Of a stretch of 64,000 nucleotides of DNA, positions 1 to 64,000 are shown in pieces. The notes below the pieces were generated by a model, which saw nothing but the letters and a program-made list of their open reading frames with translations, was not told the origin of the DNA and did not search any database. The DNA is from Arcticibacter pallidicorallinus (GTDB lineage: Bacteria > Bacteroidota > Bacteroidia > Sphingobacteriales > Sphingobacteriaceae). The stretch is taken from contig NZ_PVTH01000007.1 in assembly GCF_003002875.1 (NCBI RefSeq), forward strand, positions 1 through 64,000. Direction: 5' to 3'. The stretch's first letter is position 1, and every line of letters starts with the position of its first letter. A program made the position numbers and the translations under genes.

Positions 1-125
1 ATGCTTGCGCTGGTCTGTTCGAATTTGCGGGGTTTCCCCTGGATGATGTTCATTTCGCGGTAGCCGCGATATACAACGGAACCTGCTGTTCCGCGTACGA
101 TTCCTTTCTTGTCTACTTTTGCCAT
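1..125 (-). CDS. Unknown small protein, N-terminal 41 residues (partial)
   Basis: An open frame starts at an ATG (positions 125-123) and runs without a stop for 41 codons off the left edge. The visible protein begins MAKVDKKGIVRGTAGSVVYR and is basic and glycine-rich, with no signal peptide or membrane segment. I do not recognise the family. The MAKV..G....G..G opening resembles that of several small phage-like or structural proteins of Bacteroidota (such as DUF6266), but this is a loose impression. Codon use and the lack of stops favour a real gene. It is divergent from the next gene, which lies 434 nt away. Confidence 0.5.
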   Translation of the reverse strand, partial: MAKVDKKGIVRGTAGSVVYRGYREMNIIQGKPRKFEQTSAS

Positions 126-559
126 AACCTTGTTTGATTTGGAGAACAAGGTAGTGCGGCGGGAAACCTGTGTCGATTTTTTCGCCAAAATCGACAAAAT
201 TTTATGGAATTTTTAAAAAAACGTACCTCAAAAGCAGTCAAGCCTCGCTTAGGCTGAGCTTAGTACTTCTTTATATGAAGAGCTATATGTACGGATGAAA
301 GCCAGAGAGAAGTCCCACTTTAAGCTGTTCAGGTCGGACTTATTACGGAACAATGAGTGTCTGTTATTGACTGCATATAACCATTGTCATAATAGAACTA
401 ATGGCGCTATACCGAAAGATATGAACGCAAAAGGAGGCTGATCATTTTCTTTCATTATACCGCCTCATTCATTTTATATCGCCGGATGTATCGTTTCCGT
501 ACGAGTGTGCGTACTTTAATCTGTATACATCAATTGCATATAATAAAAGGATTAATACT
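126..559. other. Intergenic region with a repeat element and a 48-codon open frame
   Basis: No clear gene. A 48-codon frame starts at the ATG at 295 and ends at a TGA at 439-441. It contains the 69-nt repeat described at 311-379. The part from 126 to 290 is AT-rich and would hold the leader and promoter of the divergent gene at the left edge. I found no complete TTG/TAnnTTTG promoter for the lipoprotein gene at 560. Confidence 0.4.
311..379 (+). repeat. 69-nt repeat element, copy 1
   Basis: This stretch aligns without gaps over 69 nt to the reverse complement of 47465-47533. By hand count 48 of 69 bases match, in blocks such as AGTCCCACTTTAA, GTCGGACT, CTGTTAT and CTGCATA. The two copies also share a reading frame (S-H-F ... 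S-D ... R ... L-L ... A-Y), but copy 2 has an in-frame stop. It may be a remnant of a coding sequence or a small extragenic element; copy 1 does not keep the long hairpin seen in copy 2. Confidence 0.5.
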
Positions 560-1282
560 ATGAAACTTCTCAATTTACTACCTAAGAAAAACAGGTTTAT
601 GTCTATGGGCCTGGCGTTGCTTGCTTCGGCGACCTTATTATCATCTTGTTTGAAGAATGATTCTGAAGATTACCAGGGTCCCGTTGCGGGAATCAGTTTT
701 ATGCATGCTGCGGCTATTCAGCCGTCGGTGACGTTGTTGGTTGACGGCAGAGCAATTTTTAATTCGGCCATTCAATATGGTGCGTCTTCTCAATATCTTA
801 CTGCTGGTGCCGGTAATCACCTTGTTCAGACATACGTTGGAGGGACTACCCAAAAATTGTCTGAAGCAACAGTATCCTTAGCGGAAGGAAAATATCACAC
901 CGTATTTCTTGCGCACAAATTAGAAAATGATTCGCTGACTACAGTGATGACAACCGATAATATTACAGCTCCTGCTGCTGGTAAGGCTAAGGTTAGGTTT
1001 GTGCAGTTAAGTCCGGATGCTACTCAGGAATACGATCTTCATCTACAGGGAGGAGCGAAACTTGCCGATAGCAGAGCTTACAAGGAAAGTAGTGATTTTG
1101 TCGAGATAGATGCTGCTACGAAGAAAAAGTTTGCTGTACGTCTTGCGGGCGCTACCCAAGACGCGGTTGAAACTGCAGAACTGGATATAGTTGCAGGAAG
1201 GTTCTATACCGTTGTATTATCTGGAAAAGCTTCAGTGGCTTCAGGTACAGGCGCTCTTAAAGCATCTGTTGTGGCACAATAG
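560..1282 (+). CDS. DUF4397 domain lipoprotein
   Basis: Predicted cell-envelope lipoprotein of 240 residues. A signal sequence ends in the lipobox LLSSC with Cys30 as the anchor; a shorter start at Met14 (599) would keep the same lipobox. The rest is beta-rich and carries the DUF4397 pattern, including GKAKVRFVQLSPD near residues 140-152. The function of DUF4397 is unknown; the fold is taken to be repeated beta-sandwich. The next gene, from 1392, is a diverged paralogue with the matching motif GKALIRFVNLSPD, so the two probably arose by tandem duplication, but a terminator separates them. Confident on family, no functional claim. Confidence 0.85.
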   Translation: MKLLNLLPKKNRFMSMGLALLASATLLSSCLKNDSEDYQGPVAGISFMHAAAIQPSVTLLVDGRAIFNSAIQYGASSQYLTAGAGNHLVQTYVGGTTQKLSEATVSLAEGKYHTVFLAHKLENDSLTTVMTTDNITAPAAGKAKVRFVQLSPDATQEYDLHLQGGAKLADSRAYKESSDFVEIDAATKKKFAVRLAGATQDAVETAELDIVAGRFYTVVLSGKASVASGTGALKASVVAQ

Positions 1283-1298
1283 ACGAAACGAAATAGTA

Positions 1299-1325
1299 GA
1301 AAAAAGGGGCGTAAGCCCTTTTTTT
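1299..1325 (+). terminator. Rho-independent terminator
   Basis: Short stem AAAGGGGC / GCCCTTT with a GTAA loop, followed by a run of T, 17 nt after the stop of the DUF4397 gene. Confidence 0.7.
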
Positions 1326-1391
1326 ATGAATTTTTGTTTTAATCTGCTGCTCTGTCCTTACCTTTATTCCATGAGGTGCAATGCGTTCCCT

Positions 1392-2057
1392 ATGAAATAT
1401 TTCAGTTTAATTCTTCTCGCGATAATACTAAGCTCCTGTCTGGAGGGAGATGACGATTCTTTCCGCAGGAAGTCGGACGTCCTGTTTGTGAATGTTTATA
1501 ACGACGCTGTTAATGGGATAGAATTCAGGGTGGATGATATCGAATGGGCTTACGGATACAGGTCTTATGATACTCTTGATGTCTATCATACCTTCTATTC
1601 AGGTGATGTAGCTTTTTCGGCTTTTGTTGCCGGATCGGGGTCTGGTCAAGCTATCGCGAGTGTTAGCCAAACGCTGAACGGAGGGGGTAAATACACTGCT
1701 TTTTTGACTGGAAAGTCGGGTGATGGAAATATGCTATTCCTGCCGGATACGCTTAATCAGCCTGCCAGCGGGAAGGCTCTGATAAGGTTTGTCAATTTAA
1801 GTCCCGACCTGTCGAAGGCAGATATAAAAGTTGCCGATAGCAGCACGATTTCCAGCCTTGATTATCTGACTGCAGGCTACATGAGTATCGATTCCGGTGC
1901 TACTGTTATCCGGACCTATCGGGCTGGCGAAGCGGATGCTTCAGCAGCGCTAAACTTCAAAGCCGTATCCCGCGGAATTTACACGATGTACACGAAAGGA
2001 CTTGCCAGCAGGACTGGAAAAGATTCACTCGCGATAAGCTACTTTTTACAACCCTGA
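1392..2057 (+). CDS. DUF4397-like lipoprotein (paralogue of the preceding gene)
   Basis: I place the start at the ATG at 1392, which gives 221 residues beginning with a compact lipoprotein signal, MKYFSLILLAIILSSC (Cys16). Earlier in-frame ATGs at 1326 and 1371 add an untypical N-terminus, and the frame further upstream overlaps the previous gene and the terminator. The residues after the Cys are LEGDDDS; acidic stretches there act as lipoprotein surface-export signals in Bacteroidota, so surface exposure is possible. The region GKALIRFVNLSPD near residue 130 matches the first DUF4397 protein. Function unknown. Confidence 0.75.
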   Translation: MKYFSLILLAIILSSCLEGDDDSFRRKSDVLFVNVYNDAVNGIEFRVDDIEWAYGYRSYDTLDVYHTFYSGDVAFSAFVAGSGSGQAIASVSQTLNGGGKYTAFLTGKSGDGNMLFLPDTLNQPASGKALIRFVNLSPDLSKADIKVADSSTISSLDYLTAGYMSIDSGATVIRTYRAGEADASAALNFKAVSRGIYTMYTKGLASRTGKDSLAISYFLQP

Positions 2058-2108
2058 GAGGTAGCGTAACAAAATCAGGCACAAGAGAGGATAATACAGA
2101 CATATTCA

Positions 2109-2116
2109 TACTTTTG
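2109..2116 (+). promoter_or_regulatory. -7 promoter box for the dedA-like gene
   Basis: TACTTTTG matches the Bacteroidota -7 consensus TAnnTTTG and lies 20 nt before the TTG start. No TTG -33 box is seen at the usual distance. Confidence 0.5.
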
Positions 2117-2136
2117 CAAAAAAACAAATAAACGCT

Positions 2137-2772
2137 TTGGAACTTATTCAGACCCTAATAGACTTTATTCTTCATATTGACAAGCATCTTGTAGAAATAG
2201 TAAGTGAATATCAGACCTGGACATACCTGATCTTATTTCTAATTATTTTTGCAGAAACAGGGTTTGTTGTTACTCCCTTTCTTCCCGGAGATTCATTGTT
2301 GTTTGCTGCAGGAGCTATCATTGCTCGTCCGGAAAGCGGCTTAAATATCGTCCTGATGATGGGTCTGCTGATCGTTGCGGCTATTTTGGGTGATTTGGTG
2401 AACTACCATATAGGCGACTATGTAGGGCCGAAAGCCTTTAGCGGAAAGTATAAACTGCTTAAAAAAGAATATCTGGAAAAAACTCAAAATTTCTATATCA
2501 AGCATGGTGGTAAGACGATCATCTACGCGCGTTTTGTACCGATCGTTCGCACATTCGCCCCTTTTATAGCTGGTATCGGGACGATGAGCTACGGTCGTTT
2601 CGCATCTTATAACGTCATAGGCGCATTTGCCTGGGTATGTAGCTTTTTGCTCATTGGATATTACTTTGGCGGATTGCCGATTATCAAACAGAATTTCACT
2701 TACGTGATTTTCGGAATAATCGTTGTCTCTCTGATCCCTCCTTTGATTGAGATTTTGAAGAAGAAAAAATAA
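2137..2772 (+). CDS. DedA family membrane protein
   Basis: Integral inner-membrane protein of 211 residues with the DedA (SNARE-associated/VTT) features. These are the ETGFVVTPFLPGDSLLF segment near residues 41-57, which carries the family's E..xxPxPG-type motif, and a second conserved part, RFVPIVRTFAPFIAGIG near residues 132-148. Several long hydrophobic segments alternate with short loops. DedA proteins are linked to lipid-carrier (undecaprenyl phosphate or phospholipid) translocation and envelope homeostasis; the substrate here is unknown. The start is TTG, because no ATG or GTG lies in frame between the -7 box and the conserved N-terminus. The 3' end overlaps the convergent hydrolase gene by 77 nt. 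Confidence 0.88.
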   Translation: MELIQTLIDFILHIDKHLVEIVSEYQTWTYLILFLIIFAETGFVVTPFLPGDSLLFAAGAIIARPESGLNIVLMMGLLIVAAILGDLVNYHIGDYVGPKAFSGKYKLLKKEYLEKTQNFYIKHGGKTIIYARFVPIVRTFAPFIAGIGTMSYGRFASYNVIGAFAWVCSFLLIGYYFGGLPIIKQNFTYVIFGIIVVSLIPPLIEILKKKK

Positions 2773-3634
2773 GATCGGGCTGGCCTGCATCTACCCAGGC
2801 GGAGAACCAATAACTTCCCGTTTTTTTAATTGCTGCACGCATTTGTCGTTCTACCATGCCGTTGAGCGCGTTGTGAAAGGCTTCGGAGTACTCCCTGGAG
2901 TATTGTTTAGTGACGATTCCGTTGCGCTCAGAGAAGCTGTATTTTCTGTCTGAAGGAAAGGAGCTACTGAGATTCGCTTCGATGGAAAATACACTATCCT
3001 TGTATTTGTGGGAGTTTCTGACGATGATCCAGGCTTCCTTAAGTGGGTCAGCAATATATTCAGCACGACCGACAAAGTAATTGTATTTCTCGCTGAATAG
3101 TTCGGGCAATCGGCTTTCCCAGAACCCATGTATTCCCGTTTGCTTAGTAAACTGACCGTTGTAGTTCCATGTAACGTGTAAAGGCACGTGGGCGTCGCCA
3201 ATATAGTGTCCGAGGTTTGCTGAAATGCGCAAAATAGCGAGGGAATCTTTCCGCTCGAATGCCTTCACGAGAGAATAATATGTTTTCTCAATTTGCCAGG
3301 GAACGGTTCCGTAAGTGGTCAGCGTGTCTTCGGTGTATTTGGCTACTGCATCTTTCCAGCGGGGAGGTAAACTGTCGAAAGGCGAGTCGCCGTAGCGTTC
3401 TGTGTCGAGGAAGTGGCGAGGTCCCTCGTGAACATCGGTATATCGCCGCTTATCGGGATCTACGGAATGCTCAGCAAGATAATCTGCATTGTTCTTGTAA
3501 AAACGGATCATGCCTGCGGGTAGAGTGAAGACTGCCATGCGGTTTATTCGTTTATGAGCAAAGAATCCCCAGGAGCTGCACAACGTAAGAATGAGGGGAC
3601 AGCATGCGAGGATCAGATACGGTTTCAGATTCAT
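2696..3634 (-). CDS. Secreted zinc-dependent S1/P1 nuclease or phospholipase C family protein
   Basis: Predicted exported hydrolase of 312 residues. After the signal peptide the mature protein starts WGFFAHKRINRMAVF, with an N-terminal Trp and nearby His as in the trinuclear-zinc PLC/S1-P1 fold. Later ligands are visible in ANLGHYIGDAHVPLHV (His, Asp, His) and GIHGFWESRL. The family cuts phospholipids or single-stranded nucleic acid; the sequence alone does not decide which. The usual end of such proteins, near WVDAGQPDL, is followed here by about 25 basic and serine-rich residues (IFSSSKSQSKEG...), which lie antisense to the dedA-like gene. That tail may be a read-on past a lost stop codon. 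Confidence 0.8.
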   Translation of the reverse strand: MNLKPYLILACCPLILTLCSSWGFFAHKRINRMAVFTLPAGMIRFYKNNADYLAEHSVDPDKRRYTDVHEGPRHFLDTERYGDSPFDSLPPRWKDAVAKYTEDTLTTYGTVPWQIEKTYYSLVKAFERKDSLAILRISANLGHYIGDAHVPLHVTWNYNGQFTKQTGIHGFWESRLPELFSEKYNYFVGRAEYIADPLKEAWIIVRNSHKYKDSVFSIEANLSSSFPSDRKYSFSERNGIVTKQYSREYSEAFHNALNGMVERQMRAAIKKTGSYWFSAWVDAGQPDLIFSSSKSQSKEGSERQRLFRKSRK

Positions 3635-3787
3635 GTGAATAGTTCATGTCCCCGTGTATGTTAATGCGATGATGCAGGCAGTTAAAGGTAGGAATTTGGT
3701 ATCGTATTTTAATCGTTACAGGACAAGAAGCGTCCTTTTTCTGCGTTTATGTTTTTAACATTTTTACCAAATAATCCCAAGATCACG

Positions 3788-4054
3788 ATGAAATGTCCAA
3801 GTTGTAACGAGACCCTGCTAATGAGCGAAAAAAATGGCGTCGAAATTGATTATTGTCCGAAATGCCGCGGAATATGGTTAGACCGCGGGGAGTTGGATAA
3901 GATCATTGAACATTCGGCCAACCACTATTCCAGGAAAGATAATTACGAAAGTGACTACAAGCGTTATGGCTATAATGAGTACGATAAAGACTATGATAAG
4001 CGGTATCCACACAAGAAGAAGAAGTCTTTTTTGAACGATTTTTTTGATTTTTAA
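3788..4054 (+). CDS. Zinc-ribbon (zf-TFIIB) protein
   Basis: Small 88-residue protein starting at the ATG at 3788. An upstream in-frame ATG at 3749 adds 13 residues not typical of the family. It opens with a zinc ribbon, MKCPSCNETL...YCPKCRGIWLDRGELDKI, in which Cys3, Cys6, Cys23 and Cys26 bind zinc, matching the zf-TFIIB family. The C-terminal half is rich in Tyr, Asp, Arg and Lys with near-repeats (YESDYKRYGYNEYDKDYDKR) and ends basic and aromatic (KKKKSFLNDFFDF), so it is probably disordered. The function in bacteria is unknown. Confidence 0.8.
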   Translation: MKCPSCNETLLMSEKNGVEIDYCPKCRGIWLDRGELDKIIEHSANHYSRKDNYESDYKRYGYNEYDKDYDKRYPHKKKKSFLNDFFDF

Positions 4055-4084
4055 CAATAAACCCAATAAAATTACTCGGCCAGT

Positions 4085-4114
4085 TTGATTATTAAATATA
4101 TACGGTTATATTTG
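4085..4114 (+). promoter_or_regulatory. Promoter of rpsT
   Basis: TTG at 4085-4087 (-33), a 19-nt spacer, and TATATTTG at 4107-4114 (-7). This is a full match to the Bacteroidota housekeeping promoter. The leader is about 30 nt. Confidence 0.8.
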
Positions 4115-4149
4115 CAGTCCCAAAAACAGGAACGGAAAAAAGCTTACAA

Positions 4150-4404
4150 ATGGCAAATCATAAATCATCGATCAAGAGAATCAGATCAAACTCAGCGAAG
4201 CGTTTACGTAACCGCTACCAGGCAAAAACTACCCGTAACGCTATAAAGACATTACGCAGTGCTACAACAAAAGAAGATGCAGCTCCTCTATTGTCTAAGG
4301 TAATTTCTATGCTGGATCGTCTTGCTAAGAAGAATGTTATTCACAAGAACAAAGCGTCAAACAATAAATCAAAGCTTACAAAGTTTGTTAGCAAACTAGC
4401 TTAA
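4150..4404 (+). CDS. rpsT: 30S ribosomal protein bS20
   Basis: An 84-residue, strongly basic, helical protein with the typical bS20 opening MANHKSSIKRIRSNSAKRLR and the later K.A..NKSKL pattern (HKNKASNNKSKLTKFV). It binds 16S rRNA in the body of the 30S subunit and acts early in assembly. The gene has its own promoter (4085-4114) and a strong terminator (4439-4490), so it is a single-gene unit. Length and sequence are normal for the family. Confidence 0.97.
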   Translation: MANHKSSIKRIRSNSAKRLRNRYQAKTTRNAIKTLRSATTKEDAAPLLSKVISMLDRLAKKNVIHKNKASNNKSKLTKFVSKLA

Positions 4405-4438
4405 GCTTTATATAAGCTATTCTTCTTTAAATAGTAGT

Positions 4439-4490
4439 TGAAACCACAGAAGCTTGGATGTTAGATCAAGCTTGTGTGGTTTTTGTGTTT
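4439..4490 (+). terminator. Rho-independent terminator of rpsT
   Basis: Sixteen-base arms AAACCACAGAAGCTTG / CAAGCTTGTGTGGTTT with one mismatch and a 10-nt loop, followed by TTTT. Confidence 0.85.
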
Positions 4491-4589
4491 CCGGAGGTTT
4501 TTTCCAGACTTTCCGGATTTTCTTTTTAGCGGATTTTCGATTGTGCTTAAGATCATTTTTTCTTAGAAAGCGTATCTCTAGTTTTCGCT

Positions 4590-5288
4590 ATGGAAAGCTA
4601 CGATAAAAAGATCACCATCAAGTCCTGGGCGGAAGAGGACCGGCCTCGCGAGAAACTACTTGCACAGGGAAGGCGAACTCTCTCTGACGCCGAGTTAATC
4701 GCTATTTTAATAGGCTCGGGGAGCAGAACGGAAACAGCTGTAGAGCTGAGCCGGCGCATTCTTGCTTCTCTGGGGAACGACTTGGAAAAGTTGGGTAAAA
4801 TGTCTGTTTCGGAGCTTTCCAAATTTAAAGGAATTGGTGAGGCGAAAGCCATCAGTATCATTTCGGCACTTGAGCTTGGGCGCAGGAGACGCGAAAGCAG
4901 CGTGAGCCGACCGGATCAAATATCCTCCAGCCGGGATGTATATGAGCTGTTACGGAGACAGTTTTCTGATCTGAACCATGAAGAGTTCTGGATAGTGCTT
5001 TTAAACCGTTCGAATAAGGTCCTGTCGCGGCATCTCATTAGCAAAGGCGGACAGGCGGGGACGATAGCAGACCCTAAAATAATATTTCAGACAGCGCTCG
5101 AGAGTCACTCAGCAAGCATCATTCTGAGTCATAACCATCCTTCGGGGAATCTTAAGCCCAGCCAGGCGGATCTACAGCTCACCAGAAAGTTGAAAGACGC
5201 GGGTGATCTTCTGGACATATCTGTACTGGACCATCTTATATTCACAGACTCCGGTTATTTGAGTTTCGCCGATGAGGGTTTGATGTAA
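4590..5288 (+). CDS. radC: RadC family JAB/MPN-domain protein
   Basis: A 232-residue protein with the standard RadC layout. An N-terminal helix-hairpin-helix part (KFKGIGEAKAISII near residues 76-89) precedes a C-terminal JAB1/MPN metalloprotease-like domain with SHNHPSGNLKPSQAD, which supplies the H-x-H ... S ... D zinc ligands (JAMM motif). RadC was first linked to DNA repair, but that role is doubtful and the substrate is unknown. The sequence just before the ATG reads TAGTTTTC-GCT-ATG, close to the -7 consensus, so the gene may have a very short or absent leader. The neighbouring rpsT and pheT are unrelated in function. Confidence 0.92.
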   Translation: MESYDKKITIKSWAEEDRPREKLLAQGRRTLSDAELIAILIGSGSRTETAVELSRRILASLGNDLEKLGKMSVSELSKFKGIGEAKAISIISALELGRRRRESSVSRPDQISSSRDVYELLRRQFSDLNHEEFWIVLLNRSNKVLSRHLISKGGQAGTIADPKIIFQTALESHSASIILSHNHPSGNLKPSQADLQLTRKLKDAGDLLDISVLDHLIFTDSGYLSFADEGLM

Positions 5289-5313
5289 TTACGGTTTATT
5301 TTGCTGTATTTTC

Positions 5314-5321
5314 TATCTTTG
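5314..5321 (+). promoter_or_regulatory. -7 promoter box for pheT
   Basis: TATCTTTG fits TAnnTTTG and lies 22 nt before the pheT ATG, which would give a leader of about 17 nt. No TTG stands at the -33 position. Confidence 0.5.
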
Positions 5322-5343
5322 TGCCTTATTAGTCGATAATTCA

Positions 5344-7743
5344 ATGAAGATTTCATATAACTGGTTAAGCCAATTTATTCAAACATCCAAAACTCCCGAT
5401 GAGATATCACTGATTCTGACGGATATAGGTCTGGAAGTGGAGAGCCTTGAGAAAGTGCAAGCCCTTCCCGGTGGCCTGGAAGGGCTGGTGGTTGGATATG
5501 TGAAGGATTGCGTGCAGCATCCGAATGCTGACCGGTTAAGGATCACAAAGGTGGACGTAGGGACGGCTGAAGATTTGCAGGTAGTATGTGGCGCAGCTAA
5601 TGTTGCTTCAGGCCAGAAAGTGATCGTGGCTACAGTAGGTACGACGGTTTACCCAGTTACCGGAGAGCCTTTCAAGATCAGCAAGTCGAAGATACGTGGT
5701 GAGGTTTCGGAGGGCATGATATGTGCGGAAGATGAGATTGGTTTGGGGCAGTCACATGATGGAATCATGGTGCTCGACGAATCAGCGGTTCCGGGAACAC
5801 CAGCCGGAGTGTATTTTGAGATTAAGGATGATTACCTTTTTGAAATAGGACTTACACCGAACAGGGCAGATGCGGCTTCTCACCTGGGAGTGGCACGCGA
5901 TCTGGCAGCGTATCTGCGTACGGAGATCACTATGCCGGACCTTTCGTTGTTCAAACCCGATAATCTTAAATTGCCAATACCTGTGGAAGTGATGAACGAC
6001 GAAGCATGTCCTCGTTATTCTTCTCTCACGATAAGTGGTGTACAGGTAGCGGAGTCTCCTGAGTGGCTGAAAGAAAAATTGCAGGTAATAGGTGTACGCC
6101 CTATCAACAACGTGGTGGATGTAACCAACTATGTTTTGCATGAATTGGGACAGCCATTACATGCTTTTGACGCGGCAGCTATTGCAGGCGGAAAGGTAGT
6201 TGTAAGAAATGCAAAAGAAGGAGAAGAGTTCGTTACGCTTGATGGAGTGACCCGTAAGTTGCACCAGGATGACCTGATGATCTGCAATGCAGAAGCACCG
6301 ATGTGTATTGCGGGTGTGTTTGGGGGAGCGGATTCGGGTGTTAAGGAAACGACCACTTCTGTATTTCTGGAGAGTGCGTACTTTAACGCTGTATCTGTAC
6401 GTAAGACGTCAAAGCGATACGGATTGAAGACTGATGCGTCTTTTCGTTTCGAGCGTGGTACTGACCCGGAAATGACGGTCTATGCCCTTAAGCGTGCAGC
6501 AATGCTGATCAAGGAAGTTGCTGGTGGAGAGATATCTTCGGAAATTGCCGATTTCTATCCGAACCCTGTAAGTCCTTTTGCGGTTTCTCTGAGCTTTTCG
6601 CATGTTAATCGTCTGATCGGGGAAGAAATTCCCAAAGAAACGGTGAAAGGTATTATTGAAGCTCTTGGCATCCGCGTTGCATCTGAAAGTGCAGAAGGAT
6701 TGGAGCTGGAAGTGCCGTCTTATAAAGTGGATGTTACACGTGAGGTGGACGTCATTGAAGAGGTTTTACGGATTTATGGTTATAATACCATTGCTATCCC
6801 TACGCAGATCAGGGCGTCGATGAATTATGGGACTAAGCCCGACAAGGAGTCGGTTAGAAATCATATCGCTGAATTGCTGAGCTCTAACGCATTCTCTGAA
6901 ATATTAACCAATTCGTTGACGAAGTCGGCCTATTCTGATTCGCTTGAAACTGCAGTTAAGATATTGAATCCTCTAAGCAGTGATCTGGATGTAATGAGGC
7001 AAAGCTTGCTTTACACAGGGTTGGAAGCGATAGCATACAATCAGAACAGGAGAAGTTCTGATCTGAAGTTTTATGAATTCGGAAAAGTGTATGAGAAATT
7101 GGCGGAAGGCTTCTCAGAAACCCAGCGTCTTTCGGTATTCATGACGGGGGCCAGACAGTCGGCCCAGTGGAATCACGATTCGAAGCCGGTGAGTATATAT
7201 AACCTGAAAGCGGTTGTAGACGCAGTTTTGCGAAGACTGAACGTAAAAGGTCTTACTGAGGCTGAATTTAACTCAGCGTTCTTTAGTCAGGCATCACAGT
7301 ATAAAAAAGGCGACAAAACGCTTGTTTCCTTTGGTACAGTTGCAAAAAGTGTGTTGAAGAAAATGGATATTGAGAACCCTGTTTATTACGCTGATTTCGA
7401 TTGGGATATGATTCTGAAAGCGATTCGTAAAAACAAGATCAGCTATCAGGAGGTTTCTAAATTCCCGGCAGTAAGGAGGGATTTGTCGCTTTTAATTGAC
7501 CGCTCTGTAAGTTTCAGTCAGTTGAAGCAGCTTGCGTTCAGGACGGAAAAATCCTTACTGAAAGAGGTGAATGTGTTTGACGTGTACGAAGGAGATAAGC
7601 TACCTGCCGGAAAGAAATCATACGCGATTAGTTTTCTGTTGCAGGATGAAGAAAAAACGCTTACCGATAAACAAATAGATTCGGTAATGAATAAATTAAT
7701 ATTTACTTTCGGGAAAGAAGTTCAGGCAGAAATCAGAAAGTAG
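5344..7743 (+). CDS. pheT: Phenylalanine-tRNA ligase beta subunit
   Basis: Beta chain of the cytosolic (alphabeta)2 phenylalanyl-tRNA synthetase, which charges tRNA-Phe together with PheS (pheS is not in this window). At 799 residues it has the normal length. In order: the N-terminal MKISYNWLSQFI strand-helix; an EMAP/OB tRNA-binding domain (about 40-150, with HPNADRLRITKVDVG); the B3/B4 editing domain (about 210-380, with GVRPINNVVDVTNYV and HAFDA); the B5 domain (about 400-475); the catalytic-like core; and the FDX-ACB anticodon-binding domain (about 705-799, with FPAVRRDLSLLID). Two small division-related genes follow within 45 nt, so they may be co-transcribed. Confidence 0.97.
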   Translation: MKISYNWLSQFIQTSKTPDEISLILTDIGLEVESLEKVQALPGGLEGLVVGYVKDCVQHPNADRLRITKVDVGTAEDLQVVCGAANVASGQKVIVATVGTTVYPVTGEPFKISKSKIRGEVSEGMICAEDEIGLGQSHDGIMVLDESAVPGTPAGVYFEIKDDYLFEIGLTPNRADAASHLGVARDLAAYLRTEITMPDLSLFKPDNLKLPIPVEVMNDEACPRYSSLTISGVQVAESPEWLKEKLQVIGVRPINNVVDVTNYVLHELGQPLHAFDAAAIAGGKVVVRNAKEGEEFVTLDGVTRKLHQDDLMICNAEAPMCIAGVFGGADSGVKETTTSVFLESAYFNAVSVRKTSKRYGLKTDASFRFERGTDPEMTVYALKRAAMLIKEVAGGEISSEIADFYPNPVSPFAVSLSFSHVNRLIGEEIPKETVKGIIEALGIRVASESAEGLELEVPSYKVDVTREVDVIEEVLRIYGYNTIAIPTQIRASMNYGTKPDKESVRNHIAELLSSNAFSEILTNSLTKSAYSDSLETAVKILNPLSSDLDVMRQSLLYTGLEAIAYNQNRRSSDLKFYEFGKVYEKLAEGFSETQRLSVFMTGARQSAQWNHDSKPVSIYNLKAVVDAVLRRLNVKGLTEAEFNSAFFSQASQYKKGDKTLVSFGTVAKSVLKKMDIENPVYYADFDWDMILKAIRKNKISYQEVSKFPAVRRDLSLLIDRSVSFSQLKQLAFRTEKSLLKEVNVFDVYEGDKLPAGKKSYAISFLLQDEEKTLTDKQIDSVMNKLIFTFGKEVQAEIRK

Positions 7744-7785
7744 CGAGGTTTGATTCTGAATTAATTTTAAACGTTAAATTGAAGT

Positions 7786-8094
7786 ATGTCGCTTGCCGGA
7801 CAATTGAATAGTGTATTAGACAGGACTCAGCGGTTGATTGAGCTTTGTGAGGCTTTGCAAGAGGAAAATGACCTGCTAAAGCTGGAAAACCAATCACTGC
7901 AGGTAGCTGTAGAAACAGGCAAGAATAAGGCTGTTGAGATGGAAGAAAAGATGAAAGTGCTGAAGCTAGCACGGTCATTGGAGGGGATAACAGTAAAAAA
8001 AATAAGTCCCGATGAAAAAACGCTTGACATAAAGCAAAAAATTAGCGAATTTGTGCGGGAAATAGATAAGTGCATTGTATTACTGAAAAAGTAA
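7786..8094 (+). CDS. Small coiled-coil protein upstream of zapA (ZapB-like)
   Basis: A 102-residue soluble protein with heptad-like Leu/Glu/Lys repeats over residues 10-65 (LIELCEALQEENDLLKLENQ), so an alpha-helical coiled coil. The C-terminal third (ISPDEKTLDIKQKISEFVREIDKCI) also looks helical. It lies 42 nt after pheT and 23 nt before zapA. Position next to zapA, small size and coiled-coil form suggest a partner of ZapA at the division ring, as ZapB is in gammaproteobacteria, but I see no sequence proof of homology to ZapB. Functional link is inference. Confidence 0.75.
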   Translation: MSLAGQLNSVLDRTQRLIELCEALQEENDLLKLENQSLQVAVETGKNKAVEMEEKMKVLKLARSLEGITVKKISPDEKTLDIKQKISEFVREIDKCIVLLKK

Positions 8095-8117
8095 TGTAAT
8101 CGTGAAACAAAAGCTCA

Positions 8118-8408
8118 ATGGGAGAGATCTCCATAAAAATAAATATTGCTGACCGTGTTTATCCTTTAAAGATAAATATGGAAGAGGAAGAAATAGTGAG
8201 GAAGGCAGCTAAGATGATTAATGACCGTATAAAGGAATACCAGGACAATTATGCGGTTAGAGATAAACAGGATTTGCTATCCATGAGTGTGTTGCATTAT
8301 GCGACAGCGACATTAAGGGCAGAGAAGAAATTATCAGAAGGTGATACAGAAGCTTCTGAAACTGTTTATAAGTTGGATCAGTTGCTTAACGGTTTCTTTT
8401 CGAAGTAA
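8118..8408 (+). CDS. zapA: Cell division protein ZapA
   Basis: A 96-residue ZapA-family protein. It has the N-terminal beta-rich globular part (ISIKINIADRVYPLKI) with the basic-acidic switch EEEEIVRKAAKMINDRI, then a helix (LLSMSVLHYATATLRAEK) that forms the tetramer coiled coil. ZapA binds FtsZ filaments and stabilises the Z ring. It is the last gene of the pheT cluster and is followed directly by the probable 6S RNA; zapA next to the 6S RNA gene is also seen in other phyla. Confidence 0.92.
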   Translation: MGEISIKINIADRVYPLKINMEEEEIVRKAAKMINDRIKEYQDNYAVRDKQDLLSMSVLHYATATLRAEKKLSEGDTEASETVYKLDQLLNGFFSK

Positions 8409-8444
8409 TATTCGTTCTTTATATAATATAGGGCATTAAGACTT

Positions 8445-8617
8445 AACCGCAGTTAATTCTTGAGTTTCACTATTGTATTAAACTTAACGCTTCAATATCA
8501 AAAGAGTTAAAAAATGTAAATCACTTGGCATGACCACTTGATTATGATTAATACTCTAATCTTAAATTGATGAAGTTTTACAGTACATGAGGTTCAAGTT
8601 TAACTGCGGTTTTTTTT
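8445..8617 (+). ncRNA. ssrS: Probable 6S RNA
   Basis: A 173-nt segment closed by a perfect 12-bp stem: AACCGCAGTTAA at 8445-8456 pairs with TTAACTGCGGTT at 8600-8611. After two unpaired bases a second 5-bp stem follows (CTTGA with TCAAG), and the 3' end runs into a T tract to 8617. The inner 130 nt is AT-rich and can form the large central bubble typical of 6S RNA, which binds RNA polymerase holoenzyme and copies an open promoter. Size, closing-stem layout and position between zapA and rny fit. No open reading frame fills the interval. The exact 5' end could be a few bases upstream. Confidence 0.75.
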
Positions 8618-8629
8618 ATTTAAAAGAAT

Positions 8630-10183
8630 ATGGATATAGTACTTTACATTTTATTAGGTGTTGCTGTAGGGATCGTGATAGGGAGATATATGCTCCGGAA
8701 ACTGTTGAAAAGTCAGGAGCTTTCAGCACAAAACAAGGTAAAAAAGATTTTAAAGGACGCGGAGAATAACGCGGAGATATTAAAGAAGAATAAGCTTCTT
8801 GAAGCTAAGGAGAAGTTTCTGCAGTTGAAGGCGGATCATGAGCAGGAAGTTAATGCGAGAAACAACTCGATCAATCAGCGTGAGAACTCCATTAAGCAGA
8901 AAGAACAGTCTCTGAACCAGAAGCTGGAAAATGCAAACAAGAAAGATCAGGATCTGGAGAACCTGAGAAAAAGTTTGGAGAAGCAGATTGAAACTTCAAA
9001 GGCTAAACAGGAAGAAGTGGAGCAGCTTAAGCTGGAACACATCACTAAGCTGGAGGCCATAGCAGGTCTTTCTGCGGAGGAAGCCAAGAATCAGTTGGTA
9101 GATAGTCTGCGTGAAGAAGCGCGTTCTAAAGCTATGATCCAGATCAAGGATATTGTAGACGAGGCGAAGCTAACCGCCAGCAAGGAAGCTAAAAAGGTGG
9201 TTATTCAGACGATCCAGCGTACGGCTACCGAATCGGCTATAGAAAATACCGTTTCTATTTTCAATATTGAGAATGATGAAATAAAGGGACGTGTTATTGG
9301 TCGTGAGGGCCGTAACATCCGTGCTTTAGAAGCGGCTACCGGAGTGGAGATCATCGTGGATGACACGCCTGAGGCGATCATTCTATCGGGTTTTGATCCG
9401 GTTAGAAGAGAAATTGCACGTTTGGCACTACATCGTTTGGTTACTGACGGGCGTATCCACCCTGCTCGTATCGAAGAGGTTGTGGCGAAGACCAAAAAGC
9501 AGATTGAAGATGAGATCGTTGAAATAGGTGAGCGTACGGTTATTGACCTGGGGATTCATGGATTGCATCCGGAATTGATCAGAATGGTGGGACGTATGCG
9601 TTACCGTTCTTCATATGGTCAGAATCTATTGCAGCACTCGAGAGAGGTTGCTAATTTCTGCGCGACTATGGCTTCTGAGCTAGGCTTGAATGTTAAGCTT
9701 GCGAAACGTGCCGGACTACTGCATGATATTGGTAAGGTGCCTGATGATAATCCTGAATTACCACACGCTATCCTGGGAATGCAGCTTGCAGAGAAATATA
9801 AGGAACATCCGGAAGTATGTAATGCCATTGGAGCTCACCACGATGAGGTGGAGATGACTTCGATGATCTCACCGATTGTACAGGCATGTGATGCGATTTC
9901 GGGCGCTCGTCCGGGTGCTCGCCGTGAGGTTGTTGAGAGTTACATCAAGAGATTGAAGGAACTGGAGGCCCTTGCGCTTTCATATCCTGGCGTGGAGAAG
10001 ACATTCGCTATACAGGCAGGTAGAGAGCTGCGTGTTGTGGTAGAAAGTGAGCGCATTTCAGACGCGCAGTCTGAGATACTTGCTACAGATATTTCGAACC
10101 GTATACAGACTGAGATGACTTATCCAGGTCAGATTAAAGTTACGGTTATCCGCGAAACGCGTTCGGTTTCTTACGCGAAATAA
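8630..10183 (+). CDS. rny: Ribonuclease Y
   Basis: Membrane-anchored endoribonuclease of 517 residues that starts mRNA decay. The N-terminal transmembrane helix (about 2-20, [20 protein letters not shown]) is followed by a long coiled coil (about 25-170, rich in Glu, Lys and Gln). A KH RNA-binding domain (about 207-265, with [19 protein letters not shown]) comes next, then the HD phosphohydrolase domain (about 335-430) with [10 protein letters not shown] and LLHDIGK as metal-binding motifs. The ATG lies 12 nt after the T tract of the 6S RNA, so rny could be read partly by transcription through the 6S terminator. A strong terminator follows. Confidence 0.97.
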
Positions 10184-10194
10184 TATTAGTTTTG

Positions 10195-10232
10195 AGCCGG
10201 TCTTTCCTCTTAAGGGAAAGACCGGCTTTTTT
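10195..10232 (+). terminator. Rho-independent terminator of rny
   Basis: Perfect 13-bp stem AGCCGGTCTTTCC / GGAAAGACCGGCT followed by TTTTT. It ends 9 nt before the next ATG. Confidence 0.9.
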
Positions 10233-10240
10233 ATTTATAC

Positions 10241-10756
10241 ATGGGCAAGAAAAATACGATAGATTCGACTCCGATCGGCAATATTATCAGCCGGTTTTCT
10301 ACAAGTCATACGACTTCGACCAATAAGCTCATTCATTACATTACCATTCCGATCGTCAGTTTTTCTGTATTGGCGATAGTTTGGGCAATTCCTTTTCCGC
10401 ATTTGGATTTTCTTGGGAAATTTAATGGCTTCGTCAATTGGGCATCTTTTCTGATTGCGGGCACGGTTTATTACTATTACCGGATGTCGCCCTTTCTGAC
10501 ATATGGTATATTGATATTAGTTTTTGCCTTCTCCGCATTAATCGTTTCTCTTGAGAAGTTTCATCTGCGGGGTGGACCGGAACTGCATATTATTCCTATG
10601 GCTCTATTGTTGCCGGCCCTTCTGGCGCAAGTAGCGGGACATCGTGGCGAGCGTACCCAGCCTGATGCTTCATCGAGCTTCAGGTCTCTGCTGGATGGAC
10701 CTCTGTGGTTGATGAATATCATCTTCAGAAAGGCCGGTCTGCTGAAAAGTCGTTAA
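10241..10756 (+). CDS. DUF962 / Mpo1-like membrane protein
   Basis: A 171-residue membrane protein. Its N-terminal motif SHTTSTNKLIHYITIPI (residues 22-38) carries the His and Asn residues typical of the DUF962/Mpo1 family, whose yeast member is an Fe(II)-dependent dioxygenase that shortens 2-hydroxy fatty acids. About four hydrophobic segments follow, and a second His lies in GPELHIIPMALLLP near residue 112. The bacterial role is not established; fatty acid alpha-oxidation is possible but inferred. It stands alone between a terminator and the receptor gene. Confidence 0.75.
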   Translation: MGKKNTIDSTPIGNIISRFSTSHTTSTNKLIHYITIPIVSFSVLAIVWAIPFPHLDFLGKFNGFVNWASFLIAGTVYYYYRMSPFLTYGILILVFAFSALIVSLEKFHLRGGPELHIIPMALLLPALLAQVAGHRGERTQPDASSSFRSLLDGPLWLMNIIFRKAGLLKSR

Positions 10757-10785
10757 CAATTAGTTAATAGTTTGCTTACGTATTG

Positions 10786-10830
10786 GTAATTAACCTCTAA
10801 CACCAGGTTAACACTGTGGTAATACTTTTG
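10786..10830 (+). promoter_or_regulatory. Promoter with four 11-bp-phased direct repeats
   Basis: Four heptamers stand exactly 11 bp apart: GTAATTA (10786), CTAACAC (10797), TTAACAC (10808) and GTAATAC (10819). The last runs into the -7 box TACTTTTG (10823-10830). A weaker fifth copy, CTTACGT, lies at 10775. Heptamer plus 4-nt spacer with 11-bp phasing is the architecture bound by OmpR/PhoB-type response regulators. The GTG start of the receptor gene is 22 nt downstream. Regulator identity is inferred only from architecture. Confidence 0.6.
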
Positions 10831-10852
10831 TGATGATAAAAACAACGCAAAA

Positions 10853-13693
10853 GTGAAAAGACTATTTGATTTAAAGTTTACAGCACTCTTTATTTTTTTA
10901 ACACTCCATGTGTTTTCGGTTGCAGGACAGTCTGTTGGTAAGATTGCCGGAAAGGTGACTGATGGGAAGACGGGTGAGGCGCTAATAGGCCTGACAGTAA
11001 AAGTGCAGGGCAGTACGAAGGGTACTTCTACCGACATTGAAGGACGCTACAGTATCTCTGGCTTAACAGCAGGGAAACATACTTTGGTATTTTCTTATGT
11101 AGGGTATTCCAGTAAAAGTGTTTCTGACATCGTGGTGAAAGCCTCTCAGGTGACTAATGCAGACATTGTGATGGAAGAGTCTGAAGGAAATAGCTTGAAC
11201 GAGGTGGTAATTACGGCTTCTGCAAAGCAGGAGAGCGTAGGTGCACTCTACGCTATGCAAAGGGTAAGCGTAAGGGTTTCAGATGGTATATCTGCAGAAC
11301 AGATCCGGAGGTCACCTGACAGAAATACGAGTGATGTATTGAAGAGAGTAAGTGGTGCCAGTATACAGGAAAACAAGTTCCTTTTAATCCGCGGCTTAAG
11401 CGACCGTTACAATACAACGCTTTTGAATAACGCACCATTGCCGAGTTCGGAGCCAGACCGTAAAGCTTTTTCTTTTGATATTATTCCTTCAAACCTGGTG
11501 GATCAAATCGTTGTGAATAAGACGGCTGCTGCTGATTTGCCCGGCGATTTCGCCGGAGGCGTTATTCAGATCAAAACCCGGGATTTTCCTGAGCAGGAGT
11601 TGGTTAGCCTGAATTATAGCGCGTCTTATAACACGCAATCTACTTTCAAGGACTTTAAAGGCGGAAAAAGAGGGGGCCTGGATTTATTAGGCTTTGACGA
11701 CGGTTTAAGAGATATGCCATCGTCTTTTCCTTCGAACAGAACGAACTACGTCAATTCGTCGCTCGATCAGCGGGTGGCTTATACCAAGGCATTCAAAAAT
11801 AACTGGGGTGTAGAGAACTTTGGAGCTGCATTGCCTACGCAGAGTTTGCAGTTTACTTATGGAAATTCTTATACGTTGGAGAATGCCAATAAGTTTGGTT
11901 TCATCGCCTCTTTATCTTATCGTAACGGTAATACTATTACTGACCAGACCAGAGCAGATATTGAGCAGATTGGTGATGAGTCTTTTAGCTTTAAGGATGA
12001 TGTATATAAGAACAGCATTAACGTTGGCGGCCTGGCTAATTTTGCGTATGCATTCAAGAATTCAAAGATCGCCTTTAAGAATATCTACAACCGCGTATTC
12101 GATGATGCTTATACGAGCCGGGTGGGAGTTGCTTTGGAAGAGCCAAACTTCGACAACCGGAATTCTCAGTTCCAATTGTTACAAAAGTCGTTACTGAGTT
12201 CCATCCTTGAAGGTGAGCATTCTTTTGAAAATAGGCGGAAGCTAGATTGGAACGCTTCATTCAGCTCCAGTAACCAGGATCAGCCTGATCTCAGGAGGAT
12301 TTTTTACTCAAGGCCCAGTGGTTCTTCGGAGCCTTTCAAAGCCAGTGTTAACACCGGCTCTGCCAGTACAAAAAACGCTGGTCGATTCTATTCGGATTTG
12401 CAGGATTACGTGTATGCGGGTGCTGTAAATTATACTCATCCTTTCAAGCTTGGGAAGCTCGACCAAATCGTTAAAGTAGGTGCTTTATCTCAATACAGGA
12501 CCCGGGATTTCTCTGCACGGGAGTTGGGTTATGTAAGAACAACCGCAAATGCGGAGAGTGAGAGTTACTTGTCACTACCGCAGGAAGAGATATTTTCCCC
12601 CGGAAACATCAGCAGGACCGGATTTATATTTGATGAGATCACCAATCCGAGTAATACATATGACGCGAACGTACTGCTGAATGCGGGTTATGTGATGTTA
12701 ACTAATGAGCTGGCTCAGAAATGGAAGCTCAACTGGGGTTTGAGGGTTGAATCTTACCACGAGAAGCTGAATTCAGCAACGGTATTGGGAACGCCGATAA
12801 CCGTTGATAACAACTATGTTGATTTACTGCCATCGGCTAATTTGATTTTCAGCATCGACGATAAGACGAACCTGCGTGCAAGTTACTCCAATACTGTTGC
12901 GCGGGCTGAATTTAGAGAGCTCGCTCCGTTTTCATTCTTTGACTTCGAGAGCAACAACGTGATTATTGGTAATAATAACTTGAAAAGATCCCGAATAAAC
13001 AACTTCGATCTTCGCTTTGAACACTTTTCTCCGGGCGGTCAGATCTTCTCATTAACAGGTTTTTATAAGCAATTTAAAAATCCGATTGAGCAGGTATTCA
13101 ATCAAGGGACTGTTGCAGCAAGCAAGGCAGCATCATTCCAGAATGCCACCAAAGCGACGTTATTTGGAGCGGAGCTGGAGATTCGTCAGCGTTTGAGTTT
13201 TATTAAGGAAGCTGACTTTTTTACCAACACGTCGGTCTATGCCAATCTGGCCATCATGAAGTCTGACGTGAAACTTGACAGACAACTGTTTGCCAATATC
13301 AATGAAAGCCGTGCACTACAAGGGCAGTCCCCTTATCTGATCAACGGCGGTATCCAGTACAATGATAATAAATGGGGGTTTAATGTGCTGTATAATCGAA
13401 TTGGAAGACGTATCAACATCGTTGGGTTTGGCAGATATGAGGCCAGCGGTTTCGTGTACGAATATCCCGACATCTATGAGAATCCAAGAGACGTGATCGA
13501 CTTGCAGATATCTCGTAAATTATTTAGCAATCGTCTTGATGCTAAAATAAATGTCGGTGATCTATTAAATCAAAAGGCTGTTCTTTATCAGGATAACAAT
13601 AATGATAAAAAGTTTAATCCAAGCTCGGACCAGTCGATACGCACTATCAAATACGGCTCTAACTTCAGCTTGTCATTGGGTTATAATTTTTAA
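10853..13693 (+). CDS. TonB-dependent receptor with carboxypeptidase-D-like N-terminal domain
   Basis: Outer-membrane active transporter of 946 residues. Signal peptide about 1-25 (ends VFSVAGQ); carboxypeptidase regulatory-like beta-sandwich about 29-90 (KIAGKVTDGKTGEALIGLTV); plug domain about 150-250 with LLIRGLSDRYN and DFAGGVIQIKTRD; 22-strand barrel to the C-terminal aromatic (LSLGYNF). It is not a SusC, since no SusD gene is adjacent. A beta-helix lipoprotein gene follows 76 nt downstream and probably encodes its surface partner. The start is GTG at 10853. The substrate is unknown; the repeats in the promoter suggest control by nutrient stress, perhaps phosphate. Confidence 0.9.
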   Translation: MKRLFDLKFTALFIFLTLHVFSVAGQSVGKIAGKVTDGKTGEALIGLTVKVQGSTKGTSTDIEGRYSISGLTAGKHTLVFSYVGYSSKSVSDIVVKASQVTNADIVMEESEGNSLNEVVITASAKQESVGALYAMQRVSVRVSDGISAEQIRRSPDRNTSDVLKRVSGASIQENKFLLIRGLSDRYNTTLLNNAPLPSSEPDRKAFSFDIIPSNLVDQIVVNKTAAADLPGDFAGGVIQIKTRDFPEQELVSLNYSASYNTQSTFKDFKGGKRGGLDLLGFDDGLRDMPSSFPSNRTNYVNSSLDQRVAYTKAFKNNWGVENFGAALPTQSLQFTYGNSYTLENANKFGFIASLSYRNGNTITDQTRADIEQIGDESFSFKDDVYKNSINVGGLANFAYAFKNSKIAFKNIYNRVFDDAYTSRVGVALEEPNFDNRNSQFQLLQKSLLSSILEGEHSFENRRKLDWNASFSSSNQDQPDLRRIFYSRPSGSSEPFKASVNTGSASTKNAGRFYSDLQDYVYAGAVNYTHPFKLGKLDQIVKVGALSQYRTRDFSARELGYVRTTANAESESYLSLPQEEIFSPGNISRTGFIFDEITNPSNTYDANVLLNAGYVMLTNELAQKWKLNWGLRVESYHEKLNSATVLGTPITVDNNYVDLLPSANLIFSIDDKTNLRASYSNTVARAEFRELAPFSFFDFESNNVIIGNNNLKRSRINNFDLRFEHFSPGGQIFSLTGFYKQFKNPIEQVFNQGTVAASKAASFQNATKATLFGAELEIRQRLSFIKEADFFTNTSVYANLAIMKSDVKLDRQLFANINESRALQGQSPYLINGGIQYNDNKWGFNVLYNRIGRRINIVGFGRYEASGFVYEYPDIYENPRDVIDLQISRKLFSNRLDAKINVGDLLNQKAVLYQDNNNDKKFNPSSDQSIRTIKYGSNFSLSLGYNF

Positions 13694-13749
13694 TTAACAA
13701 TTTGATAATAGTGCCTTTAACCTAAGGCAACTTTAACAGAATACTTTTG
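13694..13749 (+). promoter_or_regulatory. Promoter with phased repeats before the beta-helix gene
   Basis: With the same register as the promoter at 10786, heptamers fall at 13694 (TTAACAA), 13705 (ATAATAG), 13716 (TTTAACC), 13727 (GCAACTT, poor) and 13738 (AGAATAC), again 11 bp apart. They end in the -7 box TACTTTTG at 13742-13749. Both promoters share the end AATACTTTTG. The repeats here are weaker than at 10786. Confidence 0.45.
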
Positions 13750-13769
13750 AATTATAATAAAACATAAAG

Positions 13770-15122
13770 ATGAAAAAACTGAAATTTTTAGTGATTGCCA
13801 TGTTTGGGTTCGCTACTATCCTTACTTCTTGCAGTAGCGATGATAATGGAGACGAACTGATTGAAGTTGAACCTGCGACATTGTCTGGGGATATCAAAAC
13901 CAATACTACTCTAACAGCAGATAAGGCTTGGACGCTGAGTGGTTTGGTGAGAATAATGGATGGTGCTACCCTTACCATTGAGCCGGGAACAACCATAAAG
14001 GGAGACAAGGCTACTAAGGCAGCGCTAATAGTTGAAAGAGGAGGGAAGATTAATGCCGCAGGTACAGCGAGCAAACCAATTGTTTTCACGTCTAACCAGC
14101 TGGCCGGACAACGAGAGATTGGCGATTGGGCAGGTGTAATCATTTGTGGAAAGGCTCCAGTTAATGTTGCCGGTGGAACTTCTCAATACGAATCAGGAAT
14201 TTTGGGAGCTGATGTTGCTAACTATGGTGGTACGGATGCTAATGATAACTCAGGTATTTTGAAGTACGTTCGTATTGAGTACGCGGGTATTGCTTACGGT
14301 ACTGACAGAGAAATAAACAGTTTAACCCTGGCAGGTGTTGGATCGGGTACCGTTCTGGAAAACATTCAGGTATCTTTTGGTGGCGACGACGGGTTTGAGT
14401 TCTTCGGAGGAACTGTAAATGCAAAGAATCTTATTGCCTACAGATGTACTGACGATGATTTTGACTTTGAATTTGGATACAGCGGTCGTATTCAGTACGC
14501 CATTTCTATTAAGGATCCTTTGGTGTTTGACAACTCCTCTAGTGGTGCCTCAAACGGAATTGAGTGTGATAACGGAAGTACAGTTGATGTAACTCCGGTG
14601 AACAGACCAGTCCTATCCAACTTTACGTTTATCGGTCCGGGGGAAGGTGCAAATGCTAAGCATAACTCCGGTGTGATTTTTCGGAAGGGAACCGCGTTTG
14701 TGTTGCGCAACTCGATTATCATTGACCACTTAAAAGCTGGTTTTGAGCTTGCAACTCCTAAAGCAGGTGATCGTTTATTCGGCGGTGAGTCTGAATTTAA
14801 GAACAATTTGGTATTTGCCAATGGTGCTGCTTTTAAAGCAAATGACGCCGGCGCTAACTTTACTACTAATCAGGCGCTTGCTACCTTTGTTACATCAGCT
14901 GCAAACGGCAACGTAGCCTTAGCAAATGCTGCTGCTGCGGGAATTACGAGCACTAGCCTTACAGCTCCAAACTTGCTGCTTACGAGTGCGTCGCCTGCGA
15001 AGACCGGCGCTGATTTTACTGGTCTGACGGGGTTTGAAGCTGTTGCTTTCAGAGGAGCTATGAATACGACAGACTGGACGTCTGGCTGGGCGAGCTGGAC
15101 TTCTGGAACTAACGTCTACTAG
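13770..15122 (+). CDS. Beta-helix lipoprotein paired with the TonB-dependent receptor
   Basis: A 450-residue lipoprotein. The signal sequence ends at Cys21 (ATILTSC), followed by SSDDNGDE; an acidic run right after the anchor Cys is the surface-export signal known in Flavobacterium, so the protein probably faces outward. The body has repeated short hydrophobic strands with G, N and D turns (ATLTIEPGTTIKGD, RGGKINAAGTASKP, DDGFEFFGGTVNAKNLI), as in right-handed parallel beta-helices. Such proteins have sometimes been labelled 'multidrug transporter' in databases, which the sequence does not support. Partner and promoter context suggest capture of the receptor's substrate. No catalytic motif is obvious. 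Confidence 0.75.
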   Translation: MKKLKFLVIAMFGFATILTSCSSDDNGDELIEVEPATLSGDIKTNTTLTADKAWTLSGLVRIMDGATLTIEPGTTIKGDKATKAALIVERGGKINAAGTASKPIVFTSNQLAGQREIGDWAGVIICGKAPVNVAGGTSQYESGILGADVANYGGTDANDNSGILKYVRIEYAGIAYGTDREINSLTLAGVGSGTVLENIQVSFGGDDGFEFFGGTVNAKNLIAYRCTDDDFDFEFGYSGRIQYAISIKDPLVFDNSSSGASNGIECDNGSTVDVTPVNRPVLSNFTFIGPGEGANAKHNSGVIFRKGTAFVLRNSIIIDHLKAGFELATPKAGDRLFGGESEFKNNLVFANGAAFKANDAGANFTTNQALATFVTSAANGNVALANAAAAGITSTSLTAPNLLLTSASPAKTGADFTGLTGFEAVAFRGAMNTTDWTSGWASWTSGTNVY

Positions 15123-15143
15123 TCCGGTTTATAGATTTTTGGG

Positions 15144-15173
15144 AGGGTTGATCGTAAGATCGACCCTTTTTTG
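15144..15173 (+). terminator. Rho-independent terminator
   Basis: Stem GGGTTGATC / GATCGACCC (one G-T pair), short TAA-type loop, then TTTTTTG. Confidence 0.75.
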
Positions 15174-15277
15174 TTTTATGCGATGGGAAGATCACTCGTG
15201 GATGCTATGATGAAGGAAACTTCACCGATCTTTTCTGCTGTTTTACCGAGTTTTCGTCTGGTTCAACCTATTGGCTA

Positions 15278-15308
15278 TTGCCGGGACCGCTGGTTCCGTC
15301 TATATTTG
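15278..15308 (+). promoter_or_regulatory. Promoter of the LiaF-like/two-component operon
   Basis: TTG at 15278-15280, a 20-nt spacer, and TATATTTG at 15301-15308. This decides the start of the next gene: frames opening before 15308 cannot be translated from this transcript, so the ATG at 15324 is preferred. Confidence 0.65.
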
Positions 15309-15323
15309 ATGAAAAGATTAAGA

Positions 15324-16217
15324 ATGGAAAATTCAAATCCAATATATAGTAAGAAAAAAGCGGCGGGGAAGCAGTGGGCAGGACTCATATTCTTAATTCT
15401 GGGGATTGTTCTCCTGATACGTTCCTTTGGTGGTTTCATTCCGGATTGGATAACAAGCTGGCCGATGATTTTGATACTTATCGGTGTATTCACCGGAAGT
15501 CGTCATAACTATAGAAATCCGGGCTCTATTATTTTAATCTGCCTGGGTGTATTATTTCTCATAGGCAGGATAATTCCGGGAATCGACCTTCACGATTTTG
15601 TATTTCCATGTATCATCATCGGACTAGGACTGTACCTGATCCTTGGAAAGACGAAGTTCAATAAGCATTTTGTTCATAGAGGCAGAATGAGGAATGATGT
15701 GGTTTGGGATAAGCGCGTTGATGTACCGAAAGAGGAGCCCATAGTTGCTGGCAGTGCGATTGCGGAGGAGGAGCCTCTAAAGGATTCTGCTAATAGCTCA
15801 TTTAGCTCCGCTTCTTCATCATCGTCTTCTTCTTCTGAACAGCAATATTACGCAGGAGCTGCTGACGGCGGTCCTGAGGATTATCTGGATACAGTTTCGA
15901 TCTTCGGTGGAATTAAGAAGAATATCGTATCAAAGAATTTCAAAGGGGGGGATATTGTGACGATAATGGGAGGTGCAGAGATTAACCTCACGCAGGCGGA
16001 TATTCATGGTACTATTATTATCGATATTACGCAGGTATTTGGGGGTACGAAATTGATCCTTCCCCCTCAGTGGAAAGTTTCTTCTGATCTGGCAGCTTTA
16101 TTTGGAGGGATAGAGGACAAGCGCCCTATTGTTCAGGTGATCCATCTGGCTGATGATAAGGTGGTGATTTTAAGAGGAACATCCATATTTGGTGGGATAG
16201 ATATTCGTAGCTATTAA
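15324..16217 (+). CDS. LiaF-like membrane protein
   Basis: A 297-residue protein. Four hydrophobic segments lie in about residues 14-105 (LIFLILGIVLLIRSF, ILILIGVFTG, IILICLGVLFLIG and FPCIIIGLGLYLIL). Next is a long Ser/Glu-rich linker containing a run of Ser residues (about 160-180), then a soluble beta-strand domain with FGGIKKNIVS, IMGGAEINLTQADI and VFGGTKLILPPQW. These repeats are typical of the C-terminal domain of LiaF (cell-wall-active antibiotic response). It sits 10 nt before a LytS-type kinase, so it may control or sense for it, as LiaF does with LiaS, though the kinase is of another class. Envelope-stress role is inferred. Confidence 0.75.
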   Translation: MENSNPIYSKKKAAGKQWAGLIFLILGIVLLIRSFGGFIPDWITSWPMILILIGVFTGSRHNYRNPGSIILICLGVLFLIGRIIPGIDLHDFVFPCIIIGLGLYLILGKTKFNKHFVHRGRMRNDVVWDKRVDVPKEEPIVAGSAIAEEEPLKDSANSSFSSASSSSSSSSEQQYYAGAADGGPEDYLDTVSIFGGIKKNIVSKNFKGGDIVTIMGGAEINLTQADIHGTIIIDITQVFGGTKLILPPQWKVSSDLAALFGGIEDKRPIVQVIHLADDKVVILRGTSIFGGIDIRSY

Positions 16218-16227
16218 TCAGGAAGTT

Positions 16228-17265
16228 GTGTCAGTATCTTCATTCTCATCGACACGCGTGATTACCTACATCGGTGTTGCCTGGCTCATCTGGACGGCCA
16301 TGCACGCCGGGTCCCTATATCTACTCGGTTTCAATATAAAGGTTTCAGTGATTGATGCGGTCATCTGTAATACCTTACTCTTGTTGGCGTCTTCGGTCGT
16401 TAGTAACACACTTCGCTTTTATCAGCCCGGAAAAGGGCAGTATCTGAATATCGTTGCGTGGTGTGCGCTGCTTGCCGGTATGTGGCTTTTTCTGTCGAGA
16501 TGGCTGTTGTTGTATATTTTGAAAGGGGAAGAGGTCTATGCGGATGTGCTGAATAGTTCGCTATTAATGAGAGGAAGTACGGGTTTCCTTTTGATCTGTG
16601 GCTCTGCTTTGATCAGCATGCTTTATTATACGCAGCAGGAGCAGAAGGAAAACGAGCGAAGGAAGCGCGATGCAGAGAAGTTAGCCCGTGAAGCGGAGCT
16701 TTTTAACTTGCGTCAGCAGCTTCAGCCGCATTTTCTTTTTAATAGTTTGAATTCGATAAGTGCGTTGATTGGTCGTCGGCCTGAGGAGGCGAGGACCATG
16801 ATTTACCAGCTGTCGGATTTTTTGCGGGGCACTCTCAGGAAGGAAGAAAACGAGGTAGTTACTCTTGAGGAAGAGTTTCAACATCTACAACTGTATCTCG
16901 ATATAGAGAAAGTTCGTTTTGGGCATCGGCTTAATACGGAAATTATACGGGATGAGACATGTGGCAAGCTCGTTCTGCCGGCTATGTTGCTGCAACCTCT
17001 GGTAGAGAATGCTATTAAGTTTGGACTTTATGATACGACCGGTGAGGTAACGATCAGTATAGAAGCTCGTTGTGCTAACCAATATCTGGAAATTAGTATC
17101 CGTAATCCTTACGATGTTGATACGGTAAGGCCAAAGAGCGGAACAGGGTTCGGCATTACCGGCATCAAAAGACGGCTCTATTTACTTTTTGCGCGCACCG
17201 ATCTGCTGGAAACAAGCGGAGAAAATGATATTTTTACAACTGTAGTAAGAATCCCACAAATATGA
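16228..17265 (+). CDS. LytS/AlgZ-type sensor histidine kinase
   Basis: A 345-residue membrane kinase. About four transmembrane helices fill residues 10-140, with no large periplasmic domain, then a short coiled linker (QQEQKENERRKRDAEKLARE). The His_kinase domain has the phospho-acceptor motif LQPHFLFNSLN near residue 167. The ATPase part follows with LLQPLVENAIKFGL (N box) and GTGFGITGIKRRL (G box). The GTG start at 16228 follows AGGAAG and gives a complete first helix. The stop overlaps the regulator gene by 4 nt (ATGA), so the two are translationally coupled partners. Confidence 0.9.
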   Translation: MSVSSFSSTRVITYIGVAWLIWTAMHAGSLYLLGFNIKVSVIDAVICNTLLLLASSVVSNTLRFYQPGKGQYLNIVAWCALLAGMWLFLSRWLLLYILKGEEVYADVLNSSLLMRGSTGFLLICGSALISMLYYTQQEQKENERRKRDAEKLAREAELFNLRQQLQPHFLFNSLNSISALIGRRPEEARTMIYQLSDFLRGTLRKEENEVVTLEEEFQHLQLYLDIEKVRFGHRLNTEIIRDETCGKLVLPAMLLQPLVENAIKFGLYDTTGEVTISIEARCANQYLEISIRNPYDVDTVRPKSGTGFGITGIKRRLYLLFARTDLLETSGENDIFTTVVRIPQI

Positions 17266-18005
17266 CCAGGGCAATATTGATAGATGATGAACCTTTAGCA
17301 AGGGAAGTGGTTAAAGAGTATCTTGAGGACTATCCCGAGATTGAAGTAGTGGCCGAATGCGGCGACGGCTTTGAGGGTGTCAAAGCGATAGCACAGCATC
17401 AACCCGATCTGATTTTTCTGGACATTCAGATGCCCAAGATAACGGGGTTCGAGATGCTTGAGCTTCTGGATTCGCGACCTGCTGTGATCTTTACTTCGGC
17501 TTTTGACGAATATGCAATCAAAGCGTTCGAAACGTATGCTGTGGATTATCTTTTGAAGCCCTTTGCTAAGGTGCGGTTCAAAGTTGCAGTGGACAGGTGG
17601 CTGGAAAAGCAGCATCTGGAGGAGACGAAGCAGCATGTGCAGTCTTTGATGGAAAGTAGTGCGGCTGCGCCTTCTTATAACGAACGTATTGTGGTGAAGG
17701 TTGGAAGTACCATCAAGATTATTCCGTCAACGGATATCATCTTTCTGGAGGCTTACGATGACTATGTGAAGATCAATACGAAAGACGGCACGTTTTTGAA
17801 AAATAAAACAATGCAGTTCTTTGAAACGAATCTGGATGATAAGCAGTTTGTGCGGGTTCACCGCTCATTTATCGTTCAGGTATCCTTCATCACCGGACTG
17901 GTTCCATATGAGAAGGAATCATACAAGCTGATATTAAAAACGGGGGATAAATTGCCGGTTAGTAAAACGGGTTATACCAAGCTGAAGAAACTTCTTCAAA
18001 TCTAG
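17262..18005 (+). CDS. LytTR-family response regulator
   Basis: A 247-residue DNA-binding regulator. The receiver domain (1-120) has the acidic pair Asp8-Asp9, phospho-acceptor Asp54 in LIFLDIQMPKITG, and the Lys in YLLKPF. The LytTR DNA-binding domain (about 140-247) has IIFLEAYDDYVKINTKDGT and FVRVHRSFIV. It is the output of the kinase encoded just upstream. Targets cannot be told from the sequence; its own operon with the LiaF-like gene is a plausible one. Confidence 0.92.
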   Translation: MTRAILIDDEPLAREVVKEYLEDYPEIEVVAECGDGFEGVKAIAQHQPDLIFLDIQMPKITGFEMLELLDSRPAVIFTSAFDEYAIKAFETYAVDYLLKPFAKVRFKVAVDRWLEKQHLEETKQHVQSLMESSAAAPSYNERIVVKVGSTIKIIPSTDIIFLEAYDDYVKINTKDGTFLKNKTMQFFETNLDDKQFVRVHRSFIVQVSFITGLVPYEKESYKLILKTGDKLPVSKTGYTKLKKLLQI

Positions 18006-18043
18006 CGGTGCTTTATTTCGCAGGTTTGACGGATTGATCGCTT

Positions 18044-18568
18044 TTAAAAGGCGATAAACTGGTCAATTTGCTGCTTTGTAAACTTGAGTGTATCGGGTTG
18101 AAAAAAATTCCCTTCTGCGTCAAGCTCTTTGTGGATATAGGGGATATGGATCTTTAATGGGAGCAAGTTGATGTTCAGGTAATGACAGATGCCGGTGAAA
18201 TGATCTAGTCCGCGGATATTACCGTACTTTCCGGTGGAAATTCCAACCAATCCAGCCTTCTTGCCATAGAAACTTTCCGGGAAGCGACAGGTATCGACCA
18301 TCACTTTAAGAATGCCGGGAAAGCTGCCATTATACTCGGGTATGATGAAAAGAAATTTGCTTGTCTGGGTGATAATAGATTGAAACGGTTCAAAACTTGC
18401 GGGCTTTTGTTTGTCATACATGTCTGCATGTATGATGTCATCAGGAAGCAAATCAAGTGACAAAATAGAAGCTTCGAGCCCGCTTTTTTCAATCATTCTT
18501 TGGTAGTACCGGGCTGTTTGAAGGCTATAGCTATTGGCTCGATTTGTACTGGCGATAATAGTGATCAT
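18044..18568 (-). CDS. NADPH-dependent FMN reductase family protein
   Basis: A 174-residue cytosolic flavodoxin-fold protein. The phosphate-binding loop ASTNRANSYSLQTARYY follows strand 1, and the second signature PEYNGSFPGILKVMVDTC lies near residues 79-96. The family uses NAD(P)H to reduce FMN, quinones or azo compounds; the substrate is open. It is convergent with the response regulator (38 nt apart) and divergent from parA, so it is a single gene. Confidence 0.87.
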   Translation of the reverse strand: MITIIASTNRANSYSLQTARYYQRMIEKSGLEASILSLDLLPDDIIHADMYDKQKPASFEPFQSIITQTSKFLFIIPEYNGSFPGILKVMVDTCRFPESFYGKKAGLVGISTGKYGNIRGLDHFTGICHYLNINLLPLKIHIPYIHKELDAEGNFFQPDTLKFTKQQIDQFIAF

Positions 18569-18666
18569 CTGTGGATAATATGTTTAAAAGCAGATATAGC
18601 CTCTCTAATTAAATTGTTTAAAGTTCGTATCTTAGGCGATTGGTATGAAAACCAGGCTGAGGTCAA

Positions 18667-18712
18667 AAATAGTAATTTAAATCACTATTTCCGAAGTGTG
18701 TAAATAGTAAAT
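18667..18712. promoter_or_regulatory. AT-rich palindrome and third half-site upstream of parA
   Basis: Positions 18667-18690 form a 24-bp palindrome, AAATAGTAATTT/AAATCACTATTT, with a single mismatched pair. The half-site recurs as AAATAGTAAAT at 18702-18712. It lies 44 to 22 nt before the parA ATG and is a candidate operator for the parAB operon. It does not match the known parS consensus. No clear -7 box was found here. Confidence 0.5.
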
Positions 18713-18733
18713 AGGTTAGAAACAGGACAAGGA

Positions 18734-19540
18734 ATGAGTAAGATTATAGCATTAGCTAATCAAAAAGGGGGAGTCGGTAAAACCACATCATCCATAAACC
18801 TTGCGGCTAGTTTAGCTGTGCTGGAATATAAAACGTTATTGGTCGACGCAGATCCTCAGGCCAATTCAACTTCTGGAATAGGCTTCGATCCACGTACAAT
18901 AAAATCAAGTATATACGAGTGTATTATAAATGAAGTAGATCCGCGCGACGCAATTCAGGCAACTGAAACGCCCAATCTGGATCTTCTTCCTGCGCATATT
19001 GATTTGGTTGGTGCCGAGATTGAGATGATCAATCTGACTGATCGGGAGTTCAAGATGAGGACGGTGCTTGAGAAAATAAAGGACGATTATGATTTTATTA
19101 TCATTGACTGTTCACCATCCTTGGGACTAATTACAATCAATGCGCTAACTGCTGCGGATTCTGTTATTATCCCGGTTCAATGTGAGTATTTTGCATTGGA
19201 AGGTTTAGGAAAATTGTTAAATACAATCAAGATCGTGCAAACGCGTCTAAATCCCAATCTGGAAATTGAGGGAATATTGCTCACCATGTATGATGTGAGG
19301 CTGAGACTCTCTAATCAGGTCGTTGAGGAAGTTAAGGTTCATTTCAACGAGTTGGTTTTTGAGACGATTATACAGCGCAATACACGTTTGAGCGAGGCTC
19401 CTAGCTATGGAATCTCGGTTATCATGCATGATGCGAATTGCAAGGGGTCTATCAATTATCTTAATTTGGCCCGTGAGATTATCAAGAAGAACGGTCTTAC
19501 AAATGGTAAAGGTTTAAAAAAAGCTACAGTTAATTCATGA
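18734..19540 (+). CDS. parA: Chromosome-partitioning ATPase ParA (Soj type)
   Basis: A 268-residue ParA/Soj ATPase that binds DNA as an ATP dimer and moves ParB-parS complexes during origin segregation. The deviant Walker A motif KGGVGKTTSSINLA (residues 10-23) has the signature Lys. Walker A' is LLVDADPQANST, and the Walker B-like segment is FIIIDCSPSLGLIT. Length is normal for the chromosomal type, without the N-terminal HTH of plasmid ParA. The stop overlaps parB (ATGA). The order parA-parB-DUF5683-dapB-lepB is common in Bacteroidota. Confidence 0.95.
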   Translation: MSKIIALANQKGGVGKTTSSINLAASLAVLEYKTLLVDADPQANSTSGIGFDPRTIKSSIYECIINEVDPRDAIQATETPNLDLLPAHIDLVGAEIEMINLTDREFKMRTVLEKIKDDYDFIIIDCSPSLGLITINALTAADSVIIPVQCEYFALEGLGKLLNTIKIVQTRLNPNLEIEGILLTMYDVRLRLSNQVVEEVKVHFNELVFETIIQRNTRLSEAPSYGISVIMHDANCKGSINYLNLAREIIKKNGLTNGKGLKKATVNS

Positions 19541-20436
19541 CGCAGATAAGAAAAACAGGATTAGGGAAGGGACTAAGTGCGTTATTAGATGATAATGATC
19601 GTGTACAGCCGGTCCGTACTCCAGTTGCAGAATCAAACGGTTCTCCAGGAAATATATCGCAGATCAGGATTTCTCAGATCGAGGTAAATCCATTTCAGCC
19701 CAGAACTGAATTCGACCCCGCATCTTTAAAGGAGTTGTCTGATTCTATTGTATTACAAGGCCTAATTCAGCCTATAACCGTTAGAAAATCAGGCTCTGGA
19801 TCTTACCAGCTGATATCGGGAGAAAGAAGGTTGAGAGCTTCGAAACTTGCCGGATTGACTGAGATACCTGCTTATATCCGAACTGCCAATGATCAGCAAA
19901 TGCTGGAAATGGCGCTAATCGAGAATATTCAGCGAGAAAACTTAAATGCTATAGAAGTGGCTCTAAGTTTTCAGCGAATGATTGATGAGTGTAACCTGAA
20001 GCAGGAAGAGCTTGGAGATCGTGTTAGTAAGAACCGGTCGACTGTTACCAATTATATTCGTCTGCTTAGACTCCCTCCGGTTATTCAAGCGTCCATACGT
20101 GATAATCACGTTTCTATGGGGCATGCCAAAGCTATACTTGGTTTGGAGGATGTGGATAAGCAGCTCTATGTTCATGATGAGATTTTGAAGAATGGCTTGT
20201 CTGTTAGAAAAACAGAGGAGCTGGTAAGGGATATTCAACGGTCTGGCGCCAAGAAGCCGGGAAGCGTAAGAAAGGAACCCGTATCCTTCCAATTGCAGAA
20301 GATTCAGGATGACTTAGCTTCGAAATTTGCTACCAAGGTTCGTTTGAAGGTGCAGGGAAAAGGCAAGGGTTCTATTGAAATTCCTTTTATGTCGGACGAT
20401 GATCTGAGCCGCATACTTGAGTTATTAGACTGGTAA
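19537..20436 (+). CDS. parB: Chromosome-partitioning protein ParB
   Basis: A 299-residue CTPase clamp that loads at parS and spreads. The N-terminus TGLGKGLSALLDDND is the ParA-interacting tail. The CTP-binding/ParB-N domain (about 45-140) has NPFQPRTEFD, GLIQPITVRK and the arginine-rich motif SGERRLRASKLAG. The HTH that reads parS follows (about 150-215, with RVSKNRSTVTNYIRLLRLP), then the C-terminal dimer domain. Its start overlaps the parA stop, and the next gene begins directly after its stop. No parS-like site was found in this window. Confidence 0.95.
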   Translation: MTQIRKTGLGKGLSALLDDNDRVQPVRTPVAESNGSPGNISQIRISQIEVNPFQPRTEFDPASLKELSDSIVLQGLIQPITVRKSGSGSYQLISGERRLRASKLAGLTEIPAYIRTANDQQMLEMALIENIQRENLNAIEVALSFQRMIDECNLKQEELGDRVSKNRSTVTNYIRLLRLPPVIQASIRDNHVSMGHAKAILGLEDVDKQLYVHDEILKNGLSVRKTEELVRDIQRSGAKKPGSVRKEPVSFQLQKIQDDLASKFATKVRLKVQGKGKGSIEIPFMSDDDLSRILELLDW

Positions 20437-21132
20437 ATGGGTTTTTATAAGATAATCTTTTGGTTATTGTGCATGATGTTCACCACCGGATCTGTCTTTT
20501 CGCAGACTGATACGGTATTGATCAAAGTCGATTCTGCAATGGCCAACCCTGATTCCAGACAGCCCAAGACTGTGGTGCCTAAAGATACTGTTGTGAGAGT
20601 TGCAGGAGAAACTCCTGACAAGCCGGCGGTTGTGAAGGACTCAGCAAGACTGGCAATTGAAAGGATGCCAGGACAGGCTGCAAGACGATCAGCGATCGTC
20701 CCGGGACTTGGTCAGATTAAGAACGGAAGGTGGTGGAAAGTGCCTTTTATTTATGGAGGGCTTGTGGGAACAGCCTTAGTATTTGAATTTAATCAACGTT
20801 ACTACAGGGATATTCTGACTGAGCTTCAGGTTAGATATAATGAAGATAATAATATACCTGACGACAGAGAGCAGAATCCCAAATATCAGAATTTAGATGA
20901 GACTGCCTTGCAGAGCGGAAAGGATTTCTACAGGAGAAACCGGGACTTGAGTGTGCTGGTAGGCCTGGGTGTATATGCCATCAACATTATCGATGCATAT
21001 GTGGACGCCAAATTCTTCAGGTGGGATGTCTCCGATGAGCTTTCGTTTAGAGTGAAACCGTCCTTGCAAAGCTTACCTACTCACGCATCTGTAGTCCCTG
21101 TTCCTGGAATAAAAATCTCTTTAGCCCTTTGA
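20437..21132 (+). CDS. DUF5683 family protein
   Basis: A 231-residue exported or membrane protein. A signal peptide (about 1-22, ending VFSQ) is followed by a low-complexity Lys/Val/Pro/Asp stretch (25-75). The DUF5683 core has RSAIVPGLGQIKNGRWWKVPF and a hydrophobic segment (IYGGLVGTALVFEF). Near residues 165-190 a second segment, LSVLVGLGVYAINIIDAYVD, is followed by an aromatic motif (FFRWDVSDEL). Function unknown. The ATG directly follows the parB stop, so it is co-translated. This gene regularly sits with parAB and dapB in Bacteroidota, which hints at an envelope or division role (inference). Confidence 0.85.
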   Translation: MGFYKIIFWLLCMMFTTGSVFSQTDTVLIKVDSAMANPDSRQPKTVVPKDTVVRVAGETPDKPAVVKDSARLAIERMPGQAARRSAIVPGLGQIKNGRWWKVPFIYGGLVGTALVFEFNQRYYRDILTELQVRYNEDNNIPDDREQNPKYQNLDETALQSGKDFYRRNRDLSVLVGLGVYAINIIDAYVDAKFFRWDVSDELSFRVKPSLQSLPTHASVVPVPGIKISLAL

Positions 21133-21155
21133 TTTCATTAAATAATTATACTCCG

Positions 21156-21899
21156 ATGAAGATAGCCCTCTTAGGTTATGGTAAAATGGGACAGATCATA
21201 GAGCAGTTCGCTCAGAATCGTAACCATGAAATTGTATTGAAGATTGACGAGCACAGCCTTGATCAGCTGACCGTAGAAAATCTCCGGAATGCTGATGTAG
21301 CCATTGATTTCAGTACTCCTCACTCCGTGATGCAGAACATTGAGATTTGTTTCGAGGCGAACGTACCGCTTGTGGTCGGTACTACAGGGTGGTATGGTCA
21401 GTTGCAAAACGTTAAAGATAAATGTATCGCTAGTAACAATACATTGCTTTACGGGTCTAATTTTAGCATTGGGGTGAATATCTTTTTTTACGTGAACCGG
21501 ATGCTGGCGAAGGTGATGAATCCATACCCTCAATACGATGCTCAGGTGGAGGAGATTCATCATACACAGAAGCTCGACTCTCCGAGTGGTACGGCCATTA
21601 CAATTGCTGAGGGCATATTGGAGAGTCTGGATAGAAAGGATGAGTGGGTCAATAATCTTGTTGATATGGGGGAACAAGTGGCAAATCAGCCTAATCAGCT
21701 ATTGATCGAGTCGCTTCGAATTGAGGATGTCCCCGGGACGCATACGGTAATCTACAGCTCGGAAGTTGATGAAATCGAGTTTAAACATACCGCGCATAGT
21801 CGCGCAGGATTCGCTCTTGGTGCAGTCATCGCTGCTGAATGGCTGAAGGGAAGAAAAGGTTTCTATTCGGTCGAAAACATATTTGAGTTTAACAACTAA
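21156..21899 (+). CDS. dapB: 4-Hydroxy-tetrahydrodipicolinate reductase
   Basis: Cytosolic NAD(P)H-dependent enzyme of the diaminopimelate pathway for lysine and peptidoglycan, 247 residues. The Rossmann motif GYGKMG lies at 7-12, right after the ATG at 21156; an upstream in-frame TTG adds residues not normal for the family. The catalytic and substrate segment is EEIHHTQKLDSPSGTA (about residues 130-145), with the His pair and Lys, and HSRAGFALGAV lies near the end. It is fourth in the par operon and 10 nt before lepB. Confidence 0.95.
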   Translation: MKIALLGYGKMGQIIEQFAQNRNHEIVLKIDEHSLDQLTVENLRNADVAIDFSTPHSVMQNIEICFEANVPLVVGTTGWYGQLQNVKDKCIASNNTLLYGSNFSIGVNIFFYVNRMLAKVMNPYPQYDAQVEEIHHTQKLDSPSGTAITIAEGILESLDRKDEWVNNLVDMGEQVANQPNQLLIESLRIEDVPGTHTVIYSSEVDEIEFKHTAHSRAGFALGAVIAAEWLKGRKGFYSVENIFEFNN

Positions 21900-21909
21900 C
21901 ATACATTAC

Positions 21910-23346
21910 ATGGAAAATACTGGAATCTGGTTGCTTATCGTAATTCTCATCATTCTAACGCACGTTGGGATGTGGAAACTATTTGAGAAAGCTAATCGTA
22001 AGGGCTGGGAAGCGCTTGTTCCGATCTATAATTTGGTCGTGATGCTGAAGATTACGGGGAGGCCATTATGGTGGATCGTTCTGCTTCTGATTCCGGTTAT
22101 AAACGTGATCGTTTGGCTTGGACTTGCTGTTGACTTTGCCAAGAGCTATGGTAAGACTTCTTTTTTGAGTCACGTTGCAGCAGTAGTCCTTCCTTTTATT
22201 GTCTTCCCTCTTTGGGGATTTGATAACAATGTGGTTTACCTGGGACAGTCTGCAACAGATGAATTCCGAAAGAAACATCCTTACAGAAAATCTGCAGCCC
22301 GTGAATGGGGAGACGCCATTATTTTCGCTGTTGTTGCTGCCACTCTTATACGTAGTTTCTTATTGGAAGCGTACACTATTCCGACAGGATCAATGGAGAA
22401 GTCTTTGCTGATCGGCGACTTCCTCTTCGTAAGTAAGGTTAATTATGGCGCGCGTGTACCGATGACTCCAGTTGCGTTTCCTTTTGCCCACCACACCATG
22501 CCAATTACTGGAACGAAGGCGTACTGGGAAGGTTTAAAGATCGACTATCATAGGTTACCGGCCCTTGAAGAAATTGAGCGTAATGATGTTGTGGTGTTCA
22601 ATTATCCAATGGAGGCGGATTCTCCCTTTTATCGTCCCGTCGACAAGCGTGAAAACTATATAAAACGTTGTATAGGCATCGGAGGAGATACCATCCGTAT
22701 CATCAACGCTCAGGTTTATGTCAATGGAAAGAAAGGAATTAATCCTGAGTTCGGCCAGAAATACCATTTAGTTGTATCGGATGGTACAGATTTCAATCCT
22801 CAACGATTAATGGACATGAATATCGACGCTCAACGTCAGTCTGAAGTTGAGTACTTGTTCAATATGACGGAGGCGCAAGCCGCTGAAATTAAAGGATGGG
22901 CAAATGTAAGAGATGTTAGACCTTATATTCAGCCGACATCCGTTGTGGATACCGACGTCTTTCCAAAGGATCCACGTTTTATGTGGAACATCGACAATCT
23001 TGGACCGATAGTTATTCCTAAAAAAGGATGGACGGTAAAGTTAGACAGTACCAACATTCCTATTTACAGAAGAGCAATTGAGGGTTATGAGGGCAACAAG
23101 ATTGAGCTCAGAGGTGCGAGTGATTTGTTGATTAATGGTCAGCCTGCAACATCATATACCTTCAAAATGGACTACTACTGGATGATGGGCGACAATCGGG
23201 ACAACTCATTGGATTCCCGCTTCTGGGGTTTTGTTCCGGAAGACCATATTGTGGGGAAAGCTTTGTTTGTGTGGATGAGTTGGAGTGAGCGTGGTAGCTT
23301 TTTAAGCAAGATTCGTTGGAACAGGCTATTCATGGGGATTAAGTAG
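21910..23346 (+). CDS. lepB: Signal peptidase I (long Bacteroidota form)
   Basis: A 478-residue inner-membrane peptidase that cuts signal peptides of exported proteins. It starts at the ATG at 21910 (an upstream in-frame ATG at 21883 lies inside dapB). The N-terminal 105 residues form several membrane helices (a DUF5684-like extension), followed by the anchor helix and the S26 domain. Catalytic Ser lies in IPTGSMEKSLLIGDFLFV and catalytic Lys in RENYIKRCIGIGGD; the conserved end is MMGDNRDNSLDSRFWGFVPE. A roughly 150-residue insertion between the Lys box and the GDNRDNS box is usual in this phylum. Last gene of the par operon. Confidence 0.95.
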   Translation: MENTGIWLLIVILIILTHVGMWKLFEKANRKGWEALVPIYNLVVMLKITGRPLWWIVLLLIPVINVIVWLGLAVDFAKSYGKTSFLSHVAAVVLPFIVFPLWGFDNNVVYLGQSATDEFRKKHPYRKSAAREWGDAIIFAVVAATLIRSFLLEAYTIPTGSMEKSLLIGDFLFVSKVNYGARVPMTPVAFPFAHHTMPITGTKAYWEGLKIDYHRLPALEEIERNDVVVFNYPMEADSPFYRPVDKRENYIKRCIGIGGDTIRIINAQVYVNGKKGINPEFGQKYHLVVSDGTDFNPQRLMDMNIDAQRQSEVEYLFNMTEAQAAEIKGWANVRDVRPYIQPTSVVDTDVFPKDPRFMWNIDNLGPIVIPKKGWTVKLDSTNIPIYRRAIEGYEGNKIELRGASDLLINGQPATSYTFKMDYYWMMGDNRDNSLDSRFWGFVPEDHIVGKALFVWMSWSERGSFLSKIRWNRLFMGIK

Positions 23347-23369
23347 AAAGGAAATTCATATCAAATAAA

Positions 23370-23405
23370 GAGGGCCGGAGATCATCAGATTTTCGGCCCT
23401 TTCTA
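23370..23405 (+). terminator. Terminator of the parA-lepB operon
   Basis: AGGGCCG / CGGCCCT stem with a 16-nt loop, then TTTCT. Confidence 0.65.
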
Positions 23406-23424
23406 TTTAGTATCGGTGCTTGCA

Positions 23425-24513
23425 TTATTCTTCAAGCTTACCGATACCTAGCATAACTGCAAGTTCTCCGAGGTCTTTAACGACTGGTTCAGATAAAGGG
23501 ATTCCTTCTAATTTGCGCACTTTCTCCGCTTCTACTTCCGGCTCTCCCGGAATGATTACCGGTTGGTCAGGATTTATTGGTTTTGCAGATTTAAATCGTT
23601 CAATCCAATTATCCATATGGTGTTTAAAATCTGCAGCTGGCCGAAATCCATCAATACGCATGGCACCGTGAAAATGTCCAATGCCTTCCCCTGGTAGGTC
23701 AGGGAGAGGGTCAAGAAACGCTACAAAGGGAGGCACCCAGGGGCCGTAGTTTGCACCCGATAGAATGGAGGTAAGAATATCAACCGTCGCGCTTAAGCCG
23801 AAGCCCTTATGACTTCCATGTTCACGATCGCTGCCCAAGGGTAAGAGGGAACCGCCCGCTTTTAGCGCATGAGCATCGGTTGTTGAATCTCCCGTATGGG
23901 TTTGAACCCAGCCGGCAGGAATGTTTTTCTGCTCTCTTTGTGCTATCTCAAGCTTGCCGTTTGCTGCTGCTGCTGTCGCCATATCTACCACTACTGGCGG
24001 GTACTTTCCGGCAGGAAAAGCATAGCACATCGGATTGGTGCCGAGAAGGCGCTCTGTTGTGAAGGTTGGTGCTACAAGCGGACTTGCATTGGTCATTGCG
24101 ATGCCGATCATGTCACGGCTAACGGCCTGCATAGCATGATATCCGGCAATCCCGAAATGATTGGAGTTCCTTACTGCCACCCACCCTGATCCGTATTTTT
24201 CAGCTTTTTCCATCGCTATCTGCATAGCAAATGGTGCAACTACAAGACCTAGTCCGCCGTCGCCATCCACCGTCGCCGTAGTGGCCGTCTCATGGACTAC
24301 TTTGATGTCCGGAGTAGCATTGATCCTCTTTTTTTTCCAAAGCCGGATATATCCGCTTAATCGCGCTACTCCATGTGAATCTATTCCGCGAAGGTCTGAT
24401 GCTAATAAAACATCTGCCGCCAAAGCCGAATGAGTGTTACTGCAACCCATCGCCAGGAAAACAGATTCAGTGAAGGCGCGAAGTTTTTTTTCCTGAAAAA
24501 TTAACGAGCTCAT
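23425..24513 (-). CDS. Ldh family NAD(P)-dependent oxidoreductase
   Basis: A 362-residue enzyme of the malate/L-lactate/ureidoglycolate dehydrogenase family (PF02615), which reduces 2-oxoacids or imines with NAD(P)H using a fold unlike the classical Rossmann dehydrogenases. Family segments seen: LLASDLRGIDSHGVARLSGY near residues 36-55, RNSNHFGIAGYHAMQAV near 119-135, GTNPMCYAFP, and the KGFGLS segment near 250. The substrate cannot be assigned. The start lies 2 nt after the bshC stop, so the two are co-transcribed; no functional link is known. Confidence 0.88.
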   Translation of the reverse strand: MSSLIFQEKKLRAFTESVFLAMGCSNTHSALAADVLLASDLRGIDSHGVARLSGYIRLWKKKRINATPDIKVVHETATTATVDGDGGLGLVVAPFAMQIAMEKAEKYGSGWVAVRNSNHFGIAGYHAMQAVSRDMIGIAMTNASPLVAPTFTTERLLGTNPMCYAFPAGKYPPVVVDMATAAAANGKLEIAQREQKNIPAGWVQTHTGDSTTDAHALKAGGSLLPLGSDREHGSHKGFGLSATVDILTSILSGANYGPWVPPFVAFLDPLPDLPGEGIGHFHGAMRIDGFRPAADFKHHMDNWIERFKSAKPINPDQPVIIPGEPEVEAEKVRKLEGIPLSEPVVKDLGELAVMLGIGKLEE

Positions 24514-24515
24514 AA

Positions 24516-26114
24516 TTAAGGTTCAAGGATAGTGAATTTTGAGTCTAAAGGCTTAAAATGCCTAACCAGCTCAGAGATTAATGTATCTCCGTATTTCACA
24601 AAGTAAATTCCGAAATTTTCTGTCCGCTCCTGTAGACCGCCTGATGGAAAGTACTTCGCTTTGAGGCCGTCAATCTGCTGGAGTGTGCCTTCGTGATTTC
24701 TTTTCTCAGCTTTTATTAGCTTCTTCTCTAAGTTCAGAAGAGCATGCTTAAGTCTCGCTTTAACAGCATCTGTGCTGGGAAGCAATGTTGGATCTATCTT
24801 GCAGGCACGAAGTTTCAGCTTTTCAAAAAGCGCCTGAAATTCCGATATCTCTTCCTGCAGTGATAGGGAATGACGACTATTTTTAAGAACCCATTCCTTT
24901 TTGAGCGTTTCAGCGTCTTTGAAGATTTCCTTCGCCTGCAGATGCAATCGACATAATTTGCTACTAAATGATTCGTCAGTAAGGGTTGCTGAGTTTCTTA
25001 GAAGGATAATAGGGAAATTGATACCGAATTGATCAAAGTTTTGCTTTAGCTGTAACCAATACACCAGTTCTGCACCGCCGCCTATATAAGCTATGTTCGG
25101 AAGGATTACCTCTTGATATAGCGGTCGCATGACAACGTTCGGACTAAAACGCTCAGGAAATGAACGGATTTCTAAGCGCAATTCTTCGTACGTGAACTGA
25201 ATATCCGTATTGAGAACGTAAAACGTTCCTTTATCTTCAACGATTCGCTCACGAAGATCGTCCTTCATGTAAAAAAAGTTGATGTCGCGGCTATTCACCT
25301 GAGGGTCAAAGCCAGCTTCCTTTAACTTTGCACTGGCATCATTAATAGCCCTAAAGCTTTTTTTCGCCAAGATGTCTTCCTCAACTATATCTCGGAACTG
25401 CCTTTTTAAGGCAGGCTCGTCAGCGTCAACAACGACCACACCGTACTCTTGAAATAAGGCATTCACAAGAAAGCGAGTTGCAGCAGCCAACGTCCTCTGT
25501 TCAAGGTAAGCAGCTTTTAAGATTGAGGCTAAGCGATCTGAGTTCTTCGATAGGCCTAAGGAATTCTGGTAAGTTCTTAAAGCTTCTTCTATCGTTTGAG
25601 GATCCAACCGGCCTGTTGCACCACTAACCTGAGCATCCCACGAGATTTTGGTTCCAAAAAGATTTACGTTATTAATTTCAGCGAAGTCGTGATCTTCAGA
25701 CGCCATCCAATAGATAGGTACAAAGTTCTTCTCTGGGTATTTCTCTTTGAGTTCAGTGGCGAGATTTATTGCTGTTACTATTTTATAGATAAAATAGAGG
25801 GGCCCGGTGAATATATTGAGCTGGTGTCCGGTCGTGACGGTGTAAGTGCTGTCTTCCAGGAGCAACTTGATATTGTCATTTACCTTCTCATGCAGAGCTG
25901 AGGTAGACAAAGTTTCTGCATATTGATGGAACACTACATCATGGAGAGCCTTACGATCAGCAGTCACTTTTTTTTCAGCGATAAGCTTACCGAAGTTCTC
26001 GATGGTTGGAAAATAAGATACGAAGGGTTCGAGTCTAGAATCCTGGGCCAAATAGCGCAGAGCCGTGGATGAAAAACTGTTTGTTTCGTTATAATCGATG
26101 TAGGTTGCTTTCAT
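24516..26114 (-). CDS. bshC: Bacillithiol biosynthesis cysteine-adding enzyme BshC
   Basis: A 532-residue protein matching BshC, the putative ligase that adds cysteine to glucosamine-malate in bacillithiol synthesis. Family segments include TTGHQLNIFTGPLYFIYKI (about 97-115), FVPIYWMASEDHDFAEIN (about 131-148) and PNIAYIGGGAELVYWLQLK (about 340-358). Length is normal. It implies bacillithiol as the low-molecular-weight thiol; bshA and bshB are not in the window. A small perfect hairpin separates it from rimO upstream. Confidence 0.93.
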   Translation of the reverse strand: MKATYIDYNETNSFSSTALRYLAQDSRLEPFVSYFPTIENFGKLIAEKKVTADRKALHDVVFHQYAETLSTSALHEKVNDNIKLLLEDSTYTVTTGHQLNIFTGPLYFIYKIVTAINLATELKEKYPEKNFVPIYWMASEDHDFAEINNVNLFGTKISWDAQVSGATGRLDPQTIEEALRTYQNSLGLSKNSDRLASILKAAYLEQRTLAAATRFLVNALFQEYGVVVVDADEPALKRQFRDIVEEDILAKKSFRAINDASAKLKEAGFDPQVNSRDINFFYMKDDLRERIVEDKGTFYVLNTDIQFTYEELRLEIRSFPERFSPNVVMRPLYQEVILPNIAYIGGGAELVYWLQLKQNFDQFGINFPIILLRNSATLTDESFSSKLCRLHLQAKEIFKDAETLKKEWVLKNSRHSLSLQEEISEFQALFEKLKLRACKIDPTLLPSTDAVKARLKHALLNLEKKLIKAEKRNHEGTLQQIDGLKAKYFPSGGLQERTENFGIYFVKYGDTLISELVRHFKPLDSKFTILEP

Positions 26115-26128
26115 CGTTTACGAAATTA

Positions 26129-26148
26129 GAGGAATTTTTCAATTCCTC
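26129..26148 (-). other. Intercistronic hairpin between rimO and bshC
   Basis: Perfect 8-bp inverted repeat GAGGAATT-TTTC-AATTCCTC in the 47-nt gap. It lacks a T tract on the minus strand, so it may act as an mRNA-processing or stability element rather than a terminator. Confidence 0.4.
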
Positions 26149-26161
26149 AGGTTCTTATCAT

Positions 26162-27496
26162 TTATTTGACAATTTGTCCATACAAATCGAAGTCTTCTGC
26201 TCTTTCAATTTTCGCCTGGACGAAGCTGCCTAAAGTAGCATAATTACTTGAAGCATGAAGTAAGACTTCGTTGTCAACCTCCGGAGAATCATATTCCGTA
26301 CGACCTACAAAGTAATCACCTTCTTTTTTGTCAATTAAAACCTTAAAAGTTTTACCTACTTTTTCCTGATTCTTTTCGAAAGATATTTCCTGCTGAACAT
26401 TCATGATTTCCTCCACACGCTGTTCTTTAACCTCTTCAGGAACATCATCTATCAAAGAATGCGCATGAGTCTTTTCCTCATGTGAATAAGTAAAGCAGCC
26501 GAGTCTGTCGAAGCGGGTTTGTTCTACCCAGTCTCTCATTTCCAGAAAGTCTGATTCCTTTTCACCAGGATAGCCACAGATTAGAGTTGTTCTCAATGCA
26601 ATCTCAGGAACTTTGTCGCGGATCGCGCTTACCAGATCAATCGTCTTCTGCTTGGTTATCCCACGACGCATAGATTTTAGCATAGGGTCACTGATATGTT
26701 GGAGAGGCATATCCAGGTACTTGCAGATATTATCGCGCTCGTTCATCACATCCAGAACCTCCATCGGGAAACCCGAAGGATAGGCATATTGCAGTCGTAT
26801 CCACTCTACGCCAGCTACATCAGACAGATTGCGTAGCAACTCGTCCAGATTACGCTTTCCGTAAAGATCTAATCCGTAATAGGTAAGATCCTGCGCAATC
26901 AGGATCAGTTCCTTTGTGCCGTTTCTCACCAATCCTTTTGCCTCATTTACAAGGTCTTCAATCGACTTTGAAACGTGCTTGCCTCTCATCAGAGGAATGG
27001 CACAGAAGGAGCAGGGGCGATTACAACCTTCAGCGATCTTGAAATAAGCAAAGTGAGAAGGGGTAGTAAGCAGGCGTTCGCCCAAAAGTTCGTATTTATA
27101 ATCCGCACCAAGGTTAGATAAGATATTCTGTAGATCATTGGTTCCAAAGAAAGCATCCACATTCGTGATCTCGGATTCTAACTCCGGTTTATAGCGTTCG
27201 GAAAGGCAACCAGTAACGATCACTTTTCCTACTTTACCTTGTTCTTTTAATTCACTATACTGAAGTATGGTATCAATTGATTCCTGTTTTGCATTATCAA
27301 TGAAGCCACATGTATTGATAACAATGATATCATCTTTCGCAACGGTTTCTGACTCATGAACGACATCTATCATATTGCCACGAAGCTGTCCCATCAACAC
27401 CTCTGAGTCGTATATATTTTTAGAACAACCAAGGGTGATTACATTCACCTTAGGCTTCTTAACCAATTCTCTCTTTTTTGTGCTATTCGTTATCAT
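26162..27496 (-). CDS. rimO: Ribosomal protein uS12 methylthiotransferase RimO
   Basis: A 444-residue radical-SAM enzyme that adds a methylthio group to an Asp of uS12. The N-terminal UPF0004 domain has TLGCSKNIYDSE and later Cys residues (NTCGFI, TGCLSERY) for the auxiliary cluster. The radical SAM motif C-x3-C-x2-C is in EGCNRPCSFCAIP near residues 158-170. The TRAM domain is C-terminal (about 375-440). The start with an N-terminal extension (MITNSTKKRELVKKPKVNV) is as annotated for relatives. It lies 20 nt after ftsY, in one operon. Confidence 0.93.
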   Translation of the reverse strand: MITNSTKKRELVKKPKVNVITLGCSKNIYDSEVLMGQLRGNMIDVVHESETVAKDDIIVINTCGFIDNAKQESIDTILQYSELKEQGKVGKVIVTGCLSERYKPELESEITNVDAFFGTNDLQNILSNLGADYKYELLGERLLTTPSHFAYFKIAEGCNRPCSFCAIPLMRGKHVSKSIEDLVNEAKGLVRNGTKELILIAQDLTYYGLDLYGKRNLDELLRNLSDVAGVEWIRLQYAYPSGFPMEVLDVMNERDNICKYLDMPLQHISDPMLKSMRRGITKQKTIDLVSAIRDKVPEIALRTTLICGYPGEKESDFLEMRDWVEQTRFDRLGCFTYSHEEKTHAHSLIDDVPEEVKEQRVEEIMNVQQEISFEKNQEKVGKTFKVLIDKKEGDYFVGRTEYDSPEVDNEVLLHASSNYATLGSFVQAKIERAEDFDLYGQIVK

Positions 27497-27516
27497 TCCA
27501 TTCCCATCTAAGCAGC

Positions 27517-28479
27517 CTAGTTGAAGAGGCTATTCACAAATTCTTTTCTGTCAAAAAGCTGAAGATCATTGATCCCTTCACCAACTCCAATATACTTCAC
27601 CGGGATCTTGAATTGGTCTGAAATTCCGATAATAACACCGCCTTTCGCAGTGCCGTCCAGTTTAGTTAATGCCAGTGCATTTACATCAGTTGCCTGAGTG
27701 AACTGTTTGCATTGTTCTATCGCATTTTGTCCGGTGGACGCATCTAAAACAAGCAAGATTTCATGAGGAGCACCAGGTACGACCTTCTGCATCACTGTTT
27801 TAATTTTAGTAAGTTCATTCATCAGAGCCACCTTATTATGCAACCTGCCGGCCGTATCAATGATGACCACGTCCTCACCGTTGGAAACAGCTGAATGAAT
27901 GGTGTCATAGGCAACAGATGCCGGATCAGAACCCATTGGTTGAGCAACGACGCGTACACCAACACGCTCGCCCCATAATTTCAGCTGATCAACAGCGGCA
28001 GCTCTGAATGTATCCGCAGCGCCAAGCACCACTTTGCTTCCCGCCTGCTTCAGCTGATGAGCCAATTTGCCGATAGTTGTAGTCTTGCCCACTCCATTTA
28101 CACCCACCACCATAATTACATAGGGCTTATGATTGCCGTACTCAAAGCTTTCAAAGTCACTGCTGTTATTCTCCGCTAAGAGTTGTTGGATCTCATCCTT
28201 CAGGAGATTGTTTAGTTCAGATGTGCCGAAAAATTTGTCCCTGGCAACTCTTGCCTGTATGCGATCAATAATTTTCAGCGTAGTAGCCACCCCTACATCA
28301 GATGTGACAAGGATTTCCTCCAGGTTGTCTAAAACTTCATCATCGACAGTAGATTTACCTATCACCGCCTTTGTAAGCTTGGAAAAGAGACCGTCTTTGG
28401 TCTTTTCCAAGCCTTTATCTAAGGCCTCCTTTTCGACAGGTGTAGTTTCCTTCTTCTTAAAAAAATCGAATAATCCCAT
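27517..28479 (-). CDS. ftsY: Signal recognition particle receptor FtsY
   Basis: A 320-residue SRP receptor GTPase. A short N-terminal region (MGLFDFFKKKE) replaces the long acidic A domain of E. coli, followed by the helical N domain. The G domain has GVNGVGKTTTIGKLAHQ (G1), DTFRAAAVDQL, DTAGR (G3) and TKLDGTAKGG (G4/G5 region). It docks the ribosome-SRP complex to SecYEG. A terminator separates it from the ribosomal genes upstream, so it probably starts its own transcript with rimO. Confidence 0.96.
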   Translation of the reverse strand: MGLFDFFKKKETTPVEKEALDKGLEKTKDGLFSKLTKAVIGKSTVDDEVLDNLEEILVTSDVGVATTLKIIDRIQARVARDKFFGTSELNNLLKDEIQQLLAENNSSDFESFEYGNHKPYVIMVVGVNGVGKTTTIGKLAHQLKQAGSKVVLGAADTFRAAAVDQLKLWGERVGVRVVAQPMGSDPASVAYDTIHSAVSNGEDVVIIDTAGRLHNKVALMNELTKIKTVMQKVVPGAPHEILLVLDASTGQNAIEQCKQFTQATDVNALALTKLDGTAKGGVIIGISDQFKIPVKYIGVGEGINDLQLFDRKEFVNSLFN

Positions 28480-28502
28480 GGTAGTGTAATATGCTGACTA
28501 TA

Positions 28503-28537
28503 CAAAAAAAGCCCTCCTGATGTAGATCGGGACGGCT
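28503..28537 (-). terminator. Terminator after the rpmB-rpmG-DUF4295 genes
   Basis: On the minus strand a 12-bp imperfect stem (AGCCGTCCCGAT / ATCAGGAGGGCT) is followed by seven T. Confidence 0.75.
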
Positions 28538-28563
28538 CCTTAATATTTAAAGGAATAAGCTCA

Positions 28564-28728
28564 CTAAGCTTTTTTAGCTTCAGCAATAGCGTCTTTAACG
28601 TGGTCGTTATGTGCCATGATTTCTTTAAAAGTGTAAGCGCCGGTTTTGTCAGACTTAACCATTGTGATCACTTTAGAATACTCTTTGCCTTTTCCTGTTT
28701 TCAGGGTTGCAACTACTTTCTTTGCCAT
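28564..28728 (-). CDS. DUF4295 protein, likely ribosomal protein bL38
   Basis: A 54-residue basic protein, MAKKVVATLKTGKGKEYSKV then ITMVKSDKTGAYTF and a Lys/Ala-rich helix ending AEAKKA. The ATG is at 28728 and the TAG at 28566-28564. It is the Bacteroidota-specific family DUF4295. To my knowledge a small protein of this kind, found with bL28 and bL33, was identified in the Flavobacterium johnsoniae ribosome structure and named bL38. It lies 31 nt after rpmG in the same operon and before the terminator. The family call is firm; the bL38 equation is from memory. Confidence 0.85.
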   Translation of the reverse strand: MAKKVVATLKTGKGKEYSKVITMVKSDKTGAYTFKEIMAHNDHVKDAIAEAKKA

Positions 28729-28759
28729 CTCTTTATACTTTAATTAGGAAGACCCTAAA

Positions 28760-28942
28760 CTATTTAATTTCTTTATGAACAGTTACCTTCTTCAGGAAAG
28801 GATTGAATTTCTTCAACTCTAAACGCTCAGTAGTGTTCTTTTTGTTTTTGTTGGTGATATAACGAGACATCCCAGGTTCGCCACTAGCCTTGTGTTCAGT
28901 GCATTCTAAAATCACCTGAACACGGTTACCTTTCTTAGCCAT
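28760..28942 (-). CDS. rpmG: 50S ribosomal protein bL33
   Basis: A 60-residue basic protein, [20 protein letters not shown] ... with [20 protein letters not shown], typical of bL33. It has one Cys only, so it is the zinc-free (C-minus) form. It sits 19 nt after rpmB and before the DUF4295 gene, all co-directional. Confidence 0.95.
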
Positions 28943-28961
28943 TTTCTTCTTTTTAAATTAA

Positions 28962-29195
28962 TTAAACGAATCCTTGCTTAAGGAATTTATTAATCACGGC
29001 GCTGATTCCGTTCTTATTAATAGTTTTGATTGCTGAAGTAGAAACTTTCAGCGTAATCCAGCGGCCTTCTTCAGGAATGTAAAATTTCTTTACTTTCAGG
29101 TTAGGATAAAATTTGCGCTTAGTCTTAACGTTTGAGTTTGAAACGTTATGACCTTTCATTGCCATTTTTCCTGTTAAATCACAAATTCTCGACAT
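28962..29195 (-). CDS. rpmB: 50S ribosomal protein bL28
   Basis: A 77-residue basic protein with the bL28 opening MSRICDLTGKMAMKGHNVSN and the later NLKVKKFYIPEEGRWITLKV. It has the single Cys5 and lacks the zinc-binding Cys pairs. It is the first gene of the rpmB-rpmG-DUF4295 operon, with a well-formed promoter 49 nt upstream. Confidence 0.96.
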   Translation of the reverse strand: MSRICDLTGKMAMKGHNVSNSNVKTKRKFYPNLKVKKFYIPEEGRWITLKVSTSAIKTINKNGISAVINKFLKQGFV

Positions 29196-29243
29196 GACTA
29201 TGTTGTGTATCTTTTTGTAAAAATCAGTCTCTTAAAGAGTTTG

Positions 29244-29274
29244 CAAATATCATAAGAATAAATTTAAATCGCAA
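29244..29274 (-). promoter_or_regulatory. Promoter of the rpmB operon
   Basis: On the minus strand TTG (29274-29272), a 20-nt spacer, and GATATTTG (29251-29244), one base from TAnnTTTG. The leader is about 45 nt. Confidence 0.65.
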
Positions 29275-29743
29275 TATTTTTTAGCTAATTATTTTAATTA
29301 CATCATTTTCCTCTCAGAGGACTTCTTAAATGGAGTTGACGCTGTTTGTGAGAACTTTCTCGGCAGAGCCACAGCCAATATCGTTCTTTCGATTTTGTGT
29401 TACAGATGCGCACCATATTGAGCTCAAGGAAAGCGTTTGTAACTTTTTTTATCGGAAGACAAAATTTCATCGGCAAGTCGTCCTCAAACTAAGATGTAAC
29501 GGCTGCCCATTCCAGGAAAAGATTCCCTGCATTGAGCACCAGCTAGCTATCTGCAGTATGACCCGATGACTCTCTTCATGCTAGAGCAATACGAGTATCA
29601 TCCACCGAGCTGTCAAATTATTTAGTCGAACTAATCAGCGTTCATACCTCATATAGCTGTGCCAACATGTTTTTTGTTTTTTTAGCCTTTCTATTCCATA
29701 ATATTTATAATTTCAAGGCTGCTAACTAAAACTAATCTAAATT
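29275..29743. other. 469-nt region without a convincing gene
   Basis: Between the rpmB promoter and the MFS gene. An open frame at 29330-29569 (79 codons) has an unusual Cys/Phe/His-rich composition and no recognisable family; I do not accept it as a gene. The last 100 nt are T-rich and should hold the MFS promoter, but no full TTG/TAnnTTTG pair was found. Confidence 0.4.
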
Positions 29744-31258
29744 ATGGCCAATTCTTCAGTCTCTGCGCCGGTGGAGGGAAAAAACAAACTTTGGGGTGTG
29801 ATCACTGCCTCCTCAGTAGGAACTCTCATCGAGTGGTATGACTTCTACATTTTCGGTAGTCTTGCAACCATCTTATCCACTCAATTTTTTCCTTTAGAAA
29901 ACCCTACCGCTGCATTTCTTTCCACCCTGGCCACCTTTGCTGCCGGATTTATAGTGCGTCCATTTGGAGCGCTGGTCTTTGGCCGGCTCGGCGACCTGAT
30001 CGGAAGGAAATATACCTTTTTACTTACCCTCGTCCTTATGGGCGGATCAACCTTTGCGATAGGCCTCATCCCCGGATTTTCCTCTATTGGTTATGCCGCA
30101 CCTATTCTGGTCTTACTGCTGCGCCTGATCCAGGGCCTTGCTCTCGGCGGCGAGTATGGGGGGGCGGCTACCTATGTAGCCGAGCATGCTCCCGCAAATA
30201 AACGCGGCTTCTATACAAGTTTTATACAGACAACGGCCACAATGGGGCTATTTCTTTCATTGGGCGTTATCCTGCTGATCAGGCATCTCGTCGGAGTGGA
30301 CGCATTCAACAGCTGGGGCTGGCGTATTCCGTTTCTTCTCTCTTCCCTGTTGGTGTTCGTATCGATTGTCATTCGTATGAAAATGCACGAATCTCCGCTT
30401 TTTGCAAAGGTCAAAGCTGAGGGAAAAACGGTCAAAAATCCTTTGAAGGAGTCCTTCGGAAAGAAGGAAAACCTCAAGATGGTGCTTCTTGCGCTCTTTG
30501 GAGCTACTGCAGGACAGGGGGTCATCTGGTACACCGGACAGTTTTATGCGCTTTCGTTTATACAGAAGACAATGAGTATCGAATTCGTTCAGTCTAACTA
30601 CATCATCGCCATAGGTCTCCTTCTGGCCACACCATTCTTCATTATTTTTGGAGGATGGTCTGATAAGATCGGAAGACGGAATATTATGATGGCCGGTATG
30701 CTTTGCGGAATTCTGTTCTACCGTCCAATTTACAAGCAGATGTATGCCTTGTCCGATGTAACTACAATGGTCGAAGTTCCCTCAAGCACTAAGGTTGAGC
30801 GGCAAACCAACAAGAACGAGGCGGGCGAGACGCAAGTTGTTCAGACCCGGGAACGGCATTTTTCTGATGGAACTATCGAGAGGAAAATTACTTCCCAAAG
30901 CGTCGCTTCCAAGCCGGTTGAAGCTACCGAAATAGTACTGCCCACCTCCTCGTTTTGGATACTCGTAGCACTGGTTTTTGTTCAGGTTCTTTTTGTTACG
31001 ATGGTTTATGGGCCTATTGCAGCGTTTCTAGTCGAACTGTTTCCTACTAATATACGTTATACCTCCATGTCGCTGCCTTACCATATCGGAAACGGGGTAT
31101 TTGGAGGATTAACACCTTTCATCGCCATCAGCCTGACATCCCTGCCGGGAGCCACACCCTTCGACGGTCTGTGGTATCCTATAGGAGTAGCTGCGCTTTG
31201 TCTGATTATCGGCCTGGTATATATTAACAAAACTACTCACAATACAACGAACGACTAA
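29744..31258 (+). CDS. MFS transporter, metabolite:H+ symporter type
   Basis: A 504-residue inner-membrane carrier with about 12 helices. It belongs to the MHS-like branch of the major facilitator family (relatives of ProP, KgtP and ShiA): SVGTLIEWYDFYIFG near residues 24-38, FGRLGDLIGRKYTFL near 78-92 and RLIQGLALGGEYGGAATYVAE near 128-148. A hydrophilic insertion of roughly 60 residues (about 340-400, SSTKVERQTNKNEAGE...) separates the helices of the C-terminal half. A small membrane protein and acs follow at once, so the substrate is probably acetate, propionate or a related acid (inference from context). Confidence 0.88.
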   Translation: MANSSVSAPVEGKNKLWGVITASSVGTLIEWYDFYIFGSLATILSTQFFPLENPTAAFLSTLATFAAGFIVRPFGALVFGRLGDLIGRKYTFLLTLVLMGGSTFAIGLIPGFSSIGYAAPILVLLLRLIQGLALGGEYGGAATYVAEHAPANKRGFYTSFIQTTATMGLFLSLGVILLIRHLVGVDAFNSWGWRIPFLLSSLLVFVSIVIRMKMHESPLFAKVKAEGKTVKNPLKESFGKKENLKMVLLALFGATAGQGVIWYTGQFYALSFIQKTMSIEFVQSNYIIAIGLLLATPFFIIFGGWSDKIGRRNIMMAGMLCGILFYRPIYKQMYALSDVTTMVEVPSSTKVERQTNKNEAGETQVVQTRERHFSDGTIERKITSQSVASKPVEATEIVLPTSSFWILVALVFVQVLFVTMVYGPIAAFLVELFPTNIRYTSMSLPYHIGNGVFGGLTPFIAISLTSLPGATPFDGLWYPIGVAALCLIIGLVYINKTTHNTTND

Positions 31259-31259
31259 G

Positions 31260-31490
31260 ATGAATTTATTACGTAAATACCTCGGAATACTTTGGTTGCT
31301 CTTAGGCGTCATACTGGGTGTATATCTGTTTTATCAAACGGCCCAGGCTTTAAGCTCGCCCACTACAAATGCAGAAGACTATGTATTTTGGATCGTCATC
31401 GTCACGATCTTCATTCCGATCTTAATCGGCTTTATACTATTCGGATATTACGCTTATAAAGGGGAATACAGCAGTGAGATTCGAAAATAA
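31260..31490 (+). CDS. Small two-helix membrane protein
   Basis: A 76-residue protein with two hydrophobic segments (about 8-28, LGILWLLLGVILGVYLFYQT; about 43-68, FWIVIVTIFIPILIGFILFG) and a short charged tail. It starts 1 nt after the MFS stop and ends 20 nt before acs. It may be the family catalogued as DUF6814 (from memory, unverified). The arrangement parallels acs-yjcH-actP of E. coli, where a small membrane protein also accompanies the acetate carrier, but the sequence is not YjcH/DUF485. Confidence 0.75.
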   Translation: MNLLRKYLGILWLLLGVILGVYLFYQTAQALSSPTTNAEDYVFWIVIVTIFIPILIGFILFGYYAYKGEYSSEIRK

Positions 31491-31510
31491 CTATTCATAC
31501 AGATACCATA

Positions 31511-33424
31511 ATGAGAGAATTAAAAATTTCTTCTTTTGAGAATTACAAGGAAGTTTACGATTACAGTGTAAAACAGCCTGAAAAGTTCTGGTCAGAAATT
31601 GCAGAGAACTTCACCTGGCGGAAGAAATGGGACAATGTCGTAAGCTGGAACTTTCGCGATCCGGAGATCAAGTGGTTTGAGGGTGCGAAGCTGAACATTA
31701 CAGAAAATTGCCTCGACAGGCACCTCGAGCATAACGGCGACACACCGGCAATTATGTGGGAACCTAATGATCCTGAAGAGGAACATCGCGTACTTACTTA
31801 CAGGCAACTGCATGACAAGGTCTGTCAGTTCGGCAATGTCCTGAAGAATAATGGAGTGAAAAAGGGCGATCGTGTCTGCATCTATTTACCTATGGTGCCC
31901 GAGCTGGCAATTGCCGTTCTGGCCTGTGCACGAATAGGAGCGGTGCATTCCGTTATTTTTGGCGGTTTTTCTGCCCAGTCCATCGCCGATCGTATAAACG
32001 ACGCGGATTGCTCTGTAGTGGTCACCGCAGACGGGGGCTTCCGAGGACCCAAAGATATTCCGTTAAAAGAGGTCATCGACGATGCACTCGTTCAATGTCG
32101 CAGCGTATCCCGCGTGATCGTTCTCACGCGTAGCCGTACGGCTGTTTCCATGATCAAGGGTCGTGATGTATGGTGGGAAGATGAGATCAAGAAGGTGGAA
32201 ACTCAGGGAAATCCTGATTGCCCGCCTGAGGAAATGGATGCCGAGGATGTCTTGTTCATCCTTTATACCTCCGGCTCAACCGGAAAACCAAAAGGCATCG
32301 TCCACACCTGTGGAGGGTATATGGTTTTTGCCGGCTATACTTTTGCGAACGTTTTCCAGTATCAACCGGAGGAAATTTACTTCTGTACTGCCGACATCGG
32401 CTGGATCACGGGTCATACCTATATCGTTTATGGTCCGCTTAGTCAGGGAGCAACAACGCTTTTGTTTGAGGGAGTTCCGACATGGCCCGGTCCAGATCGT
32501 CTGTGGAATATTGTAGACGAGTACAAGGTGAACATTCTCTATACTGCGCCGACCGCGATCCGCTCCCTTATGAGCTTTGGAAACGAAGCCTTGCAGGGAA
32601 AAGATCTGAGTTCAATCACCAAGTTGGGATCAGTAGGAGAGCCTATAAATGAAGAAGCGTGGCATTGGTTTAACGAAAAGATTGGCAAGGGACAGGCACC
32701 GATAGCCGATACCTGGTGGCAAACAGAAACCGGAGGGGTCATGATCAGTCCCATAGCCGGAATCACGCCCACTAAGCCGGGTTACGCAACGCTTCCGCTT
32801 CCGGGCATTCAACCTTGCCTGGTCGATGAAAACGGACGGGAGATCACCGGAAATGGCGTGAGTGGCAACCTCTGTATCAAGTATCCCTGGCCCGGTATGC
32901 TCCGGACAACCTATGGAGATCATGAACGCTGCAGGCAGACCTATTTTTCTGCCTATCCGGACATGTACTTCACCGGCGATGGTTGCTTAAGAGATGAGGA
33001 TGGCTATTATAAAATAACAGGCCGCGTGGACGATGTATTAAATGTATCAGGCCACCGTATAGGTACTGCGGAAGTGGAGAACGCGATCAATATGCACGCA
33101 GACGTGGTCGAAAGCGCCGTTGTAGGATACCCCCACGCCATTAAAGGACAAGGTATTTACGCATATGTCATTCTTGGGAATTCTACACATAACGACAAAG
33201 AGCTCGTTACAAAAGACATACTCAAAACTGTTACACGTCTGATCGGTGCCATCGCAAAGCCAGATAAAATACAATTCGTTGCGGGCCTTCCAAAGACGCG
33301 TTCAGGAAAGATCATGAGAAGAATCCTGCGTAAAATCGCAGAAGGAGAGACTGGTAATCTGGGAGATACCAGCACACTTCTCGATCCAGCCGTGGTCGAG
33401 GAGATCAGACAAGGAGCTCTCTGA
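31511..33424 (+). CDS. acs: Acetyl-CoA synthetase (AMP-forming)
   Basis: A 637-residue ANL-superfamily ligase that makes acetyl-CoA from acetate, ATP and CoA through acetyl-AMP. Seen: WFEGAKLNITENCLDRH in the N-terminal ACAS_N part; the A3 loop YTSGSTGKPKGIVHT near residues 253-267; the Trp-rich acetate pocket region ADTWWQTETGG near 401-411; VDDVLNVSGHRIGTAEVE near 504-521; and the C-terminal TRSGKIMRRILR, whose Lys is the acetylation site. Length is normal. It closes the MFS-small protein-acs operon. Propionate is a possible alternative substrate. Confidence 0.95.
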   Translation: MRELKISSFENYKEVYDYSVKQPEKFWSEIAENFTWRKKWDNVVSWNFRDPEIKWFEGAKLNITENCLDRHLEHNGDTPAIMWEPNDPEEEHRVLTYRQLHDKVCQFGNVLKNNGVKKGDRVCIYLPMVPELAIAVLACARIGAVHSVIFGGFSAQSIADRINDADCSVVVTADGGFRGPKDIPLKEVIDDALVQCRSVSRVIVLTRSRTAVSMIKGRDVWWEDEIKKVETQGNPDCPPEEMDAEDVLFILYTSGSTGKPKGIVHTCGGYMVFAGYTFANVFQYQPEEIYFCTADIGWITGHTYIVYGPLSQGATTLLFEGVPTWPGPDRLWNIVDEYKVNILYTAPTAIRSLMSFGNEALQGKDLSSITKLGSVGEPINEEAWHWFNEKIGKGQAPIADTWWQTETGGVMISPIAGITPTKPGYATLPLPGIQPCLVDENGREITGNGVSGNLCIKYPWPGMLRTTYGDHERCRQTYFSAYPDMYFTGDGCLRDEDGYYKITGRVDDVLNVSGHRIGTAEVENAINMHADVVESAVVGYPHAIKGQGIYAYVILGNSTHNDKELVTKDILKTVTRLIGAIAKPDKIQFVAGLPKTRSGKIMRRILRKIAEGETGNLGDTSTLLDPAVVEEIRQGAL

Positions 33425-33484
33425 TGGTCAAACATTTTCCGGTATGTCCTGTTGTGTTAATAGTATCTACTTAAAACATATATC

Positions 33485-33670
33485 ATGGACAAGCTAGAAT
33501 TAAAAGGAAAATGGAATGAAATAAAAGGGAAAGTTAAACAAGCATACGGTGATCTTACCGATGATGATTTAGCCTACCAGGAAGGTCAGGAAGACGAGCT
33601 TTATGGAAAGCTTCAGACCAAAACAGGTAAAACCAGAGACGAAGTAGTTGATTGGTTAAGAAGCCTGTAA
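33485..33670 (+). CDS. CsbD family stress protein
   Basis: A 61-residue hydrophilic protein with the CsbD pattern: [39 protein letters not shown] and [18 protein letters not shown]. It is probably a small helical or partly disordered protein. Relatives (CsbD, YjbJ) are induced by general stress; the molecular function is unknown. It stands alone, with a bidirectional terminator behind it. Confidence 0.9.
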
Positions 33671-33671
33671 A

Positions 33672-33718
33672 AATAACAAAAGGCGGTTTAGTTTATCTAA
33701 GCCGCCTTTTTTGTTATT
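33672..33718. terminator. Bidirectional terminator
   Basis: Long stem AATAACAAAAGGCGG / CCGCCTTTTTTGTTATT with an AT-rich loop. It serves CsbD on the plus strand and the lipoprotein gene on the minus strand, whose stop codon lies inside it. Confidence 0.8.
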
Positions 33719-34202
33719 TCACTTCCGTTGGCATTAACTTAATAAATTTCGTTGAGTCAGACTCAAAATAGCTGTTCATAGACACCTTCCCATCCTCCGT
33801 TTTCATTGCCATCTCTCCGCTGATGGCTATCTTGTCTCCAACCTTTAATTTCGTGATCGCATCCTTTACCGCAGCGTTATTCTGAGGGATAAGCATTGCA
33901 AAAGGGACGCCATAAATCAATGAATCACCAAGTCCTACGCTCTTAAGATTCAATTTATCAGCTGCTATATTTTCCACATGGAAAGTCCAGTTTTTAAATG
34001 TCAGGGCATTGTCGCGAACATACTTGTTCAGGTTAGTAATTACCCGGGCTTTGAGAACCTCTTTGTTTTGAAATATGTCGACGGTGTCCTGCGTCTTTTT
34101 CAAACGTAGCAGAAATTGCGACTGTGAGGGATCAGCTTTTTGTTCACAAGACATCAGAACAAGGAGGCAAGCCAGGCCGGCCAGTTGTAAGGTTCGTTTC
34201 AT
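33714..34202 (-). CDS. Hypothetical lipoprotein
   Basis: I choose the ATG at 34202, giving 162 residues. The upstream ATG adds seven residues before an otherwise typical signal, MKRTLQLAGLACLLVLMSC, with Cys19 as the lipid anchor. The mature part has two alpha/beta or beta segments, and one stretch, KLKVGDKIAISGEMAMKTED followed by strands, is reminiscent of an OB-fold. I do not recognise a family. It is a single gene ending in the bidirectional terminator. Confidence 0.7.
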   Translation of the reverse strand: MKRTLQLAGLACLLVLMSCEQKADPSQSQFLLRLKKTQDTVDIFQNKEVLKARVITNLNKYVRDNALTFKNWTFHVENIAADKLNLKSVGLGDSLIYGVPFAMLIPQNNAAVKDAITKLKVGDKIAISGEMAMKTEDGKVSMNSYFESDSTKFIKLMPTEVK

Positions 34203-34462
34203 ATTAATCGGTTTATCAGACAAATCAATATAAAAGTATTCTGATTGTCAAGCGTTTAAACACCTATCTGAGCCGTGTTTCGCACTATGATTTCCGGAAA
34301 TCACCCCCCACATGTTATTAAACGCAATAAAGGTCTGTCTCAAGATCCATTATAAATTGCAATATTTTTTCTTTTGTCGAAATACCACCTGAGAAGAAGC
34401 AATTACTAAGTATCTACCCAACCCCAATCGTAATCTTATGCCGCTTAAATAAAAAGGAATCG

Positions 34463-34470
34463 TAGTTTTG
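34463..34470 (+). promoter_or_regulatory. -7 box 4 nt before an ATG
   Basis: TAGTTTTG is a full TAnnTTTG match; only GGCA separates it from the ATG at 34475. Transcription from it would start at or next to the start codon. No TTG is seen at -33. Confidence 0.55.
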
Positions 34471-34474
34471 GGCA

Positions 34475-34966
34475 ATGAAAAAGAATAAGGCTGTTTTCCT
34501 AGACCGCGACGGCGTATTAAACCGGGAGTTAGGAGATTATGTATGCAAGCTGGAAGACTTTCATGTCCTGGAGCATAACTTCGCACCACTGAAAGCATTA
34601 CAAGACAAGGGCTACCTGCTTATAGTTATCACCAATCAGGGCGGGACAGCCAAGGGCTGGTATAGCGAAGAAACATTGGCTCAGATGCACGACCATCTAA
34701 GAACTGTTTTCGAAGCCCAGGGTATTCACCTTACAGAGATCTACTATTGCCGCCACCATCCGGATTATAATGGCAACTGCATGTGCCGAAAGCCGGGCTC
34801 TCTGATGTTGGAAAAGGGCGTTGCCAGGTTTGATATAGATGCTTCCAAATCTTACTTTATAGGCGACAGGGAGCGTGATGTCATAGCAGGAGAGGCCGCA
34901 GGTTTAACCGGGATCCTGATTGATTCCGATCAGCCGATCAGCGAGGTGCTCCACCTAATCGCATAG
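34475..34966 (+). CDS. HAD-IIIA phosphatase, GmhB-like
   Basis: A 163-residue cytosolic HAD hydrolase. The nucleophile motif is FLDRDGVLN with Asp10 and Asp12; motif II is VITNQGG; Lys of CRKPG and the acidic pair in FIGDRERDVIAG complete the site. A zinc loop, CRHHPDYNGNCMCRKP, has the Cys/His/Cys/Cys pattern typical of GmhB (D-glycero-D-manno-heptose-1,7-bisphosphate 7-phosphatase). Histidinol phosphatase of the same subfamily is an alternative. No heptose genes are near, so the exact substrate is open. Confidence 0.85.
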   Translation: MKKNKAVFLDRDGVLNRELGDYVCKLEDFHVLEHNFAPLKALQDKGYLLIVITNQGGTAKGWYSEETLAQMHDHLRTVFEAQGIHLTEIYYCRHHPDYNGNCMCRKPGSLMLEKGVARFDIDASKSYFIGDRERDVIAGEAAGLTGILIDSDQPISEVLHLIA

Positions 34967-34984
34967 AAACCAGAAAGAATATTA

Positions 34985-35028
34985 TTACACAGCCCCTTTA
35001 AGCTCAAATCCTTAAAGGGGCTGTGTAA
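34985..35028. terminator. Perfect 18-bp hairpin between convergent genes
   Basis: TTACACAGCCCCTTTAAG and its exact reverse complement are separated by 8 nt. It lies between the HAD gene and the convergent clpB and has no T tract on either side, so it is a strong structure that may still end both transcripts. Confidence 0.6.
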
Positions 35029-35068
35029 GTTGATCACTCAATGCCTTGTAAACGCATCAGGTAAATAT

Positions 35069-37690
35069 TTAATGCGTCGCAGTATGTTCTTCCAACGTCG
35101 CCTTATTCAGGAACACAAACTTCTGATCAAACACATCCAGGATGATCCGGCTGTCCTTATCAATCTTTCCTGCAAGAATATCCTTCGACAGCTCATTCAA
35201 AATCCGTTTCTGAATAACCCTCTTCAGCGGACGGGCACCAAACTGCGGGTCGTAACCTAGCTGTGCCAGCCAGTCAAGCGCCTCATCAGAGGCCTCAATC
35301 TCCACGCCCATCTCAGCGAGTGTCTGCTGAACGTGTTTGAACTGCAGAGATACAATATCGCGTAGCTCAGTTCTGTCTAACGGCGTAAACATAATCAACT
35401 CATCGATCCTGTTCAAAAATTCCGGACGGATCGTCTGCTTAAGCAGCTCAAAGATCTGATTCTTGGTTTTTGCCACGATCTCATCGCGATTGGTATCGAT
35501 CAATGTGCTGAAATTCTCCTGAATCAGGTGAGAACCGATATTGGAAGTCATGATGATGATCGTATTCTTAAAGTTCACCACACGACCCTTGTTATCGGTC
35601 AAACGGCCATCATCCAACACCTGCAGTAAAATGTTGAACACATCCGGGTGAGCCTTCTCAATTTCATCAAGCAAGATCACGCTATAAGGCTTACGTCTCA
35701 CCGCCTCAGTAAGTTGTCCGCCTTCATCATAACCCACATATCCCGGAGGCGCGCCTATCAGTCTGGATACCGCATGTCGTTCCTGGTACTCACTCATGTC
35801 GATCCGCACCATCGAAGCCTCATCGTTGAACAGAAATTCCGCCAGCGCCTTGGCCAACTCCGTTTTACCAACACCCGTTGTGCCCAGGAAAATGAACGAA
35901 CCAATAGGCTTACGCTTATCCTGAAGTCCGGCACGAGAGCGTCGTATCGCATCCGATATCGCCTCAATCGCTTCATTCTGTCCTGCAACGCGCTTGTGCA
36001 GCTCTTCTTCCAGATGCAGTAGCTTCACCCGCTCACTCTGGATCATCTTCGTAACCGGAATGCCGGTCCATCTCGAAACAACTCCCGCAATATCATCCGA
36101 AGTCACTTCCTCCTTCAGCATGCGGCTGTCTGACTGCTTTTCAGCCAGCTCCGCTTTCAGCTTCTCCACCTGATCCTGAGCCTCCTTAATCTTCCCGTAA
36201 CGAATCTCCGCTACCCGGCCATAATCCCCTGCGCGTTCAGCCTGCTCAGCCTCCAGCTTGTAGTTCTCAATTTGCTCACCCAGACTGTTAATGCCATCAA
36301 CGAGGTCCTTTTCACCCTGCCATGCCGCCCTTAGCGAATCCCGGTCGGCAGATAAGTTCGCAATCTCTCCACTCAGTTCCTGCACCTTCTTATCATCATT
36401 TTCGCGCTTGATTGCCTCGCGCTCAATTTCCAGCTGCATAATCTTGCGCTCCAGCTCATCCACGGCCTCCGGTACAGAGTCCATCTCCAGCCGCAGCTTG
36501 GAAGCCGCCTCATCCATCAGGTCAATTGCCTTATCCGGTAAGAAACGGTCGGAAATATAACGCTGAGAAAGCTCTACGGCCGCAATAATGGCTTCGTCCT
36601 TGATCCGCACTTTATGATGCGTTTCATACCGCTCCTTTAAACCACGCAGAATCGAAATAGCATCCTGTGTATCAGGCTCATCTACCGTAACCTTTTGAAA
36701 TCTGCGTTCCAAGGCTTTGTCTTTCTCAATATACTTCTGGTATTCATTTAATGTCGTAGCGCCAATTGCACGCAGTTCACCGCGGGCTAGAGCGGGCTTC
36801 AGGATGTTTGCCGCATCCATAGCACCCTCACCGCCACCTGCACCTACAAGTGTATGGATCTCATCGATAAACAGAATAATTTCGCCGTCACTTTGCGTAA
36901 CTTCCTTGATAACAGCCTTCAGGCGCTCCTCAAATTCCCCTTTATATTTAGCACCCGCTACAAGCGCGCCCATATCCAGGGAGAAGACCGTCTTCGACTT
37001 CAGGTTCTCGGGCGCGTCACCTTTAATGATCCTGAACGCAATACCTTCAGCTATAGCTGTTTTCCCAACCCCAGGTTCACCAATCAAAATAGGGTTGTTC
37101 TTCGTACGGCGCGAGAGGATCTGGATCACTCTTCGGATCTCCTCATCCCGGCCAATCACCGGATCCAACTTGCCCGATTCCGCATATTCATTCAAATTGC
37201 GGGCGTATTTGTTTAGGGCATTGAAAGTCGCCTCGGCGTTTTGATCCGTCACCTTATGATCTCCGCGCAGATCAACGATGGCTTTTTTCAAGTCCTTTTC
37301 CGTAACACCCGAATCCTTTAGAAGAGAGCTGACTTTTCCGGATGTGGTTAATATCCCGAGCAGGATATGCTCAACAGAAATGAACTCATCCTTAAACTCC
37401 TTCAAGTACGCCTGAGCTTTTTGCAAAGTGGAGTTCGTATCTGATGAGAGGTAAATATTGCTACCGCTGACCTTTGGATAACTCTGAATCTCAGCATCCA
37501 GAATGGTGTTCAAACGGTTGATATTAACGTTTAGTTTCTTCAACAGGAAATGAACCACGTTTTCATCTACCATCAGCAAACCTTTCAGTAGATGCGCATT
37601 TTCTATGGCCTGCTGTTGGTTCCCGGCAGCAATTTCAGAAGCCTTCTGCACAGCTTCCTGGGCCTTTATGGTATAGTTGTTAAAGTTCAT
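35069..37690 (-). CDS. clpB: ATP-dependent disaggregase ClpB
   Basis: An 873-residue AAA+ chaperone that, with DnaK, solubilises aggregated protein. It starts at the ATG at 37690 (MNFNNYTIKAQEAV); the in-frame ATG 30 nt upstream adds an untypical leader. Order: Clp N-domain repeats (about 1-140); first AAA+ with GEPGVGKTAIAEG; the coiled-coil M domain (about 400-525), which marks ClpB rather than ClpC/ClpA; second AAA+ with GTTGVGKTELAKALAEF; C-terminal D2-small domain. The IGL ClpP-binding loop is not obvious. Single gene; no sigma-32-like or CIRCE site was seen upstream. Confidence 0.96.
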   Translation of the reverse strand: MNFNNYTIKAQEAVQKASEIAAGNQQQAIENAHLLKGLLMVDENVVHFLLKKLNVNINRLNTILDAEIQSYPKVSGSNIYLSSDTNSTLQKAQAYLKEFKDEFISVEHILLGILTTSGKVSSLLKDSGVTEKDLKKAIVDLRGDHKVTDQNAEATFNALNKYARNLNEYAESGKLDPVIGRDEEIRRVIQILSRRTKNNPILIGEPGVGKTAIAEGIAFRIIKGDAPENLKSKTVFSLDMGALVAGAKYKGEFEERLKAVIKEVTQSDGEIILFIDEIHTLVGAGGGEGAMDAANILKPALARGELRAIGATTLNEYQKYIEKDKALERRFQKVTVDEPDTQDAISILRGLKERYETHHKVRIKDEAIIAAVELSQRYISDRFLPDKAIDLMDEAASKLRLEMDSVPEAVDELERKIMQLEIEREAIKRENDDKKVQELSGEIANLSADRDSLRAAWQGEKDLVDGINSLGEQIENYKLEAEQAERAGDYGRVAEIRYGKIKEAQDQVEKLKAELAEKQSDSRMLKEEVTSDDIAGVVSRWTGIPVTKMIQSERVKLLHLEEELHKRVAGQNEAIEAISDAIRRSRAGLQDKRKPIGSFIFLGTTGVGKTELAKALAEFLFNDEASMVRIDMSEYQERHAVSRLIGAPPGYVGYDEGGQLTEAVRRKPYSVILLDEIEKAHPDVFNILLQVLDDGRLTDNKGRVVNFKNTIIIMTSNIGSHLIQENFSTLIDTNRDEIVAKTKNQIFELLKQTIRPEFLNRIDELIMFTPLDRTELRDIVSLQFKHVQQTLAEMGVEIEASDEALDWLAQLGYDPQFGARPLKRVIQKRILNELSKDILAGKIDKDSRIILDVFDQKFVFLNKATLEEHTATH

Positions 37691-37718
37691 ATCGATTCCT
37701 TTTTGCAGAATACTACAC

Positions 37719-37750
37719 AAAAAAAAAGCCAGAACCTGGAAGGAACCGGC
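37719..37750 (-). terminator. Terminator of pyrE-SRPBCC transcript
   Basis: On the minus strand a GCCGGTTCC / GGTTCTGGC imperfect stem is followed by about ten T. Confidence 0.65.
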
Positions 37751-37842
37751 GACATGAAATTTTGTCTGTTTAATGAATTTTCTGCTGACTAAAAGTCTGA
37801 TGTATAAAGACTTGTATGAAGATTTGTCTTAAGGAATAAAGT

Positions 37843-38241
37843 CTATGACAAGGTATTTTTCAATGCACTGACCTGGTGCTCAGTTAATTTTTTCAATGGG
37901 CCACTGGCCATCATCTTCATCATCATATTCAGTTCAGCAGATACAGTAAGCACAGCCTCTGTAGTGTTATCTCCCATGTCGGCAACCAGCCATCTCATCT
38001 CCACGTGAAACGGAACCTGAGAGCCCGGTACGATAATCACACTCGTATTCGATATCCTGTTCGAGATCTGCAACGAAAGTTTTGCCATATTCTGAATGGA
38101 AAAACTAGCTTCATCTACAGAAGAATGCCATTCTGAGATCATCTCAGGCATTAACTGCTTATGATTATTGAAGTCCGACAGAAAGGCGTATACCTCTTCC
38201 ACCGATTTGTTGATATTTTCTTTGCTTTCAAAAACTGTCAT
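37843..38241 (-). CDS. SRPBCC/START-like protein
   Basis: A 132-residue soluble protein of the SRPBCC (START-like) fold: MTVFESKENINKSVEEVYAF opens with the typical beta strand and helix, followed by strands ending in a long amphipathic helix with several Met residues. It would bind a hydrophobic ligand in the helix-grip cavity, but the ligand is unknown. It starts 5 nt after pyrE and is co-transcribed with it; this pairing recurs in Bacteroidota. Confidence 0.82.
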   Translation of the reverse strand: MTVFESKENINKSVEEVYAFLSDFNNHKQLMPEMISEWHSSVDEASFSIQNMAKLSLQISNRISNTSVIIVPGSQVPFHVEMRWLVADMGDNTTEAVLTVSAELNMMMKMMASGPLKKLTEHQVSALKNTLS

Positions 38242-38246
38242 ACCAA

Positions 38247-38906
38247 TTAAGATAAGTTAGATACAGACTCACTCCATTCAACTGGATTGTCTCTCCATTT
38301 TCTTAACAGCTCAACATCCTCTTTTGTTATAAAACGATGTTCAGAGGCATATTCAATTAACGCATTATAGTTAGATAGCGTAGAGAAACGACATCTCGCA
38401 TTTTTGAAGTTCTCTGTTGCTTCCGGTAAACCATAGCTGAATATGGCTACAATCCCTGCAACGTCACAACCTGCTGCGCGCAGCGCCTCAACAGCCTGAA
38501 TACTGCTTTTTCCTGTAGAAATAAGATCTTCAACGAGTACAACACGCTGACCTTCGTGTATTTCTCCCTCGATCAGGCTTCCCGTTCCATGATCTTTAGC
38601 CGTCGCGCGTACATATGCGAAGGGAAGGCCAAGGTCCTGCGCAACAAGCGCACCCTGCGGAATACCTGCGGTAGCAACGCCGCAAACAACACCCACAGAT
38701 CCGTACTCTTCCTGAATCAACGCAGAAAGGTTTTGACGGATGTAAGTTCTTATAGCTGGATATGAAAGAGTTATGCGATTGTCACAATAAATAGGTGATT
38801 TTAATCCCGAAGCCCAGGTGAATGGTTTGGCAGGTTGTAATTTTATTGCTTTTATTTGTAACAAAAATTCGGCAACTTTCTGCTCAATCTCACTTTTGTT
38901 GATCAT
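38247..38906 (-). CDS. pyrE: Orotate phosphoribosyltransferase
   Basis: A 219-residue enzyme of pyrimidine synthesis that joins orotate and PRPP to OMP. Seen: KPFTWASGLKSPIYCDNR near residues 24-40 (orotate loop), RATAKDHGTG, and the PRPP-binding motif RVVLVEDLISTGKSS near residues 121-135. The start MINKSEIEQKVAEFLLQI matches the family and has no alternative Met after it. Its ATG is only 7 nt from the divergent NUDIX ATG, and a perfect -7 box ends 4 nt before the ATG, so the mRNA is probably leaderless. Confidence 0.95.
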   Translation of the reverse strand: MINKSEIEQKVAEFLLQIKAIKLQPAKPFTWASGLKSPIYCDNRITLSYPAIRTYIRQNLSALIQEEYGSVGVVCGVATAGIPQGALVAQDLGLPFAYVRATAKDHGTGSLIEGEIHEGQRVVLVEDLISTGKSSIQAVEALRAAGCDVAGIVAIFSYGLPEATENFKNARCRFSTLSNYNALIEYASEHRFITKEDVELLRKWRDNPVEWSESVSNLS

Positions 38907-38910
38907 GACA

Positions 38911-38918
38911 CAAATGTA
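38911..38918 (-). promoter_or_regulatory. -7 box 4 nt before the pyrE ATG
   Basis: On the minus strand TACATTTG-TGTC-ATG. The box overlaps the ATG of the divergent NUDIX gene at 38914. Confidence 0.55.
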
Positions 38919-39525
38919 TAGAATTTATATTAACGAAACAGCTTTAATCATCTCAGAATTTGTCCCGACAGGGCTTGGTAAATTTCAAAATATTGACCCT
39001 CAATTATTTGTATTCCGCGATTTTTATAAACAAGCCAAGAAGACTGAGCCGGGAATTTACCTGATTTTAGTCGATAATGCGAAGGAGTACTTTAAAAAGT
39101 TACGTAAGGCTTATCAGGTCATAAAGGCGGCCGGAGGAGTAGTTTCAACTCCTGATCAGGAGTATCTGTTCATTTTTAGAAAAGGAAAATGGGATCTCCC
39201 TAAAGGAAAGTTAGATGAAGGCGAAAAGACAAGAAGTGCTGCTGTAAGGGAAGTTGAAGAAGAATGTGGTATCCGCGTAGGACGCCTTCTGGATAAGCTT
39301 ACAAATACATGGCACGTATACGAGGAGCGGAACGAGGTCATCTTCAAGAAAACCAGTTGGTATACCATGGAAGCCGCAAAACAGAAGCTGGTCCCACAAC
39401 TTGAAGAAGATATTACCGATGCCCGATGGATGTCTGAAGACCATTTCGGGTCAATTCAAAAGAATACCTATCCAACCATAATGAACATCCTTGAACTCAT
39501 TAAGTCACCACTACAAAAACCGTAG
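38914..39525 (+). CDS. NUDIX hydrolase
   Basis: A 203-residue protein starting at the ATG at 38914 (MYRIYINE); a start at 38905 would overlap pyrE. The Nudix box is complete in GKLDEGEKTRSAAVREVEEE with CGI after it (about residues 100-122), giving the catalytic REVxEE helix. The N-terminal 75 residues form a separate part seen in Bacteroidota relatives. Substrate (nucleoside diphosphate derivative) unknown. The 3' end overlaps convergent coaD by 15 nt. The upstream CACTTTTG, 10 nt before the ATG, is one base off the -7 consensus. Confidence 0.88.
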   Translation: MYRIYINETALIISEFVPTGLGKFQNIDPQLFVFRDFYKQAKKTEPGIYLILVDNAKEYFKKLRKAYQVIKAAGGVVSTPDQEYLFIFRKGKWDLPKGKLDEGEKTRSAAVREVEEECGIRVGRLLDKLTNTWHVYEERNEVIFKKTSWYTMEAAKQKLVPQLEEDITDARWMSEDHFGSIQKNTYPTIMNILELIKSPLQKP

Positions 39526-39972
39526 TGCCTCTTTTGGTACAAATTTGCTGATATCACCGTGGTGCCTCAAAATATCGCGTACAATGGTTGAACTGATGGA
39601 CGAGTACCCCGGGTTGCTGAGTATAAAAATACTTTCAATGCTGGGTTCAAGTTCATGGTTCATCTGAGCAATCGCCTTCTCGTATTCAAAGTCGGATACC
39701 GTACGGATACCTCTCAGCATATACAAAGCCCCAATTTCTTTGCAATAGTTAATGGTGAGTCCTTCGTAAGATGTTACTTCGATACGAGGCTCGTCAGCGA
39801 AAACGGCCTCCATCATTTGGATTCGGGTCTCCGGGCTAAGTAACGCATTTTTGTTGCTGTTACTGCCTACACCTATAACTATTTTGTCGAATAAGGAGAC
39901 AGATCTCTTGATGATGTCAACATGAGCAATGGTTATCGGGTCAAATGATCCGGGGAAAAGGGCTATTTTCAT
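39511..39972 (-). CDS. coaD: Pantetheine-phosphate adenylyltransferase
   Basis: A 153-residue hexameric enzyme of coenzyme A synthesis that makes dephospho-CoA from phosphopantetheine and ATP. The nucleotidyl-transferase motif is FPGSFDPITIAHVDII near residues 5-20, with the (T/H)xxH pair. ISSTIVRD near residue 126 is the second family signature, and YMLRGIRTVSDFEYE lies near residues 83-97. It is the last gene of the DUF3822-rsmD-coaD operon, 15 nt after rsmD. Confidence 0.95.
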   Translation of the reverse strand: MKIALFPGSFDPITIAHVDIIKRSVSLFDKIVIGVGSNSNKNALLSPETRIQMMEAVFADEPRIEVTSYEGLTINYCKEIGALYMLRGIRTVSDFEYEKAIAQMNHELEPSIESIFILSNPGYSSISSTIVRDILRHHGDISKFVPKEALRFL

Positions 39973-39987
39973 GCTTAATGGGTATAA

Positions 39988-40533
39988 TTATTCCGGTTCT
40001 TTAAGTTCGAAGAAGCTGAACGACGAATATCCATACTTCCTTTGTTCGACAAAGTTCGGATGGTCCGCCAGCTTTTTCATGGTATGATGCTCCACAATCA
40101 GCACCCCACCCGGATTAAGCAGCTCTCTCTCAAAAACAAGCTGCGGAATCAGTGGAATTTCAGCGATATCATAAGGGGGATCGGCAAATATTAGGTCGTA
40201 CTTATCCGTTTCCTCCCGAAGATATTTAATTACATCAGCTCGCTGGGGCTTAATGGCGTCTAAAGCGTATTGCTTAACCACCGAACGTAAGAAATTGTAA
40301 CATCCTCTGTCCAGATCTACAGAAACGATATCTTGAACACCCCGCGACGCGAATTCAACGGATACACTTCCTGTACCACTAAATAGATCGAGAACTTTCA
40401 GCTCCTCGAGGTCGTACTGGTTGTGCAGAATATTGAATAGCGCCTCCTTAGCCATATCCTTTGTAGGGCGCACCGGTAAACCAGCCGGTGTGTTAAGGCG
40501 TATCCCCTTGAGCTTTCCGCTTATTATTCGCAT
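39988..40533 (-). CDS. rsmD: 16S rRNA (guanine966-N2)-methyltransferase RsmD
   Basis: A 181-residue SAM-dependent enzyme that methylates G966 of 16S rRNA. MRIISGKLKGIRL is the typical N-terminus; RPTKDMAKEALFNIL follows; motif I is VLDLFSGTGSVSVEFASRG; the catalytic N-MTase motif is FADPPYDI near residue 120. Its start overlaps the DUF3822 stop by 10 nt, so translation is coupled. rsmD next to coaD is common in bacteria. Confidence 0.94.
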   Translation of the reverse strand: MRIISGKLKGIRLNTPAGLPVRPTKDMAKEALFNILHNQYDLEELKVLDLFSGTGSVSVEFASRGVQDIVSVDLDRGCYNFLRSVVKQYALDAIKPQRADVIKYLREETDKYDLIFADPPYDIAEIPLIPQLVFERELLNPGGVLIVEHHTMKKLADHPNFVEQRKYGYSSFSFFELKEPE

Positions 40534-41363
40534 AAGCTCATGCTAAGTAGTGAAAAGAACTGATGAGATGGCAGCAATTTGAAAGAGTCAGGATGCTTAA
40601 CTATTGATGTACTGTCGCAGAATCGTATGTTCTGGAAATAACGTGCGATCCTTTTATAAAGCTCACTGTACTTTTCTATCTCACCGGCCAGCAGTACAGG
40701 GGTAGCGGGCTGAAGTTCGAACTGTTGCTTTATCAACAACAGGTAGTAATTGAAATCATCGGCGTTCTCAAATGAAAAGATGTTGTAGAAAACAAACTCA
40801 CCGTCTGATACGATCACCATTTCAAAAGAACCTGAATTAAACTGGATGAATGCCCGTAGCCCGCTTTCATTCGCAGATCCTTTAAGAGCACTTTCAATAA
40901 ATGCCTCCGCCTGCGAATAAACTACCGCGTTTGAGAACTTCTTCTTCAACGGGGCAACTACACTGTCTTCAACAGCACTTACGGCCTGAACTTTCCCATC
41001 AAGCATGGCATTGGTACAGGTTCTGGTCGGTTTCGTGCTCTGAACAAAATTTTTGAAGCTTGATGAAGAACTTTCTGCATACAGCTCTGTCGGTATAAAA
41101 ACAAAATTGAAGGTCTCAGAGCTTACTTTGACTTGTCCGAACGATTGATTTAAATACTCATTCTGAGCTGTCAGACCCGTAAAGGCCTCTTCCATAGAAC
41201 CAGATATCGACGCATCATATATAACATACAGCTCGTTCGATTGTATGTTTCTTATGGCATAAGATAGCTTATGTTTGTTATGCTTGATGAGCAACTCACA
41301 CGAACCAGCCTGTTCGGGCAGGTAATTTTTATCTTTCAGATGAAGTGTTCCGACATTGTTCAT
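40524..41363 (-). CDS. DUF3822 family protein
   Basis: A 279-residue cytosolic protein of a Bacteroidota-specific family, regularly found just before rsmD. I see alternating strand/helix segments (CELLIKHNKHKLSYAIRN, GLRAFIQFNSGSFEMVIVSD, FYNIFSFENADDFNYYLLLI), in keeping with a suspected ASKHA (actin-like ATPase) fold. No enzymatic motif is secure. First gene of the operon with rsmD and coaD. A perfect -7 box (41369-41376) ends 5 nt before the ATG. Confidence 0.85.
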   Translation of the reverse strand: MNNVGTLHLKDKNYLPEQAGSCELLIKHNKHKLSYAIRNIQSNELYVIYDASISGSMEEAFTGLTAQNEYLNQSFGQVKVSSETFNFVFIPTELYAESSSSSFKNFVQSTKPTRTCTNAMLDGKVQAVSAVEDSVVAPLKKKFSNAVVYSQAEAFIESALKGSANESGLRAFIQFNSGSFEMVIVSDGEFVFYNIFSFENADDFNYYLLLIKQQFELQPATPVLLAGEIEKYSELYKRIARYFQNIRFCDSTSIVKHPDSFKLLPSHQFFSLLSMSLCE

Positions 41364-41368
41364 TACAG

Positions 41369-41376
41369 CAAAACTA
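41369..41376 (-). promoter_or_regulatory. -7 box 5 nt before the DUF3822 ATG
   Basis: On the minus strand TAGTTTTG-CTGTA-ATG. No TTG at the -33 distance. Confidence 0.5.
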
Positions 41377-41415
41377 AATGTTTTTTAGAAGGAATTCGCA
41401 TTTTTGCATGTCAAT

Positions 41416-42819
41416 ATGAAGGTAAGTGATCTCCTGAACCAAAACTTCGGCCTCAATCCCACCAGTCAGCAGCTGGAAGTATTCAAAAAGCTGGAACGCT
41501 TTTTAACCTCTGAGGATCCCAGAGCGTGCTTCGTTATGCGCGGTTACGCCGGAACTGGGAAAACGACAATTATCGGTTCATTGGTCAGGATCTTCCCCAG
41601 ACTGAAGCTGAAGTCTTCTCTTATGGCACCTACGGGGCGGGCGGCAAAGGTTATCAGCAATTACTCCGGCAGAAAAGCTTTTACCATCCACAAGAAGATC
41701 TACCGAAAGAAGAATGCGGCTACCTTGGAAATGGATTTCGTCCTAGGGCATAATATTGCCGAGGATACAATATTTATTGTCGACGAGTCGTCTATGATCT
41801 CGAACGAAGAGGGCGGCTTTGGCAAGCATGGACTGCTTCAGGATCTGATATCCTACGTCTATCAGGGAAAGAACTGCAAGCTCCTTTTGGTGGGAGATAC
41901 GGCACAGCTTCCTCCCGTAGGCTCAGACTCCAGTCCGGCCCTCGATCCCGCGCTGTTGAGGGATGGCTTTGGTCTTCATGTTCACTATCATGAGATGACC
42001 GACGTCGTCAGGCAGCAGAAACTGTCCGGTATCCTGTACAACGCCACCAATTTGCGGGAGCTCATCCGCACTGGGAAAACAGAGTTCCCAAAAATCAAAG
42101 TAACCGGCTATCCGGATATCTATCAAATGACAGGAGAGAAGCTCTCCGAGGGGCTTCACTACGCCTACAGTAAATTTGGGATGGAGAATACCCTCGTGAT
42201 CTGTAGGTCTAACAAAAACGCCAATAACTATAATCTGCAGATCCGTAATCGAATCCTCACCCGCGAGGATGAACTTACCGGTGGCGATTACCTCATGGTG
42301 GTTCGCAATAATTATTTCTGGCTCGAAAAGGAGGAATCTTCGAACGCCTTTATCGCCAACGGCGACATCGCCAAAGTTCGGAAGGTCCGAAATATCCAGG
42401 AGCTTTACGGATTTCGCTTTGCCGACGTCGTGCTCGATTTTATCGACTACCCCGATGAAGAACCGCTTAATTGCAAAATCCTCCTGGACACGATCTACGC
42501 AGACGGTCCTGGTCTGAGCAGGGAAGGCGGGCGCCGGTTCTATGAAGAGGTGATGAAAGATTATGCCGACATCCGCGATAAGAATAAGCGAATGGAAGAG
42601 CTCAAGAAAAATCCATACTACAACGCTCTTCATGTGAAGTTCGCCTATGCCGTTACCTGTCATAAAGCGCAGGGCGGACAGTGGGATGCGGTCTTCGTAG
42701 ATCAGGGTTATATGACAGACGAGATGATGAATACTGACTTTCTCAGATGGCTTTACACAGCAGTTACACGGTCTGTTAAAGAGCTTTATCTCGTCAACTT
42801 CAGTGAGAAGTTTTTCTAA
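41416..42819 (+). CDS. RecD-like / UvrD-C ATP-dependent DNA helicase
   Basis: A 467-residue superfamily 1 helicase. The start is the ATG at 41416; the frame also has a TTG 12 nt before. Walker A is GYAGTGKTTIIGSL near residues 44-57, Walker B is IFIVDESSMIS near 119-129, and motif III is LLLVGDTAQLPPVGS. The C-terminal UvrD-like domain has FAYAVTCHKAQGGQWDAVFVD and LRWLYTAVTRS (motifs V and VI). It resembles the stand-alone RecD2-type or Pif1-like helicases used in repair, not a RecBCD subunit; recB and recC are absent here. Confidence 0.88.
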   Translation: MKVSDLLNQNFGLNPTSQQLEVFKKLERFLTSEDPRACFVMRGYAGTGKTTIIGSLVRIFPRLKLKSSLMAPTGRAAKVISNYSGRKAFTIHKKIYRKKNAATLEMDFVLGHNIAEDTIFIVDESSMISNEEGGFGKHGLLQDLISYVYQGKNCKLLLVGDTAQLPPVGSDSSPALDPALLRDGFGLHVHYHEMTDVVRQQKLSGILYNATNLRELIRTGKTEFPKIKVTGYPDIYQMTGEKLSEGLHYAYSKFGMENTLVICRSNKNANNYNLQIRNRILTREDELTGGDYLMVVRNNYFWLEKEESSNAFIANGDIAKVRKVRNIQELYGFRFADVVLDFIDYPDEEPLNCKILLDTIYADGPGLSREGGRRFYEEVMKDYADIRDKNKRMEELKKNPYYNALHVKFAYAVTCHKAQGGQWDAVFVDQGYMTDEMMNTDFLRWLYTAVTRSVKELYLVNFSEKFF

Positions 42820-42941
42820 ACAACGCTCATATTTTACAAACCGGAGTAAAAGGATGGTGTTGTTACAGCACAGATCGTCATAGAAATCTCTTATTTGACC
42901 TTTTGACCTGATAAGTCAAATATAAAGTAGAAATTTGCGCC

Positions 42942-43745
42942 ATGTTCAAAAGGCTTTTGTTCTTTTCTATTATTAGCGTTGTATTGCTCCAGGCATGCAG
43001 CAGTATAGAATATAGTCCCAATCAATCCTCCGATTCAAAAAGTCCACGCGATCTAAATAAAAAGGCACTTGCAAGATTGGCAGAAACTCCCGGCGACGAT
43101 ACCATACGCTTCGTGTTAACGGGCGACAGTCAGCGGGAGTACAAAAACGCCGAAAAACTGGTTGATGCGGTAAATAAAATTCCTGGTGTAGACTTCGTTT
43201 TTTTGGCGGGCGATATTTCAGATTTCGGACTTCTTCAGGAGATGGAATGGGTTCACAGTATCTTTTCGAAACTAAAAATGCCTTATATCGGCGTTATTGG
43301 TAACCATGACTTGGTAGCTAACGGAGAAGAGGCTTTTATCAAGATGTTCGGGGAACTAAATTTCAGTTTTGTCTATCAGGGAGTGAAGTTCATAGGCCAT
43401 AACACCAACAGTCGTGAGAGTAAGTTCAATGGCAACGTCCCAGATCTTCCCTGGCTTTCCAGGCAGCTGAAACCCCAGGAGGGAGTAGATGCCTATATTC
43501 CTGTGGCCCACGTACCGCCCGACGGCGTTGATTTCGACCCCCGGTTTGTCGAGGTATATACCCAAATGATTAATCGGTCGCCCAACACGCTTGCCTCACT
43601 TTACGCGCATTCGCATTCGCAAAACGTCTACCACTTCCATGGCGACCCGATCCCTTACCTCGTTACCAATGCTATTGAAAATCGGGAGTTCCTGCTGATA
43701 GAGATCGTTAACGGTCAACTTAATTACAAAAACATTGAATACTAA
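42942..43745 (+). CDS. Metallophosphoesterase lipoprotein
   Basis: A 267-residue calcineurin-like phosphoesterase exported as a lipoprotein (signal to Cys19, VVLLQAC). Metal ligands: LTGDSQ near residue 59, LAGDISDFG near 88-96, IGNHDL near 125-130, AHVPP near 190 and AHSHSQN near 222-228. It would hydrolyse phosphomonoesters or diesters at the envelope. Its stop overlaps the next gene by 11 nt. The -7-like GAAATTTG (42930-42937) ends 4 nt before the ATG. It is followed by an outer-membrane barrel and an LTA-synthase-like enzyme, so a phosphoglycerol-type substrate is conceivable (inference). Confidence 0.87.
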   Translation: MFKRLLFFSIISVVLLQACSSIEYSPNQSSDSKSPRDLNKKALARLAETPGDDTIRFVLTGDSQREYKNAEKLVDAVNKIPGVDFVFLAGDISDFGLLQEMEWVHSIFSKLKMPYIGVIGNHDLVANGEEAFIKMFGELNFSFVYQGVKFIGHNTNSRESKFNGNVPDLPWLSRQLKPQEGVDAYIPVAHVPPDGVDFDPRFVEVYTQMINRSPNTLASLYAHSHSQNVYHFHGDPIPYLVTNAIENREFLLIEIVNGQLNYKNIEY

Positions 43746-44340
43746 ATACCTCATTGGAGCATTGTTTGTCGTCTTTCTGTTGACGCAGCCGAACACAGCC
43801 AAGGCGCAGTTCCCTCAAAGGCTCGTCCCCAAATCTGCGCTAGCGCAATATGCCGGGAGTATCGGTTTCCTCAGTGCAGGAGTAGGTTACGAACTATTCA
43901 AAAACGACAGGGGATCTCTGGATTTTATGTACGGATTTGTTCCCATAAACCAAGGTGGCAGGCTGCATATCAGCACCATTAAATTCGCCTACAGACCTTT
44001 CGAAATTGAGCTGAATGATTGGGCAAAACTTTATCCCGTAAATCCGGGAGCCTTCATTAGCTACCATTTCGGGCCTAAGTTCGACTTTCAGTGGGATAAA
44101 GATACCTACGAAAAAGGATACTACTGGTGGTCAACAGCCCTCCGTCCGCATATTTCCCTGGGTACGGAAGTAAAGATAGATACCCGTAAGGTTGCTCCGT
44201 CTCTGGGCATCAAATCGCTAAGCGTATATTCAGAGTTTAATACCAATGAGCTTTATCTGGTAAGTTACTTTCAGAACGCCGGAGCACTCTCTGTCACGGA
44301 TATTTTCAAACTCGGTTTCGGAGTCCGCGTCGCTTTTTAA
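43735..44340 (+). CDS. Predicted outer-membrane beta-barrel protein
   Basis: A 201-residue exported protein. Signal peptide about 1-24 (ends NTAKAQ). The rest has alternating hydrophobic/aromatic strands with short turns (SIGFLSAGVGYELFKNDR, GSLDFMYGFVPIN, TIKFAYRPFEIEL) and ends in Phe (FGVRVAF), as in outer-membrane barrels. No family is recognised with certainty. The start is TTG at 43735, inside the last codons of the phosphoesterase gene; no ATG is available before the signal peptide. Translational coupling to the phosphoesterase is likely. Confidence 0.7.
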   Translation: MNTKYLIGALFVVFLLTQPNTAKAQFPQRLVPKSALAQYAGSIGFLSAGVGYELFKNDRGSLDFMYGFVPINQGGRLHISTIKFAYRPFEIELNDWAKLYPVNPGAFISYHFGPKFDFQWDKDTYEKGYYWWSTALRPHISLGTEVKIDTRKVAPSLGIKSLSVYSEFNTNELYLVSYFQNAGALSVTDIFKLGFGVRVAF

Positions 44341-44365
44341 AAATCCGGATCTTATTTAGTTACGC

Positions 44366-44373
44366 TATATTTG
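44366..44373 (+). promoter_or_regulatory. -7 promoter box of the LTA-synthase-like gene
   Basis: TATATTTG fits the consensus and overlaps an in-frame TTG at 44371. The ATG at 44395 is therefore the usable start. Confidence 0.55.
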
Positions 44374-44394
44374 CGGTCTGTTATTCTGATCTTC

Positions 44395-46260
44395 ATGTTT
44401 CGTAATCTCGTCGTTTTACTGCGGTACTTCAGTTTTTGGATTATCTTTTTCTTCCTGGAAAGAGCAGTTTTTGTTCTTTATAATACAGACAAGATAAGCG
44501 AGGAACCGGTTAGCGAAATCATGAAGATCTTCCTTTACGGATTATGGATGGATGCTTCCATGACGGGCTACATCTGCGCGATGCCGCTACTGGCCTATGT
44601 GGTTCTTTGGTTGATTCCGAAGGCCAGTATCCCGGCGAAGATCATTAAAGTATACAGCTACCTGCTGATTGTTCTTTTTTCTATCATCACAGTCATCAAC
44701 TTCAATATTTACCGGGAGTGGGGAACCAAACTTAACTTCCGGGCCTTTGAATTCGCTTTTGGTTCACCGTCAGAAGCCCTGGCCAGCACAGCCTCGTCAC
44801 CGATCCTGCTTACACTCCTCGTACTCGCTGCGCTGGTAACACTATCCATATTTTTATTTCGCTTGATGGTACGATTTGACATTGCTAAACAAGGCAATGT
44901 CTTTCTGAAGCTCGTACTCGGCTTGTTCATCATGGGCTTAAACTTCCTGGCAATACGCGGGGGCTGGCAGCTCTCTCCGATGAACGAGAGTATGGCTTAT
45001 TTCTCCCAAAAACCTATCCTGAATTATGCGGCTGTGAATACGGAGTGGGGCCTTGTTCGCGATATGATGAAAGCTGGATCGACCAACAAGAATGTCTTTG
45101 CATTCTACTCTCCCCAGGAAGCTGAAGCTATCGTAAAGGATTTGTATACGCGCCCCCAGGGAGAAAATATCAGCATCCTGCAAACCGAAAAGCCCAACAT
45201 CGTGCTCATTATCATGGAGAGCCATACCGGCAATGTGGTAGAAAGCCTGGGAGGTGAAAAGGGAGTTAGTCCGGAGATGGAAAAGCTTATCAGCGGGGGA
45301 GTCTTCTTCGATCAGGTATATTCTTCGGGTAGCCGCACCGACAAAGGTGTTGTCTCCGTTCTTAGTGCCTTCCCCGCCCAGGGAAAGCGGAGCATCATGA
45401 AGGAGAACAGCAAGCAGGTTAAGATTCCCGCGTTGTCTTCCACCCTGGCTGACCAGGGCTATTCTACTTCCTTTTATTATGGCGGAGAGAGCCGGTTCTT
45501 TAATATGAAATCTTATTTGCTGAGCCATAACTATCAGGAGATAATCGACAAAAACGATTTCGAAAGTAAGGACCTGAGTTCCAAATGGGGTGCCTTTGAT
45601 GGAGCGGTGTACCTCAAGATGCTCGACCAGCTTGGGCAAAAACCATCACCTTTTTTTAGCACCTTCCTCACACTGACCAACCATGAACCGTTCGACTTGC
45701 CGGGCAAGCCGCATTTCCGCGGAGATGATGTTCAAAATAAGTTCCGTAGTACCGCCTTTTATGCAGATTCATGTCTCGGAGCCTTTATCAGGGAGGCGAA
45801 GACCAAAAGTTGGTACAAGAACACGTTGTTTGTAATGGTGGCGGATCATGGACACTATCTACCCCATGAAAATCTGGAAATATCCGATCCAAAGCGCTAC
45901 CGCGTCCCTTTGATTTTCTTCGGAGAGGTGATCAAACCCGAGTTTCGGGGTACGAGGATCGATAAAGTAGGCAACCAAACAGACATTGTCTCCACGCTTT
46001 TGAGCCAGCTAAATATCGATGCTAATGCCTATCCCTGGAGCCGTGATCTGCTGCACCCGCAAACCCGTGATTTCTCTTTCTTCAACTGGGATTATGGCAT
46101 CGGAGTGATCAATAAAACCCAAGCCCTCTCGTATGAAACGGTCGGTAAGAATGTCATCTACAGAGGAAATCAGAGCAACTCCCCGCAGGAAGACGAAGAG
46201 TTACTGAAATCTGGAAAAGCAAGCATGCAGGTGGTCTACCAGCAGTTAATAGATTTCTAG
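44395..46260 (+). CDS. LTA synthase family sulfatase-fold transferase
   Basis: A 621-residue inner-membrane enzyme with five hydrophobic N-terminal segments (to about 190) and a periplasmic sulfatase/alkaline-phosphatase domain. Metal and catalytic parts: NIVLIIMESHTGNVVESL, the SGSRTDKG loop whose Thr fits the nucleophile, TLTNHEPFDLPG, and VADHGHYLPHE with the Asp-His pair. Relatives transfer phosphoglycerol (LtaS, MdoB) or phosphoethanolamine. In a Gram-negative without lipoteichoic acid the acceptor may be a glycan or lipid. The first ATG after the -7 box is at 44395. Confidence 0.85.
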   Translation: MFRNLVVLLRYFSFWIIFFFLERAVFVLYNTDKISEEPVSEIMKIFLYGLWMDASMTGYICAMPLLAYVVLWLIPKASIPAKIIKVYSYLLIVLFSIITVINFNIYREWGTKLNFRAFEFAFGSPSEALASTASSPILLTLLVLAALVTLSIFLFRLMVRFDIAKQGNVFLKLVLGLFIMGLNFLAIRGGWQLSPMNESMAYFSQKPILNYAAVNTEWGLVRDMMKAGSTNKNVFAFYSPQEAEAIVKDLYTRPQGENISILQTEKPNIVLIIMESHTGNVVESLGGEKGVSPEMEKLISGGVFFDQVYSSGSRTDKGVVSVLSAFPAQGKRSIMKENSKQVKIPALSSTLADQGYSTSFYYGGESRFFNMKSYLLSHNYQEIIDKNDFESKDLSSKWGAFDGAVYLKMLDQLGQKPSPFFSTFLTLTNHEPFDLPGKPHFRGDDVQNKFRSTAFYADSCLGAFIREAKTKSWYKNTLFVMVADHGHYLPHENLEISDPKRYRVPLIFFGEVIKPEFRGTRIDKVGNQTDIVSTLLSQLNIDANAYPWSRDLLHPQTRDFSFFNWDYGIGVINKTQALSYETVGKNVIYRGNQSNSPQEDEELLKSGKASMQVVYQQLIDF

Positions 46261-46268
46261 GTGCGGCT

Positions 46269-47105
46269 TTAGTCTTCCTGAACCAGTCGGATCTCATAGT
46301 CAGACACCGTGATCAGCCTGTCTTTGTACAGACCACCGATGCTTTTTCTATAGGCCTTCTTGCTAATCTTGAAGCGTTCGTAGATTTCCTCCGGACTGCT
46401 TTTATCACCCAAAGGAATCACACCATTGTATTTCTTCAGCTCTGCCAGCAGTACATCTTTCGTATCCAGGATATGTCCATAGCCGGTAGGCTGCAGCGTC
46501 AGGTCAATCTTGCCTTCTACACGGATTTTCTTGATCCAGCCCTTGCGTATATCGCCTGGCTGAACGTCGTCAAAAACCTCATTATGATAAAGCAGGCCGA
46601 TGTAGCGCTCATTAATAATGGCGTTGAAGCCAAGATCAGTCTCCTCGGAGATCAGCAGACTTACCTCATCACCCTCTTCAAATTCGAAGTTTTTATCTTC
46701 CACATAGTCAGACACGCGCGAAGATGCCAGCATCCGTCCGTTGCTTTCGTCAAGGTACACGTAAACGACATAGCTTTCCCCTTTCTTCATTGGACGCTTC
46801 TGATCACGCTTCGGAACATATACGTCCTTGTCGATGCCAAGGTCAAGATAAGCACCGTCCTCAGATTCGTCGGTTACCTCCAGAAAAGCAAATTCACCTA
46901 CCGTAGCGTAAGGTGTCTGGTTGGTGGCAATGATTTTGCCTTCTTTGTTCAGGAAGGTGAAAACGTTGATCAGATCGCCGGGTTCAGCAACCTTAGGAGC
47001 ATGATTATAAGGCATCATTACTTCCGTTTCTCCGTCTGTCAGCAAAATGCCAACGTCTGTTTTCTGTAAGATTCTGAGGTAATTAAATTTTCCGATGTCT
47101 ATCAT
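46269..47105 (-). CDS. CvfB family S1-domain RNA-binding protein
   Basis: A 278-residue cytosolic protein of the CvfB/YitL family. It has tandem S1-like OB domains (about 1-70; 70-140 with GAYLDLGIDKDVYVPKRDQ; 140-215 with GFNAIINERYIGLLYHNEVF) and a C-terminal winged helix (about 225-275, SSPEEIYERFKISKKAYRKS). CvfB binds RNA in Staphylococcus and affects virulence genes; its role here is unknown. It is convergent with the LTA-synthase-like gene (8 nt apart). A 12-bp hairpin stands just before its ATG. Confidence 0.88.
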   Translation of the reverse strand: MIDIGKFNYLRILQKTDVGILLTDGETEVMMPYNHAPKVAEPGDLINVFTFLNKEGKIIATNQTPYATVGEFAFLEVTDESEDGAYLDLGIDKDVYVPKRDQKRPMKKGESYVVYVYLDESNGRMLASSRVSDYVEDKNFEFEEGDEVSLLISEETDLGFNAIINERYIGLLYHNEVFDDVQPGDIRKGWIKKIRVEGKIDLTLQPTGYGHILDTKDVLLAELKKYNGVIPLGDKSSPEEIYERFKISKKAYRKSIGGLYKDRLITVSDYEIRLVQED

Positions 47106-47114
47106 GCTCTTATG

Positions 47115-47144
47115 TTAATGCACCCAATGGTATGGGTGCATTAA
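47115..47144 (-). promoter_or_regulatory. 12-bp hairpin in the cvfB leader
   Basis: TTAATGCACCCA and its exact reverse complement are separated by 6 nt, ending 9 nt before the cvfB ATG. Without a T tract, it may be an operator or mRNA structure rather than a terminator for the small gene upstream. Confidence 0.45.
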
Positions 47145-47156
47145 ACGCAAAGATAG

Positions 47157-47276
47157 CTACTTTTTCTTTTTTGCCACTATAGGCTCCGGTTTAGATACCG
47201 AATTCTTGCTCGACTGGTAGTCCGACTTTTCTTTCTTTGTTTCCGCTTTGGGTTCTTTTTTCTTGTCTCTGCTCAT
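47157..47276 (-). CDS. Lysine-rich micro-protein
   Basis: A 39-codon frame from the ATG at 47276: MSRDKKKEPKAETKKEKSDY, then QSSKNSVSKP and EPIVAKKKK. It is very hydrophilic and basic. Similar short Lys-rich proteins are common in Sphingobacteriaceae, but I know no function. It lies 51 nt upstream of cvfB on the same strand. Low-complexity frames of this size can arise by chance, so confidence is limited. Confidence 0.4.
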   Translation of the reverse strand: MSRDKKKEPKAETKKEKSDYQSSKNSVSKPEPIVAKKKK

Positions 47277-47803
47277 CTCAATAGGTTTTAATGTTTTTCG
47301 GGTAGAAGAACAACCGCATTACGCAGCATGCTTTCTGATTAAGTTAGTTAAAATTCATGATTATATGCTGATTAATAATTGGTTGTGAAGGCGATTGATG
47401 AGCAGGAGAGGTCGTTGTGAATATCTTAATCACAACTTACCCTCATTTTAGTATATAGGAGCTTTGTATGCAGGCGATAACAGGCCCATAGAAAGCCGTG
47501 ATGAGTCCGACTTTTAACAGTTAAAGTGGGACTCACCACGGCATTTTATCAGGCTGATCAGGGTTTGATTGAGACGAAGTTTAAGGGAGGTGTCTACCAG
47601 GATGATACTCGATACCCTCTTTATAAACAGGCCGGAGATCAAACGGATTGTCCAGTCTGCGCTGGTTTTGCTCAGCTGATGTGCCGATGATATTTATAAG
47701 CATTCTTAAATAGTTTTCCGTTTTTTTGTTTGTTTTTTATAATATCTTTAACAATTATCTAGCGGATACACAAAAACCGGTTTTATTTCGCCTTATCGAT
47801 TCA
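47277..47803. other. Non-coding stretch with repeat copy 2
   Basis: No gene seen. It holds the repeat and hairpin at 47465-47542 and, at its right end, the T-rich promoter region of the receptor gene. A box TATCTTTA (47743-47750) is one base from the -7 consensus; no TTG lies at the right distance. Confidence 0.4.
47465..47542 (-). repeat. 69-nt repeat element, copy 2, with a long hairpin
   Basis: The minus strand from 47533 to 47465 aligns to 311-379. It is part of a large hairpin: GCCGTGATGAGTCCGACTTT (47495-47514) and AAAGTGGGACTCACCACGGC (47523-47542) pair with two mismatches around an 8-nt loop. No T tract follows, so it is not an ordinary terminator. Confidence 0.55.
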
Positions 47804-50245
47804 ATGAAGCAAATTTTTTTGTCTGTTCTATTGGTTTTTCCAACGTTTCTGTCCTTTTCTCAGAAGACACCGAGGGAACTGACTATAAAAGGCCTGATTG
47901 CCGACTCTGTCAATCATCGTGCTCTCGGTTTAGCTACGGTTACTCTCCTTAGGACATCCACTACAAGCAAGGTCAAATCTACCATTACAGATGCAGATGG
48001 AAAATTTGAGTTGTCATATCTCTCACCAGGCGATTATAAACTGACCGTAACATTGCTTGGATACAAGCCTCTCGAGATTCCGGTCCCTAAATCTGAGCCC
48101 ACTTCTGGCAACGCCATTGACTTAAGCACGCTTTATGTTGCCCCAGTTTTGAATGATCTCGGCGTTGTTAATATAAGCGGATTTAGGCCTGTTGTCAATC
48201 AGCAGGCTGACAGAATAATCTATGACGTTCAGGCTGACCCCGAAAGCAAAGCGAACAATGCCTTGGATATGCTTAGGAAAGTGCCTCTCGTTTCGGTCGA
48301 TGGAGCCGAAAATATCCGTCTGAAGGGCGGGAGCAACTACCGCATGTTAATCAATGGAAAGGCTTCCTCGTTGATTTCAAGTAATCCCTCCGACTTACTT
48401 AAAGCTATGCCTGCTGATAATATTGAGAAGATCGAGGTCATTACTACTCCTCCTTCGATGTATGATGCTGAAGGTATCGCAGGTATTATTAATATCATCA
48501 CGCAGCGCAAACTGGGTGAGGGTTATAGCGTAAACTTGACCTCAACCTTCAATACGGTAAACGGATCCTCTGCTAACGTCAATGCGAAGCTGAAGCGAGG
48601 AAAAGTGGGCGTGCAAGGATTTCTGGGTACAGCTCATCCTGTTGAACAAAATGTGGCTACAGGTTATGAGAACGCTATTTGGGGTCCGCTTCCTTCGCAG
48701 CTTTTGCAAGACGGAAGGATGATAAGTGATCGGGAAAATTCTTTCGGCAGTGCGCAGTTCAGCTTTGAAGCAGACAGTCTCAATCTTTTCACTGCCGACC
48801 TGGAATACCATACGGGCGGTTCCAGTCAGCAAACCCAACAGGTGTCCACCTACTTTGACCAGCAAATGCGGATCAACCAATCCTACGAGTTGAAAAATGC
48901 CAGCAGGAACAAATTGAGAGGAACGGATTTTGGCTTTAACCATGAGCATGCTTTCAGGCGTTCGAAAGGACAGCTTTTGACCTCATCATATAAGTACAGT
49001 TACTCCAGGGACGCATTTAGAAATGACGCCACCTACCGGAATCCGGTGAATTACCCCGCATCCGATTTCCTGCAAAATAACAGGTCCGGTTCTAAAGAAC
49101 AGACGGCGCAGATCGATTACGTCCACCCGTTCAAGATCGTTCATATAGAAGTCGGCGCCAAGGGTATTCTCAGAGATAACTTCAGTGATTTTGACCGCCG
49201 GAGTCTAGACATTAATACCGGCGTATATCGGCTGGATTCGGACCAAACTAATGACTTTACCTACAAGCAGAACATCTACAGTTTGTATAATTCTTATCAT
49301 CTCAGATGGAAAGACTGGGATGCGAGGGCTGGCTTGCGCCTGGAACGCAGTAGCGTAGAGGCCGACTTTAGTGCGGCGAATGATCCGATCAGACAACGAT
49401 ATACCAACCTGTTTCCGTCACTATCAGCTCAAAGAAAACTGGATGGGTCAAATAGTCTGAGCCTTGGCTACCAGCAGCGTCTGGAGAGACCAGGGATTCT
49501 TATGCTTAATCCCTTTACAAATTACTCGAATCCCGGATTTCTCAGCTCCGGGAATCCCGATCTTGACGCGGTGCTCAATCATTCAATTGATCTGATTTAC
49601 AGTAATTACGCTAAAAGGCCGTTTACTCTTGGCTTGAATTATACCTTCGCCAACAATACTATAGAGAGCGTAACCCAGGTTGGGGAAGATAAGATTTCGC
49701 GAACAAGCTATCGGAATGTTGGTCAAAGAAGTGCCTTGGGCATGTTAATTAATAGCAATTTTGCTCTAAGCCCTAAGATCCGTACTAATGTTGATGCGCA
49801 GCTAATGCACGTAGCACTCAGTGGTTTTGTCGACGGTCAGGGATACGAAAGCGAAGGTTTTCAATGGCATATATTCTCCAATACGAGATACAGGTTTGAG
49901 AGTGGTTATCGCCTCGGGATAGATGTATCGTATGACAGCAGATACGTGCTCTTGCAAGGGCGGGATAACGATTTTCTTTATTACTCCATCAATGGATCAA
50001 AGGATTTTTTTCAGGACAAAGTGACTTTATCTGTCGCAAGCAGCAATTTTTTCAATAAATACCGACGGCTTGATTTTACAACCAGAGGGAGGGACTTCGA
50101 CCAGAGGCGATTCTATGATATCTACTACCGCCGGTTCAACCTGAGGTTGGTGTATAAGTTCGGAAGACTAAAAGAAGATATTAAGAAGAATCAGCGAGGT
50201 ATCCGTAACGACGACCAGACCAGTGGTCGCAATAATCCGTCGTAA
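47804..50245 (+). CDS. TonB-dependent receptor-like outer-membrane protein
   Basis: An 813-residue protein from the ATG at 47804 (MKQIFLSVLLVFPTFLSFSQ is the signal peptide); the upstream in-frame ATG adds 26 residues that do not look like a signal. A carboxypeptidase-like domain follows (about 30-100, IKGLIADSVNHRALGLATV), then a plug with LRKVPLVSVDGAENIRLKGG and EVITTPPSMYDAEGIAGIIN, and an outer-membrane barrel of the OMP_b-brl_3 type. The C-terminus is a charged tail (KKNQRGIRNDDQTSG) rather than an aromatic end. No partner gene is adjacent; the substrate is unknown. Confidence 0.88.
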   Translation: MKQIFLSVLLVFPTFLSFSQKTPRELTIKGLIADSVNHRALGLATVTLLRTSTTSKVKSTITDADGKFELSYLSPGDYKLTVTLLGYKPLEIPVPKSEPTSGNAIDLSTLYVAPVLNDLGVVNISGFRPVVNQQADRIIYDVQADPESKANNALDMLRKVPLVSVDGAENIRLKGGSNYRMLINGKASSLISSNPSDLLKAMPADNIEKIEVITTPPSMYDAEGIAGIINIITQRKLGEGYSVNLTSTFNTVNGSSANVNAKLKRGKVGVQGFLGTAHPVEQNVATGYENAIWGPLPSQLLQDGRMISDRENSFGSAQFSFEADSLNLFTADLEYHTGGSSQQTQQVSTYFDQQMRINQSYELKNASRNKLRGTDFGFNHEHAFRRSKGQLLTSSYKYSYSRDAFRNDATYRNPVNYPASDFLQNNRSGSKEQTAQIDYVHPFKIVHIEVGAKGILRDNFSDFDRRSLDINTGVYRLDSDQTNDFTYKQNIYSLYNSYHLRWKDWDARAGLRLERSSVEADFSAANDPIRQRYTNLFPSLSAQRKLDGSNSLSLGYQQRLERPGILMLNPFTNYSNPGFLSSGNPDLDAVLNHSIDLIYSNYAKRPFTLGLNYTFANNTIESVTQVGEDKISRTSYRNVGQRSALGMLINSNFALSPKIRTNVDAQLMHVALSGFVDGQGYESEGFQWHIFSNTRYRFESGYRLGIDVSYDSRYVLLQGRDNDFLYYSINGSKDFFQDKVTLSVASSNFFNKYRRLDFTTRGRDFDQRRFYDIYYRRFNLRLVYKFGRLKEDIKKNQRGIRNDDQTSGRNNPS

Positions 50246-50875
50246 GATTTATAGCATTTGTTAAGATCTGGACTCAATCGTTGTTTGTATGCTGCCGCGT
50301 AGAAGTAATTATTTAGCGGGGATGGGCGCGATCAAGTAACATTATCCGTAAAAATAAGTATAAGCATACTCAAGCGCTATTTTCAAACGCCACATACGGA
50401 CTATTTCCCGGGGTTAAGCATAGACATATATCAACTCGCCGAGTGATGTATTCCCTTGAGATAAAGTGGAAACCGTATAGTGTGGATAGCAGCTTCTGTC
50501 AGTATTTCCTCATGCATCTTAAAAAACACCATTAATACTTGTGTTATTTTATTAAAAAGTTTGTATAATTACGAAATAATTTAAAATAGTCCGCTCGGCT
50601 AGGAGATCTGCAAACGGTTTTCAGCACGAACTTTTACAAAAAAGAACTCATGTCAGGTTAAAAATATGTACAACTCCGAATGAGGGTGTTCGTTACCTGA
50701 ACCAATAGGCCAGGGTTTGGAGCAAGGCAGCTGATTCTAACTTACTAGGATGTATGTCGAGGATCTGGTAGTACCCAGAAAGTCACCGTACCCAATTGAC
50801 TGACCTATATTCGGACGAGCGCTCTAAGATTATCCTTCAAGCAATAAAGTTTCTTAATGATTAAATTACTAACAA
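50246..50875. other. 630-nt region without a recognisable gene
   Basis: Both strands have frequent stops. I see only short, incoherent open stretches and no complete promoter. It may hold a decayed gene, but I cannot name one. Confidence 0.35.
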
Positions 50876-52072
50876 ATGAAAACACGCAAAATGACTAAAG
50901 TAAGGGCAGTGGTTGGCTGTTTGCTTCTATGTACGACAGGCTTAAACTTGAGTGCTCAAGAGCTTAAACCTGGCCAGGACAAGGCAATACTTAAGACGAA
51001 GCAAGGAAGTATTGTAGAGCTCCCTGGGTTCCTGACAGAGAAGATCAATACCATAGACTACCAGAAAATCGTGTTGCCTGGTCCTCAGTTTATGGTTTCT
51101 GATGATCCTGAGTACATCCGTATTCCTGAAGCCATTGCGCTTAAAGAGCCTGTTGTTCCCGGTGCGGTGCGTTTGTATGTGTATAACGTAAACGGAGTTA
51201 AAGAGCCTGCTAAAATAGATAGAAAGATTGTTGCCTTAATTAAAAATACTGGTAAATCAACAATGCATCTGCGTATGTTGAAGTATTCTTCTCAGAAACC
51301 AAGCTTAAACTATTTTCAAATTGGTAAGCAGGGTCTGGCTGACTTTTTTGCCTCAAACGGGAACGAAATTATCCGTACCGTTGCTCCGGGTAAATCTATT
51401 TTGATCGATGAAAAACTAGATAAACACATTGTTAAATATGATGAACTTGTGCATGGTTTTTATGAGTTTGTAGTAGATCAGCCAGGGGAGGTAACCGTAG
51501 TTCAGGCAGCGCCTTCTGCTTCGGTAGCTGATATGGTGAAGAAGATTACAAATGTGGTTCCCATCGGTCACGCAAATGCTGGAAGAGGAACTTTTGGTGT
51601 AAGTAATTACCAGGTAATCAACGATAAGGTGATAGATACTAAGGACGGCGTGACTCAGCTAATGCTCGCTGATGGTGTAACAGATCCTTGGGTAGTAGGT
51701 AGAGAAGGCCACAGTGGTGATCTCGCAAAACTCGCCGGCAATTACGGAGTGATCTATGATGTGGAGATGAAATGGAAAAGTACTGACGGAAAAGGTCTGG
51801 CACTGGTAACATGGAATTCCAGATCTGGAGATAACCAATGGTGCAGTGGTATGGCGGCTAGCATGGTGGTGAGTAAGGGTGTCTTTCCAGAGGGAATTAT
51901 TCAATTACCTAAGGATCGATTGGTGACTAAACACGCGCCTGAGGCTATCTTAATACAAATCTTCCCACCCTCAAAGGATGGGAAAGAACAGACAATTAAG
52001 TTGAAGTATTCGCCTCCAGGCGCATCTTGCTTGCCTACCCCGTTGATATTTATTCCTATTGACGTAAAATAA
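50876..52072 (+). CDS. Unrecognised secreted protein
   Basis: A 398-residue protein. The signal peptide ends near residue 28 (LLLCTTGLNLSAQ). The mature part starts with a KLKPGQDKAILKTK-like strand region; a middle domain (about 90-230) has VRLYVYNVNGVKEPAKID and ALIKNTGKSTMHLRMLKYS. The C-terminal domain has GNYGVIYDVEMKWKSTDG, ALVTWNSRSGDNQWCSGMAA and two Cys. The C-terminal part resembles the extracellular beta-domain found in some Paenibacillus copper-amine-oxidase-annotated proteins, but without a catalytic site; this is an impression. It has its own terminator and long non-coding flanks. Confidence 0.7.
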   Translation: MKTRKMTKVRAVVGCLLLCTTGLNLSAQELKPGQDKAILKTKQGSIVELPGFLTEKINTIDYQKIVLPGPQFMVSDDPEYIRIPEAIALKEPVVPGAVRLYVYNVNGVKEPAKIDRKIVALIKNTGKSTMHLRMLKYSSQKPSLNYFQIGKQGLADFFASNGNEIIRTVAPGKSILIDEKLDKHIVKYDELVHGFYEFVVDQPGEVTVVQAAPSASVADMVKKITNVVPIGHANAGRGTFGVSNYQVINDKVIDTKDGVTQLMLADGVTDPWVVGREGHSGDLAKLAGNYGVIYDVEMKWKSTDGKGLALVTWNSRSGDNQWCSGMAASMVVSKGVFPEGIIQLPKDRLVTKHAPEAILIQIFPPSKDGKEQTIKLKYSPPGASCLPTPLIFIPIDVK

Positions 52073-52079
52073 TATTTGA

Positions 52080-52122
52080 AAGTTGTCTAAAGCGATCTAT
52101 TTGCTTTAGACAACTTCATTTC
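52080..52122 (+). terminator. Terminator of the secreted-protein gene
   Basis: Perfect 14-bp stem AAGTTGTCTAAAGC / GCTTTAGACAACTT, 9-nt loop, followed by a weak T-rich tail (CATTTCT). Confidence 0.75.
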
Positions 52123-52146
52123 TAACTAGGGATAGATAGCTTGTTT

Positions 52147-52539
52147 TCAGTAGTAAGCAAACTCAATCAAATCCCGCTCGTTCCTTCGCTTCTGAATATT
52201 TCGACGTGTAGCGATGCTTGAAAGGCTAAAGGAATGTCCGCCGAATTCGCCGGCAGAGCCTGTTTCGTAATAGATGGCTGTTGATCCTAACACCCATTAT
52301 GTTTCATCGGTCTCTATTTAAGAACAGTACGTTATTTTTCCTTCATCGCGCTCCCTCAGAATCCCTTGTGGGCATAGCTCCGAATCGCTTTCCAAAAAGG
52401 GGTATGCAAGGCTCAGGTTTGTGGTATTACTGTAAGGCTCGATGTTTTCTGTAAAGGGAGGCTTGTAGCTACCCAATTCGTTTCCAACCTTGAATTCTTC
52501 AAAAAAAGCGTGGGTATGATTATATCGGCGTCTGTCTTT
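52147..52539 (-). pseudogene. Decayed reading frame with two in-frame stops
   Basis: One minus-strand frame stays protein-like for 131 codons, broken only by TAA at 52318-52320 and TAA at 52297-52299, and ends at TGA 52149-52147. The first part (73 codons) contains FFEEFKVGNELGSYKPPFTE and LSLAYPFLESDSELCPQGIL; the last part contains WVLGSTAIYYETGSAGEFGG and ends IEFAYY. There is no start codon at its left end, and a stop lies just upstream at 52542-52540. Mixed, ordinary composition suggests a former coding sequence. I do not recognise the family. Confidence 0.4.
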
Positions 52540-52942
52540 TTAGTGGTATTTAAAAAAAATTAATAAGAGCGACAGTATATCGATGCAGAGGGAACGCTGA
52601 TTGCCTTAAATGACGTGATTAAATGCGAGATAAGTCTTCGAACTATAGGCTTTAAAACGGGGTAATTGGCTCGAAAGTGCTTGTTTTATTAATTATAAAA
52701 AAAATTAATAATTATAGTGAAGTTCTTAAAATAATATTTTACATTCGTTTTACAAGCCAATTGGAATGGAACTCCGAACGATGAGGTTTCTGATATTCAT
52801 ACTTATTACAGTAGTTATACTTGGTGTTTTAGCCATGGACGGTGATGGTCAGAATCGATTTGTATATGGACCTCAATAGGTGAGGAATTTAATGGTGATT
52901 TTATTCATACAAACAATTAAACAAATAATAATTCCAACCTTT
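52540..52942. other. AT-rich non-coding leader region of the SusC gene
   Basis: Contains poly-A/T runs and possible promoter signals, but no complete TTG/TAnnTTTG pair. A 32-codon plus-strand open stretch at 52567-52662 (ERQYIDAEGTLIALNDVIKC...) reads like protein but has no start codon and stops directly before it. A short ORF with a hydrophobic segment lies at 52766-52879. Confidence 0.35.
52766..52879 (+). CDS. Possible 37-residue membrane or secreted peptide
   Basis: ATG at 52766, TAG at 52877-52879. The peptide has a hydrophobic core FLIFILITVVILGVLA like a signal sequence or single membrane helix and a short tail, DGDGQNRFVYGPQ. It lies 63 nt before the SusC start. It could be a leader peptide or the remains of a longer exported protein; nothing confirms expression. 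Confidence 0.25.
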   Translation: MELRTMRFLIFILITVVILGVLAMDGDGQNRFVYGPQ

Positions 52943-55900
52943 ATGCTAAAGTTTTTTACAAAAAGAGAGAAGCTCCCATGGATGGTACTGTCTATGCTGC
53001 TTTTTATGCTGTGTTCTAACATTGCTGCCTTTGCGCAATCGAGAACGGTGAGCGGCACTGTGGTAGACAACAAGAATGTGCCTTTGCCAGGTGTCTCGGT
53101 GAAAGTTAAGAACACGACCCGAGGTGCAGTAACCGACATGAACGGTAAATTCTCTATTTCCTTGGAAGCTGCGCAGACTACTTTGCAGGTTTCTTACATC
53201 GGCTTTCAGAGTCAGGATGTCACAGTTTCCGGAGGGACGGTTAAAGTTACTTTGCAGGAGTCTAACTCTCAGCTTAATGAGGTAATCGTTGTAGGGTACG
53301 GAACGCAAAAGAGAGCTAACGTGATCGGTTCGGTTACACAGATTAATAACTCGGATCTCAAGCAGGCACCAACCATGAATGTCACCAACATGCTGGCTGG
53401 TCGCTTACCCGGTATTACCACAGTACAATCATCCGGTCGTCCGGGGGCAGATGACGCGACCATTCGTGTTCGCGGTACTTCCACTTATCAGGGTGGACAA
53501 GGTCCGGTTGTAATCGTAGACGGTGTTCAACGTCCTTTAGGACAGTTAGATCCAAATGAGATTGAAAGTATTTCTGTGCTGAAAGATGCACTTTCTGCTG
53601 CTGTATATGGTCTGCAGGCTGCTAATGGAATTATCCTCGTGACTACCAAAAGGGGAGGGCAACAAGCTCCGAAAGTTTCGTATGACGGGTCGCTTACGGT
53701 GAATTCCAACACCCGCTTTCCTAAGTTTTTAGATGGTCCCGATTACATGGAGTGGTATTCCAGAGCAGAAGAACTGGACAACGAATACAGGATGAACATC
53801 GGGCAGGACCCAGTTCCTCTAACCTATCACCCGACTCAGATAGATGCTCTAAGGAACGGAACGAACACGAATCCGCTTCTGGGCAACACGGATTGGGTAG
53901 GTGAGCTTCTTGGCAAAAACAGTATGACTCAAAATCACGGCATTACCGTAAGGGGAGGTAGTGATAAGGTGAAATACTTTTCGAACATAGGCTACCTTGA
54001 TCAGGATGGCGTTGTGGAGAATACGGATTTTAAGAGGTATAACCTGCGTACCAATGTGGACGCACAGCTTAACAAGGTACTCTCCGTCGCGTTTGATATT
54101 GCCGGACGTTTACAGAAGACACGCACACCGGGGATATCACCTGACAATTCAGCGTATATGAATCCTTTCTATCAGGCAGTCCGGACTCTTCCGAATATAC
54201 CTATGTATGCACCCAATGGTTTACCAACGGCATATAACAGTAATGCAGGATATGTGAATCCACTTGCTTCGGTTATGCAATCGGGCTATCAACATGGCGA
54301 AACCAATGTTTTTCAAACCACATTAACTTTCAATGTGAAGGTGCCCTGGGTAGAAGGATTAAGCGGTAAGTTGCTGACTTCATACGATAAGAATGCCACA
54401 GAAAACAAGGGATGGACAACACCTTATCAGTTAATGGGTGTAGGAAGAGGTCAGACCACGGGAGATTATACATTGATCGCAAGCCCTCCCGGAATCACCG
54501 TTAATACTTTACGTCAGAGTTATAGCCAAAACAACAGGGTTTCCATGCAGCCAAGTTTAACCTATAACAAGACTGTGAATGATCACACATTCAATGTTCT
54601 AGCGCTATACGAGTGGTCAAGACTCAGAAGTAATGTTTTTTCTACAGGTGCCAGAAACTTCGCCATGTCTGATCTTCAGGATATAGATTTTGGTAGTTCT
54701 GCTACCGCTGATTTCATCAGCCCGACCGGAAGCAGCAGGATTGGTGCCAGGCAGGGATACGTTGGCCGTGTGAATTACGGCTACAAAAGTAAATACCTGT
54801 TTGAGGCCGCTATCAGGGCAGATGCTTCCCTTAGCTTTCCCGAAGAAAACCGTTGGGGTTATTTCCCCGGAGCAGGTTTAGGCTGGGTAGTAAGTGAGGA
54901 AGGATTTTTTGAGAAAATCAAAAGCACGGTAACCTTTTTGAAGTTTAAATCTTCCATCGGTATTCTGGGTAAAGATACTGATCAACCGGATTTTACCTAC
55001 TTACCTACATTTCAGTTAACAGATGCACCGGTGGTTGTTATCGGTGGTACACCTCAGGCAGCGCTATATACTTCAGCTCCGCCGTATAGAGATATTACCT
55101 GGGAACGACACAGGGTAACGAACGTCGGTTTTGAAGCTGAATTCTGGAACGGAAAACTTGGTCTTGATTTCGATTACTTCTACAAAGTTGTTACCGATAT
55201 TTTAACAGGCAGATCCGCACTTTATCCGCCTTCTATTGGCGGATATGTTCCTACGCTGTTTAACGATGGTGTAACAGACAATCGCGGTTTTGACCTTCAG
55301 CTTAGACACCGTAACAAAGTAGGTGAGTTTAACTATTCCGTTACCGGTAACTTCAACTTCGCAAGGAATAAGATCATTGAGATCAATGAGAATCAAAATC
55401 TTCCAGCATGGCAAAAAACCACGGGGAACCCTATTGGACAGAAGATGGGATTTGTTGTGGAAGGCTTTTATCAGAACTGGGAAGAGGCAAGAAACGGATC
55501 ATCGCCGAGTAGTGGTTTTATCGCACCCGGATTTTTCAAATATAAAGATCTGAATGGGGATGGACGGATCACGCGAGATGCTGACATGACATTCGTAGGA
55601 AAAAGTAACCTGCCAGAAATCATGTACGGGCTTAATCTGCAGGCCGATTACAAAGGATTTGATTTTTCTGCCCTGTTCCAGGGAGCAGCTGGTTCCAGTC
55701 TTGCTTTAGGTGGTTTATATGAAGGGTCATCGGGTACCAGTGGCGTTGAGGATAACTCTCCTTTTACCAAGACCTTTTATAGCTATGGAAACTCTCCATA
55801 TTACCTGGTTGAACAAGCCTGGAGTCCTACTAATCCGGATGCAAAATATCCGAGGTTGACTTCGGGAGGCGTCGCGATGTCTCCGCATAATGCCAACGCA

Positions 55901-56137
55901 AACTCCGCCTTTATTATTGACAACAGTTATTTGAGGTTGAAATCGGTTCAGCTGGGCTACACGCTGCCAAAAACCGTGCTTAATAATAGGATTGAACGCT
56001 TGCGGATTTACGTTTCAGGATTTAATCTGTTCACATGGGACAAGTTGAAATATCTTGATCCGGAGATGCCAAACGTAAATAATGGATTTTATCCTCAGCA
56101 AAAGATGATTTCCGGTGGTGTTAACATTACATTTTAA
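52943..56137 (+). CDS. SusC/RagA family TonB-linked outer-membrane transporter
   Basis: A 1064-residue SusC-type transporter from the ATG at 52943. The signal peptide (about 1-32) ends in CSNIAAFAQ. The carboxypeptidase-like domain is at about 36-110 (VSGTVVDNKNVPLPGVSVKV); the SusC box is near 120-135 (LNEVIVVGYGTQKRANV); the plug has IRVRGTSTYQGGQGPVVIVD and LQAANGIILVTTKRG; the barrel ends ISGGVNITF. It forms a pedal-bin complex with the SusD protein encoded 6 nt downstream to import oligosaccharides. First gene of the locus to 63997. Confidence 0.95.
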   Translation: MLKFFTKREKLPWMVLSMLLFMLCSNIAAFAQSRTVSGTVVDNKNVPLPGVSVKVKNTTRGAVTDMNGKFSISLEAAQTTLQVSYIGFQSQDVTVSGGTVKVTLQESNSQLNEVIVVGYGTQKRANVIGSVTQINNSDLKQAPTMNVTNMLAGRLPGITTVQSSGRPGADDATIRVRGTSTYQGGQGPVVIVDGVQRPLGQLDPNEIESISVLKDALSAAVYGLQAANGIILVTTKRGGQQAPKVSYDGSLTVNSNTRFPKFLDGPDYMEWYSRAEELDNEYRMNIGQDPVPLTYHPTQIDALRNGTNTNPLLGNTDWVGELLGKNSMTQNHGITVRGGSDKVKYFSNIGYLDQDGVVENTDFKRYNLRTNVDAQLNKVLSVAFDIAGRLQKTRTPGISPDNSAYMNPFYQAVRTLPNIPMYAPNGLPTAYNSNAGYVNPLASVMQSGYQHGETNVFQTTLTFNVKVPWVEGLSGKLLTSYDKNATENKGWTTPYQLMGVGRGQTTGDYTLIASPPGITVNTLRQSYSQNNRVSMQPSLTYNKTVNDHTFNVLALYEWSRLRSNVFSTGARNFAMSDLQDIDFGSSATADFISPTGSSRIGARQGYVGRVNYGYKSKYLFEAAIRADASLSFPEENRWGYFPGAGLGWVVSEEGFFEKIKSTVTFLKFKSSIGILGKDTDQPDFTYLPTFQLTDAPVVVIGGTPQAALYTSAPPYRDITWERHRVTNVGFEAEFWNGKLGLDFDYFYKVVTDILTGRSALYPPSIGGYVPTLFNDGVTDNRGFDLQLRHRNKVGEFNYSVTGNFNFARNKIIEINENQNLPAWQKTTGNPIGQKMGFVVEGFYQNWEEARNGSSPSSGFIAPGFFKYKDLNGDGRITRDADMTFVGKSNLPEIMYGLNLQADYKGFDFSALFQGAAGSSLALGGLYEGSSGTSGVEDNSPFTKTFYSYGNSPYYLVEQAWSPTNPDAKYPRLTSGGVAMSPHNANANSAFIIDNSYLRLKSVQLGYTLPKTVLNNRIERLRIYVSGFNLFTWDKLKYLDPEMPNVNNGFYPQQKMISGGVNITF

Positions 56138-56143
56138 TCAGCT

Positions 56144-57847
56144 ATGAAAGAATATATAAGCAATCTAAAAAAAGTCTTTGTGGTAGCCGGTGCCATGCTA
56201 ACCCTGGGATCGTGTGAAATTGACCACGCCCCCCTCGATAAGTATACAGATGCTGCCGTTTATCAAAATCCGGCAAACATCCGTTCTTATATGATCGGGA
56301 TGTATAATGAATTCAGCACATTTAAATTTGGCGGTTTTCCAATAGGCTATGACAACGCGACTGACGCGTTAACGGATATCATGAAATATACCTCTGGTAT
56401 ATCGGGGAATGGTTCCGTGAATATTTTGGCCTCGGACGCTTCCAGAGTTAGTGCGGCAAGTCCACAGCTAAGCTATTGGACTACTGGCTATAACAGGATC
56501 CGTCGTTTAAACGAGTTTTTAGAAGGTTTGGAAACAAAAGCACAGGGACTTGATGCAGAAGCTAAGCTGAGGTATGAAGCAGAAGCGCGTTTTGTTCGCG
56601 GATATGTATATTTCTGGCTGGTTAAATTGCATGGAAGTGTAGTGCTGCTGGATAAGTTAACCACAGAAAAAGATAATCCGCGCGCCAAAGAAGATGATTG
56701 CTGGAACTTTATCGCCGCAGATTTCGCATTTGCAGGGCAGCACTTACCGAAGACATGGGACGCCGTGAATGCCGGAAGAGCCACTAAAGGTGCTGCTTAC
56801 GGCATGCTTGCCAGGACATGGTTATATGCAGCTTCCATTGCTGAGTATGATAGGAAACAATTTAGCGCGGATGAATTAACCGGTGTGCCAGCTGAAAAGG
56901 CGACCGCATATTATACCAATGCGGCAAATGCGGCCGAGGAAGTTAAGAAACTCGCGGCAGAAGGATTGTATGATCTGGAGGCAAACTTCGCCAGTATTTT
57001 CACTAACAAAAACACGAAAGAAGCGCTCTTTAAGGTTGACTTCTCCAGGCCATTGATAACACATCAGCACGATCTTGGATTTGCGCCTGCTAAAGATGCT
57101 CCGGGCCAGGTATTGGTCTATGGAGTGCCCACTGCGGAACTGGTAGACGAATTTGAGATGAGTGATGGCTCGACTTTTTCCTGGTCTAACGCAGCTATGG
57201 CGGCAAATCCTTATGCCAACAGAGAAGCGCGTTTTAGCGCGACGATATTGCACAACGGATCTTCATGGAAAGGAAGAACCCTCAACACCACTACTGCTGA
57301 TCCAATAGAAGGCTTTACAGAGTATGGTTTGTCGTCTGATCCAAAAAGAACGGTGAGCGGTTACTATGTGAAGAAATTCCTGGATCCGTTAAATACGAAC
57401 ATGGTGATTAACAAGAGCGATCAGAGCTGGATTGAGATGCGTTATGCGGAGGTGCTGTTGATCGATGCAGAAGCGAAGGTCAAGATCAATGATATTACCG
57501 GCGCAAAAACATCACTCAATACACTTAGAAACAAAAGAGGGTTGCCAAATACGCCATCGCAAAGCCCTGCTGAAATGATGCGTGCAATAGAACACGAAAG
57601 AATTGTGGAGTTGGCGTTTGAGGGACACCGTTACTGGGATCTTAGAAGATGGAGAAAAGCGCATATCGTGTTAAATAACGTGCGTTTCACAGGTCACAAA
57701 GGAACACCAAACGGGACGTCTACCAGCTATACAACAGTGCCGGTGGACAATGCCGACCGCCAGTTTACGCCAGCCTTATATTATATTCCTATCCCACTAG
57801 ACGAGACTTTGAGAAACAACGCATTGCCACAAATCAAAGGATGGTAG
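56144..57847 (+). CDS. SusD/RagB family surface lipoprotein
   Basis: A 567-residue lipoprotein (signal to Cys25, AMLTLGSC) that caps the SusC barrel and binds the substrate. It has TPR-like helices in the N-terminal half (AEARFVRGYVYFWLVKLHGS near 146-165) and the family C-terminal RagB_SusD part with RAIEHERIVELAFEGHRYWDLRRW near 482-505. The stop overlaps a possible start of the next gene, so the two are tightly coupled. The substrate is not readable from the sequence. Confidence 0.95.
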   Translation: MKEYISNLKKVFVVAGAMLTLGSCEIDHAPLDKYTDAAVYQNPANIRSYMIGMYNEFSTFKFGGFPIGYDNATDALTDIMKYTSGISGNGSVNILASDASRVSAASPQLSYWTTGYNRIRRLNEFLEGLETKAQGLDAEAKLRYEAEARFVRGYVYFWLVKLHGSVVLLDKLTTEKDNPRAKEDDCWNFIAADFAFAGQHLPKTWDAVNAGRATKGAAYGMLARTWLYAASIAEYDRKQFSADELTGVPAEKATAYYTNAANAAEEVKKLAAEGLYDLEANFASIFTNKNTKEALFKVDFSRPLITHQHDLGFAPAKDAPGQVLVYGVPTAELVDEFEMSDGSTFSWSNAAMAANPYANREARFSATILHNGSSWKGRTLNTTTADPIEGFTEYGLSSDPKRTVSGYYVKKFLDPLNTNMVINKSDQSWIEMRYAEVLLIDAEAKVKINDITGAKTSLNTLRNKRGLPNTPSQSPAEMMRAIEHERIVELAFEGHRYWDLRRWRKAHIVLNNVRFTGHKGTPNGTSTSYTTVPVDNADRQFTPALYYIPIPLDETLRNNALPQIKGW

Positions 57848-57876
57848 AATCTAAGGATCATACAAAATTTTCAATC

Positions 57877-59556
57877 ATGAAAAAATTATCATTAATTTTT
57901 ACAGTTATAGCCCTGGCAGGTGTGACGCTAAGCTCTTGCAAAAAGGCGCAGGAGGTGGTTCCAAACACCAGCAATGAGCTTGCAGATATTTACGCCACGC
58001 TGGACGGATTGGGCACTAAGCGTGTTGCTGAGCCGCGTTTTAGTGCGAGTAACGATACGATTTATTTCGACCTGCCGTATTTTTATCCGGTAGATTCAGA
58101 CAATGAAGTGGATCTGAGTCAGGTGATACTCCGGTCTACAGTTCCTTCGGATGCGATCGTGACTCCGGGTCTGGGAGTACTACAGGATGTATCTAAGCCA
58201 TTTAACCTGAACATCACGTCAGGATCTGGTGAGACAAGATCCTTTGTAGTAGTTTCTAGAAAAGTTGGTGATTTATCGGTCGCCGATGCGAAAATAACCT
58301 ATCAGGCCGGGGGCTCTACACAGGAGATAACGGCTGTGATTAAAGATTCAGATGTATTCTTCTACATTTTACCTGGTACCGATATCTCCAATGTAAGGCT
58401 TGATCTGGAGATCAACAAGCACTCAAGCAGTTCTATCCCTAGTGGTACGGCTATGGACCTTTCAAAGGACGTTCCGTTAACCATTACTGGTGTAGATGGC
58501 TCTAAGAAAGTATATACATTGAAGGCAACAGAGCCGGTTAAGCTTGATTATGGGGTAGGTATCAACAGGAGAATGTTCGTGAAGACTGCCGCAGAATTAG
58601 GTTTTACGACCAACATGGAAACCTCTTTGGCTGTAACAGGCGATTATCTTGTGACCTCGGTCAGGACTAATCCATCTGTTTATAAGGTGTATAACAGGTA
58701 CACCGGTGCTTACATCAAAGATTTGCCGCTTCCTTTTAGTGCGCTTTCTTTCCAGGTAGCTCACGATGCCGGGGGTAACCTTTTAGGTGCCACTTATGCT
58801 GCTAAAAACGGCAAAATGATCATGTACAAATGGAGTAGTATTGATGCTGTTCCGGAGAAACTAATTGAGTGGACGAATAACAATCCTACAGGAATAACCG
58901 GTGACGGTGGTGCTGGAAGAAGGATAAATGTTTATGGTAATGTAAATACCAATGCAGTTATCATGTCGCCAGCTGGTCAGTCATCTATCATTTATAAATG
59001 GCGGATTGCAAATGGTGTGCTGGTAAGCAACACGCCGGAAGTAATCAGATATAAATCGGTAACAGGCGGTGCTGCTTCATTTATGGGGTATAACGCAGAT
59101 GCTCAACCTACCTCTGCAGATGCCAATGCCGACTATTTCGTCAACTATCAGTTTGAAATAGGTCTGGTAAACGGAACGACGCACGAAAGGACTGTCGGCT
59201 TTGCTAACGAAACCGCTGTTTTCGGTATCTTCCACTTCGCTACCGACTATATCGAGTTTAATAATGCGAAATATCTTGCGGTTCAGAAACTGGTAAATAC
59301 CTATAGTTATAATAACGCTATCATGGGTATATTCGATGTCACAGAAACCTCTAAAATAGGCTTGTCGGCAGCGGATCCAAGATACCGGACATTTAACATT
59401 TATAATTCGGAAATCTTTGTCGGTGCCAATCCAAATGCGAACGGTACAGGAGATATCTGTATTGCACTTTCTCCCGATAAGGAAAGGATGCAGGTTTATA
59501 TGCTGTTAACCAATGGTGGCATCATGGCCCACGAATTTACCAAGTATACGCCTTAA
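57877..59556 (+). CDS. DUF5018-type surface lipoprotein (SusE/F-position)
   Basis: A 559-residue lipoprotein starting at the ATG at 57877 (MKKLSLIFTVIALAGVTLSSC, Cys21); the in-frame ATG at 57841 overlaps the susD stop. The N-terminal half has beta-sandwich repeats (VSKPFNLNITSGSGETRSFV and LSKDVPLTITGVDGSKKVYT), as in DUF5018. The C-terminal half (about 230-559) looks like a beta-propeller with repeated strand and aromatic patterns (LAVTGDYLVTSVRTN, NAVIMSPAGQSSIIYKW). In SusCD loci this position usually holds an extra glycan-binding lipoprotein. A terminator follows. Confidence 0.8.
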   Translation: MKKLSLIFTVIALAGVTLSSCKKAQEVVPNTSNELADIYATLDGLGTKRVAEPRFSASNDTIYFDLPYFYPVDSDNEVDLSQVILRSTVPSDAIVTPGLGVLQDVSKPFNLNITSGSGETRSFVVVSRKVGDLSVADAKITYQAGGSTQEITAVIKDSDVFFYILPGTDISNVRLDLEINKHSSSSIPSGTAMDLSKDVPLTITGVDGSKKVYTLKATEPVKLDYGVGINRRMFVKTAAELGFTTNMETSLAVTGDYLVTSVRTNPSVYKVYNRYTGAYIKDLPLPFSALSFQVAHDAGGNLLGATYAAKNGKMIMYKWSSIDAVPEKLIEWTNNNPTGITGDGGAGRRINVYGNVNTNAVIMSPAGQSSIIYKWRIANGVLVSNTPEVIRYKSVTGGAASFMGYNADAQPTSADANADYFVNYQFEIGLVNGTTHERTVGFANETAVFGIFHFATDYIEFNNAKYLAVQKLVNTYSYNNAIMGIFDVTETSKIGLSAADPRYRTFNIYNSEIFVGANPNANGTGDICIALSPDKERMQVYMLLTNGGIMAHEFTKYTP

Positions 59557-59567
59557 GGCGATTTATC

Positions 59568-59602
59568 GCACCTCTCTGTATGCACAGAGAGGTGCTTTTT
59601 TT
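59568..59602 (+). terminator. Rho-independent terminator inside the SusCD locus
   Basis: Perfect 12-bp stem GCACCTCTCTGT / ACAGAGAGGTGC, 4-nt loop, followed by eight T. It splits the binding/transport genes from the enzyme genes and could lower enzyme expression. Confidence 0.9.
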
Positions 59603-59641
59603 ATAACAGTTTGTTTACTCTAACCAGAAAGAGCCATACAT

Positions 59642-61042
59642 ATGAAAAGAATTATAAATACCCTGTTTTTTCTCGGAGCAATTGGGCTTCTTGGTTTTTC
59701 GGCATGCAAAAAGTCAGATTCAGAAAAGGAAAACCCAGATCCAGCTCCAGGAGTGGATATAGATACCACTACAAGACGTGGCGAAGCAATCGCTTGGGTC
59801 GATGCCCGTTCAAATGTTTTCGGTACTTATGGACGTTTTAACGATACGGCTAAAATCCGCCGGACACTGGATACATTAAAACAAGTAGGAGTTACGGGTT
59901 TGGTATTGGATGTTAAAGGCTCTAACGGATACACCATGTACCCGAGTAATTATGCCGGCCAAGTGACTACGTTGGATGGGAAAACATTTACACCCGGTGT
60001 AGATTACGTAGGCTTTATGATATCAGAAGCAAGAAAGCGTAATTTAAAGGTGTATGCATCCATCATTACTTTTGTGGAAGGATCCGCGGGTAAAGGTAAG
60101 GTCTATGAAGATGCCGTATGGCGAGACCAATACCAGTCAATTGTTATGGATGCCAGCGGCAAACGTCATCCCATTACTGCTACCGGAAAAAATGGCTTTG
60201 TGAATCCCGCTATCCCGGAAGTTCAGGAAAGGGCGCTTAATATCGCGAAAGAGGTCGTTACTAAGTACGAGGTAGACGGACTGATACTTGATTACGCACG
60301 GTATACAGATATCAACGCGGATTTTTCAGACTACAGTAAAAATGATTTTATCAAGTTCCTGGAAACTAAGTACAAGGATTCAGAGGCGAAAAGGATGAAC
60401 TTCCCTACAGATATCGTTTCCTCATGGAAAATAGTGAATGACCAGGTTTTGCCAAATGCTACGGGTAAGTATTACAAACGTTGGTTGCTTTATCGGGCAA
60501 CTGTTATTCACGACTTTTTTGTCAAGGCGAGAGCTGCAGTTAAAAGCGTAAAGCCTTCGGTTAAGTTTGGGGTGTATGTGGGAGCATGGTACACTACATA
60601 TTACCAGGTTGGAGTGAATTGGGCGAGTCAGGAATACGATCCCTTTAACGATCCGGAATTGCGTTTTGACTGGTCGTATCCTGATTATAATAAAACCGGA
60701 TATGCAGAACAGCTCGATATGTTGATGACAGGAAATTATTTCACACAGCTGATGCTGAAAGACAACCCTGCAACCGCCAACCTGGCTTATCATTGGTGGA
60801 GCGTGGAAGGATCATTGAAAGGTGGTAAGTACATTACCAGGAACAAAATGCCTTTATACGCAAGTTTGGATTTAGGTAATGTTGATTGGCCTAATCAGCA
60901 GGCTATCAGCAATACCATTAAATACATGAAGGCAAATGCCACCGGCGGTGTCATGCTGTTTGATGTAGTGCATGTGTATGCACCTCAATATAACAGGCTG
61001 AAACAGCCGCTCTGGGAGGCTTTAAAAGAGGGATTGAAATAA
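59642..61042 (+). CDS. GHL10-like putative glycoside hydrolase lipoprotein
   Basis: A 466-residue lipoprotein (signal to Cys22, LGFSACKK). A (beta/alpha)8-barrel of the GHL10 / DUF187 (YngK-like) group follows: AIAWVDARSNVFGTYG, VTGLVLDVKGSNGYTMYP, EARKRNLKVYASIITF, GFVNPAIPEVQERALNIA, and YEVDGLILDYARYTDINADF, in which Asp residues are candidate catalytic acids. Such proteins are predicted, but rarely proven, glycosidases. It is the only glycoside hydrolase candidate of the locus. The ATG lies 40 nt after the terminator. Confidence 0.75.
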   Translation: MKRIINTLFFLGAIGLLGFSACKKSDSEKENPDPAPGVDIDTTTRRGEAIAWVDARSNVFGTYGRFNDTAKIRRTLDTLKQVGVTGLVLDVKGSNGYTMYPSNYAGQVTTLDGKTFTPGVDYVGFMISEARKRNLKVYASIITFVEGSAGKGKVYEDAVWRDQYQSIVMDASGKRHPITATGKNGFVNPAIPEVQERALNIAKEVVTKYEVDGLILDYARYTDINADFSDYSKNDFIKFLETKYKDSEAKRMNFPTDIVSSWKIVNDQVLPNATGKYYKRWLLYRATVIHDFFVKARAAVKSVKPSVKFGVYVGAWYTTYYQVGVNWASQEYDPFNDPELRFDWSYPDYNKTGYAEQLDMLMTGNYFTQLMLKDNPATANLAYHWWSVEGSLKGGKYITRNKMPLYASLDLGNVDWPNQQAISNTIKYMKANATGGVMLFDVVHVYAPQYNRLKQPLWEALKEGLK

Positions 61043-61052
61043 ATAGCTTTAG

Positions 61053-62525
61053 ATGATAAGATCGAGAATCTTCTTTTTATGTACACTGTTTTGTATATCG
61101 GCTTTGCTGTGCGTTGCACAGCAAAAAGCCGATATACATGTACTGCTTCAAGGCAAAATAAGCGATGCGAGTGGAAAAGGTATTGGCGGTGTTATGGTTA
61201 CCGATGGCACCAACTGCGTTTCTACAGATGTTGATGGCAATTATACGTTGCAAAGCACCAACCAGGCCATGTTCGTTTACATTACAGTGCCTTCAGGATA
61301 CGAAATTCCGGCAAACAACAATCTGGCGAAGTTCTATCAAAAGATTACTCCTGTACATGGGCGTTACCAGGGAGATTTCTTACTGACAAAAATGTCGCGC
61401 GATGACAAAAAGCACTATACTATTGTTTGGGCCGATCCGCAGATCAACAGCCAGGAACAGGCGGATATGTTGCACAGCCAGGTGGTTAGCGATACCAGGC
61501 AGCATGCGAAAGAGCTGTTGAAAAAAGGCCCGGTAACAGGGATCGCTGCGGGAGACATTGCATGGGACGCCCCTGCCATCATTCCGGAATACAAAAAGGC
61601 GGTGAAGAATAGCGGAATTCCCTTCTTTCAGGTTCTGGGAAACCACGACATGGACATTCATACCAGAAGTGATGAGGCATCCGACAGGACATTTAAAGAA
61701 AGCTTCGGACCATCATGGTATTCCTTTAACCGGGGAGACGCCCATTACATTGTACTCGATAACGTATTTTATTATGCTAATGGCTACAATTACATCGGTT
61801 ACATTACAGAAAAGCAGTTTAAATGGCTGGAGCAGGACCTAGCGAGGGTAAAACCGGGATCACTGGTGTTTGTGTCCATGCATATCTCCGCTTACACCGA
61901 GGATAAGAAAAGGTCTGGAAGCAAACAAGATAATCCGGGAAGTATCACCTTCAATAGGAAATTTCTTTATGATATGCTAAAGCCCTACCAGGCACATTTG
62001 TTGACCGGACATACCCATTACAACGAGAACTATGTAGAGGATAATGTTTATGAACACATACATGCATCGGTATGTGCTGCCTGGTGGACGTCGCCTATTT
62101 GCAACGATGGAACTCCAGGTGGTTACGGCGTATATGAGATTGACGGGAATGAATTAAAATGGTACTATAAATCGCTAGGCAGAGAAAAAGATTATCAGAT
62201 GAAGTTATACCCACCGGGAAGTTATGCAGATAAGCCGGGCGCCGTTGTTGCGAATGTGTGGAACTGGGACAAAGACTGGAAGGTAGAATGGTTTGAGGAT
62301 GGGAAGCTTATGGGGAATATGCAACAGTACACTGGTTTGGATGCCGATGCCGTGAAATATATGGCAGGCGCTGATAAGCCGGGAAAGTATTCGTGGATAG
62401 AGCCGATGCTTACCGATCATCTGTTTTTTGTTACGCCTTCGCACAAAGCAAAAAAGCTCAAGGTGGTTGCGACAGACCGTTTCGGTGAAAAGTATGTACA
62501 AGATCTTCGGTTAAAAGCAGACTAA
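61053..62525 (+). CDS. Calcineurin-like phosphoesterase with MetallophosN and MetallophosC domains
   Basis: A 490-residue exported enzyme (signal to about 23, LLCVAQQ). It has an N-terminal carboxypeptidase-like beta domain (MetallophosN, about 28-108, LQGKISDASGKGIGGVMVTD). The Metallophos domain contains VWADPQI, AAGDIAWDAP, LGNHDMDIH, MHISAYTED and TGHTHYNENY, which supply the two-metal site. The C-terminal MetallophosC domain (about 335-490) has HIHASVCAAWWTSPICNDGTPGGYGVYEI (in parts). It is 10 nt after the glycosidase gene. It would remove phospho-groups or split phosphodiesters on the imported or surface-bound glycan (inference). Confidence 0.9.
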   Translation: MIRSRIFFLCTLFCISALLCVAQQKADIHVLLQGKISDASGKGIGGVMVTDGTNCVSTDVDGNYTLQSTNQAMFVYITVPSGYEIPANNNLAKFYQKITPVHGRYQGDFLLTKMSRDDKKHYTIVWADPQINSQEQADMLHSQVVSDTRQHAKELLKKGPVTGIAAGDIAWDAPAIIPEYKKAVKNSGIPFFQVLGNHDMDIHTRSDEASDRTFKESFGPSWYSFNRGDAHYIVLDNVFYYANGYNYIGYITEKQFKWLEQDLARVKPGSLVFVSMHISAYTEDKKRSGSKQDNPGSITFNRKFLYDMLKPYQAHLLTGHTHYNENYVEDNVYEHIHASVCAAWWTSPICNDGTPGGYGVYEIDGNELKWYYKSLGREKDYQMKLYPPGSYADKPGAVVANVWNWDKDWKVEWFEDGKLMGNMQQYTGLDADAVKYMAGADKPGKYSWIEPMLTDHLFFVTPSHKAKKLKVVATDRFGEKYVQDLRLKAD

Positions 62526-62613
62526 ACGATGATTTGGTGCTTATAGTAGAATCTTGGTCTTAGCTTATCTTATCAGGCATTAGGAAAAGGCATTTACTTA
62601 ACTTAACAATAAC

Positions 62614-63309
62614 GTGAAACACTCTATAATAAGGAGATTATTTTTTTTAGCGCTCGCGGTTGGATTGCCATTCGTCGGCAGTGCACAGTATACAAATGAA
62701 AAAGACACTAGCTACGCGAATGGTTATTACGTAAAGCGTGTTCAATATTTTCAGAGTTTACCGGTTCAAAAAAGACCGATTGTATTTCTCGGCAATAGCA
62801 TCACGGAGGTTGGACAGTGGCAGGACGTGACCGGTATGAAAAACGTGATCAATCGGGGTATTAGCGGCGATAATTCGTTCGGCGTATTTTATCGTCTTGA
62901 TGACATTCTTGTTCAGCGGCCCAGGAAAATTTTCATTGCGATTGGCGTGAATGATATTAAGCGGGGTACACCTGTAGAGGTGATTGCCAGGAATTATGAA
63001 AGGATCATTCGCAAGGTCCAAAAGGAACAGCCCAAGACACAGTTATATCTTCAAAGTGTATTGCCTGTTACCGAGTCGGTTTTAGCTGATATCTATAACA
63101 ATATCCGCAATAACCGCATAATGGTATTGAACGCATTGATGAAAGATCTTTGCGTGAAATATAGGGTGACGTATGTAGACTTGTACAACAATGTCTTTAA
63201 GGATGAAAACGGTCAGCTCTTCCGCTCTCTGACTACGGACGGGCTGCATTTACAGCCGGAAGCATACGTGCTATGGGCGAACTATTTAAAAAAACAAAAG
63301 TATCTCTGA
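62614..63309 (+). CDS. SGNH/GDSL esterase, copy 1
   Basis: A 231-residue secreted esterase of the SGNH fold; the signal peptide ends near residue 24 (FVGSAQ). Block I is IVFLGNSITE with the catalytic Ser, block II has NRGISGDNSFG (Gly), block III is IGVNDIKRG (Asn), and block V is DGLHLQPEAY (Asp and His). The family removes acyl groups such as acetyl from sugars. The start is GTG at 62614. A paralogue follows at once. Probably a carbohydrate deacylase in this locus (inference). Confidence 0.9.
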   Translation: MKHSIIRRLFFLALAVGLPFVGSAQYTNEKDTSYANGYYVKRVQYFQSLPVQKRPIVFLGNSITEVGQWQDVTGMKNVINRGISGDNSFGVFYRLDDILVQRPRKIFIAIGVNDIKRGTPVEVIARNYERIIRKVQKEQPKTQLYLQSVLPVTESVLADIYNNIRNNRIMVLNALMKDLCVKYRVTYVDLYNNVFKDENGQLFRSLTTDGLHLQPEAYVLWANYLKKQKYL

Positions 63310-63310
63310 T

Positions 63311-63997
63311 ATGAAATTGAAATTCGTTAAAGCTGCGGTATTTAGCGCGGCATTATTCGCCGGTGGATCGGCTATGGCGCAGGAAGTAAAGATAGACAGC
63401 AGTTATAACAATGTCTATTACAAGGGTAGGATGGAACTCTTCGAAAATCTGCCATTGACTGGAAAATCTACTGTCTTTTTAGGTAATAGCATTACCGAAA
63501 GGGGCATGTGGCATGAATTGCTTCCCGGTAAAATTGTAATGAACAGGGGTATTGGAGGCGACAATACATTCGGTGTGTTGGCACGCATCGCGCCTATTAT
63601 TTCTGCTAAGCCAGTCAAAGTATTTTTGCTAATCGGCATCAATGATATTGGCAGAAATCTACCTGTAGAAGTGATCGCAAGTAATTATGAAAAGATCATT
63701 CAGCAGTTCCGAAAAGGGTCTCCCAAAACGGTGATCTACCTGCAAAGCGTTTTGCCGATGAATGATGATATTTTGAAAGCCGACTACCTGAAAAATAAAG
63801 GACATCTCATCGTGCAGCTTAATGATAGGGTCAAGGCTCTGGCCGCGAAATACAAGCTGACTTATGTAAACCTGCATGAGGTGTTTGATGACGGGACTGG
63901 AAAACTAAAAGCTAGCTTAACGGACGATGGGATTCACATTAAGCCAGCTGCCTACGTCCTTTGGGTAGACTACCTGAAACGTAAGGCCTACTTATAG
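63311..63997 (+). CDS. SGNH/GDSL esterase, copy 2
   Basis: A 228-residue secreted paralogue of copy 1, 1 nt after its stop. Signal peptide to about 24 (GGSAMAQ). Block I TVFLGNSITE, block II NRGIGGDNTFGV, block III IGINDIGRN, block V DGIHIKPAAYVLW. It keeps all catalytic residues. Segments such as PVEVIA.NYE and YLQSVLP are identical in the two copies, so they are a tandem duplication that diverged, perhaps for different ester positions or sugars. The stop is at 63995-63997; the locus may continue past the window. Confidence 0.92.
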   Translation: MKLKFVKAAVFSAALFAGGSAMAQEVKIDSSYNNVYYKGRMELFENLPLTGKSTVFLGNSITERGMWHELLPGKIVMNRGIGGDNTFGVLARIAPIISAKPVKVFLLIGINDIGRNLPVEVIASNYEKIIQQFRKGSPKTVIYLQSVLPMNDDILKADYLKNKGHLIVQLNDRVKALAAKYKLTYVNLHEVFDDGTGKLKASLTDDGIHIKPAAYVLWVDYLKRKAYL

Positions 63998-64000
63998 TAG

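Follow-up and report, generated by a model that had tools for sequence, protein, structure and literature searches.

The window, a 64,000-nucleotide stretch of Arcticibacter pallidicorallinus DNA, contains a gene for a TonB-dependent receptor that begins with a GTG codon and is preceded by a tandem array of TTAACA-like units. It is followed by the gene for a beta-helix lipoprotein, the receptor's conserved partner. The features of the locus are listed below; unit distances are given relative to the first position of the -7 box, and the units are named for the function that we propose for them.

10241 to 10756, forward strand: gene of an Mpo1-like membrane protein (match just below the Pfam cut-off), co-oriented with and upstream of the receptor gene
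10753, forward strand: putative Pho-box unit 1, TTAACA (-70)
10764, forward strand: putative Pho-box unit 2, TTAATA (-59)
10775, forward strand: putative Pho-box unit 3, CTTACG (-48)
10786, forward strand: putative Pho-box unit 4, GTAATT (-37)
10797, forward strand: putative Pho-box unit 5, CTAACA (-26)
10808, forward strand: putative Pho-box unit 6, TTAACA (-15)
10753 to 10818, forward strand: the six units together, an 11-bp in-phase array
10819 to 10825, forward strand: GTAATAC, the seventh unit in phase, which overlaps the -7 box
10823 to 10830, forward strand: -7 box TACTTTTG (consensus TAnnTTTG); its first base lies exactly 15 nt past that of the last TTAACA unit
10835, forward strand: predicted transcription start (+1), if the -7 box occupies -12 to -5 (PMC9723704)
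10853 to 13693, forward strand: TonB-dependent receptor, 946 amino acids, GTG start, domains CarbopepD_reg_2, Plug and OMP_b-brl_3
13694 to 13749, forward strand: weaker in-phase lattice before the beta-helix gene (TTAACA at 13694, ATAATA at 13705, TTTAAC at 13716)
13742 to 13749, forward strand: second -7 box TACTTTTG, before the beta-helix gene; the last unit of that lattice begins 26 nt ahead of it
13770 to 15122, forward strand: beta-helix lipoprotein, 450 amino acids

Among named relatives, Arcticibacter eurypsychrophilus is the nearest (77% identity), and relatives carry similar promoters ahead of the beta-helix gene. The beta-helix protein has no sequence relative in the PDB. In a fold search, nearly all matches were beta-helix enzymes or tailspikes and none reached E<=0.001, and therefore no substrate can be read from these matches. 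A search of 10600-11000 against Rfam returned no credible family. Downstream of the pair, between 15171 and 18005, lie genes for a LiaF-like membrane protein, a sensor of the His_kinase family and a LytTR response regulator, in that order.

The earlier note on this DNA had described four to five heptamers at 11-bp phasing, GTAATTA (10786), CTAACAC (10797), TTAACAC (10808), GTAATAC (10819) and a weaker CTTACGT (10775). All five were found at these positions and the phasing is exact, whereas the count was too low: TTAACA at 10753 and TTAATA at 10764, both absent from that note, extend the lattice upstream, so that seven in-phase units span 10753-10825 and the 5' end overlaps the stop codon of the upstream gene. 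The last heptamer overlaps the -7 box, as had been claimed. It may be an extended -7 element and not an operator unit; in the promoters of DUF47 genes this seventh unit is less regular. The unit at 10775 is by itself a poor match, and orthologues keep CTTAC, GTTAC or CTCAC there. Since the region is intergenic and AT-rich, a functionless chance repeat might be considered, yet the array resists that explanation. The seven units score 32 of 35 against TAAYA and make up the top array of the 64-kb window over periods of 6-22 on both strands, a score that none of 100 Markov-simulated windows and none of 20,000 local shuffles attained. As the lattice is also conserved among orthologues, chance has already been refuted as an explanation and keeps practically no probability.

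Conservation was followed in relatives with the -7 box as the fixed point. Most of 15 relatives have units at -15, -26, -37, -48, -59 and -70, and the six-unit lattice is kept in most of about 85 receptor orthologues of the family (about 80 genomes); outside the family, a clear full lattice is missing from many receptor orthologues. Pairs of TTAAYA/STAACA exactly 11 bp apart occur upstream of receptor (20), PstS (13), DUF47 (23) and regulator (20) genes, against an expectation of 0.03-0.09, and no such pair at 8-10 or 12-16 bp was found upstream of these four gene types. Moreover, 18 of 28 DUF47 promoters fit all 18 scored positions, which comprise both boxes and the -7 box at fixed spacing.

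The same box stands before phosphate genes of the A. pallidicorallinus genome, which was searched as a whole (4.1 Mb in 23 contigs). A search with the lattice pattern also found it before a DUF47-PitA gene pair, an OmpR-family regulator gene and the gene of a PstS-like protein; the DUF47-PitA pair sits directly behind a PhoR-like kinase gene, and the pstS operon comprises pstSCAB and the alkaline phosphatase gene phoA. With TAAYA-N6-TAAYA-N9-TAnnTTTG, only DUF47-PitA, the receptor and pstS were matched with zero or one mismatch, and each of the remaining 21 matches had two mismatches, which is the control level. Two units alone are not predictive, because TTAACA-N5-TTAACA with up to two mismatches gave 523 matches, near the background of 429 in the control, and most of the other two-unit matches fall within genes. 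The distance from the lattice to the -7 box is equal at the orthologous receptors, DUF47-PitA and pstSCAB-phoA, the gap between the last unit and TAnnTTTG being 9 nt. The regulator gene has the same box at another spacing from its promoter.

A profile, R1, was trained on the receptor, DUF47 and PstS promoters. It ranked the receptor highest in this genome, followed by DUF47-PitA, the regulator (which lay outside the training set) and pstS. In 41 genomes it gave 38 matches at E<=1e-3, 34 of them upstream of receptor, DUF47, PstS or regulator genes; the training set included three sites of this genome and many DUF47 and receptor sites, and therefore only the matches at the PhoB-like gene, at most PstS genes and at further genes are independent. 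Other R1 matches in the 41 genomes lay before several genes of ECF sigma factors, three DUF2490 genes, a PHO4 transporter gene and the genes of three phosphoesterases of calcineurin-like or purple-acid type.

Several observations were made in passing. Pho-box-like sites precede phosphoesterase or PHO4-type transporter genes at four loci of relatives. The genes of DUF2490 outer-membrane proteins have strong Pho boxes in three genomes; two of these boxes are joined by a -7-like element at the usual spacing, and such proteins are candidate new members of the Pho regulon. Sigma-factor genes of ECF type are preceded by Pho-box-like sites at five loci, with Pfam sigma-70 domains confirmed for three; they could pass phosphate limitation on to other outer-membrane uptake clusters. 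At the PhoB-like regulator genes of relatives, TTAACA-N5-TTAATA occurs too, but the distance between it and a distal TACnnTTTAG-like box is different, which suggests a different promoter geometry for autoregulation of the regulator.

A. pallidicorallinus encodes an OmpR/PhoB-family regulator together with the PhoR-like kinase. We call the regulator PhoB-like because the models that score it best are those for PhoB, although its scores against the PhoB equivalog models, TIGR02154 and NF053854, miss the curated cut-offs (222.9 versus 296.2 and 219.9 versus 270). Elsewhere in the class, in other families, the pair of receptor and beta-helix genes adjoins or lies near regulator and kinase genes at four loci, in one of which regulator and kinase are adjacent to each other. 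In relatives the pair is also found near PstS at two loci, one of which has DUF47-PitA nearby as well. In addition, the window's pair has the domain make-up and gene order of a low-phosphate receptor and FII lipoprotein pair of the PUSIV type. The PUSIV/PhoBR cluster of Flavobacterium johnsoniae (Fjoh_0543-0546) holds a receptor/lipoprotein pair that rises by 8-10 log2 units at low phosphate (PMC8115612), so that the pair at hand, which the earlier note had regarded as uncharacterised, is not wholly so.

Because the array is shared with phosphate genes, is conserved, lies in such gene neighbourhoods and has a counterpart system that is induced in F. johnsoniae, we consider it very probable that it is a Bacteroidota Pho box bound by the PhoB-like regulator, which would activate the receptor and the beta-helix lipoprotein at low phosphate. 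We propose to define this box as TTAACA-N5-TTAACA, placed 9 nt before TAnnTTTG. The earlier note had read a heptamer plus a 4-bp spacer as the layout of PhoB/OmpR-type regulators, and its occurrence at the receptor orthologues, DUF47-PitA, pstSCAB-phoA and the PhoB-like gene bears this out. That note had made its proposal depend on conservation upstream of orthologues and on presence at pst and other Pho genes, both of which were found. The box is nearer to TTAACA repeats than to the CTTAACCT repeats of cyanobacterial Pho boxes, which that note had named for their phasing; the PhoP boxes of Bacillus subtilis are likewise TTAACA-like. Where it had spoken of nutrient stress, perhaps phosphate, the shared boxes now favour phosphate as the probable signal, which is sharper. 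The layout as such would also suit a different OmpR-family regulator that recognizes TTAAC-like repeats and answers to something other than phosphate, given that others of this family, for example PhoP of Mycobacterium tuberculosis, are described as binding direct 7-bp repeats with a 4-bp spacer (PMC4832192). However, the same box precedes pstSCAB-phoA, DUF47-PitA and phosphoesterase genes, and a non-phosphate regulator is accordingly very improbable.

On the Pho-box reading, the phosphorylated PhoB-like regulator, of the OmpR family, would bind the 11-bp direct repeats in tandem, and the six units would most likely hold three tandem dimers. The bound promoter-proximal box would take over the missing -33 contact, and the regulator would recruit RNA polymerase to the TAnnTTTG box 9 nt downstream; in other Pho promoters, a Pho box stands in for the -35 element. 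Scarcity of phosphate would thus switch on the receptor and the beta-helix lipoprotein, by activation and not by repression, and the pair would presumably take up a phosphorus compound. In mapped promoters of Flavobacterium, the TAnnTTTG box occupies -12 to -5 (PMC9723704), and transcripts from the Pho promoter should therefore begin at about 10835.

A second structure joins the -7 box to the start codon:

10823 to 10832, forward strand: 5' arm, UACUUUUGUG, of a stem; falls on the -7 box
10846 to 10855, forward strand: 3' arm of the stem, CGCAAAAGUG, ending in the GTG start codon

The two arms pair and cover the GUG start. Among orthologues, the arms change together, as in TTTGCCTTTA/TAAAGGCAAA, CTTTTGCTGA/TCAGTAGAAG and TTGAGAA/TTCTCAA. 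In 46 dissimilar orthologues the mean pairing of own arms was 15.07, which none of 1000 swaps reached, against 11.91 for swapped arms. In an alignment of 56 sequences the covariation score was 0.265, compared with 0.154 (sd 0.013) in shuffles, none of 500 of which reached it, and with 0.05-0.10 for slid partners; 69 cells versus 36 had changed on both sides of the stem. These shuffle tests are inflated by relatedness, and the registers are set by start-codon class. A first strand test that allowed all mismatches counted 30 G-U and 23 A-C pairs; among single interior non-Watson-Crick pairs, which are few, seven were G-U and none A-C when read on the coding strand. Of 86 receptor orthologues, 81 start with GTG or TTG. 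If the 5' arm is included, the folding energy is -9.8 kcal/mol (z -5.8); without that arm it is -0.9. Orthologues whose upstream frame has the same orientation as the receptor gene have stronger stems (p=0.025, by a crude classification), and in about a fifth of orthologues the stem is weak or shifted. Taken by itself, the stem is well supported by sequence comparison. Other exact copies of the stem pattern in the genome are at about chance level (three sites in all, versus one in the control).

The stem was also considered as a general by-product of TAnnTTTG next to an A-rich start context. No stem signal appeared in 20 DUF47 promoters, which have the same boxes and ATG starts, and 18 other box/start pairs scored at most 12, versus 18-20 for two receptors; this explanation was rejected.

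As to what the stem is for, our best guess, to which we give about an even chance, is a lock against read-through that is added to the Pho switch and compatible with it. The -7 box would serve as the 5' arm and the GTG would lie within the 3' arm. Transcripts from the Pho promoter, starting near 10835 and lacking the 5' arm, would be translated, and those reading through from upstream would fold the stem and stay silent. The Mpo1-like gene is a possible source of such read-through; no terminator-like site was found between it and the receptor gene. The lock is favoured by the covariation, the preference for own arms, the lack of a stem in DUF47 promoters, the G-U bias on the coding strand, the non-ATG starts, the dependence of folding on the 5' arm, the stronger stems behind co-oriented genes and a precedent in phage T4 (PMC3014915). 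Against it must be set the relatedness that inflates the shuffles, the registers that follow start-codon class, the fifth or so of weak or shifted stems and the small number of pairs in the strand test. The wobble bias and the pairing of the start codon would suit any sense RNA that contains both arms, so the stem might instead work in the normal mRNA, if this started upstream of 10823, and control translation or stability of the receptor message. That is unlikely, since in the DUF47 and pstS promoters TAnnTTTG keeps the same fixed spacing to the Pho box, which marks it as an untranscribed -7 element. If the lock holds, the -7 box of a phosphate-starvation promoter doubles as the locking strand and the receptor is translated only from transcripts of its own promoter. 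This reading as a whole, a two-layer switch that is proof against read-through and shared throughout the family, we advance tentatively, as slightly short of an even chance.

Low-phosphate responses of Bacteroidota are already known from transcriptomics and proteomics. With the box TTAACA-N5-TTAACA-N9-TAnnTTTG, the regulon can be predicted for further genomes of the group; it already singles out phosphoesterases, ECF sigma genes and outer-membrane proteins of the DUF2490 type. Should the stem act as proposed, it would be a simple means to shield an outer-membrane receptor from stray transcription.

In the literature searched, no operator sequence was found described for a Bacteroidota Pho box or for the PUSIV cluster of F. 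johnsoniae. The Pho boxes of PhoB/PhoP regulators are 11-nt direct repeats, built on CTGTCAT in Escherichia coli and on GTTCACC in Streptomyces (PMC4415409). Like them, the present array has at least two 11-nt direct repeats upstream of the downstream element of the promoter, and the same box stands before pst and phosphatase genes. Tandem head-to-tail binding, as at PhoB/PhoP boxes, is predicted here as well. Unlike the boxes of E. coli and Streptomyces, the present array uses a TTAACA-like unit, keeps TAnnTTTG at a fixed 9-nt gap and has six or seven units. In domains and gene order the locus resembles PUSIV of F. johnsoniae, in which a receptor with Plug, CarbopepD_reg_2 and OMP_b-brl_3 is likewise followed by a lipoprotein of the pectin-lyase fold. 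The F. johnsoniae pair adjoins phoBR, and a similar order is seen in relatives of the window, whereas the A. pallidicorallinus pair is not beside its regulator. The proposed lock recalls gene e of phage T4, where an inhibitory stem draws its 5' strand from the late promoter region (PMC3014915). Unlike gene e, the present case is a chromosomal phosphate gene with a GTG or TTG start at the end of the 3' arm, and its lock is predicted. In both, the stem that hides the start has a promoter element as its 5' arm, and transcripts from the nearby promoter, here by prediction, lack that arm.
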